Below, piece after piece: positions 1 to 64,000 of a stretch of 64,000 nt of DNA. The stretch spans positions 1-64,000 of the forward strand of contig NZ_BCRP01000005.1 in NCBI RefSeq assembly GCF_001552655.1, written 5' to 3'. Position numbers and translations under genes: made by a program. The notes beneath the pieces were generated by a model. It did no database searches. It was not told the DNA's origin and was given only the letters and a program-made list of their open reading frames with translations. The stretch is from Alicyclobacillus kakegawensis NBRC 103104 (GTDB lineage: Bacteria; Bacillota; Bacilli; Alicyclobacillales; Alicyclobacillaceae). Each line of letters begins with the position of its first letter. Position 1 is the stretch's first letter.

Positions 1-2
1 CC

Positions 3-122
3 TGTCTTGACAAAGTCGGGTTCAATACGCCCTCCAACATCCAGCTCATTCGTAAACTCTCGCAAGGCGGGGACTACACTCTAATTCTCGAGAACCACTG
101 GTCCCAAAGGGGCTTTCCGTAG
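3..122 (+). other. possible 3' end of an unrecognised gene
   Basis: An open frame enters from outside the window and reads about 39 codons to a TAG stop. The end of the peptide is fairly polar and ends in a WSQRGFP string. I recognise no family. It may be the tail of a real upstream gene or chance; the adjoining DNA is decayed transposase sequence, which argues for caution. Confidence 0.2.
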
Positions 123-199
123 TACCCCGACCGCTACGAGAATTTTATCTCAAAACTCTCCGGAGTACGGGACATCAATATACTAGGGGGCTTGAGAGA

Positions 200-605
200 C
201 CCCCACCCCAGGTAAAGATACGTGGAGCATGTCGAGATGTGGCTTCTCGGGCCAATTAAAGGCCAAAGAAGATACATCTGCGGGCTGGGGTAGACCCCAC
301 GGCCACACGAGCCAGTATGCCTCCGAGGGACGACCAACACGATTCTGCCTTGTCCTACCCTCGGGCAGAGATTCCCTGCGACTGCCTTCAGGGGCATCTT
401 CCCCCCCCACATTCAAACGTACAACATCTGGTCGCCTTCGGGGTATCGTATACCTCACAGTTCTCAGCCCCGCAAGCGGGACATGGGAATTTTGCTCCCT
501 CGTGAAAGTCTAGGCGAATGTCCAGTCTGCATTTCTTATGGGAGAATTCGACTTTCTCGACGTACACCAAGGTTCGGTGATGCTAAGCGTACGTGTGAAT
601 AGGGG
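200..605 (-). pseudogene. ISL3-family transposase N-terminal remnant
   Basis: Reading leftward from about 605, the frames give a TEPW segment, then VEKVEF, RLDIRLDFHEGAKF, a CPACG zinc-ribbon half and a VYDT stretch. That is the order seen at the amino end of ISL3-family transposases (DUF/zinc finger ahead of the DDE domain). The segments lie in different frames, so there are at least two frameshifts, one near 572 and one near 400. No DDE catalytic region follows. What remains is a non-functional fragment; terminal repeats were not found. Confidence 0.55.
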
Positions 606-861
606 TACCGCAGCATATTTGTGTTTCCATTCATGTAGGATGCAAGCGGTGCAGTCAAGGGACCGTGGAATACCGCAGCGCAACGAGGATATGCCTCGAA
701 AGCCCTTGACTGAGACAAACCCATTACAGCCTGTCTCAACTGGGAGAGCCGACCACAGGGAGGCATCTCCCTTGGTGATCTAGATGGCGAATCTCCCGAA
801 CTCAACCAGATGCTCGCTACAAGAATTGACCTCAGATATCCATTTCAACCTCGATAGAGAT

Positions 862-901
862 AAAAAAACTACGATGAGATGACCACCAGTGTGGCCACCT
901 C
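862..901 (-). terminator. Rho-independent terminator of the sugar operon
   Basis: Ten base pairs of stem (876-885 with 892-901, two G-T wobbles) close a six-base loop. On the minus strand the stem is followed by a seven-base T run at 862-868. It lies directly after the GH30 stop codon at 911, so it ends the lacI-to-GH30 transcription unit. Confidence 0.8.
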
Positions 902-910
902 ACCGCATCA

Positions 911-2281
911 TCAGTTCGAGCTATCAATCACGAGAGTTTGAATAGAATGGGCCAGCGACGTTCCGACAGCCACCTTGCCCGGTTCTGTGGTGAACCGATA
1001 TGGAATCGTCGAGTCTGTCCGGTTCATGACGACAACGACAATCGAACCGTCCGGATTCTCAAATGCTACGCATTCCAACTGATCCGTGTACACACTGCAC
1101 CCGATCCGCACAGCCCCCGGTCGAACAAACTTCGCCACATGGCCAATATAATAATAGGAAGGCTGATAGTGAAGTCGTTGATTGGCCACATCTGCGATGA
1201 TTGGTGCGTCGCAGTAGTTTTGAGCGTGATTGGGACCACCCTGTTCATCCAACACGATGTTCCAATCGACCCAACCGTTCGCCCAGTGGTTCAAGTCACC
1301 GATGATGTGATGGCCGTATCGTTCGCCCAGCGCCCAATCTCCCAACTTGACGCCACCCTCGACGCAGCCCTCTGTGAACAAGAGTTTCTTATCCGGGAAT
1401 ACGTGGTGGACAGCGTCGAGATCCCCAAAGTGGTCCCCCGAATACCAATGAAACCCAGCTCCCCAAATATATTTCGAGGCTTCCGGATCTTCATAGGCTA
1501 CCTTCGCGCGTCGGTACAGACTGTCCTTGTTATGATCCCAAATGATAATATTCACGTCTCCGAAACCTTCCGCGTCGAGCACCGGACCCAGATGGTCCCG
1601 CACGAAATCGGCTTCTTCCTGCGCAGTATAGTTGCAGGAGTCCCATGTCTGGACCGCAGCCGGCTCATTCTGAACGGTAACGCCCCAGATATCGATCCCC
1701 GCTTCGCGGTACGTCTGCAAGTACTTCGCGATGTACTGAGCCCACGTCCGCCGATATTCCGGCAAAAGCGTACCGCCATGATTCATGGTGCCCGTCGTTT
1801 TCATCCAGCCCGGCGGGCTCCATGGTGAGGCAAACAGACGAAACGTCTCGCCAGCAACTGATTTCGCATCCTGAATGAGTGGAATTAAATGCGCCCGATC
1901 CCGCTTGATATCAAACGTGGACAACGAATCGTCCCCATCTTCAACGTACGAGTAGTTCTCTAATGAAAAATCGCAGCTGTTGATATGTGTTCGGCATAAT
2001 GTATATCCCAGTCCCCGGTTGGCATCAAAGTACGCCGTCAGCACTTCAACTCTAAAATGTGGCGCCATTTTGGCCAACGTAATTGCAGCAGCTTCCGTAA
2101 ATGCACCGCCGAAACCTTCAATGGTCTGGTATTTCACATCCGGATAGATATTCAGGAATCCATTCCAACTGCTTGTATCCTCTTGAACGGTGATAGGTTC
2201 CTTCTCCGTCAACCTATCCCATGTATCTCGCGCGGTTTGAAAAACGCGAATGGTTTTGTGCGTCGAAGCTCGTGAAGTCAA
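911..2281 (-). CDS. GH30 family glycoside hydrolase (glucosylceramidase-like)
   Basis: A 456-residue retaining beta-glycosidase of family GH30, probably a beta-glucosidase, beta-1,6-glucanase or glucosylceramidase type; the exact substrate cannot be read. The TIM-barrel signatures are clear: EGFGGAFTEAA near residue 55, SPWSPPGWMK near 152, the acid/base Glu206 in QNEP, and the nucleophile Glu304 in FTEG. A beta-sandwich segment closes the protein. The start is TTG at 2281, chosen because an AGGAGG site sits seven bases upstream; the ATG at 2314 has no such site. There is no signal peptide, so it acts in the cytoplasm on imported oligosaccharide. It is the last gene of the ABC transporter operon. 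Confidence 0.85.
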   Translation of the reverse strand: MTSRASTHKTIRVFQTARDTWDRLTEKEPITVQEDTSSWNGFLNIYPDVKYQTIEGFGGAFTEAAAITLAKMAPHFRVEVLTAYFDANRGLGYTLCRTHINSCDFSLENYSYVEDGDDSLSTFDIKRDRAHLIPLIQDAKSVAGETFRLFASPWSPPGWMKTTGTMNHGGTLLPEYRRTWAQYIAKYLQTYREAGIDIWGVTVQNEPAAVQTWDSCNYTAQEEADFVRDHLGPVLDAEGFGDVNIIIWDHNKDSLYRRAKVAYEDPEASKYIWGAGFHWYSGDHFGDLDAVHHVFPDKKLLFTEGCVEGGVKLGDWALGERYGHHIIGDLNHWANGWVDWNIVLDEQGGPNHAQNYCDAPIIADVANQRLHYQPSYYYIGHVAKFVRPGAVRIGCSVYTDQLECVAFENPDGSIVVVVMNRTDSTIPYRFTTEPGKVAVGTSLAHSIQTLVIDSSN

Positions 2282-2356
2282 ATCAATTCCTCCTAGTAGA
2301 TGAGGATACAGCACATATCTGTCTTTGCCCTACAAAGACCTGATCGCCCCGTCCAA

Positions 2357-3169
2357 CTAGCGACTGAATCCTGCCGTCATGCCTGCCAACAACTGCTTGC
2401 GGCCAATAATATAAGCAATGATAAGCGGTACTGCCGATAAAATCACTGCAGCCATAATCGCTGGGACGTTCATTGTATATTGACCCTCGAAATGCTGCAA
2501 TGCGAGGGGAAGCGTCTGAAGTTTCGGATTGCTCGTAAGGACCAACGGGAACAGAAAATTGTTCCAAATTTGCACAAAGTTATAAATGCCAACAGCCATC
2601 ATCGCTGGCCTTGAAAGCGGTAGGACCAGACGGAACAATAAACCGAATGTACCGACACCGTCGATACTCATGGCTTCGTATAACTCTTTCGGAACATCTC
2701 TAATAAAGTTTACTAGAATTAAGATGGACAATGGCAAGGCGAACGCGACCGAAGGCAGAATAATCGCCCACAGCGTATCGTAAAAACCCATTTTATCGAT
2801 CAAGATGTAGAGTGGAATTATGGCAGCCTGAATGGGAATTGCAAGTCCCGCTAAGAAGAGCGTAAACGCCCGCGAACTAAACCACCCGTCGAGTCGAACA
2901 ATCGCGTAAGCGGCGAATAGGCTAAACACCAGAATCATGACAATGGAGATGATCGCAACGATGGCACTGTTTACAAAGTATCCAACAAATCCTTGTGCAA
3001 GTACGTCTTGAAAGTTCCCGAGGTATGGATGAGCCGGAGGCAACCACGGCAAGCCTGTGATATACGTTTCCTGGGTACGCAAACTCTCAAAAACCATATA
3101 CAGAATCGGATAGAGCGAGACAATCGCCCAGATAATTCCGAGTGTCGTCACAATCGTTTTGCGCAGCAA
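2357..3169 (-). CDS. carbohydrate ABC transporter permease, MalG type
   Basis: A 270-residue inner-membrane permease of the CUT1 (maltose-type) sugar importers. There are about six hydrophobic helices, and the cytoplasmic EAA loop reads EAMSIDGVGTFGLLFRLVLPLSRPA, the docking site for the ATPase. The start is TTG at 3169 behind an AAAGGGG site. It pairs with the MalF-type permease just upstream. No ATPase gene lies in the cluster, so the importer presumably uses a shared MsmX/MalK-type ATPase encoded elsewhere. Confidence 0.9.
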   Translation of the reverse strand: MLRKTIVTTLGIIWAIVSLYPILYMVFESLRTQETYITGLPWLPPAHPYLGNFQDVLAQGFVGYFVNSAIVAIISIVMILVFSLFAAYAIVRLDGWFSSRAFTLFLAGLAIPIQAAIIPLYILIDKMGFYDTLWAIILPSVAFALPLSILILVNFIRDVPKELYEAMSIDGVGTFGLLFRLVLPLSRPAMMAVGIYNFVQIWNNFLFPLVLTSNPKLQTLPLALQHFEGQYTMNVPAIMAAVILSAVPLIIAYIIGRKQLLAGMTAGFSR

Positions 3170-3280
3170 ACGATCACCCCTTTTCCAACACAGTTATCAT
3201 TGACTCGACACCTTTACATTTGTAGGTGTCGACAAGCTATCGAATCCAATATCGCTAAGAAACATCGCCAATCCGAAGAA

Positions 3281-4183
3281 TTATACACCTTCCGACTGAC
3301 TTTCCAGCTTTCTGAACCCAGTAAACTTCGTCATGACGATGGACAGGATAATGCCAATAATCGCGATGACGACCGCAAATACACTGCCATACCCTATCAT
3401 GCTTTTATTAAATGCCGTGTTGTACATGTTCACGGCCAAAACGTTCGTTTCCTCGTTCGGCCCCCCATCCGTCAAGATGTAAATGAGATCGAAGAACGTC
3501 AGAGATCCCGTCAGCATCAGAACCGTCGACGTCACGACGGTGTACTTCAACTGCGGCAAGGTGATAAACCAGAACTCTTTCCAGAAAGTCACGCCATCAA
3601 TGCGCGCCGCTTCGTAGAGCGAATCCGCAATTTGTTTCCTTCCTGCCTGGTACAGCAGGCTATGAAAGGGAATGTATTGCCAGGATACAATCGCGACAAG
3701 CGTCCACAGAACTAGGCCAGGCCTTGTTGAACCGAGCCAGTTTGCCGCGAGAAACTTCAGGTGGATTGCGTTGAGCAGTGTGTTGACCAGGCCAAAGTTG
3801 GGATCAAGTATGTAAGACCACAATAGTCCCACCGCCACCGACGAAAAGAGCAGCGGCAGAAAATAGATGACACCCATCCAACTCCGGTGGCGTTGCTTCC
3901 CCGCCAAATAAATACCCACCATGAGAGAAAGCGGCGTCTGAATGACCCACGTCAAAATCATCACTTCAAAGGTGAGCAAAATCGAGTGCCAGGCTGAGCT
4001 GTCCTTGACAAATTGAACCCAGTTTGAAAGCCCTACGAATGTTTGATGACCAATTCCGTTCCAATTGACCAAACTCAGATAAACCGCGCCAAGCATCGGT
4101 ACAATCCCGAAGACAATAAACAGAATGAGGGAGGGCGCCAAAAGGAGGATAGCAATTCTCTGCGTTCGTTTTTTCCTCGGCAC
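3281..4183 (-). CDS. carbohydrate ABC transporter permease, MalF type
   Basis: A 300-residue permease with six predicted helices; the first follows a basic amino end (PRKKRTQR). The EAA loop is EAARIDGVTFWKEFWFITLPQLK near residue 210. The start is GTG at 4183, eight bases behind an AAGGAGG site. It forms the channel with the MalG-type protein 111 bases downstream and receives sugar from the lipoprotein encoded upstream. Confidence 0.9.
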   Translation of the reverse strand: MPRKKRTQRIAILLLAPSLILFIVFGIVPMLGAVYLSLVNWNGIGHQTFVGLSNWVQFVKDSSAWHSILLTFEVMILTWVIQTPLSLMVGIYLAGKQRHRSWMGVIYFLPLLFSSVAVGLLWSYILDPNFGLVNTLLNAIHLKFLAANWLGSTRPGLVLWTLVAIVSWQYIPFHSLLYQAGRKQIADSLYEAARIDGVTFWKEFWFITLPQLKYTVVTSTVLMLTGSLTFFDLIYILTDGGPNEETNVLAVNMYNTAFNKSMIGYGSVFAVVIAIIGIILSIVMTKFTGFRKLESQSEGV

Positions 4184-4341
4184 ATCAACGACCTCCTTAA
4201 TCGTGCTCTATTCTCAGTTGCGTCATTACCCACCCAAATAAGCAGGAAAACCATAAAACACGCGAAGTGATTTGCCGCCCATCAATGGACGCGATAGGCG
4301 ACAAATCAGTTCTACTGGAACCTCATTTGAAGAAGCGCAGC

Positions 4342-5712
4342 TTACGACTTCGGGATTGCCGCATTCATGCTCTTCACGAACTGTTGCGGTGTCATCTTCA
4401 AAACGAACACGCTGTTGAGATCCTTCAGCAAGGTCTGCGCTTCAGACGGCGGCAACAATTGGTCCCAACCGGTCACAAACACAGGTGCTTTTTCAGCCTT
4501 GTTGTACACATAGGTGAGGAAATTGGAGTCCGGAACATTCTTGAAGTCGCCTGCAAGTCCTTTGACCGGCGGAATGACGCCGTTTTGAATCTCGGTTTTG
4601 ATCTCGTAACTGTTCAGTGGAACATCCTTCAAATACTCTTCAGCGCCGCTAATATCTTTGCTGCTGGAGGACACCGAATAGTAGGTCGATATGTTGCCCA
4701 TCAAGTCATTCGGGTTGCCCTTGCCGCCAGGAACTTTCGGGAACGTGGTCCAACCCAAATCTTGCGATGTAAATTGAGGAGCAGACGACTTCAACGATGG
4801 AAAGATCCAGGAACCCTGAAGCAACATCGCGGCTTTACCGGAATACAGAAGCGCCTGATCTTCATTGCTGTCGGCACTGACACCTGCATAACCGTTTTCA
4901 AATCCGCCAGCCCGAATCAGCTGCTGAATCATTTGGATAGCCTTGGCCACAGCCGGATTGCTCCACGCATTCGGCTTATTGTTGATGATGTTGTTGAACA
5001 CTGACGGTCCACCGATTCGATCCGTTAGATACATGAGCCACAGAAGGTCTGGCCACTGATCGCGTGCCCCGAGCGAGATCGGCGCGATACCATTCGCTTT
5101 CAAGGTCTTCACGTCAGACAACAATTGAGGCCAGGTTGTCGGTACAGGCAAGTGATACTTTCGGAAGATGGCCTTGTTGTAGAAGAGAAGCTCTGGTTGC
5201 GTACCGGCGCCTTCAGGCACACCGTACACATGGCCATTGAACGTCACGTTACCCCAGACGCCGGGGAAGAACTTGTTCTTGTAAGATGGATTTGCTTTCA
5301 AGAACGAGTCAAGATTGACAACTTTATGAGCGTCCACATAGGTTTTGAGCGTGCCACCACCCCAGCTGAAAATGATATCTGGCGGGTTGTTTGCGCCCAT
5401 CGCAATCTGAATCTTTTGCTTGTACGCGTTGTCGTTATAGAACTGAATTTTTGCGGTGACTTGTTTCTGTGACTTGTTGAAGTTATCCGTAGCCGTTTGC
5501 ATCATGTTTTGCATGGTGCCACTTTCGGAATCCCAAATAGTGATGGTATGGCTTGTAGATGAACTCGCACTGCCGCCATTCGATCCGTTTGAGCTCTGTG
5601 TGTTGCTGTTGCTGCCTGCGTTACTGGTGTTTCCGCCCGTACCGCAACCAGCGACCAACCCAGTAAAGGTGAGTGCCAGCGCCGTCGTTACCAATGCACT
5701 TTTCTTCAGCAT
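4342..5712 (-). CDS. sugar ABC transporter substrate-binding lipoprotein
   Basis: A 456-residue extracellular binding protein of the SBP_bac_1 type. It has a lipoprotein signal with lipobox LVAGC (Cys23), then a low-complexity Ser/Asn/Gly linker of about 30 residues, then the ligand-binding lobes (TITIWDSESG start, YGVPEG, LLFYNKAIF motifs typical of CUT1 proteins). The linker is usual for Gram-positive membrane-anchored binding proteins. It is the first structural gene after the regulator and sits behind the predicted operator. Co-transcription with GH30 suggests a beta-glucoside oligosaccharide as ligand; this is inference. Confidence 0.9.
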   Translation of the reverse strand: MLKKSALVTTALALTFTGLVAGCGTGGNTSNAGSNSNTQSSNGSNGGSASSSTSHTITIWDSESGTMQNMMQTATDNFNKSQKQVTAKIQFYNDNAYKQKIQIAMGANNPPDIIFSWGGGTLKTYVDAHKVVNLDSFLKANPSYKNKFFPGVWGNVTFNGHVYGVPEGAGTQPELLFYNKAIFRKYHLPVPTTWPQLLSDVKTLKANGIAPISLGARDQWPDLLWLMYLTDRIGGPSVFNNIINNKPNAWSNPAVAKAIQMIQQLIRAGGFENGYAGVSADSNEDQALLYSGKAAMLLQGSWIFPSLKSSAPQFTSQDLGWTTFPKVPGGKGNPNDLMGNISTYYSVSSSSKDISGAEEYLKDVPLNSYEIKTEIQNGVIPPVKGLAGDFKNVPDSNFLTYVYNKAEKAPVFVTGWDQLLPPSEAQTLLKDLNSVFVLKMTPQQFVKSMNAAIPKS

Positions 5713-5733
5713 AAAGTGTACCCCCCTTGTGTT

Positions 5734-5753
5734 TTGCTATAACGTTTAAGCAA
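5734..5753. promoter_or_regulatory. LacI-family operator
   Basis: A 20-base imperfect palindrome with central CG, TTGCTATAACGTTTAAGCAA; half-sites match at 8 of 10 positions. The form is typical of LacI/GalR operators. It lies between lacI and the binding-protein gene, about 22 bases before the latter's ATG, where a bound repressor would block transcription. The matching regulator gene is adjacent. Confidence 0.7.
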
Positions 5754-5795
5754 TATCTGTGAAAGAGTTTACAATACTTCTTATTAAGAACGCAA

Positions 5796-6806
5796 CTACC
5801 GAGGAGACGATATTGAGCCCCGGACGATAAATTTAACAGGCAAAATAATTGGCTTGGTGTAATCACGGCCCTCCAGCTTAGAAATCAGCATGCTCGCCGC
5901 ATGTCGACCCAATTGGTAGATATCGTGCCGAACCGTCGCAATCGGGGGGGTGACGTATCTCGAAAATGGGGCGTCATCAAAACCGACAACGGAGACATCT
6001 TCCGGAACAGACATTCCAATGCTCTGTAGATATTCGATAACACCGAGCGCCATCACGTCGGTCGAGGCCAAGATCGCGGTGGGCTTTTCAGAAGCGGCTC
6101 GCATAATACGACGGGCTGCCATCCGTCCACCCTGTCGACTGTTCTCCCCTGTGCCGACATCGGTAGCCTCACAGATCAGCCCCATCTTGCGCTGGATATC
6201 CCGAAATATAGAATAGCGCTCATACACGTATTCGTAAGCAAGCGGCCCAAGTGCATAGCCAATCCTTCGGTGACCCAGTCGCGCTAAATACTTAATTGCT
6301 TCTTCCAGACCTCTTCTCGTGTCGGAGACTACATAATCTTCAAGCTCGTTCTCAGCGCCCCTGGCCAATGAAACGAATGGGACGTTCGCGCGCTGAAAAA
6401 ATGACACATACTCGTCCTTTACTTTCACTTCCGTGAGAACCAGCCCATCGATCCGGTTCCGCACTGTCTCATTCAACCCATCCGCGTAGATGATGGAGAC
6501 GACATAGCCGTGTTCGAGCGCGATCTCAGTCAATCCACGAAGAAGTTCGGAAAAGTAGGGGTCGAGGAACGCACGCGGTGACGCTGGAATAAACAACCCG
6601 ATTGTGTACGAGCGATTTTTGACCAACGCCCGCGCGAACATATTCGGCGTGTAATTCAGCTGTTTGGCCGCCGCGAGAATGCGCTTTTTCGTATCCTCAC
6701 TAAACCGGTTGTTTCCGTTCAAAACGTTGGAAACGGTTGCAGGTGTCACCCCGACAATCTTTGCAATGTCTTTAATTGTGGCTTTACGGGACACCACCAA
6801 GCACAC
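5796..6806 (-). CDS. LacI-family transcriptional regulator
   Basis: A repressor of about 333-336 residues. The amino end carries the LacI helix-turn-helix and hinge (IKDIAKIVGVTPATVSNVLNG, then YTPNMFARAL), and the rest is a periplasmic-binding-like effector domain ending in a dimer interface. The longest frame starts with GTG at 6806, but the GAAAGGG site overlaps that codon, so GTG at 6797 or 6794 is more likely. It precedes the sugar operon on the same strand and probably represses it through the palindrome at 5734. The sugar effector is unknown. Confidence 0.9.
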   Translation of the reverse strand: MCLVVSRKATIKDIAKIVGVTPATVSNVLNGNNRFSEDTKKRILAAAKQLNYTPNMFARALVKNRSYTIGLFIPASPRAFLDPYFSELLRGLTEIALEHGYVVSIIYADGLNETVRNRIDGLVLTEVKVKDEYVSFFQRANVPFVSLARGAENELEDYVVSDTRRGLEEAIKYLARLGHRRIGYALGPLAYEYVYERYSIFRDIQRKMGLICEATDVGTGENSRQGGRMAARRIMRAASEKPTAILASTDVMALGVIEYLQSIGMSVPEDVSVVGFDDAPFSRYVTPPIATVRHDIYQLGRHAASMLISKLEGRDYTKPIILPVKFIVRGSISSPR

Positions 6807-6935
6807 CCTTTCGATATGAAGAGTCAGGATATAATTTTAGATATAATTTGGGAGTAATTCTATATGGACTTTCTAGAGTCCTCCTTACACGGGGGTTAAG
6901 ACCAAGTCAGACTCGGTGTAAAGGGGATGATTTTC

Positions 6936-7271
6936 ATGAAGCGAAGGAAGTATGATAAGGCCTTCAAAGTTTCAGCAGTCCAACAGGTATTGGAGGAAGG
7001 CAAGAAGGTCTCTCATGTTGCCAAGGCGCTTGGGATTCTTCCTACTATGCTCAACCGATGGGGTTACGAGTACCAAACTCATGGTGAGGACGCGCTTTCC
7101 GGAAATGGCGCACCAATTCGCAATGCGGATTGGGAAATCCAGCGTCTGCAAAAGCGGCTTGAAGAACTGGAGACGGAGAACGAGATCCTAAAAAAATTTC
7201 AGGCATACTGGAAGGGGGTAGAGAGGTCAAGTACCGATTCATCTGGGAAAACGCACAAACCTACGAAGTGA
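6936..7271 (+). CDS. IS3-family transposase OrfA (helix-turn-helix)
   Basis: A 111-residue DNA-binding subunit: HTH_8-type fold at residues 5-55 (KYDKAFKVSAV, VSHVAKALGI) followed by a leucine-zipper coiled coil (LQKRLEELETENEILKK). An A7 run at 7190-7196 is the expected slippery site; a -1 shift there joins ENEILKK to ISGILEGGREVKYRF, the start of the OrfB frame. The start is ATG at 6936, nine bases behind AAGGGG. This reading frame is intact, but its partner is not, so transposition is unlikely. Confidence 0.75.
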   Translation: MKRRKYDKAFKVSAVQQVLEEGKKVSHVAKALGILPTMLNRWGYEYQTHGEDALSGNGAPIRNADWEIQRLQKRLEELETENEILKKFQAYWKGVERSSTDSSGKTHKPTK

Positions 7272-8095
7272 AGGTGATGTATCGCCTGTTGCGGGTCAGC
7301 CGGTAAGCCTACTACGATTGGTGCAAGCGCCGCAAGAGCCAACGACAAATCGACAGCGAGCTGCTCATGGACGCCATACGCGAGGTATACCGTGAATTCA
7401 AAGGCCGCTATGGAAGCCCGCGCATCGCGCTGGAACTTTGTAAGCGAGGCATCTTCACGAGCAAGAACCATGTGGCTCGGCACATGCAACGGATGGGCCT
7501 TGTGGCCCTGCCGTGGCGACGCAAACATCGCCTGGGGCGCGAGCCGTCAGGCGAATTGTGGAGAATCTGGTTCAACGAGCTTTTGCCGCTGAGACCAAAA
7601 ACGTGTTATGGGTAGGAGACATCACCTACATTCGACTACAGCACGGTTCCTGTACCTGGCCACTTACATTGATGTCTTTTCGCGAAAGGTTGTCGGGTGG
7701 GCGATGAAAACCCGCATGACTGAGCAGCTTGTCATTGACGCGTTCCTGCGAGCCATAGGCCGGGAACAGCCACCGGCAGGGTTGATCGTCCATGCAGACC
7801 GAGGATCGCAATATACGAGCCGGCGCTATCAAGAAACCGTGAAGCGTCATGGCGGTGTCATCATGTCCCGCCCGGGAGATCCGTACGATAACGCAGTGAT
7901 GGAGGCCTTTTATAAGACATTGAAGGCGGAACTCCTGCCCGGCGGGAAATTTGTGAGTGTCCGGGAAGCAGAGAATGCGGTGTTCGAGTACATCGAATGT
8001 TTTACAACAGCAAACGGATGCATTCTGCTCTGGGCTATCTTACGGCGAAGCAATACGAACACTGCCATACGTCAAACATGTCCGTCGTTTTTGTC
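7182..8095 (+). pseudogene. IS3-family transposase OrfB, disrupted
   Basis: Integrase core (rve/DDE) of an IS150-type transposase. Recognisable parts are VKYRFIWENAQTYEVKVMYRLL, HVARHMQRMGL, NVLWVGDITYI, YLATYIDVFSRKVVGWAM and HADRGSQYTS. The frame has a TAA at 7304-7306 and shifts near 7556, 7645 and 8002; the true carboxyl end (SALGYLTAKQYE) is in another frame. Several independent lesions mean long-standing decay. Confidence 0.8.
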
Positions 8096-8194
8096 TTAAC
8101 CTCGTGGCAAGGAAACTAGGGGAAGTCCAGGAAGGGTAGTCATTTGGTACGATGGGTTATGCCCCTTTGTCGAGGTTGGACGTGTTTAAAGTCG

Positions 8195-8499
8195 TTGTGA
8201 GAACAGGCATTGGCCGCGACTGGGTGTGTCAATCCAACGATTGAATTTTCCAGTATAGAGGTGATAAAGGAGTTCGCCATCACGGGCCTCGGTATGACCT
8301 TGTTACCCGCGATGGCCGTAAAGTCAGAGGTGAAAAGCGACCTGCTCCGATCGCTTGTCTGGCGTGGTCCCGAGTTCCCGGTGGTTACACAAATGCGCTG
8401 GTAAGGACAAAATGGCTTACGCCTGCCCAAAGTGCCTTCATGGATTTTACAAGAGAAGTCCTGCTAGACTACGGCAGCACATTTCCTGCCGCGCGGTAA
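8195..8499 (+). pseudogene. LysR-family regulator, C-terminal remnant
   Basis: The frame reads EQALAATG, then IEVIKEFAITGLGMTLLPAMAV, a hallmark of the LysR substrate-binding domain, then WRGPEFPVVTQMRW. One base is lost near 8402; the shifted frame goes on with WLTPAQSAFMDFTREVLL to a TAA at 8497. The DNA-binding amino half is gone; the IS3 end lies about 80 bases upstream. Its last bases overlap the end of the aldo/keto reductase gene tail to tail. Confidence 0.65.
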
Positions 8500-9386
8500 A
8501 TCTCGTACCACTCTTCGCGCGTTAGATATATATCGCTTGCCTTACAGCAGTCCCTCAACCGCTGTATATTCATCGTGCCAATGACGGGCTGCATCTTTGC
8601 GGGATGGCGCAACAGCCACGCAATCGCAATGGTCGTGTTGCTCACGTCATACTTCTTGGCGATCTCGTCAATCTTCTGGTTCAATTCCGGGAACTTGTCA
8701 TTGCCGAGGAACACGCCTTCGAAGAAGCCGTATTGGAAAGGCGCCCAGGGTTGGATGGTGATGTCGTGAAGCCGGCAATAATCGAGCACACTGCCGTCCC
8801 GGTCGACCGCTGCATCGTTCTCCATATTCACATTGATGCCATTCGAGATCATGGTGGCGTTCGTGATGCTCAGTTGCAGTTGGTTGGCCACGATAGGCTG
8901 CTGTACCCATCTTTTCAGCAATTCAATCTGCATCGGTTTCTGATTGGACACACCGAAGTACCGCACTTTTCCCGAACTCTCGAGAATGTCGAACGCCTCG
9001 GCCACCTCTTCCGGCTCGACCAGCGCATCCGGACGGTGCAGCAACAGGACGTCCAGATAATCGGTCTTCAGCCGCTTCAGGCTTCCGTTGACCGCTTCCA
9101 GGATATGCTCTTTCGAGAAATCGAACATGCCCTTGCGAATGCCGCACTTGGACTGCAGGATAACCTTTTCCCGCACGTCGTCGTTCATATGGATGGCTTC
9201 CGCAAAGATCTCCTCGCACGCACCGCCGCCGTAGATATCCGCGTGATCGAAGAAATTCGCGCCTTCTTCCAACGCGGTTTGGACAAAACGCTCGGCTTCG
9301 GCCTTATTCAGCGATTGAATGCGCATACACCCGACGGCGACGACCGGCACCTCTAAGGTGCTGGTTCCAAGTTTCATGGTTCTCAC
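8469..9386 (-). CDS. aldo/keto reductase
   Basis: A 305-residue NADP-dependent oxidoreductase of the aldo/keto reductase superfamily, YdhF-like. The catalytic tetrad is visible: Asp and Tyr in DHADIYGGG near residue 50, Lys in LQSKCG near 80 and His in LLLHRPD near 117. A cofactor-binding segment PVIGTMNIQRL lies near the end. The start is GTG at 9386 behind AGGAGG. The length is normal for the family. The substrate is unknown; the LysR remnant beside it may once have been a neighbour regulator. Confidence 0.85.
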   Translation of the reverse strand: MRTMKLGTSTLEVPVVAVGCMRIQSLNKAEAERFVQTALEEGANFFDHADIYGGGACEEIFAEAIHMNDDVREKVILQSKCGIRKGMFDFSKEHILEAVNGSLKRLKTDYLDVLLLHRPDALVEPEEVAEAFDILESSGKVRYFGVSNQKPMQIELLKRWVQQPIVANQLQLSITNATMISNGINVNMENDAAVDRDGSVLDYCRLHDITIQPWAPFQYGFFEGVFLGNDKFPELNQKIDEIAKKYDVSNTTIAIAWLLRHPAKMQPVIGTMNIQRLRDCCKASDIYLTREEWYEIYRAAGNVLP

Positions 9387-9609
9387 GGTTTGTCTCCTCC
9401 TTTAAGTGCATGTCAAGTGCATGTCCGAAAAGAGGTTAGGCACCACAGGCATAAGTTTCGCTAAGCGCTAAAGAACTAAGCTCGACTTTATAAGACCCCA
9501 GCAGTGCGAGGAAGCTAGCCCAAAATGCGTACTGGGCCTGGTCCCCAGTGGGGACTGTTCAGGCCGGGCGATAGCCCCGGAAGTTCTAACCCCCTCTGGG
9601 ACAACCTCT

Positions 9610-10170
9610 TTAACTCCATAGTCTATCATTCGACCAGAACTCGTTCCATGTATCGGGGGGTTCCCACAGACCCGAAATCTCCGTCCGGATGCAGGTGCTG
9701 GGCGATGACTTCATCGTTGAGTTCATCGCTCCCAAGACTTGGCGCATCCGGAACTGCAATGAACCCGTTTTGCAGCGGCGGTTTAGGAAACTTAGTACTG
9801 ATGATAATGTCATCCCACCAATCCACGTCGACGGAATGGAATTCGAGTGTGAGAAAATTCTCCGTTGCGGCCGCTACGTGAACCTCTGCCAGGTAGGCAA
9901 TGGGACTTTCCGCCATATGTATGGCCATGATCACACCGTACTCCTGTGCCATATCCCCGATTTTTTCGTTTCTAGAATCCCACCGACAGTCAGTACGTCG
10001 GGGTGAATCACCGATACCCCGTGCGATCCGAGCAACGGCCTGAAGTTCTCTTTCAAAATATATGCCCTCTCTCGTGCAGATTGGCGTGGTGACTGACTTC
10101 GACAACCTGACGTATTGCTCAGTGTACTGCCATGGAATCATATTTTCCAGGCGTAGTCCCGAGTTTCGTG
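9610..10170 (-). pseudogene. enolase-superfamily (MR/MLE) dehydratase remnant
   Basis: Carboxyl half of a mandelate racemase/muconate lactonizing enzyme, closest in feel to sugar-acid dehydratases. Visible pieces are MIPWQYTEQYVRLSKSV, ICTREGIY, KIGDMAQEYGVIMAIHMAESPIA and TLEFHSVDVDWWDD. The stretch between ICTREGIY and KIGDMAQE is out of frame, as is the end, where the expected NDRLWS terminus appears in another frame ending at 9610. The amino half and metal-binding part are missing. Non-functional. Confidence 0.65.
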
Positions 10171-10344
10171 GAAATTTGAAAGTGGCGGTCTCCTGACCCC
10201 GTTTGGTATAACGAGTTTTGGAAAATTCAGGAAGTAAGAACGCCACTATGAAGTCAAAAGTACACAAGATTGCGTTGAAAGGCCAGAAGCAGTTTACAAG
10301 ATTCGATCCCGAAAAGAGCCTAGCTGTCCAGCTTGCTCTGTTGA

Positions 10345-10965
10345 ATGTGTGAAGCGACCAAAGAAGGCCTCATGGCGCTGGCGGTGCAGACTGGCCGGCG
10401 AGTCGTCCAGACCATGATGCAGGAGGAGGTGGATGCCCTTGTCGGTCCCAAAGGCAAGCACAATCCTGAGCGCAAGGCCGTTCAGCATGGAAAAGAGAAA
10501 GGCTCCGTCACCCTCGGCGGTTGCAAGATGGCTATGGAGAAGGTGCGTGTGCGCAGCGTGGATGGCCGGGAAATTCCACTCGAGACGTATCAGGCCCTGC
10601 AGGACCCAGATCTGTTAACACAGGCTTCGCTGGAGCGGATGATTCATGGGCTGTCCACTCGAAACTATCTGTATGGTCTGGAGCCGGTCGGAGAGGAATT
10701 GGAGGCCTCTGGCACGAGCAAGAGCGCCGTCAGCCGCCGGTTCATTGCAGCCACAAGAAAACGGCTGGCTGAGTTGATGCAACGGCTTGGACAGCCGCAG
10801 ATACGTTGCCCTCATCATCGATGGCATCGTGATGGCAGAACACACCGTGGTAGCGGCCCTGGGGATTGACGCAGAGGGCAAGAAACAAATGCTGGGCGTG
10901 TGGCACGGAGCTACCGAGAATGCCACGGTGTGCAAGGCACTCGGGTCTGTCAATAATTTTGTGTA
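10345..10965 (+). pseudogene. IS256-family (mutator) transposase, truncated
   Basis: Amino part of an IS256-type transposase: MMQEEVDALVG, then RKAVQHG and SLERMIHGLSTRNYLYGLEPVGEELEASGTSKSAVSRRF. A frameshift near 10795 moves to a frame giving RRYVALIIDGIVMAEHTVVAALGIDAEGKKQMLGVWHGATEN, which contains the first catalytic Asp. It then stops inside an IS256-like terminal repeat, so the second half of the enzyme is absent. Confidence 0.75.
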
Positions 10966-10971
10966 AACCCC
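10943..10971 (+). repeat. IS256-type terminal inverted repeat
   Basis: GGGTCTGTCAATAATTTTGT followed by GTAAACCCC. IS256-family left ends have this form (…ATAATTTGTGTAAA pointing inward). It is oriented as a left end although it lies inside the truncated transposase, so it probably belongs to a second copy whose body has been lost. Confidence 0.55.
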
Positions 10972-11314
10972 ATTGAGTGAGCTTAGCGAACGTACTGACT
11001 CTCCGGTCAATCGCTGAACCTATCTTATCTTTGAGATAGAGACATCAAAGGCAATTCGTTTTGTGATTCAATGCTTATTCCGCACCAATTCAATCACTTC
11101 CGTCGGCACTGGCTGGTTGCGCACTTTCTCCACTTCACGCATATGGCCTGAGTGCTTGAACCGCAAGCATTACCGCAAGGAGACAACAAAATAATATATT
11201 CAATTCCATACGACGAGTTTCCTTAAATTCCTATCCACATGTTAAAATGAAACAAGTAATATATCTCACTAACTCGACTGCTCGAAGAAGTGTTCCACAA
11301 TTAAGAGGTGTAAG
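10972..11314. other. gene-less stretch after the IS256 fragment
   Basis: No supportable gene. A minus-strand frame near 11142 to 11072 gives a short peptide (MREVEKVRNQPVPTEVIELVRNKH) that looks gene-like but ends at once; it may be another mobile-element scrap. The last 100 bases are AT-rich and presumably carry the promoter of the CPBP gene. Confidence 0.3.
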
Positions 11315-12256
11315 ATGTTAAAGAGGATAAGTTCGATATATCTGATTTCACCATTAGTCATCTTAGTATACATTTCCATTACGATGACAATATATACAGG
11401 TCCATTAAGATTGATCGTAAGTTTAAATACTGCTGAAGTACTGTGGAACTACGGGGTTGGGCTGACAATCATCCTTTGCATCTTCCCTTTGACTTGTTGG
11501 GCAAAGTCTCGAAGGATCCCGCAACTACCGAGAACCCTAAACGCTGGCATTATACTTGGAGGTATGTTTGTATGCTATCTGTTATTGATCACCCTTCTGT
11601 GGACAATGTATGAGTATAAACCTCCCACCTTCATGTTAAATATCTTAAAGCCGATTGCCACGTTATTCCATGATTTACCATATAATGATCGACGAAATAT
11701 AGATAACGCACTCGTTGGTCCATTCTGGCTAACGGTATTATGGGTAGGCTTTTCCTTATGGCGACTTAACACTTATAGTAGGCAATCGTTCACCTTAACC
11801 TGGCGGGACGGGTTAGTGATTGTCCTATTGCTTCTTTTGTGGACGGGGCTGTCTGTTTTGAGAGGAAACGTATGGGCAGAGACGCCCGAGAATATATTAC
11901 CGACCGTGTCCATCAGCAGTCTCATTGCCTTTAGTTCACAGTTTTTTGTCAATGGATTTCAGGAGGAGACCGTCTTCAGGGGCTACATTTTTCCTCAAGT
12001 CTTGTCCTTTCTTCGATCCCCTGTTCTCAGCATGTGGATAGTCGTTATCCTGTTTGATATAGCGCACATACCATCGTTACTCATCGGCATGCATCTTTCC
12101 CTTTCATGGTGGCAGTGGTTACTGGAGTGTATGTTCCCATTGCAACCAACGGGATGGGTATATGGTTTTCTCTACTATCGACTAAAAAGTGTTTTACCTG
12201 GTTCAATATTTCATACTTATACTACCATTTGGGGAGGGTTTCCCTTTATGAGTTAA
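11315..12256 (+). CDS. CPBP family intramembrane metalloprotease-like protein
   Basis: A 313-residue membrane protein with about eight hydrophobic segments. The CPBP (Abi/CAAX prenyl protease-like) motifs are in the last third: EETVFRGY with Glu217, Glu218 and Arg222, then FDIAH with His251, the presumed metal ligands. In bacteria this family includes bacteriocin self-immunity proteins and intramembrane proteases. It is much more AT-rich than the core genes, in keeping with the accessory zone. No bacteriocin gene is recognisable nearby, so its role is open. Confidence 0.75.
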   Translation: MLKRISSIYLISPLVILVYISITMTIYTGPLRLIVSLNTAEVLWNYGVGLTIILCIFPLTCWAKSRRIPQLPRTLNAGIILGGMFVCYLLLITLLWTMYEYKPPTFMLNILKPIATLFHDLPYNDRRNIDNALVGPFWLTVLWVGFSLWRLNTYSRQSFTLTWRDGLVIVLLLLLWTGLSVLRGNVWAETPENILPTVSISSLIAFSSQFFVNGFQEETVFRGYIFPQVLSFLRSPVLSMWIVVILFDIAHIPSLLIGMHLSLSWWQWLLECMFPLQPTGWVYGFLYYRLKSVLPGSIFHTYTTIWGGFPFMS

Positions 12257-12833
12257 CATGAATTTTTCCTGATATCTGTAGCGCCATATTATCCAAATGA
12301 GCATAGCGAGAGACAAACCCGTCTTGCACCGAACACACCTCCATTTGTCCATCTTAATCCTTATCCCCTTTCGAAAGCCATGTACTTTCGCGATTCGGAC
12401 ACCGCCTGACCTGTCCGTGTGTTACCAACATAAACCCAACGCGCTCAACACGCCATTGATGGTGTTGGACCGAAGGCTCGCCTCCTCGACATGTAAAACA
12501 CGAAATCCTCCTTGATGAGGTGTGCCGTCACGCGCCGCACGTAAGGTACCGTAATCCCTTGCCGGATCATCGCTCTTTCAAGCTCCGTCAGATTCTCCTG
12601 GTGCCACCGCTATCTGATGAGAGAAGCCAAATATCCCGTAGAAGAACGTTTTCTCCTCAGACAGGGACAGCCCCCTGTAGTGTCATTGAGTCAACTTCGT
12701 TTTTCCGTTGTTTCGGCATCCACGCACACGTTTGGATGTGTCTGCACACACGTCACGGCGACTATCGAAGCCAAAACGAAAGCAAGGGTCCCTGGTCCAA
12801 TTTTCCTAGGAACCCCTGCCGTACAAGACTCTA
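12257..12833. other. gene-less stretch before tRNA-Leu, with a weak ORF remnant
   Basis: No intact gene. On the minus strand about 12617 to 12448 reads WHQENLTELERAMIRQGITV then PYVRRVTAHLIKEDFVFY before a TGA, with a stop just upstream. The helical, charged pattern resembles the short prefix domains found ahead of some permeases, but this is only a resemblance. The rest shows nothing I can name. Confidence 0.25.
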
Positions 12834-12918
12834 TGGTGTCGAGGACGGGACTTGAACCCGTACGGGTTTCCCCACACGCCCCTCAAACGTGCGCGTCTGC
12901 CGATTCCGCCACCTCGAC
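12834..12918 (-). tRNA. tRNA-Leu, anticodon GAG
   Basis: The minus strand folds as a class II tRNA: acceptor GTCGAGG pairs with CCTCGAC, discriminator A, encoded CCA at 12834-12836. The anticodon stem CACGT/GCGTG closes a loop TTGAGGG, giving anticodon GAG (codon CUC). A long variable arm and GGTTCAAGTCC T-arm follow. Its 3' end faces the decayed accessory zone. Confidence 0.95.
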
Positions 12919-13049
12919 ATATGGTTTGATATGTCACACGATTGATTCGAAGTGACGACCATTATTATACGGGCTACCCCAGGGCGTGTCAACCGCCGGA
13001 ACACACGCCATGTCCCCGCCACCCAACGCCGTCCCAGATCTTACGCTAA

Positions 13050-13080
13050 GCCCAACAACCGGCCCCAGGCCGGGGCGGTT
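13050..13080 (-). terminator. probable terminator after the transglycosylase gene
   Basis: A very GC-rich hairpin (ACC-GCCCC paired with GGGGC-GGT, one bulge) lies 30 bases past the stop of the lytic transglycosylase gene on the minus strand. The following TTGTTGGG is only weakly T-rich, so termination efficiency is uncertain. Confidence 0.45.
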
Positions 13081-13109
13081 TCCCTCGTAAACCGTCCGCC
13101 CGCGCTCTC

Positions 13110-13745
13110 CTATGTCTGCATCTTCCACGCCGCTTCAAACCCGTAAATCCGTTTGTACAGCGTATAGTTGTAGAACACCCGGTCGACGAAGTGGCGCGTC
13201 TCGCCCACAGGAATCTGCTCCACGTCCTTGAGCCCGCCGCTCCAAGTGCCGTGGTTCAACCAATCGTTCACACGCCGCGGCCCTGCGTTGTAGGCGGCAA
13301 TAGCGGCGGCCTGGTTGCCGTGAAAGGTGACCAGCAAATAATGGATGTACCAGCTGCCGATGCGAATGTTGGTGCGAGGGTCATGCAGGTCCAACGGACC
13401 GGAAAGCGTGGGGTCTTGATCGCCGTGGCGCCGCATCTGCACGCGGATCCATTGCGCGGTCCCGGGCATCAGCTGCATCAGCCCCACCGCGCCGGCGTGG
13501 GACACGTCGTCGGTGTGAAACTTGCTTTCGACGCGAATGACACTCGCGACAAGGAGCGGATCGACGTGTGCAGCGTGGGCCGCCTGCTGGATCTCGGACG
13601 CGTATCCAATGGGGTACATCCACTGCCAAAACCGGTTGGAGCTGATGAGTCCGACCAGTGCAATCAACAGAATCAGGCTGATTACTGTCCGCCGGTTGAC
13701 GACGAAGATCCGCACCCGGTCGCGCCGCTGCGAAGGCTCTTCCAT
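13110..13745 (-). CDS. lytic murein transglycosylase, Slt domain
   Basis: A 211-residue membrane-anchored transglycosylase that cleaves peptidoglycan strands to anhydro-muropeptides. Residues 15-37 form one membrane helix; the SLT domain follows with catalytic Glu in VIRVESKF near residue 74, then GAVGLMQLMPGTA and AIAAYNAGP. The extracellular domain ends near the carboxyl terminus. Its start overlaps the 3' end of coaE by 64 bases, the position and context of YtaF/YjbJ-like genes being variable in Bacillales. The start codon (ATG 13745) has a modest AGCAGG site; a downstream start in the basic stretch is possible. Confidence 0.85.
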   Translation of the reverse strand: MEEPSQRRDRVRIFVVNRRTVISLILLIALVGLISSNRFWQWMYPIGYASEIQQAAHAAHVDPLLVASVIRVESKFHTDDVSHAGAVGLMQLMPGTAQWIRVQMRRHGDQDPTLSGPLDLHDPRTNIRIGSWYIHYLLVTFHGNQAAAIAAYNAGPRRVNDWLNHGTWSGGLKDVEQIPVGETRHFVDRVFYNYTLYKRIYGFEAAWKMQT

Positions 13746-14326
13746 ACGCGTTCAACCTGCTCTCTGGTATGTTCTAAAGTCCCAGTATTGTCGATTACAT
13801 AGTCTGCCAGTCGACGCTTCTCCTCGATAGGCATCTGGGCGCGGATGCGCGCCTCGGCCTCCGCCTGGCTGTAGCCGTTTCTCGCCATCAGGCGGGCCAA
13901 TTGCGTAGCCTCGTCCGCATAGACGACAACGGTGCGCTGAACCATACGCCGGGTCTCCCCTTCGAACAACAGTGGCACATCCCAGATGACCGGATGGCCC
14001 GGGTGCTCGGCCAAATAGGCGTCCGATTCGGAGCGCATGCCGCGGCGTACACGCGGATGGGTGATGGCGTTGAGTCGCCGCCGGGCTTCCTGGTCGTGGA
14101 AGACAATGGCCGCCAGGGCCGCCCGGTTCAAGCTCCCGTCCGGGCGGAGTACGTCCGGCCCGAACGCCTCCACCACCTCACGCCATCCGTCCGTTCCGGG
14201 CTCGACCACTCGGCGCGCCCACACGTCGGCGTCCACGACATAGGCGCCGAGCTCCCGCAGCATGTTGGAGACGGTGCTCTTCCCCGTGGCGATGCCGCCG
14301 GTCAGACCCACGATGAGTCCGCTCAT
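13682..14326 (-). CDS. coaE: dephospho-CoA kinase
   Basis: A 214-residue kinase catalysing the last step of coenzyme A synthesis. The Walker A loop is GLTGGIATGKST at residues 7-18; DAD near 33 and the lid RRRLNAITHP near 84 follow, with DVPLLFE near 115 and YVIDN near 182, all CoaE hallmarks. It is in the conserved polA-mutM-coaE order and its ATG overlaps the mutM stop (ATGA), so translation is coupled. The last 20 residues, rich in Ser and Gly, lie in the overlap with the next gene and are probably disordered. Confidence 0.95.
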   Translation of the reverse strand: MSGLIVGLTGGIATGKSTVSNMLRELGAYVVDADVWARRVVEPGTDGWREVVEAFGPDVLRPDGSLNRAALAAIVFHDQEARRRLNAITHPRVRRGMRSESDAYLAEHPGHPVIWDVPLLFEGETRRMVQRTVVVYADEATQLARLMARNGYSQAEAEARIRAQMPIEEKRRLADYVIDNTGTLEHTREQVERVWKSLRSGATGCGSSSSTGGQ

Positions 14327-15300
14327 GCGCCCACCCCTTGGCCCGCGTGGTCGTCGCCAGCCGCCAACCGCCCGTCCTCCTCATCCGTCGTCTGACGCGC
14401 GTCCAATCCGTTGGCTCGACCGTAGAAGCTGGGCCGGCTCTTGCCGCGCGCTGTCGAAGACCGGCGGGACGTCCGGGGCGGGCGCTGGCACAAGGGGCAA
14501 TAATGCGTGCCTCGGCCGCCTACGCGCGTTTTCTCGATGGGGGTCTGACAGACGCGGCAGGGTTCCCCTTCGCGCGCGTAAACATTCAGCTCCACCTGGA
14601 AGCCGCCGTGCCGCCCGTAGCCGTCGACGTATGTGCTCACGGACGATCCGCCCGCATCTATGGCACGCCGCAACACGCCGCGAATGGCGGTCAAAAGTTC
14701 GTTCGCCTGGCGGCGGGTGACCTTCGCGGCCACCTGCTCGGGATGGATGCGGGCCAGAAACAGGGCCTCGTCCACGTAGATGTTCCCGAGCCCGGCCAGG
14801 CACGTTTGATCGAGCAGCACCGCCTTGATGGGTGCCCGGCGCCGATGGATGCGGCGGTAGAGACCCGCCCCGTCCAGCTCGTCCGCAAAGGGCTCCGGTC
14901 CCAGACTCGCCACCCCTTTCGGCATAGCATCCCCTTCGGCGATGAGGTCCATGGTGCCAAACTGGCGCACATCCCGGTAGCGGAGCTCTGTCCCGTCCGT
15001 GAAATGAAAAATGATGTGGGTGTGGGGTCCCTCGGGCTCCCCCGCTTGGTGCAGGCGGTATTGACCCTCCATGCGCAGGTGCGAGATCAGGCGATAAGGC
15101 GGGACGCGGAAGATAAGGTATTTCCCACGCCGCTCCACCGCCTCAATTCGGCATCCGGCCAACTGCGTCTGGAACCGCCCTACATCGCCCGGCGTGCGAA
15201 TGAGGCGCGGCAATCGCACCTCCACGTTGCCTATTGTCTTGCCGACAACCAGTGCATCCAGGCTGCGTCGGACTGTTTCCACCTCGGGCAACTCCGGCAC
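14323..15300 (-). CDS. mutM: formamidopyrimidine-DNA glycosylase
   Basis: Base-excision repair enzyme that removes 8-oxoguanine and nicks the abasic site. The start is GTG at 15300, which gives MPELPEVETV so that Pro2 becomes the catalytic amino-terminal proline; AAGGGG lies nine bases upstream. Lys60 (RRGKYL), the H2TH segment (LLDQTCLAGLGNIYVDEALF near 162) and a zinc finger with Cys248, Cys251, Cys268 and Cys271 are intact. The 325-residue product has about 54 extra residues after the zinc finger, basic and Ser-rich at first, acidic later; most MutM proteins end there near 275. Confidence 0.95.
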   Translation of the reverse strand: MPELPEVETVRRSLDALVVGKTIGNVEVRLPRLIRTPGDVGRFQTQLAGCRIEAVERRGKYLIFRVPPYRLISHLRMEGQYRLHQAGEPEGPHTHIIFHFTDGTELRYRDVRQFGTMDLIAEGDAMPKGVASLGPEPFADELDGAGLYRRIHRRRAPIKAVLLDQTCLAGLGNIYVDEALFLARIHPEQVAAKVTRRQANELLTAIRGVLRRAIDAGGSSVSTYVDGYGRHGGFQVELNVYAREGEPCRVCQTPIEKTRVGGRGTHYCPLCQRPPRTSRRSSTARGKSRPSFYGRANGLDARQTTDEEDGRLAAGDDHAGQGVGA

Positions 15301-15364
15301 AGCATGCACCCCCTTCTACCTGCGTTCCGGCGGACGCCTGGACTTGATGTCTTGACTTGACGCT

Positions 15365-18094
15365 TTATTTCGCTTCGTACCACGTTTTGCCTACGTGTAC
15401 ATCCACCTTGAGCGGCACACTCAGCACCATGGCATTCTCCATTTTGTCCTCGACCAGCTCACGGAGCGCCTCCAACTCGCTGTTCGGGCACTCGAAAATC
15501 AACTCGTCGTGCACCTGCAGCAGCATACGCGCCTTCAGATTGGAACACTGCAAGGCTTCGTCGATGCGCACCATCGCCAACTTGATGATGTCGGCCGCCG
15601 TGCCCTGAATCGGCGTGTTCATCGCCGTCCGCTCGGCAAAACTGCGCAGGTTATAGTTGCGGCTGCGGATGTCGGGCAAATAGCGGCGACGGTTCAGCAA
15701 GGTGGTCACATACCCTTGCCGCTTCGCCATCTCCACGATTTCGTCCATATAGCGCCGGACGCCAGGGAACTTGGCGAAGTACCCCTCGATGAATGCCGCC
15801 GCCTGCTTGCGTGGGATGCCCAGGTTTTGCGAGAGCCCATAGTCGCTGATGCCGTACACGATGCCGAAATTGACCGCCTTTGCCTGGCGGCGCATGAGCG
15901 GTGTGACCTCTTCTGGACTCACCTCAAACACATCGGCCGCCGTGCGCGTGTGGATGTCCATTCCTTGGCGGAATGCCTCAATCAGCGTCTCGTCTCCCGA
16001 TAAATGCGCGAGAATTCTCAGCTCAATCTGCGAGTAGTCGGCTGATACAATCGACCAATCGTCATAGCTGGCCGTAAACGCTTGGCGCAGCCGGCGCCCC
16101 TCGTCCATGCGGATAGGAATGTTTTGCAGGTTCGGATCGCTGCTGGAAAGCCGTCCGGTGGCGGTCAGCGTTTGGTGGAAACGAGTGTGCACGCGCCCCG
16201 TCTCAGGCCGGATGACCTTGAGCAGCCCATCCACGTACGTGGACTGCAACTTGCCGAGCTGCCGGAACTCGAGAATCCGCTCGACGACTTCATGGTAGGG
16301 GGCCAGCTTCTCCAGCACGTCCGCACTGGTCGAGTACCCGGTCTTCGTCTTTTTCAGCGCTGGCAGACCTAGTTTATCGAACAACACCTCGCCGAGCTGC
16401 TTGGGCGAGTTGATGTTGAACTCGCACCCGGCCAGACGATGAATATCCTGCTCCAGCGCCGCAATGCGCCCGGACAGCTCCTCCCCATAGTGGCGGAGCC
16501 AATCGGCGTTGACCAGAAACCCGAGCGACTCCATACGCGCGAGCACCATCGCCAGCGGCAGCTCCACTTCCCGGTATAGGCGCTCCAGGTCCTGCGCCGC
16601 CAGAGCTTCCTGAGTATGCCGGTTGAGGTCTATCAGCAGCGAGGCGATGCGGACCAACGCCTCGGCCTCGGCCTGCGCTGCGGCGGCATCCGCCGTCGGG
16701 TGAGCATCGTCCGGCTTTCCGCGGCCCGCGCCTGATACCCGGCCGCCGGCCGCACGGCGCAATCGGTCATCCAGGCGGACCTTCAACTCCCGCTCCAGGA
16801 TATCGGCCAGCGACGGCTCGCCGTCGGACGGATTGAGCAAGTAGCTGCCAATCATGGCGTCGTCCCAACTGTCGTCCAGCTTCAGGCTGTGGCCGTGACT
16901 GTCCAGAGCGACTGCCAGCGCCTTGATGTCGAAGACCACTTTGTCCCAGTCGTCCCTCCACAGCTCCTCGACATCCGCCATGCCCAAGTCGCCCGCAAAC
17001 GAGACGTAGTAGCCTCGATTGGCCAAACCGATAGCCACGCCGCGCACATCGGCTGTCTGGTACCCGCCCTCGGCGAAGTGGGGCACAATCCCAATGGTGC
17101 CGCTCAGCTTCGCCCACATGGACTGCAGGTGCGGTCTATCCACAATCACCTCCACCTGCAGTTCAGGCAGTTTCCCGCCGTCCGCGTCCACGTCCGAACG
17201 AGCCTCGCTAGGGCTGTCGATTTCCCCGGAAATCCTGTCGAAGAGTGACTGAAAACCCAAATCGTGAAACACGCGGCGCACCGCCGCTACGTCATAACCC
17301 TCGTATTTCAGTTGCTCGATGGTGACGTCAATCGGAGCGCGGCGGCAAATGGTGGCCAGTTGCTTGGACATCAACGCCTGCTCCCGGTTCTGGCGCAACC
17401 GCTCCTGCAGCTTCTTGCCGGGGACCTCGTCAATATGCTCCAGCACGCTCTCGACCGTGTGGTACTCTTTAAGCAGCTTGATGGCAGTCTTCTCCCCGAC
17501 CCCGGGCACGCCGGGGATGTTGTCCGAGTTGTCACCCATCAGCCCCTTGAGATCGACAATCTGTTCCGGCGACAGCTCAAAGCGGGCTCGCACCGCCTCC
17601 ACATCGTACACGTCCATGTCGGTGATGCCCTTGCGGGTGACGGCGGCGTGGACTGTATCGCTGACCAACTGCAGGAGGTCCCTATCACCTGACACAACCA
17701 AGGTGGGCAGCCCTTCCGCCTCCGCGATCCGCGCGAGCGTACCGATAAGGTCGTCCGCCTCATAGTTTTCCAGTTCAATCACCGGGATCCGAAACGCATG
17801 GAGCACGTCGCGTACCAGCGGAAACTGCTCGGAAAGCTCGCTGGGCGTCTTTTGTCGCGTTCCCTTGTATGCCTCAAACACACGATGCCGAAACGTCGTC
17901 TTGCCGACGTCGAACGCCACGGCAATATGTGTTGGATTTTCATCCTGCAGGAGTCTCAGCAACATCTGCGTGAACCCGAACACCGCATGGGTAAATTGAC
18001 CGCGCGCGTTGGAGAGCGGCGGCAACGCGAAGAATGCGCGATAGGTGATGCTGTTGCCATCAATGAGGACAAGTTTCGATGCGTCCGTGGCCAT
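15365..18094 (-). CDS. polA: DNA polymerase I
   Basis: A 909-residue repair and Okazaki-fragment polymerase. The 5' nuclease domain (1-300) has DGNSITYRAFF, YEADDLIGT, SGDRDLLQL and GDNSDNIPGVPGVGEKTA. The 3'-5' exonuclease fold (310-490) lacks its metal ligands: the DxE motif position reads GIVPHF, and the other two Asp sites are Ala, so it should not proofread. The polymerase domain has motif A DYSQIELR, motif B RRQAKAVNFGIVYGIS and motif C QVHDELIFE. This is the Bacillus-type condition. It starts a polA-mutM-coaE run. Confidence 0.97.
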   Translation of the reverse strand: MATDASKLVLIDGNSITYRAFFALPPLSNARGQFTHAVFGFTQMLLRLLQDENPTHIAVAFDVGKTTFRHRVFEAYKGTRQKTPSELSEQFPLVRDVLHAFRIPVIELENYEADDLIGTLARIAEAEGLPTLVVSGDRDLLQLVSDTVHAAVTRKGITDMDVYDVEAVRARFELSPEQIVDLKGLMGDNSDNIPGVPGVGEKTAIKLLKEYHTVESVLEHIDEVPGKKLQERLRQNREQALMSKQLATICRRAPIDVTIEQLKYEGYDVAAVRRVFHDLGFQSLFDRISGEIDSPSEARSDVDADGGKLPELQVEVIVDRPHLQSMWAKLSGTIGIVPHFAEGGYQTADVRGVAIGLANRGYYVSFAGDLGMADVEELWRDDWDKVVFDIKALAVALDSHGHSLKLDDSWDDAMIGSYLLNPSDGEPSLADILERELKVRLDDRLRRAAGGRVSGAGRGKPDDAHPTADAAAAQAEAEALVRIASLLIDLNRHTQEALAAQDLERLYREVELPLAMVLARMESLGFLVNADWLRHYGEELSGRIAALEQDIHRLAGCEFNINSPKQLGEVLFDKLGLPALKKTKTGYSTSADVLEKLAPYHEVVERILEFRQLGKLQSTYVDGLLKVIRPETGRVHTRFHQTLTATGRLSSSDPNLQNIPIRMDEGRRLRQAFTASYDDWSIVSADYSQIELRILAHLSGDETLIEAFRQGMDIHTRTAADVFEVSPEEVTPLMRRQAKAVNFGIVYGISDYGLSQNLGIPRKQAAAFIEGYFAKFPGVRRYMDEIVEMAKRQGYVTTLLNRRRYLPDIRSRNYNLRSFAERTAMNTPIQGTAADIIKLAMVRIDEALQCSNLKARMLLQVHDELIFECPNSELEALRELVEDKMENAMVLSVPLKVDVHVGKTWYEAK

Positions 18095-18138
18095 AGAGGT
18101 ATCTCACTCCCAAACGGGGGGTCGAAACGTCGGCTTGC

Positions 18139-18152
18139 TTTCCCATTGTACC
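18139..18152 (-). promoter_or_regulatory. -10 region of polA (shared 14-mer with dinB)
   Basis: On the minus strand GGTACAATGGGAAA lies 45 bases before the polA ATG and contains a TACAAT -10-like hexamer at 18145-18150. No convincing -35 is visible. The identical 14-mer occurs at 43230-43243 before dinB. Confidence 0.4.
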
Positions 18153-18241
18153 ATACGGGCGGACCCCATTTGGGCGCTCTGGAGGCAATTGAAGCATGCG
18201 GAACCTGGTCGATCTGGAATTTCAATCCATAGACATTCAAG

Positions 18242-18268
18242 AAAAAACCCACGCCGTCCGGCGCAGGC
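18242..18268 (-). terminator. Rho-independent terminator after mdh
   Basis: Minus-strand hairpin CCTGCGCC / GGCGTGGG with a short GGAC-type loop, followed by TTTTTT at 18242-18247. It lies about 125 bases past the mdh stop and separates the icd-mdh unit from polA. Confidence 0.75.
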
Positions 18269-18393
18269 TTTTCAACAGGCCTTCCGGCAATCCAGACGCC
18301 CGGGACGAGAAGACCAGAGGCTGTCGGCGCGGCGACCAAGTTGGCCCCTGGTCTGCCCGGTGCGAGTGACCGCCGGGCGGGACGGAGATGAAG

Positions 18394-19338
18394 TCACCGC
18401 TTGGACTTGACCACGTCGACCACACTGCGGACCGATTGGGCCGACTTGTCAAGCGCTTCCTTTTCCTCAGGCAAGAGGTCGACCTCGACGACCTTCTCCA
18501 AGCCGTTGCCGCCCAAAATCGTAGGCACACCGAGGAACAGGTCTTGATACCCGTACTCGCCCTCCAGATAAGCTATCGCCGGGAGCAGACGCCGCTTGTC
18601 CTTCAGGATGGCTTCCGCCATCTGGACCAGTGAGGCGGCCGGCGCGTAATAAGCGCTGCCGTTGCCGAGCAGGTTGACGATTTCGCCGCCGCCCTTGCGG
18701 GTGCGCTCGACGATGGCGTCAATCTTGTCCTTGGACAACAGCTTTTCCAGCGGGATGCCACCGACGTACGAGTAACGGATGAGCGGAACCATGTCGTCCC
18801 CGTGCACGCCGAGCACAAACCCGGATACGTCCTCCACCGAGACGCCGACCTCCTCGGCCACAAACGTGCGGAAGCGCGCGGTGTCCAGCACGCCGGCCTG
18901 GCCAATCACGCGATTCTTTGGAAATCCGGAGGTCTTGTAGGCCACGTAGGTCATGGCGTCCACCGGGTTGCTGAGCACGATGATGATGGTGTTGGGAGAA
19001 AACTTGACCACCTGCTCGGTGACCGAGCGGACGATGCCGGCGTTGGTCGTCACCAAGTCATCGCGGCTCATGCCCGGCTTGCGGGCCACACCGGCAGTGA
19101 TGATGACCAGGTCCGATCCGGCCGTGTCCTCGTAACTGGAGGTGCCCATGACATGCACATCCTTGCCGACCACCGGCAGCGCTTCGGCCATATCGAGCGC
19201 CTTGCCGCGGGTCGGGTCCTCCAACTGCGGAATGTCGACCAACACCACGTCCCCGAGCTCTTTCAGCGCGAGCATGAACGCCGTCGTCGAACCGGTGAAA
19301 CCCGCTCCAATAACGGAAATTTTCTTCCGTTTAATCAT
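18394..19338 (-). CDS. mdh: malate dehydrogenase
   Basis: A 314-residue NAD-dependent TCA-cycle enzyme of the LDH-like class found in Bacilli. Residues 8-14 give the GAGFTGST dinucleotide loop, Asp in VDIPQ binds NAD ribose, the mobile loop [11 protein letters not shown] carries the malate-specific Arg residues, and GVHGDDMVP holds the catalytic His. The start is ATG at 19338, preceded by AAGGAGG; the upstream frame to 19401 has no ribosome site. It follows icd closely on the same strand. Confidence 0.95.
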
Positions 19339-19404
19339 TTTCAATTCCTCCTTGACTTCCATGCCTCGCAGTCCCTTCTGTATCTGTAGTGCCGTCCACA
19401 TCCA

Positions 19405-20697
19405 TCACAGATTGGCAATCAACGCATCGCCAAATTCGGAGGTCTTGACTTCCTTGGCGCCCTCCATCAGGCGGGCAAAGTCGTAAGTGACGACCTTCTC
19501 TTCAATCGTCTTTTCCAAGGCCGAAATGATTGCGTCAGCAACCTCCTGCCACCCCAGGTACTCAAACATCATGACGCCTGAGAGGATGACTGAACCCGGA
19601 TTGACCTTGTCCAGCCCCGCATACTTGGGGGCGGTGCCATGGGTGGCCTCAAACACGGCGTGGCCGGATTCGTAGTTAATATTGGCTCCCGGCGCGATGC
19701 CAATCCCGCCGACCTGCGCCGCCAGCGCGTCCGAAATGTAGTCGCCGTTGAGGTTGAGGGTAGCAATGACATCATACTCCGCCGGACGCAGCAGGATTTG
19801 CTGCAGGAAAGCGTCGGCAATCACGTCCTTGACAATCAACTTGCCAGCGGCGACCGCCTCGGACTGCGCCTTGTTGGCCGCGTCCTGCCCCTGCTCCGCT
19901 TTGATGCGGTCGTACTGGGCCCATGTGAAGACCTTGTCGGCGTACTCGCGTTCCGCGACTTCGTAGCCCCAGTTTTTGAACGCCCCTTCGGTGAACTTCA
20001 TGATGTTGCCTTTGTGCACGAGCGTCACGCTCTTGCGGCGGTGCGCCAACGCGTAGTCGATGGCCGCCCGCACCAGCCGTTCGGTGCCCTCGCGCGAGAC
20101 CGGTTTGATGCCGATGCCCGAGGTTTCGGGGAAGCGAATCTTGGTGACCTTCATCTCGTTGCGCAGGAAGTCGATGACCTTTTTGACCTCTGGAGTCCCT
20201 TCCGCCCACTCCACGCCGGCATAGATGTCCTCGGAGTTCTCCCGGAAAATGACCATGTCGATGAGTTCAGGCTGCTTGACCGGCGAGGGAACGCCGCGAA
20301 ACCAACGGACAGGGCGCTGGCAGACGTACAAATCCAACTCCTGGCGCAACGCCACATTGAGGGAGCGGATGCCGCCGCCGACCGGCGTCGTCAGTGGCCC
20401 CTTGATGCCCACCAGGTAGGTGGAAAGGGCAGTCAGTGTATCCTCCGGCAGCCATTCGCCGAACTTGTTGAAAGCCTTTTCACCAGCATACACCTCGTAC
20501 CAGGCAATGCGCCGCTTGCCGCCGTACACCTTGGCCACCGCCGCGTCAAACACACGCTGAGAGGCGCGCCAAATATCCGGGCCTGTGCCGTCGCCCTCGA
20601 TGAACGGGATGATGGGCACATCCGGGACCTGCAGTTTTCCCGCCTGCTTCGTTATCGGTTCTCCGTCAACCGGAGGTTGGTAGGTTTTGAACGCCAT
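19405..20697 (-). CDS. icd: isocitrate dehydrogenase (NADP)
   Basis: A 430-residue homodimeric TCA-cycle enzyme that oxidises isocitrate to 2-oxoglutarate. Typical segments: [16 protein letters not shown] near residue 29, [20 protein letters not shown] (substrate Ser/Asn/Arg site) near 107, [12 protein letters not shown] near 150 and the cofactor site [17 protein letters not shown] near 350. The Lys-Tyr pair in APKYAG indicates NADP rather than NAD. mdh follows after 66 bases; citrate synthase, usually just upstream in Bacilli, is absent here. Confidence 0.95.
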
Positions 20698-20891
20698 CGC
20701 CGCTGGCCTCCCTTTGCACGCGTGGTTTGTCTCTCGAAAATCTTACCACAGGCAATTTTCAAAGAAAAATCACATATTGTTCAGAAGAAACCCTTGCTTT
20801 TGCCGCTGTGCGTCGGCATGGCCCCCGCTGGCCAGACAGGCGCAGCCTGCCGTGGCCACGGCGCTGGCGCGAGCGAAGGAAATTTGCTGCT

Positions 20892-22127
20892 TTAATCGTT
20901 TTCGCGCAGCCGCGGTACCTGGACCTCGACACGCACCGTGTGCTCGTCCGCCTCAAGCCGAAACTCGCCCCCCATCGACTGCGTCAGACGGCGCACGATA
21001 TGCAGGCCAAACCCGCGCGTGAGACCGGGATTTACCGAGCGTCCCTCGGTTTCCGACTCGTTCTCCACCCGAAACACGACCGACCGCCCATCCACGGTCA
21101 AACGCCAAACCGCTTGACTGCCTGGACGGGCGTGATCGACCACGTTTTTCAGCAGCGTGCTGACCAAGCGCCGCCATTCGTCTGCCGTGGCCAGGACGTA
21201 CAACCCTTGCACCGCTGACCCTGTCAGAGAAATGCCTTGCCGATCCGCCAGCCACCCGATCTGGGCCACAACCTCTTCGGTCACGTCCGAGACAGCCACC
21301 GGCTCAGGCGTCTGACGGGGCATGCCGTCCAGACGCGATAGGTAGAGAATATCGCTGACCAAATCGGACGCGCGGCGGATTTCCCGGATGAAACGGCGGC
21401 GCAACTCAGTGTTGCGGACGTAGCTGGCCGCCATGGCGTTTATGGTCGCCAACGGGGTCTGCAGCTCGTGTGACAGCTCAACCAGCATCCGCTGCTGCGC
21501 GCTCCAGGATTCACGGGCCGGGCGAAGCACACGCCTGCTCAGCCACAGGTAGAACAAAAAGGCCAGGGCGGCGCCGATGCCACCGGAGAGGATGATGAGC
21601 CGCAGCGCGTGCTGCAGGACCTGGCGCTCGCTGGCGATGGACTGATACAGATACAGCTTGTACAGTTGGCCCTTGTAATGCCAAGCGGTGGCGGCCAGCC
21701 GGTATGGCTGCCCGCGGTACTCGATGACCCGATAGGCCAGCTCGTCCTGCTCAGCTGGGACTTGCTCTGGCAGGCGGCGGCTGGGAATCGGTGGGTGGTA
21801 CGATTCAAGGCGCACAGAGTTGCGCGCAAACACCGCGAAGTACAGGTGCTGACCGCGCTCATCCGCCAGGTCGGAGCGCACCGGGACGTTTTTGTCCGGC
21901 GCAGGCGAAAGAGAGGAAATGAGCGCCTGCAGCTCCGTGATGTCGGTCTGCAGGTCCCCCTCGCCATCCCTGGCCATCTGCACCTTCAATTCGACATACA
22001 CGATGGATCCGACCAAAAGCAGCAAAGTCAGCATGCTGCCGGTCAGGACGGCGACAATCTGCACGTACATGCGGCGAAACATGCGCCCAGGCACAAATGG
22101 AAACGGATGGTCATTGGATGGCTTCAA
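20892..22127 (-). CDS. sensor histidine kinase
   Basis: A 411-residue membrane kinase. Two membrane helices (about 22-46 and 178-198) enclose a roughly 130-residue extracellular domain. There is no obvious HAMP or PAS domain. The H box is ELSHELQTPLA near residue 225; the ATPase part has an N-box LLKNVVDHA and a G2 box GFGLHIV, while the G1 position reads VENES instead of DNG. It overlaps the regulator gene by 17 bases. Bacilli keep PhoP-PhoR at this locus, but without HAMP/PAS I would not call it PhoR. Start TTG 22127 has a weak ribosome site; ATG at 22082 is an alternative. Confidence 0.8.
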   Translation of the reverse strand: MKPSNDHPFPFVPGRMFRRMYVQIVAVLTGSMLTLLLLVGSIVYVELKVQMARDGEGDLQTDITELQALISSLSPAPDKNVPVRSDLADERGQHLYFAVFARNSVRLESYHPPIPSRRLPEQVPAEQDELAYRVIEYRGQPYRLAATAWHYKGQLYKLYLYQSIASERQVLQHALRLIILSGGIGAALAFLFYLWLSRRVLRPARESWSAQQRMLVELSHELQTPLATINAMAASYVRNTELRRRFIREIRRASDLVSDILYLSRLDGMPRQTPEPVAVSDVTEEVVAQIGWLADRQGISLTGSAVQGLYVLATADEWRRLVSTLLKNVVDHARPGSQAVWRLTVDGRSVVFRVENESETEGRSVNPGLTRGFGLHIVRRLTQSMGGEFRLEADEHTVRVEVQVPRLREND

Positions 22128-22788
22128 TCCGGTATCCCTGCCCGCGCACGGTGCGGATGAAATTTTTCAACCCCAGGCGTGCACATTTTTTGCGAAGAAA
22201 GTAGACGTATGTGTCGAGAGCGCTGTCGGCCACCTCTGCGTCCGGACCCCACAGGTGCATGACCAGTTGGTCCCGGGTCAGGACCCGGCCTGGGTGGCGT
22301 AACAAATACTCCATCAAAAGAAACTCTTTACTGGACAGCTCGACCGATTTGTGGTTGACCTCAAGGGTGCGCGAGGCCCGCCACAAGATCGCCGGCCCCC
22401 ATTGCAGGCAATCCACCTTGTGATCCCGGACAGACCTGCGGACGAGGGCGTGGATGCGGGCGATGAGTTCCTCGAGGTGGAACGGCTTGCCCAGGTAATC
22501 GTCCGCGCCGGCATTGAGCCCCCGCACCCGGTCGGCCGTCTCGTTAAGTACAGTCAGCATCAGGATCGGCGTGCCGCAGCCGGCCTCGCGCAGGTCGGAG
22601 ACGAGATCGACACCGCTGCCGTCCGGGAGCATCACATCGACCACGATGCAATCGTAGGCGCCGGAGAACGCCTTATCAAAACCGTCTTCCACCCCAGTCG
22701 CCCAATCGACAACCATCTGTTGCCCACTCAGTGCCTCTCGCACCGCATTCGCCAAGGTCACCTCGTCCTCGACAATGAGCACCCGCAT
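22111..22788 (-). CDS. OmpR-family response regulator
   Basis: A 225-residue regulator. The receiver domain has the acidic pair in VEDE, the phosphoryl-accepting Asp in DCIVVDVMLPDGSG near residue 52 and Lys in DYLGKPF near 101. The winged helix (about 125-225) includes LSSKEFLLMEYLLRHPGRVLTRDQL and VRGQGYRIE. The start is ATG at 22788 behind GAGGGGAAG. It is paired with the overlapping kinase gene and precedes icd-mdh. Targets are unknown. Confidence 0.9.
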   Translation of the reverse strand: MRVLIVEDEVTLANAVREALSGQQMVVDWATGVEDGFDKAFSGAYDCIVVDVMLPDGSGVDLVSDLREAGCGTPILMLTVLNETADRVRGLNAGADDYLGKPFHLEELIARIHALVRRSVRDHKVDCLQWGPAILWRASRTLEVNHKSVELSSKEFLLMEYLLRHPGRVLTRDQLVMHLWGPDAEVADSALDTYVYFLRKKCARLGLKNFIRTVRGQGYRIEAIQ

Positions 22789-22817
22789 GGCTCTTCCCCT
22801 CTCTGCTGGAGCGCCGG

Positions 22818-24206
<1,389 letters not shown>

Positions 24207-24213
24207 ACGCATC

Positions 24214-24242
24214 ATCTTAGCGGAGTTGCCGCCAGCCCGCAA
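24214..24242 (-). promoter_or_regulatory. sigma-A type promoter of trpS leader
   Basis: TTGCGG (24237-24242) and TAAGAT (24214-24219) on the minus strand are separated by 17 bases. Transcription would start near 24206 and read straight into the T-box leader. Confidence 0.6.
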
Positions 24243-24362
24243 GTATGTCCAGCGGCCCACCCGCGTAAATCGGCTGGCACTCGCGCCCCCGTTGGGTTGC
24301 CCAGCCACACGGGCGCTAACGCGGCACAAACCGGACATGACGACGTGGATGGCGGGGAAGTC

Positions 24363-24387
24363 AAAAACAGCCGCCCAACAGGGCGGC
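24363..24387 (-). terminator. Rho-independent terminator after the pyk unit
   Basis: Minus-strand GCCGCCC, loop TGTT, GGGCGGC, then TGTTTTT. It lies 84 bases past the stop of the small membrane protein gene and ends the pfkA-pyk-side transcript before the trpS promoter. Confidence 0.75.
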
Positions 24388-24470
24388 CGTGAACGGGGCG
24401 AATCGGCTCCAGCGCCTGACCCGGGTTGGCCTGTACACCTGCCAACTTCTCGGCGCATACGGGCCCTGTG

Positions 24471-24767
24471 TCAGCCTTGCCCGCGCCGTAATAGCTCCAG
24501 CAAAGTGCGAATGACAATCAGCGCGGCAGCGACGTAGAACCAGGCCTGCGCGACGACGTGCGTCGGGTCCACGGTAGTCAGCCAGGAGAGAAGGATGAGT
24601 GGCAGGGCATCGGTCAACATAGGCCGCGTGACCAAACGGGCCCACTCAGACCAATCGACCGTCCCCCTCAGGTCCAACGCCGCGGTGACGAGGATGCGCA
24701 GGGCAATGAGAGCCAGCACGACCTCAAACGCAATCAACATCGCGTTGTCTCCCAACAGAATGCTCAT
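24471..24767 (-). CDS. small membrane protein of unknown function
   Basis: A 98-residue protein with two or three hydrophobic stretches (MLIAFEVVLALIALRILVTAA near 10-30; LTDALPLILLSWL near 51; WFYVAAALIVIRTLLELL near 76) and a basic end. The start is ATG at 24767, eight bases behind GGGAGG, so it is very likely translated. I recognise no family. It lies 161 bases downstream of pyk and is followed by a terminator, so it may be the last gene of that unit. Bacilli carry other small membrane genes (for example fxsA) in this region. Confidence 0.65.
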   Translation of the reverse strand: MSILLGDNAMLIAFEVVLALIALRILVTAALDLRGTVDWSEWARLVTRPMLTDALPLILLSWLTTVDPTHVVAQAWFYVAAALIVIRTLLELLRRGQG

Positions 24768-24928
24768 GTATGCGACCTCCCGATGGAAAGGATGAATTCA
24801 CTCCACCCTACGGGAAGACCACTGCGCAAGACACCGCGCTTATCCTTCGCGGCCGCCTATTGTCGGTGCCTGCCGAGAAACTCCGCGATGCGCCGGAGCC
24901 CCCTGACAGTCGCGAGCACCAGCCGAGC

Positions 24929-26683
24929 TTACAACACCTGTGCGCGGCCGCGGTAGACCAGGCCGCGCACCGCATCCACCGTCACGACTTCGCCGTCCTT
25001 GATGCGACTGGTCGCTTCCTGCGCCCCTACAATCACCGGTTTGCCGAGACTCAACCCGACCACCGCCGGGTGGGAGGTGAGCCCCCCTTCCTCGGTGATG
25101 ATGGCCGCCGCCCGTTCCATCGCGGGCACCACGTCGGCGTCGGTGGCCGATGTCACCAGGATGTCCCCGGACTGGACACGCTGCAGCAAGTCCTCGGTCT
25201 GCCGCCCGACCACGGCCCGGCCGCTGACCGCCTTCTGTCCGACACCCTGGCCCTGCACGACGACTTCGCCAATGGTGTGCACCTTGATCAGGTTGGTCGT
25301 CCCCTGCTGCCCGACGGGCACCCCGGCAATCACAATCACCATGTCGCCCGGCTGCACGTAACCGGCAGCGAGCGCTCCGTCCACCGCTGTTTCCAGGACC
25401 TCGTCCGTCGTCTGCGCCTCGGCCACCACCACCGGATGCACGCCGAAGGACACCGCCAGCCTCCGCGCCACCTTGTCCGACGGCGTGGCCGCGACAATCT
25501 GCGCGTTCGGACGGTGTTTCGAGATCATGCGCGCTGTGTGGCCGGAGGTGGTCGCGGTCACCACCGCCTTCACACCCAAATCGGCCGCCATCGTCTCCAC
25601 CGCGTGCCCAATCACGTCCGTCACCGTTTTTTCCACACCGGTGCGGTGCCGCGTCGCCACCTCGTCCTCGACCAGCGCCCGCTCCGCCCGCTCGGCAATC
25701 TGCGCCATCGTCTGCACCGCCTGCAACGGATAACGGCCGGCGGCCGTCTCGCCGCTGAGCATAATGGCGTCTGTCCCGTCGAAAATGGCGTTGGCCACGT
25801 CACTGGCTTCCGCGCGCGTCGGCCGCGGGTTGCGCTGCATCGAGTCGAGCATCTGCGTGGCCGTGATGACCGGCTTGCCCGCCTGGTTGCAGAGGCGAAT
25901 CATGCGCTTTTGCGCCAGCGGCACCTCTTCGGTGGGAATCTCCACACCCAAATCGCCGCGGGCCACCATGATGCCATCCGAGACGGCGACGATTTCTTCG
26001 AGCCTGTCCAACCCTTCCTGGGTCTCAATCTTCGAGATGATGTCCGCCTGGTAGTTCTGCTCTTCCAGCAGACGGCGCACTTCCAGCACGTCGGCCGCCT
26101 TGCGGACGAAGGACGCGGCGATGAGGTCCACGCCCTGCGCGATGCCGAAACGGATATCGGCGATATCCTTTTCGGTTACCCCCGGGATGCGCAGGGTCAC
26201 GCCTGGCACGTTGATGCCCTTGCGGTCCTTCAGGATGCCGCCGTTGGTGACGCGGCAGAGGATGTCGTGCCCCTCGACTTTTTCCACCACCAGACCTATC
26301 AACCCATCGTCGATCCGGATAGGCGCCCCGGGATAAACGTCTTCAACGAGGCCTTTGTAGGAGATTTCCACCCGCTCAGCCGTTCCGTACTCGACCGGAT
26401 CGATGGTCAGGGTGATGGTCGCGCCGTCGGGCAGCTCCACCTCGCCGCCTTGTATCTTCCCAGTGCGAATCTTCGGCCCTTTGATGTCGAGCATAATGGC
26501 CACGTGCTTGCCGACCGCCCGCGCCGCTTCCCGGATACGGCGGATGCGCTCGGCGTGTTCCCCGTGGGATCCGTGGGAAAAATTGAGGCGGGCCACATCC
26601 ATGCCGGCCTCGATGAGCGATCTGAGCACCTCCGGCGACTCGCTGGCAGGTCCAATCGTACATACAATCTTTGTCTTGCGCAT
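24929..26683 (-). CDS. pyk: pyruvate kinase with C-terminal PEP-utiliser domain
   Basis: A 584-residue glycolytic enzyme converting phosphoenolpyruvate and ADP to pyruvate and ATP. The barrel has KIVCTIGPAS, ARLNFSHGSHGEH and LDIKGPKIRTG; the catalytic segment is IISKIETQEGLDRL with MVARGDLGVEIP and QMLDSM after it. The usual allosteric domain ends near 475. A further 100 residues, containing ATDADVVPAMERAAAIITEEGGLTSHPAVVG, form the PEP-utiliser mobile domain typical of Bacillus pyruvate kinases. It lies 15 bases after pfkA and is surely co-transcribed. Confidence 0.97.
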   Translation of the reverse strand: MRKTKIVCTIGPASESPEVLRSLIEAGMDVARLNFSHGSHGEHAERIRRIREAARAVGKHVAIMLDIKGPKIRTGKIQGGEVELPDGATITLTIDPVEYGTAERVEISYKGLVEDVYPGAPIRIDDGLIGLVVEKVEGHDILCRVTNGGILKDRKGINVPGVTLRIPGVTEKDIADIRFGIAQGVDLIAASFVRKAADVLEVRRLLEEQNYQADIISKIETQEGLDRLEEIVAVSDGIMVARGDLGVEIPTEEVPLAQKRMIRLCNQAGKPVITATQMLDSMQRNPRPTRAEASDVANAIFDGTDAIMLSGETAAGRYPLQAVQTMAQIAERAERALVEDEVATRHRTGVEKTVTDVIGHAVETMAADLGVKAVVTATTSGHTARMISKHRPNAQIVAATPSDKVARRLAVSFGVHPVVVAEAQTTDEVLETAVDGALAAGYVQPGDMVIVIAGVPVGQQGTTNLIKVHTIGEVVVQGQGVGQKAVSGRAVVGRQTEDLLQRVQSGDILVTSATDADVVPAMERAAAIITEEGGLTSHPAVVGLSLGKPVIVGAQEATSRIKDGEVVTVDAVRGLVYRGRAQVL

Positions 26684-26698
26684 GATTTTCCTCCTCGC

Positions 26699-27658
<960 letters not shown>

Positions 27659-27661
27659 TCA

Positions 27662-28009
27662 TACCACCCCCGCGTGCGCGTATCCGCCCGTCTGAACGGG
27701 CGAACTTCCCCGTTTGCGCCTAACCCCGGCCGCCCGCAGGCGTACGACCGCGGCCGGATTGCAGGCCTCAGTGAACCTTACGTCGAACCTTGGGAACGCT
27801 TTGCGTCCCGCCGGGACGCAAAGCGTCCCTTAACGGAAGCACAACATGCTTCCCACCCGGGCCCACAAACCGTCCCAGGCCGCCGGCCATGCCGCCGAGA
27901 CCCACAAAAGCGGGGCGGCCGTATCTTGTCCGCCACCGCCCCGTCTGTTCTTCCCAGCGCGCACCGCCGATTGGTTCCTGCACGATCTGGTTATGGGTCC
28001 GACACTTGT
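27662..28009. other. gene-less stretch between accA and pfkA
   Basis: No supportable gene; an 81-codon minus frame here has no ribosome site and no family resemblance. The striking content is the long perfect-type hairpin at 27792-27829 and many short GC-rich inverted repeats around it. A promoter for pfkA-pyk may lie close to 27700 but I see no clear hexamers. Confidence 0.4.
27792..27829. repeat. long inverted repeat (17-bp stem)
   Basis: The arms GGGAACGCTTTGCGTCCC and GGGACGCAAAGCGTCCC pair over 17 bases with one extra A, closing a three-base GCC loop. Neither strand continues with a T run, so it is not an ordinary terminator. It sits in the untranslated space between accA and pfkA, 130 bases before pfkA. 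Confidence 0.75.
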
Positions 28010-28966
28010 TCACGACTCCGAATAAACACCTATCTGGCGATATTTATCATAGCGCTCTGCCAGGAGCTGTTCAAGCGGTTTTTGAGCCAATTCGCGCAAG
28101 GCCGACAACGCCTGCTCGGCGACACGGGCGACCATCTCCTGCGGGTTCTTTTGCGCCCCGCCGACAGGCTCCCGAATCACCCCGTCGGCCACGCCCAGCT
28201 CAACCAGGTCGCGGGCGCCAATGCGCATCAATTCAGCCGCGCGCGGCCCCTGGGTGCTGTCCTTCCAAAGGATGGCCGCCGCCGATTCCGGCGCTATCAC
28301 GGAGTACCAGGCGTATTCCAGGACATAGATTCTATCCGTCAGCCCGAGCCCCAGCGCGCCGCCGCTTCCGCCCTCGCCGGTCACAAAGCTGATGGTGGGC
28401 ACGCGAAGCCCGGCCATCTCCAGAAGATTGCGGGCGATGGCCTCGCTCTGCCCCCGCTCCTCCGCGGACATGCCGGGATACGCGCCGGCGGTGTCGATGA
28501 ACAGCACAACCGGCCGCCCGAACTTCTCCGCCTGCTTCATCAAACGGAGCGCTTTCCTGTAACCCTCCGGGTGCGCCATCCCGAAGTTCCGGTAGACATT
28601 CTCCTTGGTGTCGCGGCCCTTCTGCGTACCGATGACGGTCACGGGGCGACCGTCGGCGAGGCCAATACCACCGATGACGGCCGGATCGTCCCGGAAGTTG
28701 CGGTCCCCGTGCAGCTCGATGAACTCGCTGCACAGCCCCCGTATATAATCCAGCGTGGTCGGACGTCCGGGCTGGCGGGCAATCTGCACCCGCTGCCACG
28801 GCGTCAGTTCGCCGTACACCCGGGCCGTCACCTGTTCCAGCTCGGCCTCCAGCCGGGCCACCTCCTGGGACAGGTCGATCCCGTGCTGGCGCATGAACGC
28901 CCGCACCTCGTCCAGCTTTTTGGCCAACTCCTCAATGGGACGTTCAAACTCCAGTTGCCCCGGCAT
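28010..28966 (-). CDS. accA: acetyl-CoA carboxylase carboxyltransferase, alpha subunit
   Basis: A 318-residue subunit that with AccD transfers carboxyl from biotin to acetyl-CoA, starting fatty-acid synthesis. Typical segments are a helical amino end, ELHGDRNFRDDPAVIGGIG near residue 87, GTQKGRDTKENVYRNFGMAHPEGYRKALRLM near 115, DTAGAYPG near 155 and GEGGSGGALG near 192. The ATG at 28966 follows GAGGGGG; the longer frame to 29047 lies within accD. It overlaps the accD stop by 23 bases, giving coupled, equimolar expression. Confidence 0.97.
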   Translation of the reverse strand: MPGQLEFERPIEELAKKLDEVRAFMRQHGIDLSQEVARLEAELEQVTARVYGELTPWQRVQIARQPGRPTTLDYIRGLCSEFIELHGDRNFRDDPAVIGGIGLADGRPVTVIGTQKGRDTKENVYRNFGMAHPEGYRKALRLMKQAEKFGRPVVLFIDTAGAYPGMSAEERGQSEAIARNLLEMAGLRVPTISFVTGEGGSGGALGLGLTDRIYVLEYAWYSVIAPESAAAILWKDSTQGPRAAELMRIGARDLVELGVADGVIREPVGGAQKNPQEMVARVAEQALSALRELAQKPLEQLLAERYDKYRQIGVYSES

Positions 28967-29858
28967 CCTGCCACCCCCTCGCCGCGTGGATGCGCAAGAT
29001 GGCGGAGAGCGTATCGCGCATCTGCTTGCGGTGTACCACCTTGTCAATCATGCCGTGTTGGAGCATGAACTCGGCCGTTTGAAAATCGTCCGGCAGTTTT
29101 TGCCGTATCGTCTGCTCGATGACGCGCCGCCCGGCGAAGCCAAACAGCGCCCCGGGCTCGGCCAGGATGATGTCTCCGATACTCGCAAAGCTGGCGCTGA
29201 CCCCGCCGGTCGTCGGGTGTGTGATGACGCTGACGTAGAGGATGCCCGCCTCGTGCATGCGGTTGACGGCAGCGCTGGTCTTGGCCATCTGCATCAGGGA
29301 CAAAATCCCCTCCTGCATCCGGGCGCCGCCGGAGGCGGTGAACAGGACCATCGGGCATTGGCGCGCCAATGCCGCCTCCATCGCCCGTGTCAGCTTCTCG
29401 CCGACGGCCGAACCCATGCTGCCCATGATGAAACGGGCGTCCATGACGCCGACCACCAGCGCCTGGCCGTCGATGCGGCCGGCGCCGGTGACCACCCCTT
29501 CCGCCAGGTTGGTGGCTTGCTTGGCCTTCTCCACCTTCTCGCGGTACCCTGGGAATCCAAGCGGATCCTCGGACGAGAGGGCGGCGTCGAACTCTTCAAA
29601 GGAGCCGTCGTCCAGCAGCAATTGCAGCCGCTCGGGGCCCCCGATAGGAAAGTGATAATCGCAGTGTGGACACGTATACGCGTGCTTTTGCAGCTCCCGA
29701 GCCATCAAGAGAGCCCCGCAGCCCTTGCACTTTTCCACCAATCCCTTGGGGACGTCGCGCGGCGGCACCTCGTCCGGGATCTCGGGCTTGGGTCGCCTGT
29801 CTGTCTGAGCCACGGTCGCGTATCGATGTCGTTTCTTATAAAACAAGTCCTTTAGCAC
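28944..29858 (-). CDS. accD: acetyl-CoA carboxylase carboxyltransferase, beta subunit
   Basis: A 304-residue partner of AccA. An amino-terminal zinc ribbon (CKGCGALL…YTCPHC, four Cys around residues 42-64) binds nucleic acid and the alpha subunit. The crotonase-type core has DEALDPLGF-like FPGYREK, VVGVMDARFIMGSMG, SGGARMQEG and PTTGGVSASFA. The start is GTG at 29858 (VLKDLFYKK) with GAGGTGA upstream; a longer frame to 29909 is not supported. Confidence 0.96.
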   Translation of the reverse strand: MLKDLFYKKRHRYATVAQTDRRPKPEIPDEVPPRDVPKGLVEKCKGCGALLMARELQKHAYTCPHCDYHFPIGGPERLQLLLDDGSFEEFDAALSSEDPLGFPGYREKVEKAKQATNLAEGVVTGAGRIDGQALVVGVMDARFIMGSMGSAVGEKLTRAMEAALARQCPMVLFTASGGARMQEGILSLMQMAKTSAAVNRMHEAGILYVSVITHPTTGGVSASFASIGDIILAEPGALFGFAGRRVIEQTIRQKLPDDFQTAEFMLQHGMIDKVVHRKQMRDTLSAILRIHAARGWQDAGATGV

Positions 29859-29936
29859 CCTCTCACCTCGGTCTTGCCCTGCCTCCCGCGCCGCCGCGCC
29901 TCTGCGCAACAGCCGTGGCGCATCAGACCGAGCCGC

Positions 29937-30134
29937 CTACGGATTGGAGGTGTGCAGGATGTCGTTCAACACCTCTTGCACCTCGTCCAGTTCCGCCTCA
30001 GGAACGACGATTTCGAACTGCTGCCGGGACACGCGAGTTTGCCGGACCTTTGCCAAGAATCCTTCTGCAGCCAGTCGATCGACAATCTGCCGAGCCTGTT
30101 TTTCGGACTGTGCGATGTAGATGACCGTCCACAT
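29937..30134 (-). CDS. DUF2007-like small protein
   Basis: A 65-residue soluble protein, MWTVIYIAQSEKQARQIVDR at its start, with a single alpha/beta ferredoxin-like pattern ending in ELDEVQEVLNDIL. It resembles the DUF2007 (putative signal-transducing) family. The start is ATG at 30134, eight bases behind AGGGG; ATG at 30140 is too close to it. It lies between pgpA and accD on the same strand. Function unknown. Confidence 0.7.
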   Translation of the reverse strand: MWTVIYIAQSEKQARQIVDRLAAEGFLAKVRQTRVSRQQFEIVVPEAELDEVQEVLNDILHTSNP

Positions 30135-30210
30135 ACACATCGCCCCTGTCAGCATCAATAAACTCCATGAATTATACCATGTCCCGTGGACAATCGGAAA
30201 AGGAGGGACA

Positions 30211-30711
30211 CTATGCGTCCACGCCGTCCGCGTCGTAGGATTGCGCCCGGTGCTGGTGGGCAATGCGGGCGGCGGCGGAGGCGGCCACACTGGCAATCAG
30301 GTCATCCAGAAAGACGTGGATGCGGCCGGCATGGTTGTTGAGGACGCCGATGACACCAAGCTTCGTCTTGTCGAGATAGCCAAAATTGGTCAAGCCTATC
30401 GATCCGTACACGTTGGTGATGGACAGGGCGAGGATTTCGTCCACTCCGTACAGTGGCTCATCTTCTTCCATGATCTGCTGCAGGGGTGTGGGCAGCGCCT
30501 TCTGCTCGGCCAGCATGTCCAACGCCACGCCGGTGAAAATGGCGTGCTGCACCTCCCGTTTTGCCAACACGTGCAACACGCTCTCGGTGCAGGCCGAAAG
30601 GGTCAGTTCCCGGTGGTACGGCTTTTGCAAATCGTACGCAATCTGGGCAATCTGCTCGACCTCCACGCCACGTTCGCGCAGCAGCGCGATAACCTTCTCC
30701 ACCACGGACAT
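30211..30711 (-). CDS. pgpA: phosphatidylglycerophosphatase A family protein (YutG-like)
   Basis: A 166-residue protein of the PgpA superfamily that removes phosphate from phosphatidylglycerophosphate in membrane lipid synthesis. Family features are the long helical amino end, AIFTGVALDMLAEQK near residue 57, SITNVYGSIGLTNFGYLDK near 96 and HVFLDDLIASVAASAAA near 133, with conserved acidic residues. It is the soluble Firmicute form (YutG). It starts 12 bases after dnaE, so probably belongs to that transcript. Confidence 0.85.
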   Translation of the reverse strand: MSVVEKVIALLRERGVEVEQIAQIAYDLQKPYHRELTLSACTESVLHVLAKREVQHAIFTGVALDMLAEQKALPTPLQQIMEEDEPLYGVDEILALSITNVYGSIGLTNFGYLDKTKLGVIGVLNNHAGRIHVFLDDLIASVAASAAARIAHQHRAQSYDADGVDA

Positions 30712-30723
30712 CCTATCCTTTCC

Positions 30724-33700
30724 TCACGGCGACGCTGGCCGCTTCGCCCTCGGCAAACGCCCCACGCGCGCGTTGCCGAGCCCCACAATCTCCTCCAGCG
30801 CCCCAATCAAGTCCGGCGACAGCGCGACAGACCACGTCCCGGGCAGCAACCGCGCGCGCCGTCTCTTCTCATCATACAAGGCGACCGGCAAACTGCCTGG
30901 GTAGGAATGGAGCACCTCCTGCACCGCCGCGAGCCCGTCCGCCGCGAGCCTGTCCGGGTGGTAACGGACAAACAGCGCCTCCTGGCCGGAGGATGCAGCC
31001 CCGCTCTCCCCAGCCGCTTCCCCACCCACCCGCGTCTCTTCATGAGTGGCATCGCCCGCGAGATTGGACCCGAAACTCAACCCCAACCCGCGCGTCTGGG
31101 CGCCCTCCCCGGCTTCTTGATAGGCCTCATCGAGAATCTGCCGCTTGGCCGCCGGCGCCGCGCCGTCCGGCAGAAACACGTCGAGCGCCCCGGCCGCCAA
31201 CAGGCTCTCCATCGCCTTGCGGTTGCAACGGCGCGGATGCACGCGCATAAGCACGTCGACCAGGGAACAAAACGGCCGTTCTTGGCGCGCTTCCAGTATC
31301 GCCTCCACCGCCCCGCGCCCCACGTTGCGGATGGACAGAAGCCCGGTGCGTATCTGCCGCTCGCCAGCCACCGTGTACAGGGGGCCGCTGTCCTGGATGG
31401 ACGGCGGCAGGATCTCGATGCCCAGGCGCCGCGCGTCGCGCAGGTACTCTTGATGCTTGGTCGGGTGTCCCGCGTCCAGCGACAACAATGCGGCAAAGAA
31501 GTCGGCCGGGTAGTGGGCCCGCAGGTACGCCGTACGGTAGCAGAGTACCGCGTACGCCGCCGCGTGGCTGCGGTTGAAGCCATAGTCGGCGAAGCGGACA
31601 ATCAGGTCGTACACCTCGTGCGCCGTCTCCTCGGCGTATCCGCGCTTGACACATCCTTCGACGAAACGCGCCCGCTCCGCGTCCAGCACATCCCGCTTCT
31701 TTTTGCTCACCGCCCGCCGCAACAGGTCCGCTTGGCCGAGCGAAAACCCGGCCATCCGCGCGGCAATCTGCATGATCTGCTCCTGATAGACGATAACCCC
31801 GTACGTGTCGCGCAGGATGGGTTCCAAGTCCGGGTGCGGGTAACGGATGGGCGCCTCGCCCTGGCGGGCAGACAGGAACGTCGGGATGTTCTCCATCGGC
31901 CCCGGCCGATACAATGAGATGACAGCAATCAGGTCCTCCAGCCTGCGCGGCCGCATCTGCCGCAGGATGCGCCGCACACCCGCAGACTCCAACTGAAAAC
32001 AGCCGTTGGTCTCGCCGCGCCCGAGCATCTCGAACGTGGCCTCGTCTCCGTCGGGCAAGGCGCGGATGGGGATGGACCTGCCCGTGCGTCGGCGGACGCT
32101 CTCCACACAGGCGTCAATCAGGGTTAACGTGCGCAGCCCAAGAAAGTCCATCTTGATGAGCCCGAGCCGCTCCACATCCTCCATCGCGAACTGCGTGACA
32201 GCCACCCCGTCCGGCCCCGGCTGGGTGGGGACCAGGGTGGTCAGCGGATCGGGTGAAATCACGACACCGGCCGCGTGAACCGAGGTGTGCCGGGGCAGCC
32301 CCTCAATCGCCTGCGCCGCCTGCCAAAGCGGGCGCAGCTCCGGATTTTCAGCCATCAACTCCCTCAGTGCAGGCGCCTGAGCGGCCGCCCGCTGCAGTGT
32401 CATGCCCGGGCCTGACGGGATATGACGCGCCAATTGGTCAACCAGCCGCGGCTCCACCCCCAGCGCGCGCCCGGCGTCACGTACCGCGGCCCGGGCGGCC
32501 AGGGTGCCGAAGGTGCCAATCTGCGCAACGTGGTCCGCCCCGTACCGCTCGACCACGTAGCGAATGACTTCGCCGCGCCGCTCGTACTCGAAATCAGTGT
32601 CGATGTCCGGCCAGCTGACCCGCTCTGGGTTGAGAAAGCGCTCAAACAACAATTGGTTTGCGATGGGGTCCACGTCGGTGATGCGCAGACAATAGGCGAC
32701 CAGGCTGCCGGCGGCCGATCCGCGTCCTGGACCGGTGGAGATGCCCTGGCGGTGGGCGAAGCGGATGAAGTCCGCGACCACCAAGAAGTAGTCGGCAAAG
32801 CCGAGCTGCTCGATGACCTGGAGTTCGTACTCCAAACGCTCGCGCACGTCCGGCCCCACGTGGCCGTACCGCTGCGCGGCCCCCGCCTCGGCGGCCTGAC
32901 GCAACACCCGGGCCGCGCTTTCGCCCGCCGGCAGCGGATACCTCGGCAGGCGCAGTTGGCCAAGCGGCAATTCCAACTGACAGCGCTCGGCAATCACCAA
33001 CGTGTTGGCGAGGGCCTGCGGCATCTGGGCGAAACGCCGGGCCATCTCCTGACCGGAGACAAACGCGTACGTATCGGACTGCAGGCGCGGCGAGCCCAAT
33101 CCGGCGTCGATGTTGGCCAGGAGCCGCTGCACCCGCGCATCCGCGGGTTGGAGGTAGTGCACGTCATTGGTGGCGACGGGCTGCAGGCCGCGCGCCCGCG
33201 CCGCCCGCAGCAGCCCCGGCAGGCCACGCCGCTCCTCGGGCACCCCGTGGTCTTGCAGGTCCAAGAACAGGCTGCCGGTCGGTATGGCGGCTTGCCAGGC
33301 GTCCAGCCAGGCTTCGGCCCCCGCTTCGTCACCCGCGGCGAAGCGGCGCAAAATCGCCGATTCACCGCCGCCTACGAGGGCAATCAAACCGCCCGCCCGC
33401 GCCGCGACCTCGTCTAGCGTCACCGCCAACAGGCGCGGCCGCGTGTGTGTCAGCGTGACCAGCTCCACCAGGTGCGCGTAGCCCTGCAAATTCTCCGCCA
33501 GGAGCACCGCCGTGTCCAGGTCGTCGGGCGCGGGCCGACCTGACCGTTCCCACACCCCAGCGTCTCGTACCACCGTCAGCTGAGCGCCCAGGATGGGGCG
33601 CACCCCCGCCTGGCGCGCCAGCTCATAGAACGACACCGCCCCGTAGAGGGCGTGGGTGTCCGTCAGGGCGACGGCCGGCATGCCAAGCTCCGCCGCCCGC

Positions 33701-33780
33701 TGCACCAGCTGTGTCAGCCGCAGCGGCGACTGCAGCAGGGAGTACTCGCTGTGCACGTGCAGATGGACAAAACCGTCCAC
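30724..33780 (-). CDS. dnaE: DNA polymerase III alpha subunit, DnaE type
   Basis: A replicative polymerase, about 1018 residues. The PHP domain starts at once (HLHVHSEYSLL; TDTHALYGAVSF). The polymerase core has GPGRGSAAGSLVAYCL, WPDIDTDFEYERR with catalytic Asp residues, HTSVHAAGVVIS, QLESAGVRRILRQ and SRSHAAAYAVLCYRTAYLRAHYP. The start is GTG at 33780, nine bases after AGGAGG; the earlier ATG lies inside ytoI. It is roughly 100 residues shorter than B. subtilis DnaE: the carboxyl OB-fold region looks shortened and replaced by a low-complexity linker. In Firmicutes DnaE extends primers for PolC. Confidence 0.95.
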   Translation of the reverse strand: MDGFVHLHVHSEYSLLQSPLRLTQLVQRAAELGMPAVALTDTHALYGAVSFYELARQAGVRPILGAQLTVVRDAGVWERSGRPAPDDLDTAVLLAENLQGYAHLVELVTLTHTRPRLLAVTLDEVAARAGGLIALVGGGESAILRRFAAGDEAGAEAWLDAWQAAIPTGSLFLDLQDHGVPEERRGLPGLLRAARARGLQPVATNDVHYLQPADARVQRLLANIDAGLGSPRLQSDTYAFVSGQEMARRFAQMPQALANTLVIAERCQLELPLGQLRLPRYPLPAGESAARVLRQAAEAGAAQRYGHVGPDVRERLEYELQVIEQLGFADYFLVVADFIRFAHRQGISTGPGRGSAAGSLVAYCLRITDVDPIANQLLFERFLNPERVSWPDIDTDFEYERRGEVIRYVVERYGADHVAQIGTFGTLAARAAVRDAGRALGVEPRLVDQLARHIPSGPGMTLQRAAAQAPALRELMAENPELRPLWQAAQAIEGLPRHTSVHAAGVVISPDPLTTLVPTQPGPDGVAVTQFAMEDVERLGLIKMDFLGLRTLTLIDACVESVRRRTGRSIPIRALPDGDEATFEMLGRGETNGCFQLESAGVRRILRQMRPRRLEDLIAVISLYRPGPMENIPTFLSARQGEAPIRYPHPDLEPILRDTYGVIVYQEQIMQIAARMAGFSLGQADLLRRAVSKKKRDVLDAERARFVEGCVKRGYAEETAHEVYDLIVRFADYGFNRSHAAAYAVLCYRTAYLRAHYPADFFAALLSLDAGHPTKHQEYLRDARRLGIEILPPSIQDSGPLYTVAGERQIRTGLLSIRNVGRGAVEAILEARQERPFCSLVDVLMRVHPRRCNRKAMESLLAAGALDVFLPDGAAPAAKRQILDEAYQEAGEGAQTRGLGLSFGSNLAGDATHEETRVGGEAAGESGAASSGQEALFVRYHPDRLAADGLAAVQEVLHSYPGSLPVALYDEKRRRARLLPGTWSVALSPDLIGALEEIVGLGNARVGRLPRAKRPASP

Positions 33781-33796
33781 CAACAAGCCCCTCCTC

Positions 33797-35116
33797 TCAC
33801 CCCCGATTGCCAATCCGGTCCAACGTCTGCGCCGTCAACAGCGCCTTAGCCATGCACTGCCCCTGTTCATAGACCTCCACATCCACCTTCGCGAAGCGGC
33901 GACCGCTGTCGAGGATGCGCGCCTTGACCGCCACCCGGCCATCGACCGAAATCGGCCTGAGGAAATAGAGCGTCACGTTCTCCACCCGCATGTCGCCGTG
34001 CCGGCTGCGCTCCAGGCAGAGCATGGCCCCCCGTTCTATCAGCGTCATCAACGGCCCGGTGGCCAACGTGCCGACCGCGTTGGTCATCTGCGGCGTCACG
34101 TCCCCCACCAGTACCCCGCCGTCCTGGTCGCGGTCTTCGCGAAAGCCGCGCAGCGTAAGGTCGGTCAACGTTTCCGCCACCTGCGGTTGCCGGCTCATCA
34201 ACTGCAGAGCTTTGATCACGTCCTGGCGGCTCACGACGCCGACCAAGCGTCGTTGGTCCACCACCGGCAACAGTTCAATCCCTTCCCAAACCATCCGGTG
34301 GGCCGCCGAGGCGACCGTGCTCTGGGGCGTCACGAAGAACGGATTGCGGCGCATGTATTGTTCAATTCGGGCGTCCGGCCGCGCCTCCGCCACGTCGCGG
34401 GCGGTCAGGATGCCGACCAGGCGGCCTCGCTCGTCTATCACCGGCACCCGCGCGTGGCCGGTCGACTCGACCAAGCTCAGGTAATCTCTCACCGTCTGCT
34501 CCGGGCGCAAGGTGGCCAGCGGATGCCGGACCACAATATCCTCCACATAAAGAATGTCTTTCTTAATCAAGCGGTCATAGATGGCCCGGTTGATCAGCGC
34601 GGCCGTGGTGAAAGTATCATAAGATGAGGAAAGAAGCGGCAACTGGCGTTCGTTGGCGAGCCGCTGGACCTCCTCGGAGGCCTCAAATCCCCCGGTGATG
34701 AGCACCGCCGCCCCGTGTTCCAGTGACAGCCGCTGCACCTGTTCGCGGTTGCCCACCAGCATCAGGCTGCCGGGCGAGATATAGCGCACGATGTCGGGCA
34801 GTTGCATGGCGCCGATGACAAACTTTTGCAGCGTTTTGTGCAGCCCGTCCCGTCCGCCCAGGACCGTTCCCTCCACGATGCCGACCACCTCAGCGAAAGT
34901 CAGGCGCTCGATGTCCCGTTTTTCCTGACGGTCGATGCGCACCGTGCCGATGCGGTCAATGGAACTGACCCACCCACGCAGTTCGGCCTCCTTGATGGCC
35001 CGGTAGGCCGTGCCTTCACTCACCCCCAAATTGCGGGCAATGCCCCGCACCGAGATGCGCTCCCCCACCTGCAAATTCTGTATGTATTCGAGGATTCGCT
35101 CGTGCTTCGTCGTCAT
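33797..35116 (-). CDS. YtoI-like regulator: HTH, DRTGG, two CBS and thioesterase-fold domains
   Basis: A 439-residue multidomain protein. An amino-terminal winged helix (GERISVRGIARNLGVSEGTAYRAIKEAE, residues 17-45) is followed by a DRTGG domain (about 70-185), a pair of CBS domains (about 195-310; VPVIDERGRLVGILTARDV and LPVVDQRRLVGVVSRQDV) and a hot-dog thioesterase-like domain (320-435). CBS pairs usually sense adenine nucleotides. The gene matches B. subtilis ytoI in both domains and position beside dnaE. Its targets are unknown. Confidence 0.85.
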   Translation of the reverse strand: MTTKHERILEYIQNLQVGERISVRGIARNLGVSEGTAYRAIKEAELRGWVSSIDRIGTVRIDRQEKRDIERLTFAEVVGIVEGTVLGGRDGLHKTLQKFVIGAMQLPDIVRYISPGSLMLVGNREQVQRLSLEHGAAVLITGGFEASEEVQRLANERQLPLLSSSYDTFTTAALINRAIYDRLIKKDILYVEDIVVRHPLATLRPEQTVRDYLSLVESTGHARVPVIDERGRLVGILTARDVAEARPDARIEQYMRRNPFFVTPQSTVASAAHRMVWEGIELLPVVDQRRLVGVVSRQDVIKALQLMSRQPQVAETLTDLTLRGFREDRDQDGGVLVGDVTPQMTNAVGTLATGPLMTLIERGAMLCLERSRHGDMRVENVTLYFLRPISVDGRVAVKARILDSGRRFAKVDVEVYEQGQCMAKALLTAQTLDRIGNRG

Positions 35117-35160
35117 CCCGCAACCTCCGGCCAGCAGTGTTTCATGCGTCCCTTACGTCC

Positions 35161-35188
35161 ATTATATAAGACAACACTCTTCACCAAT
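35161..35188 (-). promoter_or_regulatory. probable promoter of the ytoI-dnaE unit
   Basis: A perfect TATAAT on the minus strand at 35161-35166 lies 45 bases before the ytoI start. A TTGGTG sits 15 bases upstream, shorter than ideal spacing, so the -35 assignment is weak. Confidence 0.4.
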
Positions 35189-35306
35189 TTGCCACCATTG
35201 CCTCGCGCCCATCCACCACGAATCATATAGACTCTTGTGTGTGGCACACTAGACTACACGTTCCCCGGGCGTGCCGCCACTCAGGCAGAGAGGAAGGGTT
35301 TTGGGC

Positions 35307-36206
35307 ATGGTTGAACAAGCCATCACGCAGTCGCGTCCAATGAAGAAACTGCGCCAATCGAAAGGTTACCCCGTTTGGGCAACCTTGGGGCGAGTGGTGG
35401 TTATCCTGTTTGCGGACCTGTTGGCCGCGGTATCGCTGGAAAACTTCTTGGTACCGGCGAATATCCTCTCCGGCGGCATCACCGGTGTAACCCAGCTCAT
35501 CTATCACCTGACCGGGTGGCCCATCGGCCTGCTCTACCTGTTGTTCAATGTGCCTTTGTTCGCGCTGGGATACAAGTACTTGGGCAAACGATTCATTCTC
35601 TTGACCGGTGTTGCCATCCTCGGCTTCTCGCTGATGACCGACTGGGTGCACCTGCACCTCGACCTGCCTCTGGAGGATCCGCTCATCATCAGTCTCTACG
35701 GCGGGGTGCTCGCCGGACTGGCTTCGGGGCTGGTCATCCGCGTCGGCGGATCAATGGGTGGAACCGATATCCTGAGCCTGGTGATCAATCGCGTGTCCGG
35801 CAAGAGCGTGGGCGGCGTGTCCTTTACCGTCAACGTGGTGGTGGTGCTGCTCTCGCTCGGCGTCTTCGGGGTCAAAGCCGGCATGTATACGCTCGTCTCC
35901 ATGTTCGCTGCCGCCAGAGTTGTCAACGCGCTGCTGCACTTTCAAGCGCGCAAGACGGCCCTCGTCATCTCCCCGAAGTCGGCGGAAATATCGGAAGCTA
36001 TCACGCGGCGTCTCAACCGCGGCAGCACCCTCATCCAGGGGCACGGCACCTACACAAAGGCCCAATTGGGCGTCCTCGTGTGTGTGCTGACCCACCTCGA
36101 ACTGGCCGAACTGCGCGCGCTGGCCACCGAGATCGATCCGCACGTGTTCATCTCCGTCCTCGACACGGCGGAAGTGGTGGGCCATTTCCGACACCTGCCC
36201 ATCTGA
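35307..36206 (+). CDS. YitT family membrane protein
   Basis: A 299-residue membrane protein with five or six helices in the first 210 residues (VVVILFADLLAAVSLENFLVPANILSGGITG is the family-typical opening), then a cytoplasmic DUF2179 domain (VISPKSAEISEAITRRLNRGSTLI, near 215) of ferredoxin-like fold. Family members are thought to be transporters, though substrates are unproven. The start is ATG at 35307 behind GAGAGGAAGGG; the frame upstream to 35271 is not needed. It is transcribed away from ytoI. Confidence 0.9.
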   Translation: MVEQAITQSRPMKKLRQSKGYPVWATLGRVVVILFADLLAAVSLENFLVPANILSGGITGVTQLIYHLTGWPIGLLYLLFNVPLFALGYKYLGKRFILLTGVAILGFSLMTDWVHLHLDLPLEDPLIISLYGGVLAGLASGLVIRVGGSMGGTDILSLVINRVSGKSVGGVSFTVNVVVVLLSLGVFGVKAGMYTLVSMFAAARVVNALLHFQARKTALVISPKSAEISEAITRRLNRGSTLIQGHGTYTKAQLGVLVCVLTHLELAELRALATEIDPHVFISVLDTAEVVGHFRHLPI

Positions 36207-36393
36207 TTCCGGCGCGTTCCGCTTCAGTTTGAAAAACCTGCCCCAACCATCCGCACGGTCGGCTCCGAATCTAGGTGGGCTCCCAATCTAGGTTTATTTT
36301 CTCGCGAACCGGGTGATAACGTAACTAGACACAGCTGGTCCGATGGGCATGCGCCCAATGAGGACCAGCGAGAACGCATGAGGAGTGAGTCGG

Positions 36394-36612
36394 ATGAAAC
36401 AGGTTCCGCTGACGTTGGTGCTGATGGCCCTCTGCCTGGTGGCCGTCAACTGGCCGTCGGTGCAGACGTGGGCCACTGCCACCACGGTTCATCACTACCT
36501 GGCGCACGGACTGTACCTGCTCGGCGGGGCGTGCCTGGGCCTCCAGGCCAGCCGCTGGCTGACCCCGTCCCCGTCGGACATTGTGCTCGACGAAACGGGG
36601 GTGAGTTCGTGA
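36394..36612 (+). CDS. tiny two-helix membrane protein A
   Basis: A 72-residue protein with two hydrophobic segments: PLTLVLMALCLVAVNW (residues 4-20) and HGLYLLGGACLGLQASRWL (38-57). A histidine cluster, TVHHYLAHG, sits at the membrane edge of helix 2. The start is ATG at 36394, eight bases after GAGGAG. The stop overlaps the start of the next gene (GTGA), so the two are translated together. It is reminiscent of DUF1404-type membrane proteins split in two, but I am not certain. Confidence 0.6.
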   Translation: MKQVPLTLVLMALCLVAVNWPSVQTWATATTVHHYLAHGLYLLGGACLGLQASRWLTPSPSDIVLDETGVSS

Positions 36613-36824
36613 AACGGCGCACCACCCAGGCCACACTGGCCGCGTACGTTGGCACGCTGCTGGTTATCATCGGTTTCTATCCAGACCTTGACCGCGTGCT
36701 GGACGCGCACGTTCTGCTGCACGCCCTCTGGCACATCGCCATCTTCACCGGCGCCGCCCTGATTGTGTTTGGACTGGAAACCCTGCGCAGCTACGCGCGC
36801 CGGCCGCGCCGCATGCCCAATTAA
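36609..36824 (+). CDS. tiny two-helix membrane protein B
   Basis: A 71-residue protein starting with GTG at 36609 behind GGGGGTGAG, overlapping gene A by four bases. Two helices: ATLAAYVGTLLVIIGFYPDL and ALWHIAIFTGAALIVFGLETL. Histidines at HVLLHALWH echo those in protein A, which suggests that the pair form one four-helix unit, perhaps binding metal or haem. That is inference from spacing alone. A basic tail (YARRPRRM) follows. Confidence 0.6.
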   Translation: MKRRTTQATLAAYVGTLLVIIGFYPDLDRVLDAHVLLHALWHIAIFTGAALIVFGLETLRSYARRPRRMPN

Positions 36825-36864
36825 AGCGCCTGCGGCACAGCGACCGTCCCCGTGACCGCATTCG

Positions 36865-37512
36865 TCACCTTCCTGATTCGCAGAACAACGCAGCCAACTG
36901 CGCCGCGGCTTGATCCGGCTGCGGCGCGCTCATGACAGCAGACACCACCGCCAAACCGTCCGCCCCGTGTTCCAACACCTGGGGAGCGTTTTGAATCTGG
37001 ATGCCGCCGATTGCCACCACGGGGATGCGCACCGCCTCCGCGATCTCGCGCAGACCGGCCAGTCCGGTGTAACCGGCGTCGGGCTTGGACTGGGTCGGAA
37101 AGACCGCGCCCACGCCCAGGTAGTCGGCGCCGTCCGTCTCGGCCTGGCGCGCCTCGGCCAAGGTCTCTGCGGACACGCCAATCACCTTCTCCGGTCCCAA
37201 GAGCCGCCTCACATCTCGGCAGGGAATGTCGTCCTGGCCCACATGCACGCCGTCCGCGTCGACCGCCATCGCCACGTCCACACGGTCATTGATGAAGAAT
37301 AGCGCGCCACTCTCGTGCGCCAACGCCCGCAAGACCCGTCCCAACTCGACAAAGCGGCGGCCCAGCTCCTGCTTGCGGCGCAGCTGCACGGCGGTCGCCC
37401 CGCCGGCGAGAGCGCTCCGCACCGTCTCAATGAGCGACTGCCCGTCCGGACGTTCATCGGTGACCACATAGACACGCAGGCGCTTGGCCAGTTCCGACGT
37501 CCTCGCCATCAT
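36865..37512 (-). CDS. thiE: thiamine phosphate synthase
   Basis: A 215-residue TIM-barrel enzyme joining HMP pyrophosphate and thiazole phosphate to thiamine phosphate. Motifs: VYVVTDE near residue 14, AVQLRRKQ near 41, FFINDRVDVAMAVDADGVHVGQDDIP near 78, IGVSAETLAEA near 114, YLGVGAVFPTQSKPDA near 133 and VVAIGGIQ near 164. The start is ATG at 37512 behind GGGGAG and overlaps the thiM stop (ATGA). It is the last gene of the cysK-thiDME run. Confidence 0.95.
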   Translation of the reverse strand: MMARTSELAKRLRVYVVTDERPDGQSLIETVRSALAGGATAVQLRRKQELGRRFVELGRVLRALAHESGALFFINDRVDVAMAVDADGVHVGQDDIPCRDVRRLLGPEKVIGVSAETLAEARQAETDGADYLGVGAVFPTQSKPDAGYTGLAGLREIAEAVRIPVVAIGGIQIQNAPQVLEHGADGLAVVSAVMSAPQPDQAAAQLAALFCESGR

Positions 37513-38357
37513 CCATCCGCTCCCCAAGCCCGAATGTGCGCCCGCGCGGCGACCACTTCCGGTTGCAGGCGGTAGAGCGCGTCGAAAAGGGCCGCGTGGA
37601 ACGTTCCCGGGCCCGCAGCCTCCGAGGCAGCCAGCTCCGCGGCCACATTGTACGCGGTCAGGGCGGCCGCCGCGGCCTGGGCCAGATGAGTCCGTTCCGC
37701 GCTGCGGCCGGCTGCCGCCGCAAACGCGCCGAGGATGCCCGTCGCCATGCAGCCGGAGCCCGTGATGGCCGCCAACAGCGGATGGCCGTTGTTCAATTCC
37801 CAGACCGTCTTGCCATCTGTGACATAATCCGTTTCGCCTGTCGCCACCACCACACACTCGTGCGCGGCCGCGTACGATTTCATCGCCTCGGGCAGGTGGG
37901 CGGCCGCCCCGGCCGAGTCGACCCCTTTCACCTCGCCGCCCGCGCCCAACAGCACGCCGATTTCGCCCGCGTTGCCGCGCAGGATGTCGACGTGGACTTC
38001 CGAGAGGACGCGGGAAGCCGCCGCGTCTCGAAACGGAGTCGCACCGACCCCGACCGGATCAAACACCACCGGCACCCCCGCCGCGTTGGCCGCCTGGCCG
38101 GCGATGCAGATGGAGTCAAGCACCGGGGCATCCAAGGTGCCCATGTTAAGCGCCACAGCGCCGGCCAGCCGCGCCATATCCGCCACCTCCTCACGGGCGT
38201 AGGCCATCACCGGCGAGGCACCGATGGCCAACAGCGCGTTGGCGACGATGTTGGTGACCACCCAGTTGGTGATGTTGTGCACCAACGGGCGCGCCTCACG
38301 CACCCCGTTCAGCCAACGGGCTGCGTCCACGGACGAAGCAGCTTGTCCAAGATCCAC
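37509..38357 (-). CDS. thiM: hydroxyethylthiazole kinase
   Basis: A 282-residue ribokinase-like enzyme that salvages the thiazole half of thiamine. It has PLVHNITNWVVTNIVANALLAIGASPVMAY near residue 22, ALNMGTL near 67, VVFDPVGVGATPFR near 96, ILRGNAGEIG near 126 and the catalytic segment ITGSGCMATGILGAF near 205. GTG at 38357 is preferred since GAGGAGGAG ends six bases before it; the ATG at 38381 has no good site. It starts 13 bases after the thiD stop. Confidence 0.93.
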   Translation of the reverse strand: MDLGQAASSVDAARWLNGVREARPLVHNITNWVVTNIVANALLAIGASPVMAYAREEVADMARLAGAVALNMGTLDAPVLDSICIAGQAANAAGVPVVFDPVGVGATPFRDAAASRVLSEVHVDILRGNAGEIGVLLGAGGEVKGVDSAGAAAHLPEAMKSYAAAHECVVVATGETDYVTDGKTVWELNNGHPLLAAITGSGCMATGILGAFAAAAGRSAERTHLAQAAAAALTAYNVAAELAASEAAGPGTFHAALFDALYRLQPEVVAARAHIRAWGADG

Positions 38358-38370
38358 GAAAAACTCCTCC

Positions 38371-39291
38371 TCAAGTTTCATGTATCGCTGTCCACTCGCC
38401 GTTCTGCCACAGATACACATACCCGGGCGCCAGGCCGCGGAACGCGAGCGTGGCGACCGAATGGTCCGTCGGGCCGTGGCCGTGACCCACATCCCAATCC
38501 ATGGCGCCGCGGATGGCCCGGTCGATGAACACCTTGGCGCCCGCCACCGCGTCGAGGACATCGGCGCCCAGCGCCAGCGCGGCCGCGACTGCCGAAGAGA
38601 AGGTGCAACCGGTGCCGTGCGTGTTTTGGGTGTGCGCCCGCGGGATAGCGAACAGGGTGTACCGGCTGCCATCGTAGAGCGTGTCCACGGCCAAGTCTGC
38701 AGCCAGTTCGGGCCACGGCGAGTCCTGCCAGAGGGTCCCCGAGCCGTGCCCGCCTTTGATGACGACCGCCCGCGCCCGCTGGCACAGGACGGCAGCCGCG
38801 TCCAGCACCCGCTGCCAGGTGTCGATGGGCCGGCCGTACAGCGTCTCTGCCTCCGGCAGATTGGGCGTGACCAGAGTGGCGAGCGGCAGCAGCCGAGCCA
38901 TCAGTGTGGCAGCCGCGTCGTCATCCATCAGCCTGGCGCCGCCTTTGGCGACCATCACCGGATCCACCACAATCGGCGCCTCCACCCCGGCCAGTTCCGC
39001 CGCCACCCTCTCCATGATGCCCCCGCTCCCGAGCATGCCGAGCTTCACCGCGTCCACGCCCAAATCGTCCAACACCGACCGTATCTGGGCCTGCACCAGG
39101 CTCTCGTCCAGGTAGGCCACCGATTGCACACCCAGGGTGTTCTGGGCCGTCACCGCAGTCAGGGCGGACATCCCGTACACGCCGTATGCGGCGAACGTCT
39201 TCAAATCGGCCTGGATGCCCGCGCCGCCGCCGCTGTCGGATCCCGCAATCGTCAACGCCCGCACCACATGCCCGGCAGTGGTCTTTTTCAT
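38371..39291 (-). CDS. thiD: hydroxymethylpyrimidine (phosphate) kinase
   Basis: A 306-residue ribokinase-fold enzyme making HMP pyrophosphate. Features: [22 protein letters not shown] at residues 12-33, [24 protein letters not shown] near 82, [22 protein letters not shown] near 145 and [20 protein letters not shown] near 225 with the catalytic Cys/Asp-type anion hole. The carboxyl end, about 35 residues after the core, is longer than in E. coli ThiD. Start ATG 39291 follows GGGGGAGGG. Confidence 0.94.
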
Positions 39292-39309
39292 CGCCCTCCC
39301 CCCTTGTCC

Positions 39310-40230
39310 TCAGGCAAACAAATCGGATGACAGGTAGCGTTCACCCGTATCCGGCGCCAGGAACAGGACGCGCGCCTCCGGCGGCAACGCAGCTGCAATC
39401 TCGACCGCAAAGTGCGCCGAGGCGGCCGCTGAGGCGCCCACGAAAATGCCCTCCTCGCGGGCCAAGCGACGGGCCATCACCTGAGCATCCTCGTCCTTGA
39501 TGTGCAAAAGCTCGTCGTAAATGTGCTGATTGAGAATCTTCGGGATGAATCCCGGGCCCGTCCCCGGAATTTTGTGCGGCCCCGGCTGCCCTCCCGCCAA
39601 CACGGGAGATCCGGCCGGCTCCACGACATAGATGCGCAGCCCCGGGATCTTCTCCTTGAGCACCTCGCCCGTGCCGGTCACGGTGCCACCTGTTCCCGCG
39701 GTCAGCACAAACGCGTCCAGCTTGCCCTCGAACGCCTCGTAGATCTCCAGCGCCGTCGTCGTCCGATGGGCGTCCGGATTGGCCGGGTTCTCAAACTGCA
39801 TGGGGATGAAGCTGTCGGGGATCTCCGCCGCTAGCCGGTTCGCCACATCAATCGCGCCCTGCATGCGCTGGGCCGCCGGCGTCAGGTGAACCTCGGCTCC
39901 GTACGCCTTGAGAATCTTCACCCGCTCGGCGGTGGCGTTGTCCGGCATGGTGATGATGCAACGGTACCCCTTGGCCGCACACACCATCGCCAGCCCGATG
40001 CCCGTGTTGCCGGAGGTGGGCTCAATGACCGTGCTGCGGCCCGGTTCAATCCATCCCGCCCGTTCCGCCACCTCAATCATGTTCAGCGCCGGACGGTCCT
40101 TCACACTGCCGCCGGGGTTAAACGATTCCAGCTTGACGTACACCTGGGCTCCCCGAGGGTTGGGGACTCGATTCAGTCTCACAATCGGCGTCTTGCCTAC
40201 CAATTCCAAAATCGAGTTATACAACGGCAT
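39310..40230 (-). CDS. cysK: cysteine synthase (O-acetylserine sulfhydrylase)
   Basis: A 306-residue PLP enzyme making cysteine from O-acetylserine and sulfide. The PLP lysine is in [11 protein letters not shown] near residue 44; the substrate loop is [10 protein letters not shown] near 70, the phosphate loop [11 protein letters not shown] near 178, and SSA-type GASAAAS near 267. It is the first gene of an unusual cysK-thiD-thiM-thiE run. Start ATG 40230 lies behind GAGAGGCG. A divergent sulfurtransferase shares its control region. Confidence 0.94.
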
Positions 40231-40615
40231 GTGTACTTCGCCTCTCTCATACCTATCTGATGCCGGCGACTCCGGTATCGGCCCGGGCCGCTCGTGCCCA
40301 GAGCACAAGCCTGCCTGCCTCGCTGCGGCCGACGCACCATAACTGGGAGTACCTTACCACACCCACGCAAACGTGGAAAGCGCCCAATTGGACCATGATC
40401 ACACGGATTTCGGGCTTGCGTTTGTTGCCGGTTTCAGGTAGATTATACCCTGAAATCGGGTCGGAAAACGAGATTTTGACACCCACTCACACCTTGGCGA
40501 ACGCCGACCCCGCGCGGTCGATCCGCTCGCCCCCGCCGCCGAGCCTCGATTCGGCCCCGGGACCACCGCGGTCGTCCGCACCAGATTCCAAAAGAGGAGA
40601 AGAGGAGGTTGTACC
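40231..40615. other. divergent control region between cysK and the sulfurtransferase gene
   Basis: No gene. The minus strand has a TATAAT at 40442-40447, inside the inverted repeat listed separately, which gives cysK an untranslated leader of about 200 bases. I checked this leader for TPP, SAM and T-box landmarks and found none. The last 20 bases before the sulfurtransferase hold a strong AGAGGAGAAGAGGAGG ribosome site. Confidence 0.5.
40430..40457. promoter_or_regulatory. inverted repeat over the cysK -10 box
   Basis: GGTTTCAGGTA and TACCCTGAAATC form an imperfect palindrome around GATTA. The cysK -10 hexamer TATAAT (minus strand, 40442-40447) lies at its centre. A regulator bound here could control both divergent units. 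The identity of the regulator is unknown. Confidence 0.45.
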
Positions 40616-41442
<827 letters not shown>

Positions 41443-41446
<4 letters not shown>

Positions 41447-41847
41447 TGGATCCCTTGTCCGATTCATCGTCCATCGAGCGGGCCGCTCAGGCGCCAAGCG
41501 CTTCCCGATTGCTTGAACGGGTGTTTGCCGGTGATCTGGAAAAGATCCAGGTGGTGTTCGACGCGGCGGTGTTGGATGCCTACCGCGAAGCCGGCGGTTT
41601 TCGCATCATCCGCACCGACTCCTCAGGGCGTCTGAGCAAGTCTGGCGCTTGGAGCATCGATTTCGGCATCAGCGGCGATGGGGACAAGTTCATCCACGCG
41701 CCCATCGGCAGCATCCTGCACCGCCTGCCGGAATCGGAACACGAGCATTGGCGCCAGCATGTCGTCAGTCTGCCCTTGAGCGAGAACTTCCTGCGCGGCT
41801 TGGTGCGGCCGGGCTGTCTGGACGACGGCCCCATCCGCCCCTGGTGA
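41443..41847 (+). CDS. unknown protein coupled to the sulfurtransferase
   Basis: A 134-residue soluble protein starting in the ATGA overlap with the sulfurtransferase gene. I do not recognise a family. An amino helix (SRLLERVFAGDLEKIQVVFDAAVLDAYREA) is followed by a beta-rich middle (FRIIRTDSSGRLSKSGAWSIDFG) and FIHAPIGSILHRLPESE. It has one cysteine, Cys125, in RPGCLDDG near the end. The tight coupling suggests a partner role, for example sulfur acceptor or regulator; this is inference. Confidence 0.7.
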
Positions 41848-41870
41848 CCAAACAACCACAGGACCACACG

Positions 41871-41918
41871 GGGGCTGATCCGACAGTGCCGAGGGCACTG
41901 GGGCAGCCCCCTCCTCTT
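41871..41918 (+). terminator. possible terminator after the sulfurtransferase pair
   Basis: GGGGCTG (41871-41877) pairs with CAGCCCC (41904-41910), with an inner stem AGTGCC/GGCACT. The following CTCCTCTTTG is only partly T-rich. It lies 24 bases past the upstream stop and faces the convergent argR gene. Confidence 0.45.
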
Positions 41919-42013
41919 TGTGGAGTGATCCCCGAAGCACTCGTGACGGAAACCCATTCCCGGGCAGTCCCGGCGGGTTGCCGGCCGGAAGAAGGGAAAC
42001 CGCGCCCTGCCCG

Positions 42014-42457
42014 TCACCTGGCTGTAAGTTCCCGCTCCAGCCGCAGGGCAGAAGGCTCATCCTGGCAGATGAGCAGGAGCGTGTCATCGCCGGCGATGGT
42101 GCCAATCAGCCCGTCAATCGAAAGGGCGTCAATCATGGCCGCAATCGCGTGCGCGTTGCCGGGCATCACCCGAATCACGACCAGGTTTTGCGCCCGTCCC
42201 AAGGAGATGAACACATCGGCCAGCCGGCGCCGCAGGGTGTCCAGGTTGACTGGCGGCGCGGCCGCAGGGATGGCGTACTTGTAGCGGCCGTTGCTGCCAA
42301 TCACCTTGATCAGCTGCAGTTCCTTGATGTCGCGCGACACGGTGGCCTGCGTGACATTGAAGCCCGACTCCTCAAGCCGACGAATCAGCTCTTCTTGGGT
42401 TTCAATTTCATACTGGCTGACGATTTCCCGAATCCGCAACTGGCGTTGTTCTTTCAC
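42014..42457 (-). CDS. argR: arginine repressor
   Basis: A 147-residue ArgR/AhrC protein. The winged helix occupies residues 1-70 (REIVSQYEIETQEELIRRLEESG, VTQATVSRDIKEL); the carboxyl hexamerisation and arginine-binding domain has PGNAHAIAAMIDAL and GTIAGDDTLLLIC with the Asp pair that binds arginine. It controls arginine synthesis and catabolism genes, none of which lie in this window. Bacilli usually keep it near recN, so the location is not the usual one. Confidence 0.95.
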   Translation of the reverse strand: MKEQRQLRIREIVSQYEIETQEELIRRLEESGFNVTQATVSRDIKELQLIKVIGSNGRYKYAIPAAAPPVNLDTLRRRLADVFISLGRAQNLVVIRVMPGNAHAIAAMIDALSIDGLIGTIAGDDTLLLICQDEPSALRLERELTAR

Positions 42458-42486
42458 TCATGTTTCCTCCTGCCTCATCGGCGGCA

Positions 42487-43041
42487 TCAGTGAATCCTGT
42501 GGGCCTTGCCCGGCGGCCAGATGACCATATCCGCCCGCCCGACGATGGCCGATCTGGGCACGTATCGGTGCTGCCAGAAGCGGCTGTCGTCCGAGACGTT
42601 GCGGTTGTCTCCCATCATGAAGTATTCGCCAGCGGGCACTTTATAAGGTCCGTAATCCCCCTTGGTCCCGCCGGGAGCAAGGTAGGGTTCGTGCAGCAGT
42701 TTGCCGTTGCGATAGACATGTCCATCGCGTACGACAATCGTGTCCCCCGGCATGCCGATGATGCGCTTGACGAAAATCTGCGAAGGATCATCCGGCCAGT
42801 GGAACAGCACGACCTCTCCCTCGTACGGAGCGTGGAACTCGGTCGCGAGGTGGTCTACGAGCATGTAGCAAGGATTGGGGATGGTTGGATACATGGACTC
42901 GGACGGGACTATCGCCACCCCGACAATCCACTTCTGGATTCCCCAGGCCACCAGACAACCGAGGGCGATGGGCCACACCCACTCCCAGAGCGTTTTCCAC
43001 AGCGCCGGCCGGCGCTCAGTTTGACGTTCCGACAGATCCAT
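42487..43041 (-). CDS. lepB: signal peptidase I
   Basis: A 184-residue membrane peptidase that removes Sec signal peptides outside the cell membrane. One membrane helix (WPIALGCLVAWGIQKWIV, about 21-40) precedes the catalytic Ser in VPSESMYPT near 47; the general-base Lys is in FVKRIIGMPGD near 91, and GDNRNVSDDSRFW near 145 is the box E signature. The start is ATG at 43041 with AGGTGA upstream; the ORF extension to 43101 is not supported. It stands alone between argR and dinB. Confidence 0.92.
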   Translation of the reverse strand: MDLSERQTERRPALWKTLWEWVWPIALGCLVAWGIQKWIVGVAIVPSESMYPTIPNPCYMLVDHLATEFHAPYEGEVVLFHWPDDPSQIFVKRIIGMPGDTIVVRDGHVYRNGKLLHEPYLAPGGTKGDYGPYKVPAGEYFMMGDNRNVSDDSRFWQHRYVPRSAIVGRADMVIWPPGKAHRIH

Positions 43042-43201
43042 GAGGTCACCTCGTCCACTAGACCATGCAGCCGAAACACGACAGGGGATGACTCGCTTCA
43101 CGCTGCACAGGAATGGTAATACGTTAAGTATGACGGAAAATCCGCCGCGATGCCAGCCGCTCCAACCACTCCCCTAGGCGGGGCCAATTCCTGTCCGCAC
43201 A

Positions 43202-43213
43202 GAACACGTGTTC
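43202..43213. promoter_or_regulatory. LexA (SOS) box upstream of dinB
   Basis: GAACACGTGTTC is a perfect 12-base palindrome fitting the Firmicute LexA consensus GAAC-N4-GTTC. It lies 60 bases before the dinB ATG and overlaps the place of the -35 hexamer for the TACAAT at 43232-43237. SOS control of a Y-family polymerase is well established in Bacilli. Confidence 0.7.
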
Positions 43214-43229
43214 CCCACGGTCCGGCCGT

Positions 43230-43243
43230 GGTACAATGGGAAA
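43230..43243 (+). promoter_or_regulatory. -10 region of dinB
   Basis: GGTACAATGGGAAA contains a TACAAT hexamer (43232-43237) 35 bases before the dinB start. The 14-mer is identical to one in front of polA (18139-18152, minus strand). Confidence 0.5.
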
Positions 43244-43272
43244 CAAACCAGCCAGTTGCGGAGGCATCCACG

Positions 43273-44613
43273 ATGGCGGAACGGGACATCCTCCACATCG
43301 ATATGAACGCCTTTTACTGCTCCTGCCACGCCGCGGCCGATCCGCACCGGTACCGGGGCAAACCGACAGCCGTGGCGGGAAGCCCGGAGACCCGTCACGG
43401 CGTCGTCGTCACGGCCAGTTATGAGGCGCGCAGGTTTGGGGTGCGCGCCACCATGACGGTTCCACAGGCGGTGCGCGTATGCCCATCCCTCATCCTGATT
43501 GAACCGGACTTCTCCCTCTACCGTGCGTATTCGCGCAAGGTGATGCAAATCGTACGCGAGTACACGCCGTTGGTTGAGGTGTTCAGCATCGACGAGTGCT
43601 TCGCGGATGTGGGAGGCAGTGGCCAATTCGGCAGCCCGGCGGAGATTGCGCGGACCATCCAGCGGCGGCTCCAGCAGGAACTGGGGCTGCCGTGTTCCGT
43701 CGGGATTGGCTCCAACAAGTTTTTGGCGAAGATGGCGAGTGACCGAAAGAAACCGCTGGGAATCACGGAAATCCGCAACGCCCACATCCGCGATCGGTTG
43801 TGGCCGCTGTCGGTGGACAAGATGCTGGGTGTGGGGCGGAGCACCGCCCGGCGATTGAAAGGGATGGGCCTGTCCACCATCGGCGATGTGGCGGCGGCGC
43901 GTCCGCACATACTGGAGCGGCGCTTTGGCAAACGCGGAGTCGAATTGTGGCGCTTGGCCAACGGGCTGGACGACCGCCCCGTCGTACCAGTGCGCCCACC
44001 GAACAAGAGCATCGGGCACTCCATCACGTTGCCGCAGGACGCCACCGACCTGGAAGAGGTGCAAACCATCCTGCTCAATCTCAGCGACCGGGTTGGGCGA
44101 CGGTTGCGCCGTCACGGCGCCGCCGGACGGGCGGTGCAGGTGACCATTCGCTACGCCACCCGCGAGACCATCACGCGTGTCATGACCCTAGAGCGGCCGA
44201 CCGACGTGACAGAGGATGTATACGCGGCGGCGCTCGCGCTGGTGCGCGCACATTGGCAGCCGTCCCGGCCCATCCGCCTGTTGGGAGTCAGTGTGCAACA
44301 ATTGCGGTACCCGGGTGAGGCGGCCCCCGTGCAACTGCCTCTTTTCCCCGAGGGGGAGGACGCGTGGGCACCCCGTGGTTTCCATCAGGGAGCCTTAGTG
44401 GGGGAAAGCACGTCGCGCCGCTGGCAGCGTCTGGATAGGGTGATGGATTGGCTGCGTGACAAATACGGAGAAGACATCATCCTGCGCGGACGCATGCTGG
44501 CACCGCATGCCAGCAGTGAGCTGCGCAACGAGAGGACCCGCGGCACTTCGCTCCAGAAGGATGTGCTGGATGCCAGAGCGCCAGTGCCGCGTCGAAGCCA
44601 GGAGGTGGAATGA
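43273..44613 (+). CDS. dinB: DNA polymerase IV (Y family)
   Basis: A 446-residue translesion polymerase. Catalytic acidic residues are in HIDMNAFYCSC (residue 9) and SIDECFADV (about 105); GIGSNKFLAKMAS is the fingers/palm motif, and VGRSTARRLKGMGLSTIGDV the thumb HhH. The little-finger domain ends near 345. QLPLFPEG near 365 fits a beta-clamp binding motif. The tail of about 75 residues is longer than in DinB of E. coli. The start is ATG at 43273 behind GGAGG. The LexA box upstream predicts DNA-damage induction. Confidence 0.92.
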   Translation: MAERDILHIDMNAFYCSCHAAADPHRYRGKPTAVAGSPETRHGVVVTASYEARRFGVRATMTVPQAVRVCPSLILIEPDFSLYRAYSRKVMQIVREYTPLVEVFSIDECFADVGGSGQFGSPAEIARTIQRRLQQELGLPCSVGIGSNKFLAKMASDRKKPLGITEIRNAHIRDRLWPLSVDKMLGVGRSTARRLKGMGLSTIGDVAAARPHILERRFGKRGVELWRLANGLDDRPVVPVRPPNKSIGHSITLPQDATDLEEVQTILLNLSDRVGRRLRRHGAAGRAVQVTIRYATRETITRVMTLERPTDVTEDVYAAALALVRAHWQPSRPIRLLGVSVQQLRYPGEAAPVQLPLFPEGEDAWAPRGFHQGALVGESTSRRWQRLDRVMDWLRDKYGEDIILRGRMLAPHASSELRNERTRGTSLQKDVLDARAPVPRRSQEVE

Positions 44614-44708
44614 ACGTGCCGCTGCTGGGAGGGGCGCTGGCCCCGATAGTGACGATTCTCGCCTGCTTGGTGGCAGCTGTGGTCATGGTCTGCTCCCGCC
44701 GGCTGTAG
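44610..44708 (+). CDS. 32-residue membrane peptide coupled to dinB
   Basis: ATG at 44610 overlaps the dinB stop as ATGA, and AGGAGG lies four to five bases upstream, which is convincing for so small an ORF. The product has one helix (LGGALAPIVTILACLVAAVVMVC, residues 6-28) ending in SRRL. I know no homologue. If real it should be expressed with dinB under SOS control, like several membrane micropeptides that respond to DNA damage (YneA, SulA-like roles). That analogy is inference. Confidence 0.5.
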   Translation: MNVPLLGGALAPIVTILACLVAAVVMVCSRRL

Positions 44709-44755
44709 CGCCGTCATCCGTCAAGCACGCGGCCAAACCGGCAAGGGCAGACCGC

Positions 44756-45046
44756 TCACAGGGCTTCACGCTCAAGCGAACCGGACCTTGTCCGCTCCCT
44801 TTCGGGATAAATGTCCATCTCTTCCAACATGCGGACGCGCTCCCGGTCGGCGCCGAACACGAAGTACAGGTTGGCCGCGATGCCAAGCCCCAAAAACAAG
44901 ATCCACACCAAGGCGAACGTCCCCGCCAGCCCCGGGTGCAACCCCGGCAGCCGAGGAATCCCATAGACGCCTAATGCAACCAGGGCACCCGCGTAAACCA
45001 TCGCCCGCCTGCGGCTGCTGGCGTCGGGGCGTGTATGCCTGCGCAT
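44756..45046 (-). CDS. small two-helix membrane protein
   Basis: A 96-residue protein. A basic amino end (RRHTRPDASSRRR) leads to two helices (MVYAGALVALGVYGI and FALVWILFLGLGIAANLYFVFG), then a charged end with RVRMLEEMDIYPERERTR. The ATG at 45046 is eight bases behind GAGGAGG. I recognise no family. It stands between dinB and a DUF3243 gene on the opposite strand. Confidence 0.65.
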   Translation of the reverse strand: MRRHTRPDASSRRRAMVYAGALVALGVYGIPRLPGLHPGLAGTFALVWILFLGLGIAANLYFVFGADRERVRMLEEMDIYPERERTRSGSLEREAL

Positions 45047-45228
45047 CCTCCATTCCTCCTCACGTCTTTGTCCAGCGCTATATTCCTATGCCGCATCGCC
45101 CTCCGGTATGCCCGCCTGACGCGCCGAGCACCGGCCAGCACGCCTGCAGGGGCAGCGCGTATACTCCGGTCGGGATTGCGGCACGCTGTCAATGAACCGA
45201 ACGACGTCAGAGGCAGGAGGGAAAACGC

Positions 45229-45483
45229 ATGGGCGTTCTCGAGAATTTCGACCGGTGGCAGGAGTTTCTCGGCGATCAGGTGAACAAGGCGCACGCGATG
45301 GGCATGTCTGAGGACCAAGTGACCGCCGTCGCCAAGAAAATGGGAGACTACCTGGCCAACAAGGTGGACCCCAAGAACGAGCAGGAGCGCCTGCTCAAGG
45401 AGTTATGGGACGTGGGAGACGACCAGGACCGGATGGCTCTGGCGCGTATGATGATCCGGATGTCCGAGCACCAAGTCCACTGA
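45229..45483 (+). CDS. DUF3243 domain protein
   Basis: An 84-residue all-helical protein of the DUF3243 family (YmfJ-like), found only in Firmicutes. The conserved run is NFDRWQEFLGDQVNKAHAMG near the start and ANKVDPKNEQERLLKELWDVG in the middle. GGAGG stands eight bases before the ATG. Function unknown; B. subtilis YmfJ lies near the competence/recA region, which is not visible here. Confidence 0.85.
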   Translation: MGVLENFDRWQEFLGDQVNKAHAMGMSEDQVTAVAKKMGDYLANKVDPKNEQERLLKELWDVGDDQDRMALARMMIRMSEHQVH

Positions 45484-45595
45484 CCCTTGCGAGAAAATCA
45501 GCGGCCCTGGGGACCAGCCCGCCCCAGGCCGCCGACTTTGCTGCAGGTGTGAAGTTCGGTGTGCGAGGAAATGGGGCACTGTGCCAAGCCCGCAG

Positions 45596-46279
45596 TCAGA
45601 CCTCGATGCTCTCACCAGGCTGCAAGACGGCCCCCTTCAACCCTTTTTCCGCCAGCGCACGCACGTATGCCTGCGCATCCTGGCGAATCAGGTCAAACGT
45701 GTTGTAGTGCATCGGGATGACCAGCCCGGCTTGAAGCCATTCCGCCGCGATGAGAGCGTCCTCCGGGCCCATCGTGAAGTTGTCGCCGATGGGCAGCGCG
45801 GCCACATCGATGCGGTTGAGCTCTCCAAGCAGCCGCATGTCGCCGAACAAAGCGGTGTCTCCCGCGTGATAAAGCGTCTTTTCGCCCATCGTGAGCAAAA
45901 ATCCGCATGGGTTGCCCGCATACAGCAGCTGGTCCCCGTCCTCCAGCGCCGATCCGTGGAAGGCCAGGGTCAGTTTCACGCGGCCAAAGTCGAAGGTGTG
46001 CGCCCCGCCCAAATGCATTGGGTGCACCCGGCAGCCCCGCCGTCCGTACAGGATGGCCAATTCATTGGGGGCCACGATGAGGGCGTCATTGGCTTTCGCT
46101 ATCGCCTCCGCGTCGGCCACGTGGTCGGCATGGCCGTGCGTGAGCAGGACCGCCTCTGCCCGGATGTCCTCCGGTTTCGCCACCGCTGTCGGATTGCCGG
46201 ACAGGAACGGGTCAATCACAACGGTGTGCCCGTCCGCTTCAACGACAAAACACGCCTGCCCATGAAAGGTCAGCTTCAC
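45596..46279 (-). CDS. UPF0173 metal-dependent hydrolase (metallo-beta-lactamase fold)
   Basis: A 227-residue hydrolase of the YtkL/UPF0173 family. The HxHxDH zinc site is LLTHGHADHVAD near residue 48; further ligands are His in YHAGDTALFGDM near 138 and in VIPMHYNTF near 187. The start is GTG at 46279 behind GGGAGGG; the longer frame to 46378 overlaps the upstream gene. Substrate unknown. It lies 16 bases after the YlbF-like gene on the same strand. Confidence 0.9.
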   Translation of the reverse strand: MKLTFHGQACFVVEADGHTVVIDPFLSGNPTAVAKPEDIRAEAVLLTHGHADHVADAEAIAKANDALIVAPNELAILYGRRGCRVHPMHLGGAHTFDFGRVKLTLAFHGSALEDGDQLLYAGNPCGFLLTMGEKTLYHAGDTALFGDMRLLGELNRIDVAALPIGDNFTMGPEDALIAAEWLQAGLVIPMHYNTFDLIRQDAQAYVRALAEKGLKGAVLQPGESIEV

Positions 46280-46295
46280 GTCAATCCCTCCCGCT

Positions 46296-46667
46296 TTACT
46301 CGTTTTCTTTCGTATCCCCGAGCCCCGGGTGCGGCAGGAGCGCATCCTCGACCACCTTGGACAGGATGTCTTGAACATCCATCAACATGACGGTCAATTG
46401 CCGCTCCGCCTCCAGGTACTCGCTGACATCGCGGTTGAGGCGGACAATCTCCGCCAGCCGCGCGAGGTTATCCTTCTCTTCCTGGGAAAGCTCCTGGCCG
46501 TCGATGATCTTGGTCTGCATCTCCCACTCGCGCAATCGAAAATCCTGCAGCATATGTAAAGTCGATGGGTCCTGCTCGATACGCTCGCGGGCGTCCTTGA
46601 GCCTTCGAAATACCTCAGAGCTGCGGATTTCCTTGGCTAATTCATGCGCCCTGTCGTACGGATTCAT
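46296..46667 (-). CDS. YlbF/YmcA family protein
   Basis: A 123-residue helical protein of the YlbF/YmcA/YheA family. PYDRAHELAKEIRSSEVFRRLKDA and the middle ELSQEEKDNLARLAEIVRLN are typical. In B. subtilis YlbF, YmcA and YaaT form a complex that guides RNase Y and affects sporulation, competence and biofilm; which paralogue this is cannot be settled by eye. The ATG at 46667 lies behind GGGAGG. It is transcribed away from the globin gene. Confidence 0.8.
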   Translation of the reverse strand: MNPYDRAHELAKEIRSSEVFRRLKDARERIEQDPSTLHMLQDFRLREWEMQTKIIDGQELSQEEKDNLARLAEIVRLNRDVSEYLEAERQLTVMLMDVQDILSKVVEDALLPHPGLGDTKENE

Positions 46668-46730
46668 GGCCGACCTCCCATCTGACTCGCCGGCTGCGTG
46701 CACCTTGCAGGTCCGACGCATCTAGTTCCA

Positions 46731-46769
46731 GTATAGCGAATTTGTGAGGACCGAACCATTCGCTATACT
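46731..46769. promoter_or_regulatory. inverted repeat with divergent -10 boxes, ylbF-like/globin
   Basis: GTATAGCGAAT (46731-46741) and ATTCGCTATAC (46758-46768) are perfect 11-base arms 16 bases apart. The plus strand has TTGTGA (46742-46747), 16 bases, TATACT (46764-46769), a good promoter for the globin gene. By symmetry the left arm holds TATACT on the minus strand for the ylbF-like gene. A dimeric regulator bound to both arms would cover both -10 boxes. Confidence 0.6.
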
Positions 46770-46850
46770 ATGGAGTATGAGCCTGCTTGACCGGTTGCCA
46801 ACAAGCGGCTTCACCCTGACAGGCTCATTCGCAGAAAAGGAGTGTGCCAC

Positions 46851-47252
46851 ATGCGAGGGATTCCCAGTCCGGCCACCATCTACGAGATGATTGGCGGGGC
46901 GGATACGATTCGCGAGTTGGTCACGCATTTTTACGATTATGTGGCGCAGGACCCGGATTTACGCCCGATTTTCCCAGAGGATTTTACCGAGATTCGGGAG
47001 AAGCAATATGCATTCTTGACCCAGTTTTTTGGCGGCCCGCAACTGTACAGTGAAACCTATGGACCGCCGATGATGCGCGCCCGGCACCTGCCTCACCCGG
47101 TCACGCCGCGCCGCGCGAAAGCATGGCTGAGCTGCATGGAGCGAGCCATGGATGACACAGGAATCACCGGGGATGCCCGCAGGTTCATGCTGCAGAGACT
47201 GACGCTGACGGCCCATCATATGGTGAACACCCCGGACGATGAAGCCGAATAG
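46851..47252 (+). CDS. group II truncated hemoglobin
   Basis: A 133-residue haem protein of the 2/2 globin family (YjbI/GlbO type). It has IYEMIGGADTIRELVTHFYDYV at its start with the distal Tyr, PIFPEDF, QYAFLTQFFGGPQLYSETYGPPMMRARHLPH with the proximal His, and the group II Trp in RAKAWLSCM. Such proteins bind O2 or NO in stress defence. ATG at 46851 is eight bases after AAGGAG; a GTG at 46842 is too close. Regulation probably acts through the inverted repeat upstream. Confidence 0.93.
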   Translation: MRGIPSPATIYEMIGGADTIRELVTHFYDYVAQDPDLRPIFPEDFTEIREKQYAFLTQFFGGPQLYSETYGPPMMRARHLPHPVTPRRAKAWLSCMERAMDDTGITGDARRFMLQRLTLTAHHMVNTPDDEAE

Positions 47253-47282
47253 GGGCAAACCCACTGGCGAAGGAGGACAACC

Positions 47283-47750
47283 ATGCCGCTGAGACTGGCC
47301 GAGTGGCGCAAGCAGAAAGGTTGGACGCAGGCCCGTCTGGCCAAGGAAACGGGACTGTCGGCGAGCGCCGTCGCCATGTATGAAACCGGCCGCCGCACGC
47401 CGGATGCGGGCGCGTTGGCGCGCTTGGCCGCCGCCTTGGGCGTGTCCATCTCCGACCTCACCGATGCCGGGACGGAGGCGGCGGCCAAACAGGACGGAGT
47501 CCCGGCCGCGGGACAAACGAATAAGGCGCCGCCGGCCAATGCCCCTGTTCCGCCGGCTGCAAAAGCGCCGCCCGGCGTTTGGTCGCCGGCCACCGCCATC
47601 CCGCTGTCGGGAGAGGAGGCGCGCATTGTTCTGTTTCTGCGCCTGCACCCGGAAGCGGTGCCGTTTCTCGTCGAATACGTGAGCGCGCCCGAGGAACGCA
47701 GGCAACAGCTGGAGAAAACCTGGCAGTTGATTCGAAACTTCCCTATCTGA
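47283..47750 (+). CDS. Xre-family helix-turn-helix protein
   Basis: A 155-residue protein. Residues 4-58 form a Cro/C1-type HTH (LAEWRKQKGWTQARLAKETGLSASAVAMYETGRRTPDAG). A Pro/Ala-rich linker (about 68-100) leads to a short helical carboxyl domain (LSGEEARIVLFLRLHPEAVPFLVEYVSAPEERRQQLE). The start follows AAGGAGG and lies 30 bases after the globin stop, so the two may be co-transcribed. Target genes are unknown. Confidence 0.82.
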   Translation: MPLRLAEWRKQKGWTQARLAKETGLSASAVAMYETGRRTPDAGALARLAAALGVSISDLTDAGTEAAAKQDGVPAAGQTNKAPPANAPVPPAAKAPPGVWSPATAIPLSGEEARIVLFLRLHPEAVPFLVEYVSAPEERRQQLEKTWQLIRNFPI

Positions 47751-47781
47751 CCTTGGGGCCGGTCTCCCATAGACCTTCGCT

Positions 47782-48258
47782 TTACAATGCGCGGACTTTG
47801 CGCAGGCGTAAGGAACGGGCGAGATCGGCAGGAGCAGGAAAGCGAACCTGCGGGCACAGGTCCACCCCGACAGAACGGTACGCCTCGCACCACAGCGTCG
47901 AACAGATGCGCGTGCGCGGTGGCTCCTGGAACGGCAGCACCAGGTGCAACAGGTAGCGCACCCCTTCCCAGCCAATCAGCCAATAATCATAGTCGTATCC
48001 GTACTCCCGCAGCACATAGTCCCGGATGCCCGCGCGTTGACCCTCGTTCAACTCGTCACAGGTGTACAGGTCGGCCAGGCCTTTGTACGCCGACAGCGGC
48101 ACATACCCGACGCGCCGCGAGGCGCGGGCCTCCATCAATTGGCCCGGCAGCACGACCCCGGCCACGTGGCTGTACGGGCTGTGGGTCACACGCTGGATGA
48201 CCCGGTCAAACAGGTGCACCCCACGCAAAAAGACAAGATCCGCGATGCGATAGTCCAC
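47782..48258 (-). CDS. permuted papain-fold (NlpC/P60-like, YiiX type) protein
   Basis: A 158-residue protein resembling the YiiX/DUF830 permuted papain-like amidases. The catalytic-type His is in SPYSHVAGVV near residue 29 and the Cys in RICSTLWCEAYRS near 117; in permuted members His precedes Cys. No signal peptide is present, so it is cytoplasmic or membrane-peripheral. LMEARASRRVGYVPLSAY is a family-like middle. Substrate is unknown. It converges on the Xre gene. Confidence 0.7.
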   Translation of the reverse strand: MDYRIADLVFLRGVHLFDRVIQRVTHSPYSHVAGVVLPGQLMEARASRRVGYVPLSAYKGLADLYTCDELNEGQRAGIRDYVLREYGYDYDYWLIGWEGVRYLLHLVLPFQEPPRTRICSTLWCEAYRSVGVDLCPQVRFPAPADLARSLRLRKVRAL

Positions 48259-48425
48259 CGGGCCACCACCTCCACGTCACCGCTCCGAGCGGCGATGGCG
48301 GGCGGCCTGCCTTCGCCCCGTGGCGTCCGCCCGCCTTTGCCTGCGGGATAGTGTTGCCGGATATGGACTATCCGCATGCGGACCCTGCACAAGGAGGGCT
48401 GCCGGTTCAACAACGCGAGCTGGGT

Positions 48426-49109
48426 TTAGGCCCGCACCCGGTACGGAATCGGGTCTTCAAACCCCGCCTCCGCGAACCCTTTCAAGCGCAGCCGGCAGCT
48501 GTCGCACTCGCCGCACGCCACCTCCTGACCGTTGTAGCAGGAAGTGGTCAGTTCGTAGGGCACGCCGAGGCGCATGCCCAAGCGGATGATCTCGGCCTTG
48601 GTCAAGTGCAAAAGCGGCGTTTCGACGCGTATGGGCCGGCCCTCGACGCCCGCTTTGGTGCCCACCCGCAGCACCTCCTGCACGGCCGTGATGAAGGCTG
48701 GACGACAATCCGGATAGCCGCTGTAATCGAGGGCGTTGACGCCGATGTACAGCGCCTCTGCTCCCTTGACCTCCGCGTACGAGGCGGCGATGGACAAAAA
48801 GATGAGGTTGCGCCCCGGAACGTACGTGACAGGGATCTCGTTCTCCGGGCTCACGCCTCCGGTCGGCACCGCCAGCGACAGGTCGGTCAAGGCGCTGCCG
48901 CCGAACTGGGAGAGAAAATCGAGCTTGACCACCCGGTGCTCCGCCACGCGGTAATGGCGGGCCACCGCCTGGGCTTTCTCCAACTCAATCCGGTGGCGCT
49001 GCCCATAGTCGAAGGTAATGGGAAACAACTCGTACCCGGCATCCTGCGCGATGCCCATACAGGTCGTGCTGTCCAGACCGCCGCTCAAAATCACAACTGC
49101 GCGCAACAT
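48426..49109 (-). CDS. queC: 7-cyano-7-deazaguanine (preQ0) synthase
   Basis: A 227-residue ATP-dependent enzyme of queuosine synthesis, converting CDG to preQ0. The PP-loop is VVILSGGLDSTTC at residues 5-17; FDYGQRHRIELEKA, YVPGRNLIFLSIA and the zinc site with Cys residues in SCYNGQEVACGECDSC near 190 are all intact. The start is ATG at 49109 after GAGAGGGGG. queD, queE and queF are not in the window. It lies 20 bases after the PBP gene on the same strand, an unexpected partner. Confidence 0.94.
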   Translation of the reverse strand: MLRAVVILSGGLDSTTCMGIAQDAGYELFPITFDYGQRHRIELEKAQAVARHYRVAEHRVVKLDFLSQFGGSALTDLSLAVPTGGVSPENEIPVTYVPGRNLIFLSIAASYAEVKGAEALYIGVNALDYSGYPDCRPAFITAVQEVLRVGTKAGVEGRPIRVETPLLHLTKAEIIRLGMRLGVPYELTTSCYNGQEVACGECDSCRLRLKGFAEAGFEDPIPYRVRA

Positions 49110-49129
49110 AGCGCCCCCTCTCCTGGGTT

Positions 49130-51733
49130 TCATCTGTTCGTGGAATTCGTGGCGTTCGAATTGGCCCCCATGCTGGCCTCAGCACTTCGTTGCGTGTTCG
49201 TCCCGCCAGTCCGTTGCGCATTGGTCCCGCCACTCCGTTGCGTGGTGCTCCCGCCGCTGCTGGTATTGCTTCCGCCGCCCTGGACCGGCGGCACCGGGCC
49301 TCCGGTCGCTCCCTGGTTACCCGTCCCTACCGGGCCCGTGGGGACCGTGTTGTTGCCCGTGGAGTTGGAGGGCGGGACCGCGCCCGTGGTGTTGTTGGCG
49401 GGGTTGTTGGCTGGCCCGCTGGGAGGCGTGCTGCCCGTCCCATTCTCCGGTGCCCCCGGCGTGCCGGGGGCCGTGGAATTTCCCGCACCAACCCCGTTGT
49501 CGGTCGAGTTCTGCGGCGGGGCTGCCGGCGCCTCCACCCTGACCGTGAGGGAAGCCGGGCTGCCCACCTTCGATCCGGTGGACGGATCGACCGCCTGGAC
49601 TGTGTAGGTGTACGTCTGCCCCTCGCTGACGTTGGCATCGTAGAAGCTGAGACTGGCCGTCTCGCCAATCTGGGTGGCGCTGGCACCGCCGCCCGCGCGC
49701 GTGATGACGAAGTTTACGTCTCCGGCCAGGTCGGATTGCCAAGACAGCTCGACGCTGCCGCGCGTGGCATCCCAGGACGCGTGCAGCCCCTTCACGGCCG
49801 TCTTGGTTTGAGGGGCGGGCTGCGTCGATTCGCTGCTGGCCTGCGACAGGTCAAACTGCTCGGGCGTGCGTCCCTGCTCGGCGAGACGAATCACATCGCC
49901 GAAGATCTCCGAACACATATACGACGGCTGGTCGCTGCTGAGCATGTGATATTCCGGCCCTGGGCCGTCGTAGTTCCATCCCATGTAGATGCTGCCGACC
50001 ATGTTCGGTGTGTAGCCATCAAACCAGGCCAGGCGCACCCAATCCTGGTGGCCCCCGTTTTGCGACGAGTCGTACTGCACCGTTCCGGTCTTGCCGGCCA
50101 CTCCCCAGCCGGGAAGCTGGGCGCCGGTGCCGGTGCCGTAGCTGACCACGTCGGTCAAAAGGTCGGTCATGACTTGCGCGGTGCGCTCACTCATCACCCG
50201 CTTGGCGGCCGGGGCAAAATTGTAGATTTCGTCCCCGGACTGGTTGACAATGCGCCTGATCAGGTGCGCCTGCTCCATCACGCCGCCATTATCAAACGCC
50301 GAGTAAGCCTGGGCCATCTGCATCGGCGTGACCCCCTTCTGCATGCCGCCGATGGCGATGCCCAGGTGTTGATGGTCGCTCTGCGTAAACTGCAGACCCA
50401 TGTTCTCCGCGAACTGGATGCCGTTGTCAATGCCAATCATTTGCAGCACCGTGCAGGCCGCCACATTGGCCGAGTGGGCCAAAGCCCAGCGCACGGTTAC
50501 GCGGGCAGGCATCGGCTCGTCGTTTTGCGGATAAAAGTTGCCAAAGTTGTGCGGCTGGTTGTCCAGCACCGTGTTCGGCGTGATTTTGCCCTCTTCCAGC
50601 GCCGGGCCGTAGTCGAGCACCGGCTTGATGGACGATCCGGGCGATCCATGCTCGTACACCCGGTCAATCCCGTTGGCCGCGTCGGCGCCATGCCCCGTCG
50701 CGACACCCAGGATGCCGCCCGTCTTCGGATCGACGAACACGGCGGCGGCGGGCACCGGTTGGCCATGGACGGCCGGTTCAAAGTGGTTGTTGTAGTTGCT
50801 GCTCTTATAGAACACGGTGTTCAAGGCCGATTGCACCTTAGGGTCAATGGTCGTGTAGACCTTCAACCCGCCCTGCGACAGCAGGTCTTTATCGATGCCG
50901 TTTTGCTCCGCGTAATCATACAAGAACCGCGCCAACATCGGGTTTTTGTCCCAGATGTCTCCGGGAAGGTTGTGGAATGAGGCGTTGATTTTCTGAGCCT
51001 CGACCCGCTTGGCCTCGGCCTCGCTGAGGTTGCCGTACTTGACCATGTTCTCCAGAACTTGGTTGCGCCGCTTTTCGGCTGCCGCCTCGTGGGCAATCGG
51101 ATCATAGGCGCTGGGCGCCTGCAACAGCCCAGCCAAGGTGGCCGCCTGGTTGAGCGTGAGTTGATCCGGGTGTTTGGCCAAATCCACCCCGAAGTAACGG
51201 ATGGCCGCCTCGCGAATGCCGGTGGCTCCTTCCCCGAAGTACGCCCGGTTGAGGTACATGGCAAGAATCTCTTGCTTGCTGAAGTGACGGTCAATCTGCA
51301 CACCCAGGACAATCTGCTGAAACTTGCGTGAAAACGTCTTCTTATCCGTGAGATACACGATTTTCGCCAATTGCTCTTGAATCGTGCTCCCGCCCTGGGA
51401 CAAACTCCCTGTCCACATGTCCACAAACACCGCCCGCAACAGGCCCCGCAGGTCGATGCTGGATCCCTGCCAATAGTTGCGGTCCTCAGTCGCCACCACG
51501 GCTTCCTGGAGGTTTTGCGGAATGTCCTGATAGGGGATATCGTTGCTCCCGGGCGCGCTGATGGTGGCCAGCTGGTGGCCGTCCTTGTCGTAAACCACCG
51601 TTGGGACGGTGTTCAGCTCCAGCTTGGATGCGTCAAACGGCATCAGTTCGACCAAAGCCACGAACACGCCGACAAAGATGACAACGATCGCCGAAAAGGC
51701 GATCACGATGCGTGCGATGTACTTTCTTTTCAT
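49130..51733 (-). CDS. class A penicillin-binding protein (PBP1A type)
   Basis: An 867-residue bifunctional peptidoglycan synthase. A membrane helix (residues 8-31) is followed by the GT51 glycosyltransferase (ATEDRNYWQGSSIDLRGLLRA with catalytic Glu; GGSTIQEQLAK; AYFGEGATGI) and the transpeptidase: SSIK near 390, SAN near 440 and KTGT near 575. After about 640 come a fibronectin type III-like domain (LHASWDATRGSVELSWQSD…) and about 130 residues rich in Pro, Asn, Thr, Gly and Ser, ending in near-repeats of SGGTNAQR type. The tail probably spans the wall. Confidence 0.95.
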   Translation of the reverse strand: MKRKYIARIVIAFSAIVVIFVGVFVALVELMPFDASKLELNTVPTVVYDKDGHQLATISAPGSNDIPYQDIPQNLQEAVVATEDRNYWQGSSIDLRGLLRAVFVDMWTGSLSQGGSTIQEQLAKIVYLTDKKTFSRKFQQIVLGVQIDRHFSKQEILAMYLNRAYFGEGATGIREAAIRYFGVDLAKHPDQLTLNQAATLAGLLQAPSAYDPIAHEAAAEKRRNQVLENMVKYGNLSEAEAKRVEAQKINASFHNLPGDIWDKNPMLARFLYDYAEQNGIDKDLLSQGGLKVYTTIDPKVQSALNTVFYKSSNYNNHFEPAVHGQPVPAAAVFVDPKTGGILGVATGHGADAANGIDRVYEHGSPGSSIKPVLDYGPALEEGKITPNTVLDNQPHNFGNFYPQNDEPMPARVTVRWALAHSANVAACTVLQMIGIDNGIQFAENMGLQFTQSDHQHLGIAIGGMQKGVTPMQMAQAYSAFDNGGVMEQAHLIRRIVNQSGDEIYNFAPAAKRVMSERTAQVMTDLLTDVVSYGTGTGAQLPGWGVAGKTGTVQYDSSQNGGHQDWVRLAWFDGYTPNMVGSIYMGWNYDGPGPEYHMLSSDQPSYMCSEIFGDVIRLAEQGRTPEQFDLSQASSESTQPAPQTKTAVKGLHASWDATRGSVELSWQSDLAGDVNFVITRAGGGASATQIGETASLSFYDANVSEGQTYTYTVQAVDPSTGSKVGSPASLTVRVEAPAAPPQNSTDNGVGAGNSTAPGTPGAPENGTGSTPPSGPANNPANNTTGAVPPSNSTGNNTVPTGPVGTGNQGATGGPVPPVQGGGSNTSSGGSTTQRSGGTNAQRTGGTNTQRSAEASMGANSNATNSTNR

Positions 51734-51929
51734 GCGTCCTCCGTCTCCTTCCTGGCCAGGTCTGCTTCCACGGCGAGACTCCCTTTCCCTGACAGACGGC
51801 GCAAGGACTCAAGCATAGAGTACGTGGATTGGGCGCCAAAATCGAGGGGTACCGGCGAGAAAAAGCGACGGTTTGACGACAAACCGGTTCTCACCCGGCC
51901 GTGGGCCCGCTCATAGGCTGCTGGGGGTG

Positions 51930-53354
51930 ATGGATGTGACACTCGCACACTGGGTGTATCTGTTGGGTGCGCTGGTCGTGGTGGCGACCATGGTTTTCCG
52001 CAAGAACCTGGTGGTGCCCAGCCTCGTCTTTACTTTCTTGGTGGCGTGGGCCCATCAGGGGTCGGTGATTGCCGCCGTCGAGTCGATTTTCAATGCCGAC
52101 CTGTATGCGGCGACGCAGCTGTTCAACGTCTTCTTGATCATCTCCATCATGGTCGCCATGCTGCGGGCCGCTCACCACATCGGCGCCGATGTGCACATGG
52201 TGCGCCCGATTCAAAAGCTGATGCGAACGCCGCTGGTCGCCTACACCGTGTTAGTCCTCGCCACAGCGGCCATCTCTCTGTTCTTTTGGCCGACCCCGGC
52301 CATCCCACTGGTCGGCGCATTGCTCATCCCGACTGCGGTGCGGGCCGGCCTCTCCCCGCTGGCGGCGGCCGCGGCGGTAGCCCTGGCCGGCCAGGGCATG
52401 GCCCTTGCCGGCGACGTGGTGATTCAGGGGGCGCCGAGCATCACCGCCAGCGCCGCCGGCGTTCCGCTCACCTTGCTGCTGGTCAAAGGCGGTATCCTCA
52501 CCGGCGTCACGGGCGCCGTCGCGATCCCGCTGGCGTACCTGATGCAACGCCAGGAAATCCGCCAGTTCCACCGGCAATCTGTCGAAGACCGGATGCAGGT
52601 GGCCGGCATGCTCGGGGACAGCCGACTGGAGATGGCCGCGACGGCTCAGGGAGGCCCAAACCCGCCGCTGGGCAACCTCCGGGCGGCGGTATGCGCCATT
52701 GTCGTGCCGGTGTTGTTGCTGGCCGCGATTGCCGCCCTGTGCGGGTTTCATCTCAAGGGTGGCGACGCCACCGCCCTGCTTGGGGGAGTCGGATCGCTGT
52801 TGCTGGTCATCCTCGGACTGGTCGGTGGAGGGCGCGGCACGGACGCGCTGGAGCGGGTCAGCCAACACCTGGTGGAAGGGTTCACGTTCTCGTTTCGGGC
52901 CATGGGGCCGGTCATCCCCATCGCCGGCTTCTTCTACCTGGGCAGCCCCGACGGAGCGCAGGCGATTCTCGGCAAAGGAGCGCCCGGGTTTTTGTTTGAC
53001 GCGGCGGTGCACGTCAGCCACGCTCTACCGCCTGGCAGCGTGGCGGCCGCGTTCGGCGTGCTCCTTTTGGGGCTTGTCACGGGGCTGGACGGATCGGGCT
53101 TTGCGGGGTTGCCATTGGTCGGCTCGGTGGCCGGGGCGCTGGCACCCGGCAATCCGCAGACCGCGTCGCTGCTGGGGGCGATTGGGCAGATGGGCTCGGT
53201 CTGGTCCGGAGGCGGGACGCTCATCGCCTGGTCGTCGCTCGTCGCGGTGGCCGCGGTGGCGGGCGTGAACGTCAGCGAACTCGCCAAGCGCAACCTGGTT
53301 CCTGTGCTGGTGGGTCTGGTGGTCAGCACGGTGGTGGGTCTTATCCTCTGGTAA
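51930..53354 (+). CDS. putative transporter of the ion-transporter (IT) superfamily
   Basis: A 474-residue membrane protein with about 12 helices and two inverted halves. FNVFLIISIMVAMLRAA, FFWPTPAIPLVGALLIPTAVRAGLSPLAAAAAVALAGQG and GLVTGLDGSGFAGLPLVGSVAGAL recall the re-entrant loop regions of DcuC/citrate-type carriers; GNPQTASLLGAIGQMGSVWSGGGTLIAWSS is the second. Substrate is unknown, perhaps an organic acid. The ATG at 51930 has GGGGGTG just upstream. It is divergent from the PBP gene. Confidence 0.75.
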   Translation: MDVTLAHWVYLLGALVVVATMVFRKNLVVPSLVFTFLVAWAHQGSVIAAVESIFNADLYAATQLFNVFLIISIMVAMLRAAHHIGADVHMVRPIQKLMRTPLVAYTVLVLATAAISLFFWPTPAIPLVGALLIPTAVRAGLSPLAAAAAVALAGQGMALAGDVVIQGAPSITASAAGVPLTLLLVKGGILTGVTGAVAIPLAYLMQRQEIRQFHRQSVEDRMQVAGMLGDSRLEMAATAQGGPNPPLGNLRAAVCAIVVPVLLLAAIAALCGFHLKGGDATALLGGVGSLLLVILGLVGGGRGTDALERVSQHLVEGFTFSFRAMGPVIPIAGFFYLGSPDGAQAILGKGAPGFLFDAAVHVSHALPPGSVAAAFGVLLLGLVTGLDGSGFAGLPLVGSVAGALAPGNPQTASLLGAIGQMGSVWSGGGTLIAWSSLVAVAAVAGVNVSELAKRNLVPVLVGLVVSTVVGLILW

Positions 53355-53410
53355 GGCCCCCGCCCCTTGCGCACGTACGCAGCGGCCGCCCATTTCCGGA
53401 CCGGCGCCGC

Positions 53411-54610
53411 TCAGGAGCGGGCCGATCCCGCCGCCAAAGCGCGGTCGCTGGGCAGGAGCGCAAACAACACCGCCGCCAGCGCCGGAAGGATGACGTACAT
53501 ATGGATGATGAACGGCACCCCAAAACGGTCCGCGAGTCCGCCCATGAACGCCGCGCCCACGCCGGCGGCGCCGATGCCAAGGCCAATCACCAGTCCCGAC
53601 GCCAACCCGATGCGCCCGGGCAGCAGCATCTGCCCATAGACCACTGTGACAGCGAACGTGGCGAGCATGCAAAAACCGAGCAGGACCAAGTCCACCGCCG
53701 CCCAAATGCCGTGGGTATGCGGCAGCAGCCAGGCAAACGGCACCGCCAAGAGCGTCGTCCCGACCATCAGCCACTTGCGGCCAAAGCGGTCGGACAGCGG
53801 ACCACCCAACAGCGTCGCCACAGCCCCGGCACCCAGGAACAAAAAGCTGTAAATCTCGCCCTGGTCCAGAGAAACGTGCTGCTCCTCGTAAAAAAACGGC
53901 AGAAACGCGGGAATCCCCACCTGCGCCCAGGCGCGGGCGATGATGGCGACGGTCAGCAGGGCCATCGCCCACGGCCGGTCTTGCCCCGCCCGGACGGCAC
54001 GCGAGCCCGCCTGCCCGCGTGCGTTGGCCTTGTACCAAGGCACCAGCCGGATCGTCAACAAGAACGCCAGCACGCCGACCACCAGAAACCACAGCAGCCC
54101 GTGGATGCCAGTGTACGCGCGTAGGAGCGGCACGGCCAGGGGGCCGAGCGCTTGCCCGGCGTTGCCGCCCACCTGGAAGATGGACTGGGCCGTACCCTTG
54201 GCGCTCCCTGCCGCCAGGTGCGCGCCGCGCGAGGCCTCTGGGTGAAACACGCCGGAACCGATCCCGGACAGCGCCACCGCCAGGAGCAGCAGAGGGTAGG
54301 ATGGGACGACCCCGGACAGGGACAGCCCCACGCCGACCAGCAGCAGCCCAAACGGCAAGAGCCAAGCCTGCGGACGCCGGTCGGACAGGACGCCGAACAG
54401 CGGCTGCGACACGGAAGACGTGAGGTATGACACCAGCACAACCAGTCCGGCCTGGGTATAGGTCAGGTGAAACGCCGACTTGTACAAAGGCATCAAGGCC
54501 GGCACGACACCGCTGGTCATCAGGTCGTTCATCAGGTGGGCGCCGCTGAGCGTCCAGACACGCCCCTTCTGCAGGGGGGCGGGCGACAGTGCAGCCGAAG
54601 GTGTAGACAT
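53411..54610 (-). CDS. MFS transporter, fosmidomycin-resistance (Fsr) type
   Basis: A 399-residue 12-helix exporter of the major facilitator superfamily. It opens with LSGAHLMNDLMTSGVVPALMPLYKSAFHLTYTQAGLVVLVSYLTSSVSQPLFGVLSDRR, the pattern of the fosmidomycin-resistance subfamily, and has GIGSGVFHPEASRGAHLAAGSAKGTAQSIFQVGGNAGQALGP. The second half repeats GGPLSDRFGRKW. ATG at 54610 follows a GGAG site. It is divergent from ispD, an enzyme of the pathway that fosmidomycin blocks. Confidence 0.85.
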   Translation of the reverse strand: MSTPSAALSPAPLQKGRVWTLSGAHLMNDLMTSGVVPALMPLYKSAFHLTYTQAGLVVLVSYLTSSVSQPLFGVLSDRRPQAWLLPFGLLLVGVGLSLSGVVPSYPLLLLAVALSGIGSGVFHPEASRGAHLAAGSAKGTAQSIFQVGGNAGQALGPLAVPLLRAYTGIHGLLWFLVVGVLAFLLTIRLVPWYKANARGQAGSRAVRAGQDRPWAMALLTVAIIARAWAQVGIPAFLPFFYEEQHVSLDQGEIYSFLFLGAGAVATLLGGPLSDRFGRKWLMVGTTLLAVPFAWLLPHTHGIWAAVDLVLLGFCMLATFAVTVVYGQMLLPGRIGLASGLVIGLGIGAAGVGAAFMGGLADRFGVPFIIHMYVILPALAAVLFALLPSDRALAAGSARS

Positions 54611-54711
54611 GATCTCTCCCCTCCTCAGCGACCGCCGATTCGTCCCACGGCAAGGCGTGGGGACGAAGACAGGCCAGCACAAGGTTCCTACCTGAATGCG
54701 AGACAACCTTG

Positions 54712-54717
54712 TATAAT
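54712..54717 (+). promoter_or_regulatory. -10 box of ispD
   Basis: A perfect TATAAT preceded by TTG lies 47 bases before the likely ispD start. A -35 at 17 bases is weak (TACCTG). Confidence 0.45.
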
Positions 54718-54763
54718 CGGTGTAGAAATCCAGTACGTGACTATTGTAAGGGGTTTGTTCGAG

Positions 54764-55459
54764 TTGCGAAAGGTTTTTGCGGTGATTTTGGCCTCCGGGA
54801 CGGGACAGCGCATGGGCGCTGGCGTCCCCAAGCAATTTCTCCCGCTCGCCGGGCGCACGATTCTCGAACACGCCCTGGACGCGTTTGAAGCCAGCGCGCA
54901 TGTCGACGAGATGATTCTCGTCGCGCACCCGGACACAGAGGAACAGACCCAGCACATCCTACGACGCAACCGCTACAGCAAGCTCCGACGCGTGGTCCCC
55001 GGCGGCGAGACCCGCCAGCAAAGCAGCAAAGCCGGCATCGACGCCATCGCAGAGGAGGACGCATGGGTTTTGATTCACGACGCGGCCCGGCCGCTGGTGA
55101 GCGAGGCGGTGATTGCCCGGTGCGTGTGCGCACTGAATCAGCATCAGGCGGTGTCGGCCGCCGTTCCGGCCACCGACACCGTGTTTGAAGTGAACGACAC
55201 GGGGCGCATCGACGCCATACCGGACCGCACCCGGCTGTGGCGGGCGCAGACACCGCAGGCATTCCATCTGCAGGTGCTACGGCGCGCCCACCAGTTGGCC
55301 CTTGCCACTCAGGACTCTGGGCCGGCCAGCGACGACTGCAGCCTGGTCCTGCGCTTCCAACTGGCTCCCGTGCATGTGGTCGAAGGCGACGTGCGCAACC
55401 TGAAGGTCACATACCCGGCCGACCTCGCGCTGGCCGAACGGTTGCTGACCCTGCAATAG
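54764..55459 (+). CDS. ispD: 2-C-methyl-D-erythritol 4-phosphate cytidylyltransferase
   Basis: A 231-residue enzyme of the non-mevalonate (MEP) isoprenoid pathway, joining CTP and methylerythritol phosphate. The nucleotide loop is ILASGTGQRMGAGVPKQFLPLAGRTILEH near residue 7; VPGGETRQQSSKAG, VLIHDAARPLVSE, VPATDTV, RAQTPQAF and SDDCSLV (family usually TDD) follow. TTG at 54764 is the best start, ten bases after AAGGGG; no ATG gives a normal length. ispF, often adjacent, is absent. Confidence 0.92.
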   Translation: MRKVFAVILASGTGQRMGAGVPKQFLPLAGRTILEHALDAFEASAHVDEMILVAHPDTEEQTQHILRRNRYSKLRRVVPGGETRQQSSKAGIDAIAEEDAWVLIHDAARPLVSEAVIARCVCALNQHQAVSAAVPATDTVFEVNDTGRIDAIPDRTRLWRAQTPQAFHLQVLRRAHQLALATQDSGPASDDCSLVLRFQLAPVHVVEGDVRNLKVTYPADLALAERLLTLQ

Positions 55460-55477
55460 GGGTGGCATGCCGCTGGA

Positions 55478-56464
55478 TCAAGAAGCCATCTCTTCCCCAT
55501 CCCCAGCCTGCGCCGAAACGGGCGCCGTCGCGACGCCTATCTTCGAGTCGGCCATGCCGTAGTAGAGATGCCAGAGTCCGTTGTGCTCCACCAGCCCTTC
55601 GACGAACACGACATTGTCCACCTGGCCCTTGCGCTCGTCCACAGTGCCCGGGGTCAGGAACGGATGGGCCGTGCGTTTGAGCACCCGGCACGGGTCGTCC
55701 TTCGCCAACAGCGCCTGGCCGCTCGCGTAAAACAGCCGGCCGTGGTGCGGACTGGACGGATTATCAATGCGCCGGGCGGCGTTGTAGATGAGGAGAATCC
55801 CCTCGCCGGTCAACACCGGCTGCGGCCCAGGCTCGATGAGCGCGCTGTCGAAAGCGTCTGGATTGGTGGACGGACGCAGTACCGGCTCTGATAGCGGCGT
55901 CCAATGTATAAGGTCCTCCGAGTGGGCCATCCAGATGCTGGTGTCACCGAAGTACATGATGTACCGCCCGTCTATCGGCGTCGACAGAATGGCTCCCGAT
56001 TTGGACCACACCTTGTCCAATCCGCCCCGCCACTGCGGGAACAATATCCCGTGTTTCTCCCACGTGAACAGGTCCTTGGAGGTGGCCAGGCACAGGTACG
56101 CGCTCCGGCCGTCAAAGGCCGTGTAGGTCATGTAGTACGTGTCCCCCACCTGGGTCACGCGCGGATCCTCACACCCACCCGGAAACTCATACCCCTCCGT
56201 CGGCACGAGCACGGGATGAGGATGGCGTTGAAAACGGATTCCATCCTCGCTGAACGCGAGCCCGATGCGCGAGGTGCCGTTCCAGCGGCCGCTGCCGCTG
56301 TTGTCCTCGGCGCGATACAACATATATATCTTCCCATCCTTGGCGACCGCGGTCGGATTGAACAAGTCCTTGGCCTCCCAGCCATGCCCTTGCGGTCCCA
56401 TGATAGGGTTGAGTTCGTATTTTGTAAACGGTCCCAGAGGGAACCCTATCTTACCCGAAGTCAA
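55478..56464 (-). CDS. GH130 family glycoside phosphorylase
   Basis: A 328-residue five-bladed propeller enzyme of family GH130, which phosphorolyses beta-mannosides (mannosylglucose, mannobiose or mannan fragments). The proton-donor Asp is in FPGGCEDPRVTQVGDTYYMTYTAFDG near residue 100; FNPTAV near 36, WSKSGAIL near 155 and GQVDNVVFVEGL near 285 are family-like. TTG at 56464, nine bases behind GGGAGG, is the likely start. No other mannan gene is near, so the physiological substrate is open. Confidence 0.88.
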   Translation of the reverse strand: MTSGKIGFPLGPFTKYELNPIMGPQGHGWEAKDLFNPTAVAKDGKIYMLYRAEDNSGSGRWNGTSRIGLAFSEDGIRFQRHPHPVLVPTEGYEFPGGCEDPRVTQVGDTYYMTYTAFDGRSAYLCLATSKDLFTWEKHGILFPQWRGGLDKVWSKSGAILSTPIDGRYIMYFGDTSIWMAHSEDLIHWTPLSEPVLRPSTNPDAFDSALIEPGPQPVLTGEGILLIYNAARRIDNPSSPHHGRLFYASGQALLAKDDPCRVLKRTAHPFLTPGTVDERKGQVDNVVFVEGLVEHNGLWHLYYGMADSKIGVATAPVSAQAGDGEEMAS

Positions 56465-56559
56465 GGTCTGCAACCTCCCACCTTGATGGTGTTGTCATTG
56501 TACTACGGACGCAGAGCCCCCCGCGAGCCCAATTTATGCCTGGACTGGGTGATGGAACT

Positions 56560-56587
56560 TTGCCGTGGCGTCGATTTATGCTACAAT
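56560..56587 (+). promoter_or_regulatory. promoter of the ileS leader
   Basis: TTGCCG (56560-56565) and TACAAT (56582-56587) are 16 bases apart, just before the T-box leader. Confidence 0.5.
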
Positions 56588-56594
56588 TACGCGT

Positions 56595-57022
56595 GAATTT
56601 CCGGCCGTGTCGCGGTTGGATGGAACGATGGACAAGAGCCGATGAGAAGGACGAGTAGCCAGCATTTGGGCGCTGCAGAGAGTGGGGTCAGGTGCAAGCC
56701 CACGCGCCCGGGTTGGTGAATATCCCCTTCGAGGTGCTGGCTGAACCCGGACCCGTTGGCGAGCAGGCCGCGGAGGGTCGGCAGTAGGCCCAGCCGGGTT
56801 TCTCCCGTTATCGAGAACAGATGGAGCGGCAAGCTCGGCACCCATCTCGGCCCCGCCGTATCGCGGAATAACGGCCACGCGGGTGCAGAGTTTTTCCATG
56901 GCCGATGGGGAATGAGCGGGTGCGCCCAGAGCATCCGGCGACCAGCGTTCGGCCATGTGCGGCTAACTTGGGTGGTACAGCGGGAGGTCCTCTCGCCCCA
57001 AACGGGGCGAGAGGTTTTTGTT
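56595..57022 (+). promoter_or_regulatory. T-box leader of ileS
   Basis: A long T-box leader. Stem I landmarks GAGTAGCC and GCAGAGAG lie at 56650-56690. The specifier ATC (isoleucine) is at 56722-56724 in the canonical context GTGAATATC. The T-box is GGGTGGTACAGCGG at about 56970-56983, followed by the terminator CCTCTCGCCCC AAAC GGGGCGAGAGG and TTTTTG ending near 57022. It senses uncharged tRNA-Ile. Confidence 0.93.
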
Positions 57023-57079
57023 ATAGAGCCCCGCCGCACCCCGACACATTCCGCCATTGACGCTGCAGGAGGATGAACC

Positions 57080-60000
57080 ATGTACCGAAAAGTGGACGCC
57101 AAGGAACCGGCCAAAGCGCGCGAGCAGCGCGTGCTCTCGTTTTGGCGGGAGCACGACGTGTTCCGGGAGAGCGAGCGGATGCGCGAGGGCAGCCCGGAGT
57201 TCGTGTTCTACGAAGGTCCCCCGACCGCAAACGGGCGGCCCCACCCCGGCCACGTGCTGACCCGGGTGATGAAGGATGTCTACCCGCGCTACCGGACGAT
57301 GAAGGGGTTTCACGTCACGCGCAAGGCGGGATGGGACACACACGGCCTGCCCGTCGAGATTGAAGTGGAAAAAAAGTTTGGCATCAGCGGCAAGAAGCAG
57401 ATTCAGGAGTTCGGGATTGAACGCTTTGTCCAAGAGTGCAAGAACAGTGTCTTCACTTACGAACAGACGTGGCGGGAACTGTCTGAGCGGCTGGGCTATT
57501 GGGTGGACCTGGATAACCCGTACATGACGCTGACAGACGATTATATTGAATCGGTCTGGCACCTGTTGAAAACCATCTACGAAAAAGGACTGCTGTACAA
57601 AGGCCACCGGGTGAGCCCTTACTGCCCACACTGCGAAACCACGCTGTCTAGCCATGAGGTGGCGCAGGGCTACAAGGATGTCAAGGACTTATCGGTGACG
57701 GCCAAGTTCCGCCTGCTTGACCCATCGGAGGTCGCGCGGGTGTTCGCGCAGGGACAGTTGCCGGATGACACCCCGACATACATCCTGGCCTGGACAACCA
57801 CCCCCTGGACGCTGCCGAGCAATGTGGCGCTGGCGGTCAACCCGGAGTTTACGTACGTGCTGATTCATGACGCGGCGGCCAAGGAGAACTACGTCGTCGC
57901 GGAGGGCCGCAAGGAGCACTACCTGACGGAGGAGCGACGCGTCGTCACCGCCTGCACCGGCGCAGAGTTGGCCGGCCTGCGCTATCAACCGGTGTTTCCA
58001 TACGTGACCGTCGACGGGAAAAAACACGTCGTCGTCACCTCCAGCCACGTGACCGACGAATCCGGCACCGGCGTCGTGCACATGGCGCCGGCCTTCGGCG
58101 AGGACGACTACCGCGTCTGTCAGGAAAACGGCGTGGTGTTTGTCAATTTTGTCGACCTTTCCGGCCACTTCACCGACACCGTCAGCGACTTCGCCGGCCG
58201 CTTCGTCAAGGACGAACAAGTCAACGTGGATATCGTCAAGCACCTGGCGGCGCGCGGTCTGGTCTATGACAAGGGCAAGCACGAACACGCGTACCCCCAC
58301 TGCTGGCGCTGCGACACACCCTTGTTGTATTACGCGATTGACAGCTGGTTCATTCGCATGACCGCCATCAAGGCCGAGGTCATCGAAAACTCGCGCGGCG
58401 TCCATTGGATCCCGGAGCACATCCGCGACGGCCGCATGGGAAATTTTCTGGAAAACCTGGTCGATTGGAATCTGTCGCGCAGCCGCTATTGGGGCACTCC
58501 ACTGCCGATTTGGGTGTGCGACCGCTGCGGGCGCACCGAGTGCATCGGATCGAAGGCCGAGCTGAAGGAGCGGGCCGGCCGGTTGCCGCAGGAACTGCAC
58601 AAGCCGTACATCGACGATGTCCGCTGGACCTGCGCGTGCGGCGGCCGGATGGAGCGGGTGCCCGAGGTCATCGACGTCTGGTTTGACTCCGGCAGCATGC
58701 CGTTTGCCCAGTGGCACTACCCATTTGAGAACCAGGAGCAATTCCACCGGCTGTACCCGGCCGATTACGTCTGCGAGGCGATTGATCAGACACGCGGCTG
58801 GTTCTACAGCCTGTTGGCCATTTCGTCGCTGGTCAAGGGAATGGCCCCGTATAAAAACGTGCTGGTGCTGGGCCACGTGGTGGACGAGGACGGCAAGAAA
58901 ATGTCCAAGTCGAAAGGCAACGTGATCGATCCGTTCGAGGCTTTCGACCTGCACGGTGCGGACGCGCTGCGCTTCTATTTCCTGGTCAACACCCAGCCGT
59001 GGAACTCGCAGCGCTTCTACCACCGAGCAGTGGCAGAGGCCAAGGCGAAGTTTATCGACCTTCTGCAGAACGTGCACGCCTTCTACGCGCTGTACGCTGG
59101 CATCGACGGCTTCTGCCCGGCCGAGCATCACGTGCCGGTGGCCGAGCGGCCGCTCATGGACCGTTGGATTCTGGCCCGCCTGCACGATACCATCCGGCGC
59201 GCGGACGAGGCCCTGGCGGCGTTCGACGCGACCACGGCAGCGCGCCAGATCCAGGGTCTGGTCAATGACTTGTCGACCTGGTACGTGCGCCGCAACCGCG
59301 AGCGGTTCTGGGCGGGCGGCATGGAGGCGGACAAGGCAGCGGCGTTCTTGACCCTGTACGAAGTCCTGGCGACTGTGGCCAAGCTGATTGCGCCCCTGAC
59401 CCCGTTCATCGCGGAGGAACTGTACCAAAATGTCGTGCGCAGTTGGGACGAGACCGCTCCCGTCAGCGTCCACCTGTGCGACTTCCCAGTCGCGGAGGCG
59501 GACCTCGTGGACGAGCGCCTCTTGGATGAGATGGACTGGGTTCTCTGGGCGGTGGAATCCGCGCGGCACCTGCGCAACGAAAGCAAGCTGAAAACCAGGC
59601 AACCGCTCTCCACCCTCTATCTGCCGCAAAACCTGGAGGATGTGCTGGGCAAGTTCACCGACATCCTGGCCGAGGAGTTGAACGTCAAGGAGGTTGCCTT
59701 TGTGCAGCTGGAGGAGATTGCCCGTCCGGAGCTGTTCCTCAACCTGAAAGAGGTCGGCCGGGCATACGGAAAAGAAGTGCCGGCCATCAACCAGGCGGCC
59801 AAGCAGGCGGCTCCGCAGGTGATGGCTGCGTTTGCGGCCGAGGGCAAGGTGGAGTTAGCCGGGCGCGTTATCACCCGCGACATGGCGGAAATCCGCTACC
59901 ACGCGGCATTTCCGGGTCTTATCGACGTCTCCGGCCGTGGATTCGTCGGCCTCAACACCCAGTTGACGCCAGAACTCATTGAGGAAGGGTTTGTCCGGGA

Positions 60001-60232
60001 AATCATCTCCAAAATGCAGATGATGCGCAAAGAGGTCGACTATGAGGTGACGGCCAAGGTTGTGTTCGCCGCCTACGGGGACGAGGAGGTGCTGGCCATT
60101 CTGCGCCGCCATCAGGAGCGGATTGCCCGGACTGTCCTGATTCGCGATGTCCATTTTGGCAGCATGGAAGGTGATCTGACCAAGGAGTGGGACATCAACG
60201 GAAAACCGCTGACGCTGACGGTGAAAGGCTGA
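57080..60232 (+). CDS. ileS: isoleucyl-tRNA synthetase (IleRS2-like)
   Basis: A 1050-residue class I synthetase. HIGH is HPGH in YEGPPTANGRPHPGHVLTR near residue 50; KMSKS is DGKKMSKSKGNVIDP near 610. The editing domain (about 190-390) has TTPWTLPSNVALAVNP and GTGVVHMAPAFGEDD. The length, the PTANGRPHPGH form and AGWDTHGLPVEIEVEKKFGISGKKQI place it with the longer type 2 (eukaryote-like) IleRS, known for lower mupirocin sensitivity, instead of the 920-residue type of B. subtilis. A ribosome site AGGAGG precedes the ATG. Confidence 0.95.
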   Translation: MYRKVDAKEPAKAREQRVLSFWREHDVFRESERMREGSPEFVFYEGPPTANGRPHPGHVLTRVMKDVYPRYRTMKGFHVTRKAGWDTHGLPVEIEVEKKFGISGKKQIQEFGIERFVQECKNSVFTYEQTWRELSERLGYWVDLDNPYMTLTDDYIESVWHLLKTIYEKGLLYKGHRVSPYCPHCETTLSSHEVAQGYKDVKDLSVTAKFRLLDPSEVARVFAQGQLPDDTPTYILAWTTTPWTLPSNVALAVNPEFTYVLIHDAAAKENYVVAEGRKEHYLTEERRVVTACTGAELAGLRYQPVFPYVTVDGKKHVVVTSSHVTDESGTGVVHMAPAFGEDDYRVCQENGVVFVNFVDLSGHFTDTVSDFAGRFVKDEQVNVDIVKHLAARGLVYDKGKHEHAYPHCWRCDTPLLYYAIDSWFIRMTAIKAEVIENSRGVHWIPEHIRDGRMGNFLENLVDWNLSRSRYWGTPLPIWVCDRCGRTECIGSKAELKERAGRLPQELHKPYIDDVRWTCACGGRMERVPEVIDVWFDSGSMPFAQWHYPFENQEQFHRLYPADYVCEAIDQTRGWFYSLLAISSLVKGMAPYKNVLVLGHVVDEDGKKMSKSKGNVIDPFEAFDLHGADALRFYFLVNTQPWNSQRFYHRAVAEAKAKFIDLLQNVHAFYALYAGIDGFCPAEHHVPVAERPLMDRWILARLHDTIRRADEALAAFDATTAARQIQGLVNDLSTWYVRRNRERFWAGGMEADKAAAFLTLYEVLATVAKLIAPLTPFIAEELYQNVVRSWDETAPVSVHLCDFPVAEADLVDERLLDEMDWVLWAVESARHLRNESKLKTRQPLSTLYLPQNLEDVLGKFTDILAEELNVKEVAFVQLEEIARPELFLNLKEVGRAYGKEVPAINQAAKQAAPQVMAAFAAEGKVELAGRVITRDMAEIRYHAAFPGLIDVSGRGFVGLNTQLTPELIEEGFVREIISKMQMMRKEVDYEVTAKVVFAAYGDEEVLAILRRHQERIARTVLIRDVHFGSMEGDLTKEWDINGKPLTLTVKG

Positions 60233-60557
60233 AGACAGTGTTCGTCGCCCGTCCCGGGCTAGTGAGGCTCGGGATGGGTTTTTTATGTGGAAGGGTCCAC
60301 AAAAGGTCTGGATTCCTTATGTGGCTCCAACTACGATGCGAATCGTTCCGCTTGTGCTCGGGGGTTGTCGGCAGCTGGCCAAGGTGAAATCATAGCTGCG
60401 CATGCACCTTCACTCTCCGGTATTTTTCGTAACCCTCACCACAAGCCTTGAATCGAACACGCGAGTGCGGGCAATGGCGACTCCCAGCCAACATGACATC
60501 ACGCAGGATGGGGAAAGATGCAACTAAGTCACCAACCCAGTACAATGGAGGCGTATC
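60233..60557. other. gene-less stretch between ileS and the SDR gene
   Basis: Apart from the ileS terminator (60248-60284) there is no gene. Two short repeats are visible (TTATGTGG at 60283 and again near 60317), and GTGG/CCAC around 60287-60300 can pair. I see no confident promoter for the SDR gene. Confidence 0.4.
60248..60284 (+). terminator. Rho-independent terminator of ileS
   Basis: CCCGTCCCGGGCT and GGCTCGGGATGGG pair around a short AGTGA-type loop and are followed by TTTTTT. It starts 16 bases past the ileS stop. Confidence 0.88.
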
Positions 60558-61427
60558 ATGACCGTCCAGACATCCTTTCCACAGTCCTTTCCCGCCCAAC
60601 ATCAGGATCGTCAACCGGGACTTGAATCGGTGATGAACCCACTGCCCACGGCGGAAGACCCAAGCTATAAAGCGGCCGGGAAGCTTGCCGGGAGAGCCGC
60701 CATCATCACAGGCGGAGACAGCGGCATAGGTCGCGCAGTGGCCATCGTGTTTGCGAAGGAAGGGGCGGATGTGGGCATCGTGTACCTCAACGAACATGAA
60801 GACGCCGAGGCCACGAAGGCGCGCGTCGAACAGTTGGGGAGGCGCTGCATACTGGAAGCGGGCGACGTGGGAGACGAGGCCTTTTGCCGCGATGCGGTCC
60901 GTCGCATCGTCAAGGCCATGGGACGCTTGGATATTCTCGTCAACAATGCGGCCGAGCAACACCCGCAGGACAGCGTCGAGAAGATCTCTGCAGAACAGCT
61001 GGAGCGTACGTTTCGCACCAACGTGTTTTCCTATTTTTACATGGTCAAGGCAGCGCTCCCATACCTCCAATCTGGATCCGCCATCATCAATACCGCGTCA
61101 GTCACTGCCTATGAGGGGAATGCGGGCCTCATCGACTATTCGGCGACGAAAGGGGCAATCGTCACCTTCACCCGCTCCCTGTCGTTGTGCCTGGCCGGGC
61201 GCGGTATCCGAGTGAACGGCGTAGCTCCGGGTCCTATCTGGACGCCGCTCATCCCCTCCACCAGCCCCGCAGAACAGGTGACCCACTTTGGCTCCAACAC
61301 GCCGCTGAACCGGGCCGGGCAGCCTTGCGAACTCGCCCCTGCTTACGTATACCTGGCGACGGACGATTCGTCCTACGTGTCCGGCCAGGTTCTGCATGTC
61401 AACGGCGGCACCGTGGTCAACGGGTGA
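60558..61427 (+). CDS. short-chain dehydrogenase/reductase (general-stress YhdF/YdaD type)
   Basis: A 289-residue NAD(P)-dependent oxidoreductase. After about 40 residues of leader (PLPTAEDPSYKAAGKLAGR, typical of the stress-protein subgroup) come the cofactor loop TGGDSGIGRA near 51, NNAAEQ near 131, catalytic Ser in NTASVTAYEG near 177 and YSATKGA near 190, then GVAPGPIWTPLIPS. Relatives in Bacillus (GS39/YdaD, YhdF) are sigma-B controlled; no such promoter is clear here. GGAGG lies six bases from the ATG. Confidence 0.9.
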   Translation: MTVQTSFPQSFPAQHQDRQPGLESVMNPLPTAEDPSYKAAGKLAGRAAIITGGDSGIGRAVAIVFAKEGADVGIVYLNEHEDAEATKARVEQLGRRCILEAGDVGDEAFCRDAVRRIVKAMGRLDILVNNAAEQHPQDSVEKISAEQLERTFRTNVFSYFYMVKAALPYLQSGSAIINTASVTAYEGNAGLIDYSATKGAIVTFTRSLSLCLAGRGIRVNGVAPGPIWTPLIPSTSPAEQVTHFGSNTPLNRAGQPCELAPAYVYLATDDSSYVSGQVLHVNGGTVVNG

Positions 61428-61524
61428 ACGGGCGCCACCGAGGCACAGACCGCGTAAGACGCAGGATCTGTGACACCAGCGGCGGCCGTGCCTGCAACGG
61501 TATCTCCACGAATCGGTACGAACC

Positions 61525-63393
61525 TTAACTACCGTGTACCTCGGGCATAGTGAATTTCTCAAGATTGACGGGCGCACTGGGCAATCCAACGATAAGTTTT
61601 CCTGTCTGCTGATTGTACACCTCCAACTGTCCCTTGGAGTTCTGCACAGCAAAGTCGCCGCGATGCAAGGTGACCGAACCCCCGGTGCCCGTCAGTTTCA
61701 CCGAGTACCCTGTTGACGGGATGACCTGATACACGTTATCCAGCTGGACTTCCGTTGAAGGCACCCACCCGAGGCCGACGATGTGGTACCACAATGTGGC
61801 AAACTCCTTATTTCCGCCTGACATGCCGATTGTCAGGAATTCCGCCATTTCGTCAATATGGTACACTTGACCCTTATGTAATGACGTTCCTGCAGCTGGG
61901 AACAGCCGCGCCCATGTCGCGTCATCACAGACACCGGTCCCAAGCAGTCCATGCGCCTGCTGGTACTGTTCCACCGCCTGAGCGGTTTGCGGGCCGAACA
62001 ATCCGTCCACCGCCAATTTGGGATAGACGTTCGGATCCTGATTCAATGCCTGTTGGAGTTGCATGACTGCAGGGAATGACGTCGCTGACGTTGTCTGTGA
62101 CAACGTTCCGTACAAGAAATCGTCCTCGGCATCCGCGTTCAGGCTCGGAAAGACGGGCAGGGAGCTGTACGGCGATGTGGGGGCCACCTCTGCCATGGCA
62201 TCTGTGCCGACTTTGTACACGGGCTCGGTGCTCGATAAAGGCGCCGGCGCCTTGTTGGAAGACTGATATTGTACATAATCACTCTTCGAACCGCCAGTTT
62301 GAAACACATATTCGTTCATGATCTCCCCGATGCTAGTGGCCCATCCTGGATCCGAGGCGTAATTCGCCTTGCTCATTCCGGTTAATGTCGGAGAGCCGCC
62401 GTAATGGGTAGCCCCAGGCGTTAAGTAATTTTGTCGGACCTCCCACGCTTCGAACATAATGGCATACTCGCTTGACGGAAATGTGCCGCCATAACCGTAG
62501 GCGTCGTCGCCGTAAGCCCCGTAGCCAAACCAGTTGTTCTTCTTCAATGCCAGGTCACTGGTTCCCCATCCTGTCTCTAAAGCCGCATGAGCCAGCAAAT
62601 ACGTGGCATTGGCTCCATACTGATTTTGGGCATTGACAAAGTATGCACCCAACCCTTCCATGTCTCCCTTATGGTTTGCGGCAATCCATCCGTCAATTTG
62701 ACTGGCCGTGACCGAAGCCGGTGCCGGATACCGCAAATCCACATTGATAAAAAACGAATAAGTCACGTAGATACTCTGTTTCTTGGTCTGGAGGCCATTG
62801 GTGGCGACAGCGGTGATGGTGTTCTTGCCATCGCGCAGTTTCAGGGAAAAGGCGAAACGACCGTTCTGCAACTTACTGCCGCTCTGCGGCTTACCGTTCA
62901 GATACAGCTTGACGGACTTCTCATTGCTGTTCACGGTGACCTTTTGCGAGGCCAACGTGACCACTTGCCCATTACCCAGACCGCTGATGCTCACCGTCGG
63001 CGCCGCCGGCGCGGTCACCGTCACCTTATACCAGTGCGACAGGCCGTTCACCGTTACCTTCAACCAGGCGGACCCAGCCTTGTGGCCCGTGATGGTCACC
63101 TTGGCCTGACCACTCTTGTTGGTCACCACATGGCCCGCAGAGGCCGTGGCCACGCTCCTATCGTCGCTCTGGAAATACACCAGCGCCCCGCTGATGGCCT
63201 TGTTGTGCGCGTCCTTGATGGTAACCGTGAACGATTCCTTCTGGTTGACTACAAGGCTGTGAAGTTTGGTTACAGATTCGTGTGCGACTTTGGTCGTATT
63301 GTAGTGCGCTGATGCCGCCAGTGCCGACGCAGGTACGGTCATGGTTCCGACAACCGCAGACGCTGCCGCGATGCCCTTGAGCGTACGTTGCAA
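61525..63393 (-). CDS. secreted GH73 N-acetylglucosaminidase with Ig-like and peptidoglycan-binding domains
   Basis: A 622-residue autolysin. Signal peptide 1-28 (cleavage after ALAASA); a Big-type Ig domain (about 35-130; FTVTIKDAHNKAISGALVYFQS…); a second Ig-like beta domain (132-212); the glucosaminidase core (225-385) with catalytic Glu273 in YLLAHAALETGWGTSDLALKKNNWFGYGAYG; then a PG_binding_1 domain near 460-505 (LAVDGLFGPQTAQAVEQYQQAHGL) and a carboxyl domain with two beta repeats. It hydrolyses wall glycan outside the cell. The Ig domains before the enzyme are a less common arrangement. Confidence 0.88.
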   Translation of the reverse strand: MQRTLKGIAAASAVVGTMTVPASALAASAHYNTTKVAHESVTKLHSLVVNQKESFTVTIKDAHNKAISGALVYFQSDDRSVATASAGHVVTNKSGQAKVTITGHKAGSAWLKVTVNGLSHWYKVTVTAPAAPTVSISGLGNGQVVTLASQKVTVNSNEKSVKLYLNGKPQSGSKLQNGRFAFSLKLRDGKNTITAVATNGLQTKKQSIYVTYSFFINVDLRYPAPASVTASQIDGWIAANHKGDMEGLGAYFVNAQNQYGANATYLLAHAALETGWGTSDLALKKNNWFGYGAYGDDAYGYGGTFPSSEYAIMFEAWEVRQNYLTPGATHYGGSPTLTGMSKANYASDPGWATSIGEIMNEYVFQTGGSKSDYVQYQSSNKAPAPLSSTEPVYKVGTDAMAEVAPTSPYSSLPVFPSLNADAEDDFLYGTLSQTTSATSFPAVMQLQQALNQDPNVYPKLAVDGLFGPQTAQAVEQYQQAHGLLGTGVCDDATWARLFPAAGTSLHKGQVYHIDEMAEFLTIGMSGGNKEFATLWYHIVGLGWVPSTEVQLDNVYQVIPSTGYSVKLTGTGGSVTLHRGDFAVQNSKGQLEVYNQQTGKLIVGLPSAPVNLEKFTMPEVHGS

Positions 63394-63581
63394 GAACGTC
63401 CCTCCTCTTCCTTTCTTACTTCAAGAGATGCAGATCTTTAACATTCATCGCGAGACGATGGTAAGCCACGTCAGAGTACCCGTTTCTCCCCTGTTGAAAT
63501 CTATCTTAGGCCTTCTTTAAACGATTTGCGAGTCACGCAATTTTTGTGCCAATGAAAAAATTGTATTCCGAACCAAATAAC

Positions 63582-63604
63582 TACGGGAGCCGATCACGGC
63601 TCCC
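63582..63604 (-). terminator. probable terminator of galE
   Basis: CGGGAGCC GATCAC GGCTCCCG is a perfect eight-base stem. On the minus strand it is followed by TAGTTATTTGG, moderately T-rich. It lies 37 bases past the galE stop. Confidence 0.55.
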
Positions 63605-63640
63605 GCACCCTACACCCCTTTGCTGCAGAATGATGAGTTT

Positions 63641-64000
63641 TCACCGCTCATAGCCATGCGGATGGGAACGGTGCCAGCGCCACGCCGAATCCACAATCTC
63701 GCGCAGATCCGCCCGCTCGGGTCGCCATCCCAACACCTCGCGCGCTTTTTCAGAGGAAGCCACAAGGACGGCCGGATCGCCCTCGCGGCGCGGGCCGACC
63801 ACAGCCGGGATGATGCGCCCTGTCACCTCGCGGGCCACGTCAATCACCTGCTTGACGGAAAATCCCTCGCCGTTGCCCAGGTTGAACGCCTCCGCCACGG
63901 TGGTCCCTCCAGACTCATCCAACCGGCGCAGACGCTCCACGGCCAGACGATGGGCGGAGGCCAAGTCCATCACGTGGATGTAGTCGCGAACGCATGTGCC
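63641..64000 (-). CDS. galE: UDP-glucose 4-epimerase, 3' part
   Basis: Carboxyl 119 residues of GalE; the gene continues beyond the window edge. It begins in [22 protein letters not shown], the segment that closes the substrate site, and then [50 protein letters not shown] and a final helix, all canonical for GalE. It interconverts UDP-glucose and UDP-galactose for wall polysaccharide or galactose use. The nucleotide-binding and YxxxK parts lie outside. Confidence 0.92.

Follow-up and report, generated by a model that had tools for sequence, protein, structure and literature searches.

Introduction

Between a truncated haemoglobin gene and a divergent gene of the YlbF family, the genome of Alicyclobacillus kakegawensis NBRC 103104 carries a perfect inverted repeat with a TATACT hexamer in each arm. 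This arrangement raises the question of whether the repeat is an operator, through which one regulator would control both genes, or a pair of promoters with closely similar sequences. The repeat occupies positions 46730–46769 of the window, by which is meant the whole stretch of DNA that was analysed (64,000 nt; contig NZ_BCRP01000005.1, positions 1–64,000). In our assessment, it probably consists of two housekeeping promoters (sigma-A type) that are separate and point away from each other. The features of the locus are as follows.

45596–46279, minus strand: metal-dependent hydrolase with a metallo-beta-lactamase fold, downstream of the YheA-like gene
46296–46667, minus strand: YheA-like Com_YlbF (PF06133) protein, 123 aa, start ATG at 46667
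46730–46741, minus strand: left arm, with the putative -10 hexamer TATACT (46735–46730) of the YheA-like gene, about 60–68 nt from the start codon
46742–46747, plus strand: TTGTGA, weak -35-like hexamer of the putative globin promoter, 4/6 match to TTGACA, 16-bp spacer
46758–46769, plus strand: right arm, with the putative -10 hexamer TATACT (46764–46769) of the globin gene and TTCGC before the hexamer; 19 of the 25 divergent pairs carry TATACT here
46851–47252, plus strand: truncated haemoglobin (Bac_globin, PF01152), 133 aa
47283–47750, plus strand: XRE-type helix-turn-helix protein, downstream of the globin; present at 24 of the 25 loci with the divergent pair

The inverted repeat and its chance level

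The two arms, AGTATAGCGAAT at 46730–46741 and ATTCGCTATACT at 46758–46769, are 100% complementary over 12 bp each and lie 16 nt apart. Within each arm, TATACT lies on the same strand as the gene on that side, at 46764–46769 on the plus strand and at 46730–46735 on the minus strand. The original prediction had described a perfect 11-bp inverted repeat with one TATACT per arm and strand, 16 bases apart. The repeat is indeed real and perfect and both hexamers are present, but the arms are 12 bp long, and the 16 bases are the distance between the arms, while the hexamers themselves are 28 bp apart.

Perfect arms of at least 12 bp separated by 3–40 nt occur three times in the window, compared to a mean of 0.2 in 20 first-order Markov sequences of window length. 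One of the other two lies at 47424, inside the XRE gene, and the other at 27796, with a 3-nt loop. The latter repeat (27796–27826) has perfect arms of 14 bp, which are the longest in the window at gaps of 3–40. When scaled to the 3.42-Mb genome, chance alone would give approximately 10 repeats of this kind. In a set of 38 divergent intergenic regions of 40–600 bp, taken from 444 kb of the genome, the repeat at 46730–46769 has the longest arms (12 bp), followed by arms of 11 and then 8 bp. The inverted repeat exceeds local chance, yet it is not extraordinary genome-wide.

It had been suggested that the repeat be looked for elsewhere. A search of the 3.42-Mb genome found no further copy of the whole repeat, which is present at this locus only. 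Single arms with at most one mismatch occur at five places in the genome compared to four for control patterns, so nothing rises above the control level. A third exact copy of ATTCGCTATACT is single and lies just upstream of another ORF, which is divergent to a gene that we take to be membrane-protease-like; at this site, the AGTATAGCGAAT core is retained in all three genus members. In addition, there are two one-mismatch copies, one of which, GTTCGCTATACT, falls in apparent coding sequence. The third copy and its conserved core have the character of a promoter -10 region, used once there and twice at the repeat. Finally, AGTATA-N(14-44)-TATACT was found at 57 places in 41 family genomes compared to 157 places for the reversed control pattern, so the back-to-back arrangement of TATACT is no general motif. 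At the orthologous region, it is found in genomes G000, G021, G022, and G028.

Genes on either side of the repeat

The left-hand gene had been interpreted as encoding a YlbF-like RNA-decay or sporulation factor. The family assignment stands, as the protein belongs to Com_YlbF (PF06133), but its best solved relative is YheA (PDB 2oee, E 4e-13). Its three structure matches up to E 0.01 are YheA, DUF964, and SP1372, and the RicA/RicF structures (2pih, 6prh, and 6prk) are not among them. RicA/RicF structures are instead matched by two further PF06133 proteins of the same genome, and the gene for one of these is located directly behind what is presumably a MiaB-like gene. Because the protein in the window is nearest to YheA while two other PF06133 proteins match RicA/RicF, the proposed link to development is weakened, and the label “RNA-decay/sporulation factor” is not secure for this protein. 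In Staphylococcus aureus, the YheA, YmcA, and YlbF genes have been deleted, and an effect through RNase Y is suggested in the accessible portion of that report (PMC12445100). YheA may thus still take part in RNA decay.

The right-hand protein matches the truncated haemoglobins of PDB 2bkm (E 4e-46) and YjbI 1ux8 (E 5e-40), and its best matches are three entries named “Globin” (5v3t, 5v3v, and 5v3u). The 5′ leader of its gene contains a 9-bp inverted repeat. The globin leaders of three species fold little better than shuffled sequences (z −0.88, −1.21, and −0.45), and no Rfam family matched the globin leader at gathering scores. The globin leader of A. herbarius is approximately 60 bp longer and includes a stretch with inverted ends (L002:2889–2980). 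A second partial copy of this stretch, 86% identical, is present elsewhere in the same genome, and none is found in two sister genomes; the stretch is perhaps a small mobile or repeat element. A leader of another kind, a T-box, is found at 23839–24111 of the window on the minus strand.

A literature search found nothing that joins a truncated hemoglobin with YheA or with Alicyclobacillus, nor a TATACT promoter with Alicyclobacillus. Likewise, a search for literature on back-to-back promoters found nothing.

Probable promoter character of the hexamers

Hexamer enrichment was measured across the 444-kb sample, in which genes were defined by a codon-usage caller and 285 upstream segments were taken. 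In these segments, TATACT is 8.3-fold enriched (18 sense compared to 9 antisense occurrences) and TATAAT is 10.1-fold enriched (22 compared to 17). No other of the 25 listed hexamers of the form TA???T, commonest first, reaches these values; next come TAGACT at 7.7 and TACAAT at 6.1. AT-rich intergenic DNA lifts other hexamers too, such as TATTTT at 4.3-fold. The distance from the -10 hexamer to the start codon is 87 bases on the globin side and about 60–68 bases on the YheA side, where 87 and 68 are the values given by our script. A scan of 46000–47600 returned two promoter-like sites compared to a shuffle mean of 0.5, and the second of these is without the left arm.

The original prediction also named TTGTGA as a -35 element on the globin side. 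It is present 16 bp upstream of the plus-strand hexamer, although it is weak; it is kept in three genus members and is absent from the 21 other pairs scored. On the YheA side, the corresponding hexamer is TGGTTC, a poor match of 2/6 compared to a genome mean of about 3, and this counts against the reading of the repeat as two promoters. Across the orthologous pairs, the best -35 scores average 3.04 for the globin and 2.96 for the YheA side; this scoring took 24 of the 25 pairs, with L040 left out because it is without a clear globin -10. The corresponding values are 2.98 at 47 upstream TATA[ACG]T sites of the window's own genome and 2.30 at 5000 random places. The -35 scores at the orthologous pairs are ordinary.

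Further observations also weigh against two promoters as the whole account. Among 45 promoter-like sites of the window's own genome, identical six bases upstream of both hexamers occur in only 2 of 990 pairs, one of which is the pair of the repeat. Moreover, an outward-facing TATA[ACG]T pair is found in only 4 of 42 divergent intergenic regions of the sample. Lastly, 14 of 25 genomes, made up of 3 from the window's genus and 11 of the 15 in group g2, have TTCGN ahead of the globin -10, yet among the 45 sampled TATA[ACG]T sites of the window's own genome, a sample outside which the third exact arm copy lies, TTCGN is found at the pair of the repeat only. This recurrence among relatives, together with rarity in the genome itself, suggests that selection beyond the plain -10 may act there. 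On the globin side, G is often the base two positions ahead of the hexamer (position -14), and TTCGN may represent an extended -10 or a contact of some factor.

Conservation of the divergent pair

Of the 41 family genomes examined, 25 have the YheA-like and globin genes as a divergent pair no more than 700 bp apart, and these cover 7 of 16 genera. A globin match exists in 38 of the 41 genomes, and in G018, G020, and G036 a YheA-like match is present, but at another place. The wider order DUF3243, hydrolase, YheA-like/globin, XRE (window 45229–47750) is largely kept in many family genomes.

Hexamers at the orthologous pairs were picked from a self-chosen list of 14. In L049, L054, and L055, the self-overlapping ATTATAAT was set aside and the globin-proximal TATACT was taken, which gives a gap of about 89 in L049. 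With these choices, the globin-side -10 in the 25 pairs is TATACT in 19, TATAAT in 3, TATAGT in 2, and unclear in 1, and the YheA-side -10 is TATAAT in 16, TATACT in 8, and GATACT in 1. Outward TATA[ACG]T pairs are present in 23 of the 25 orthologous regions compared to a mean of 0.085 in Markov copies, which gave no more than 2 in any of 200 rounds; the regions are related rather than independent, so they are not 25 separate tests. Together with the upstream enrichment of TATACT, these pairs bear out in substance the fallback of the original prediction, in which the repeat was a symmetric two-way promoter pair.

The distance between the two hexamers is 28 bp in all three members of the window's genus, 33 in G028, and 31 in G029. 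Elsewhere, it is 39–50 in several genomes and 81–94 in others, and in G025 the hexamers overlap (−2).

Symmetry of the arms and the question of a regulator

It had been proposed that a single dimeric regulator of the NsrR, Rex, or Fnr type acts at the repeat. In one form of this proposal, one dimeric protein, such as the XRE protein encoded after the globin, would bind the two arms and repress both promoters. This is suggested by the perfect symmetry over 12 bp, by the presence of the XRE gene in nearly all loci with the divergent pair, which makes this neighbour a candidate regulator, and by the occurrence of ATTCGCTATACT at the globin promoter in two distant species. A conserved operator would be expected to keep its symmetry among relatives, and the closest of these are informative.

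The window genome is close to A. shizuokensis, whose globin is 98% identical, and the globin of A. herbarius is 88% identical. The arms are perfect in two of the three genus members, namely the window genome and A. shizuokensis (L001; the same repeat in G022). In A. herbarius (L002, G021), the arms are AGTATAGCGGAT and ATTCGATATACT; both TATACT hexamers are intact, and there is one change per arm, at non-matching positions, with no compensation seen. Non-conservation of the arms had been put forward as a result that would speak against the original proposal, and the -10 hexamers are kept in all three genus members, with the symmetry lost in A. herbarius. In addition, the six bases before the hexamers are no more alike within genomes than between them (17 compared to a shuffled mean of 16.3, p 0.45, in nine self-chosen clade representatives out of 17 listed pairs). 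The uncompensated changes and this test speak against a conserved symmetric operator. So do the changed spacing of the sites in other genera, the uniqueness of the whole repeat in the genome, and the single state of the third arm copy.

Searches for sites of known regulators give the same picture. Consensus patterns for Rex, Fnr, NsrR, and TGTGA-N6-TCACA were used, with up to three mismatches allowed, and none of the three regulator types proposed has a match at the repeat. The Rex operator consensus is TTGTGA-N6-TCACAA; it has 11 matches in the window at up to three mismatches, none of them at the repeat. The Rex N-terminal domain (PF06971) has no match in the genome at E up to 0.001, compared to matches in 7 of 14 control genomes. 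The Fnr-type consensus has 170 matches in the window, where 130 are expected, and none at 46730–46769, and the NsrR-type consensus has no match in the window. TGTGA-N6-TCACA is found at 46743 only with three mismatches, as one of 156 matches compared to 183 expected. Two Rrf2 proteins score above the family cut-off, so members of the NsrR family exist in the genome, and nothing ties either to the repeat.

An operator of a dimeric regulator is therefore not supported as the explanation, since the symmetry is not kept among relatives and the site does not recur as in a regulon; we consider it improbable.

Another paired element was seen elsewhere. AGTATACT-N12-AGTATACT lies between genes that we take to be fabG-like and acpP-like (L122, about 5440–5480; G000:C3:145452) in all three genus members, and it is possibly an operator or a twin promoter of a fatty-acid operon.

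Origin of the symmetry

The perfect match of the arms could also have a mutational origin. The globin-side sequence ATTCGCTATACTA is common to G007 and G008, whose globins are 59–60% identical, and the YheA promoters of these genomes are TATAAT in another context. For this reason, the right arm appears to predate the left, so that inverted copying is conceivable. The left promoter may thus have arisen, or become perfectly symmetric, by template-switch copying of an older globin -10 region, and homogenisation of arms by template switching is described in the accessible portion of PMC8604942. However, one lineage alone displays this symmetry, and the partly symmetric pair of g7, which has a 33-bp gap, may be independent. 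Moreover, two promoters can agree by chance, and the common ATTCGC may be convergent. Template switching is on balance an unlikely origin. A more elaborate version, in which inverted copying of the old TTCGC-TATACT region created in one step a new or strengthened promoter, with mutually exclusive polymerase sites and a coupling of the globin and YheA-like genes that would need no regulator, is quite doubtful.

Two probable divergent promoters

Two separate sigma-A type promoters remain the preferred reading of the repeat. The right promoter would transcribe the globin and XRE genes, and the left promoter would transcribe the YheA-like and hydrolase genes. The stretch would read as a palindrome because both promoters use the same -10 region, ATTCGC-TATACT. 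The perfect match itself may reflect chance together with promoter constraint, or homogenisation of the arms.

RNA polymerase covers roughly -40 to +20 of a promoter. Transcripts start about 7 bp past the -10 according to the accessible portion of PMC12825309, and from the positions of the two -10 hexamers we infer starts near 46776 on the plus strand and 46723 on the minus strand, approximately 53 bp apart. Two polymerases at these sites would both cover the middle of the repeat. The promoters therefore probably compete, and a dedicated dimeric regulator would not be needed.

If this is correct, a striking palindrome at a redox-type gene is explained by two ordinary promoters, which spares a hunt for a regulator. 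What remains of use is the conserved divergent neighbourhood, together with the repeated occurrence of TTCGN ahead of the globin -10. In addition, the spacing of the divergent -10 hexamers, which in relatives ranges from an overlap to about 94 bp, offers a natural series for studying coupling through polymerase competition.

Comparison with known systems

Both proteins have known counterparts. The closest solved structure to the left-hand protein is YheA of the Com_YlbF family, while RicA/RicF structures are matched by two other proteins of the genome. The globin resembles the truncated haemoglobins of Bacillaceae (Geobacillus 2bkm and YjbI) in protein sequence, and it is set apart from them by its neighbours, a YheA-like gene and an XRE gene.

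The bidirectional promoters of Warman, Grainger, and colleagues (PMC12825309) share with the locus, in the accessible portion of that work, symmetry, divergent genes, and possible competition between polymerases. A strict bidirectional promoter, with one shared -10 read both ways, might therefore be considered here, and the overlapping hexamers AGTATATAAT at the orthologous place in G025 (L060) also point in this direction. As defined in that portion of PMC12825309, however, such promoters share the -10 and have starts mostly 18, but also 10 or 23, bp apart, and separate divergent promoters are excluded. The window has two separate -10 hexamers 28 bp apart and predicted starts about 53 bp apart. 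Under this rule, as given there, the pair is divergent rather than bidirectional because the -10 is not shared, and a strict bidirectional promoter is very improbable in the window. The G025 region, for its part, is a candidate for a strict bidirectional promoter that serves the orthologous two genes.

The nearest parallel is found in separate divergent sigma-A/sigma-70 promoters with overlapping polymerase sites, which likewise have two outward -10 elements on opposite strands serving two genes. The pair in the window differs from these in its unusually alike -10 regions and in a perfect symmetry of 12 bp in two species. In this comparison, the locus is probably an unexceptional pair of divergent promoters within a conserved set of neighbouring genes.
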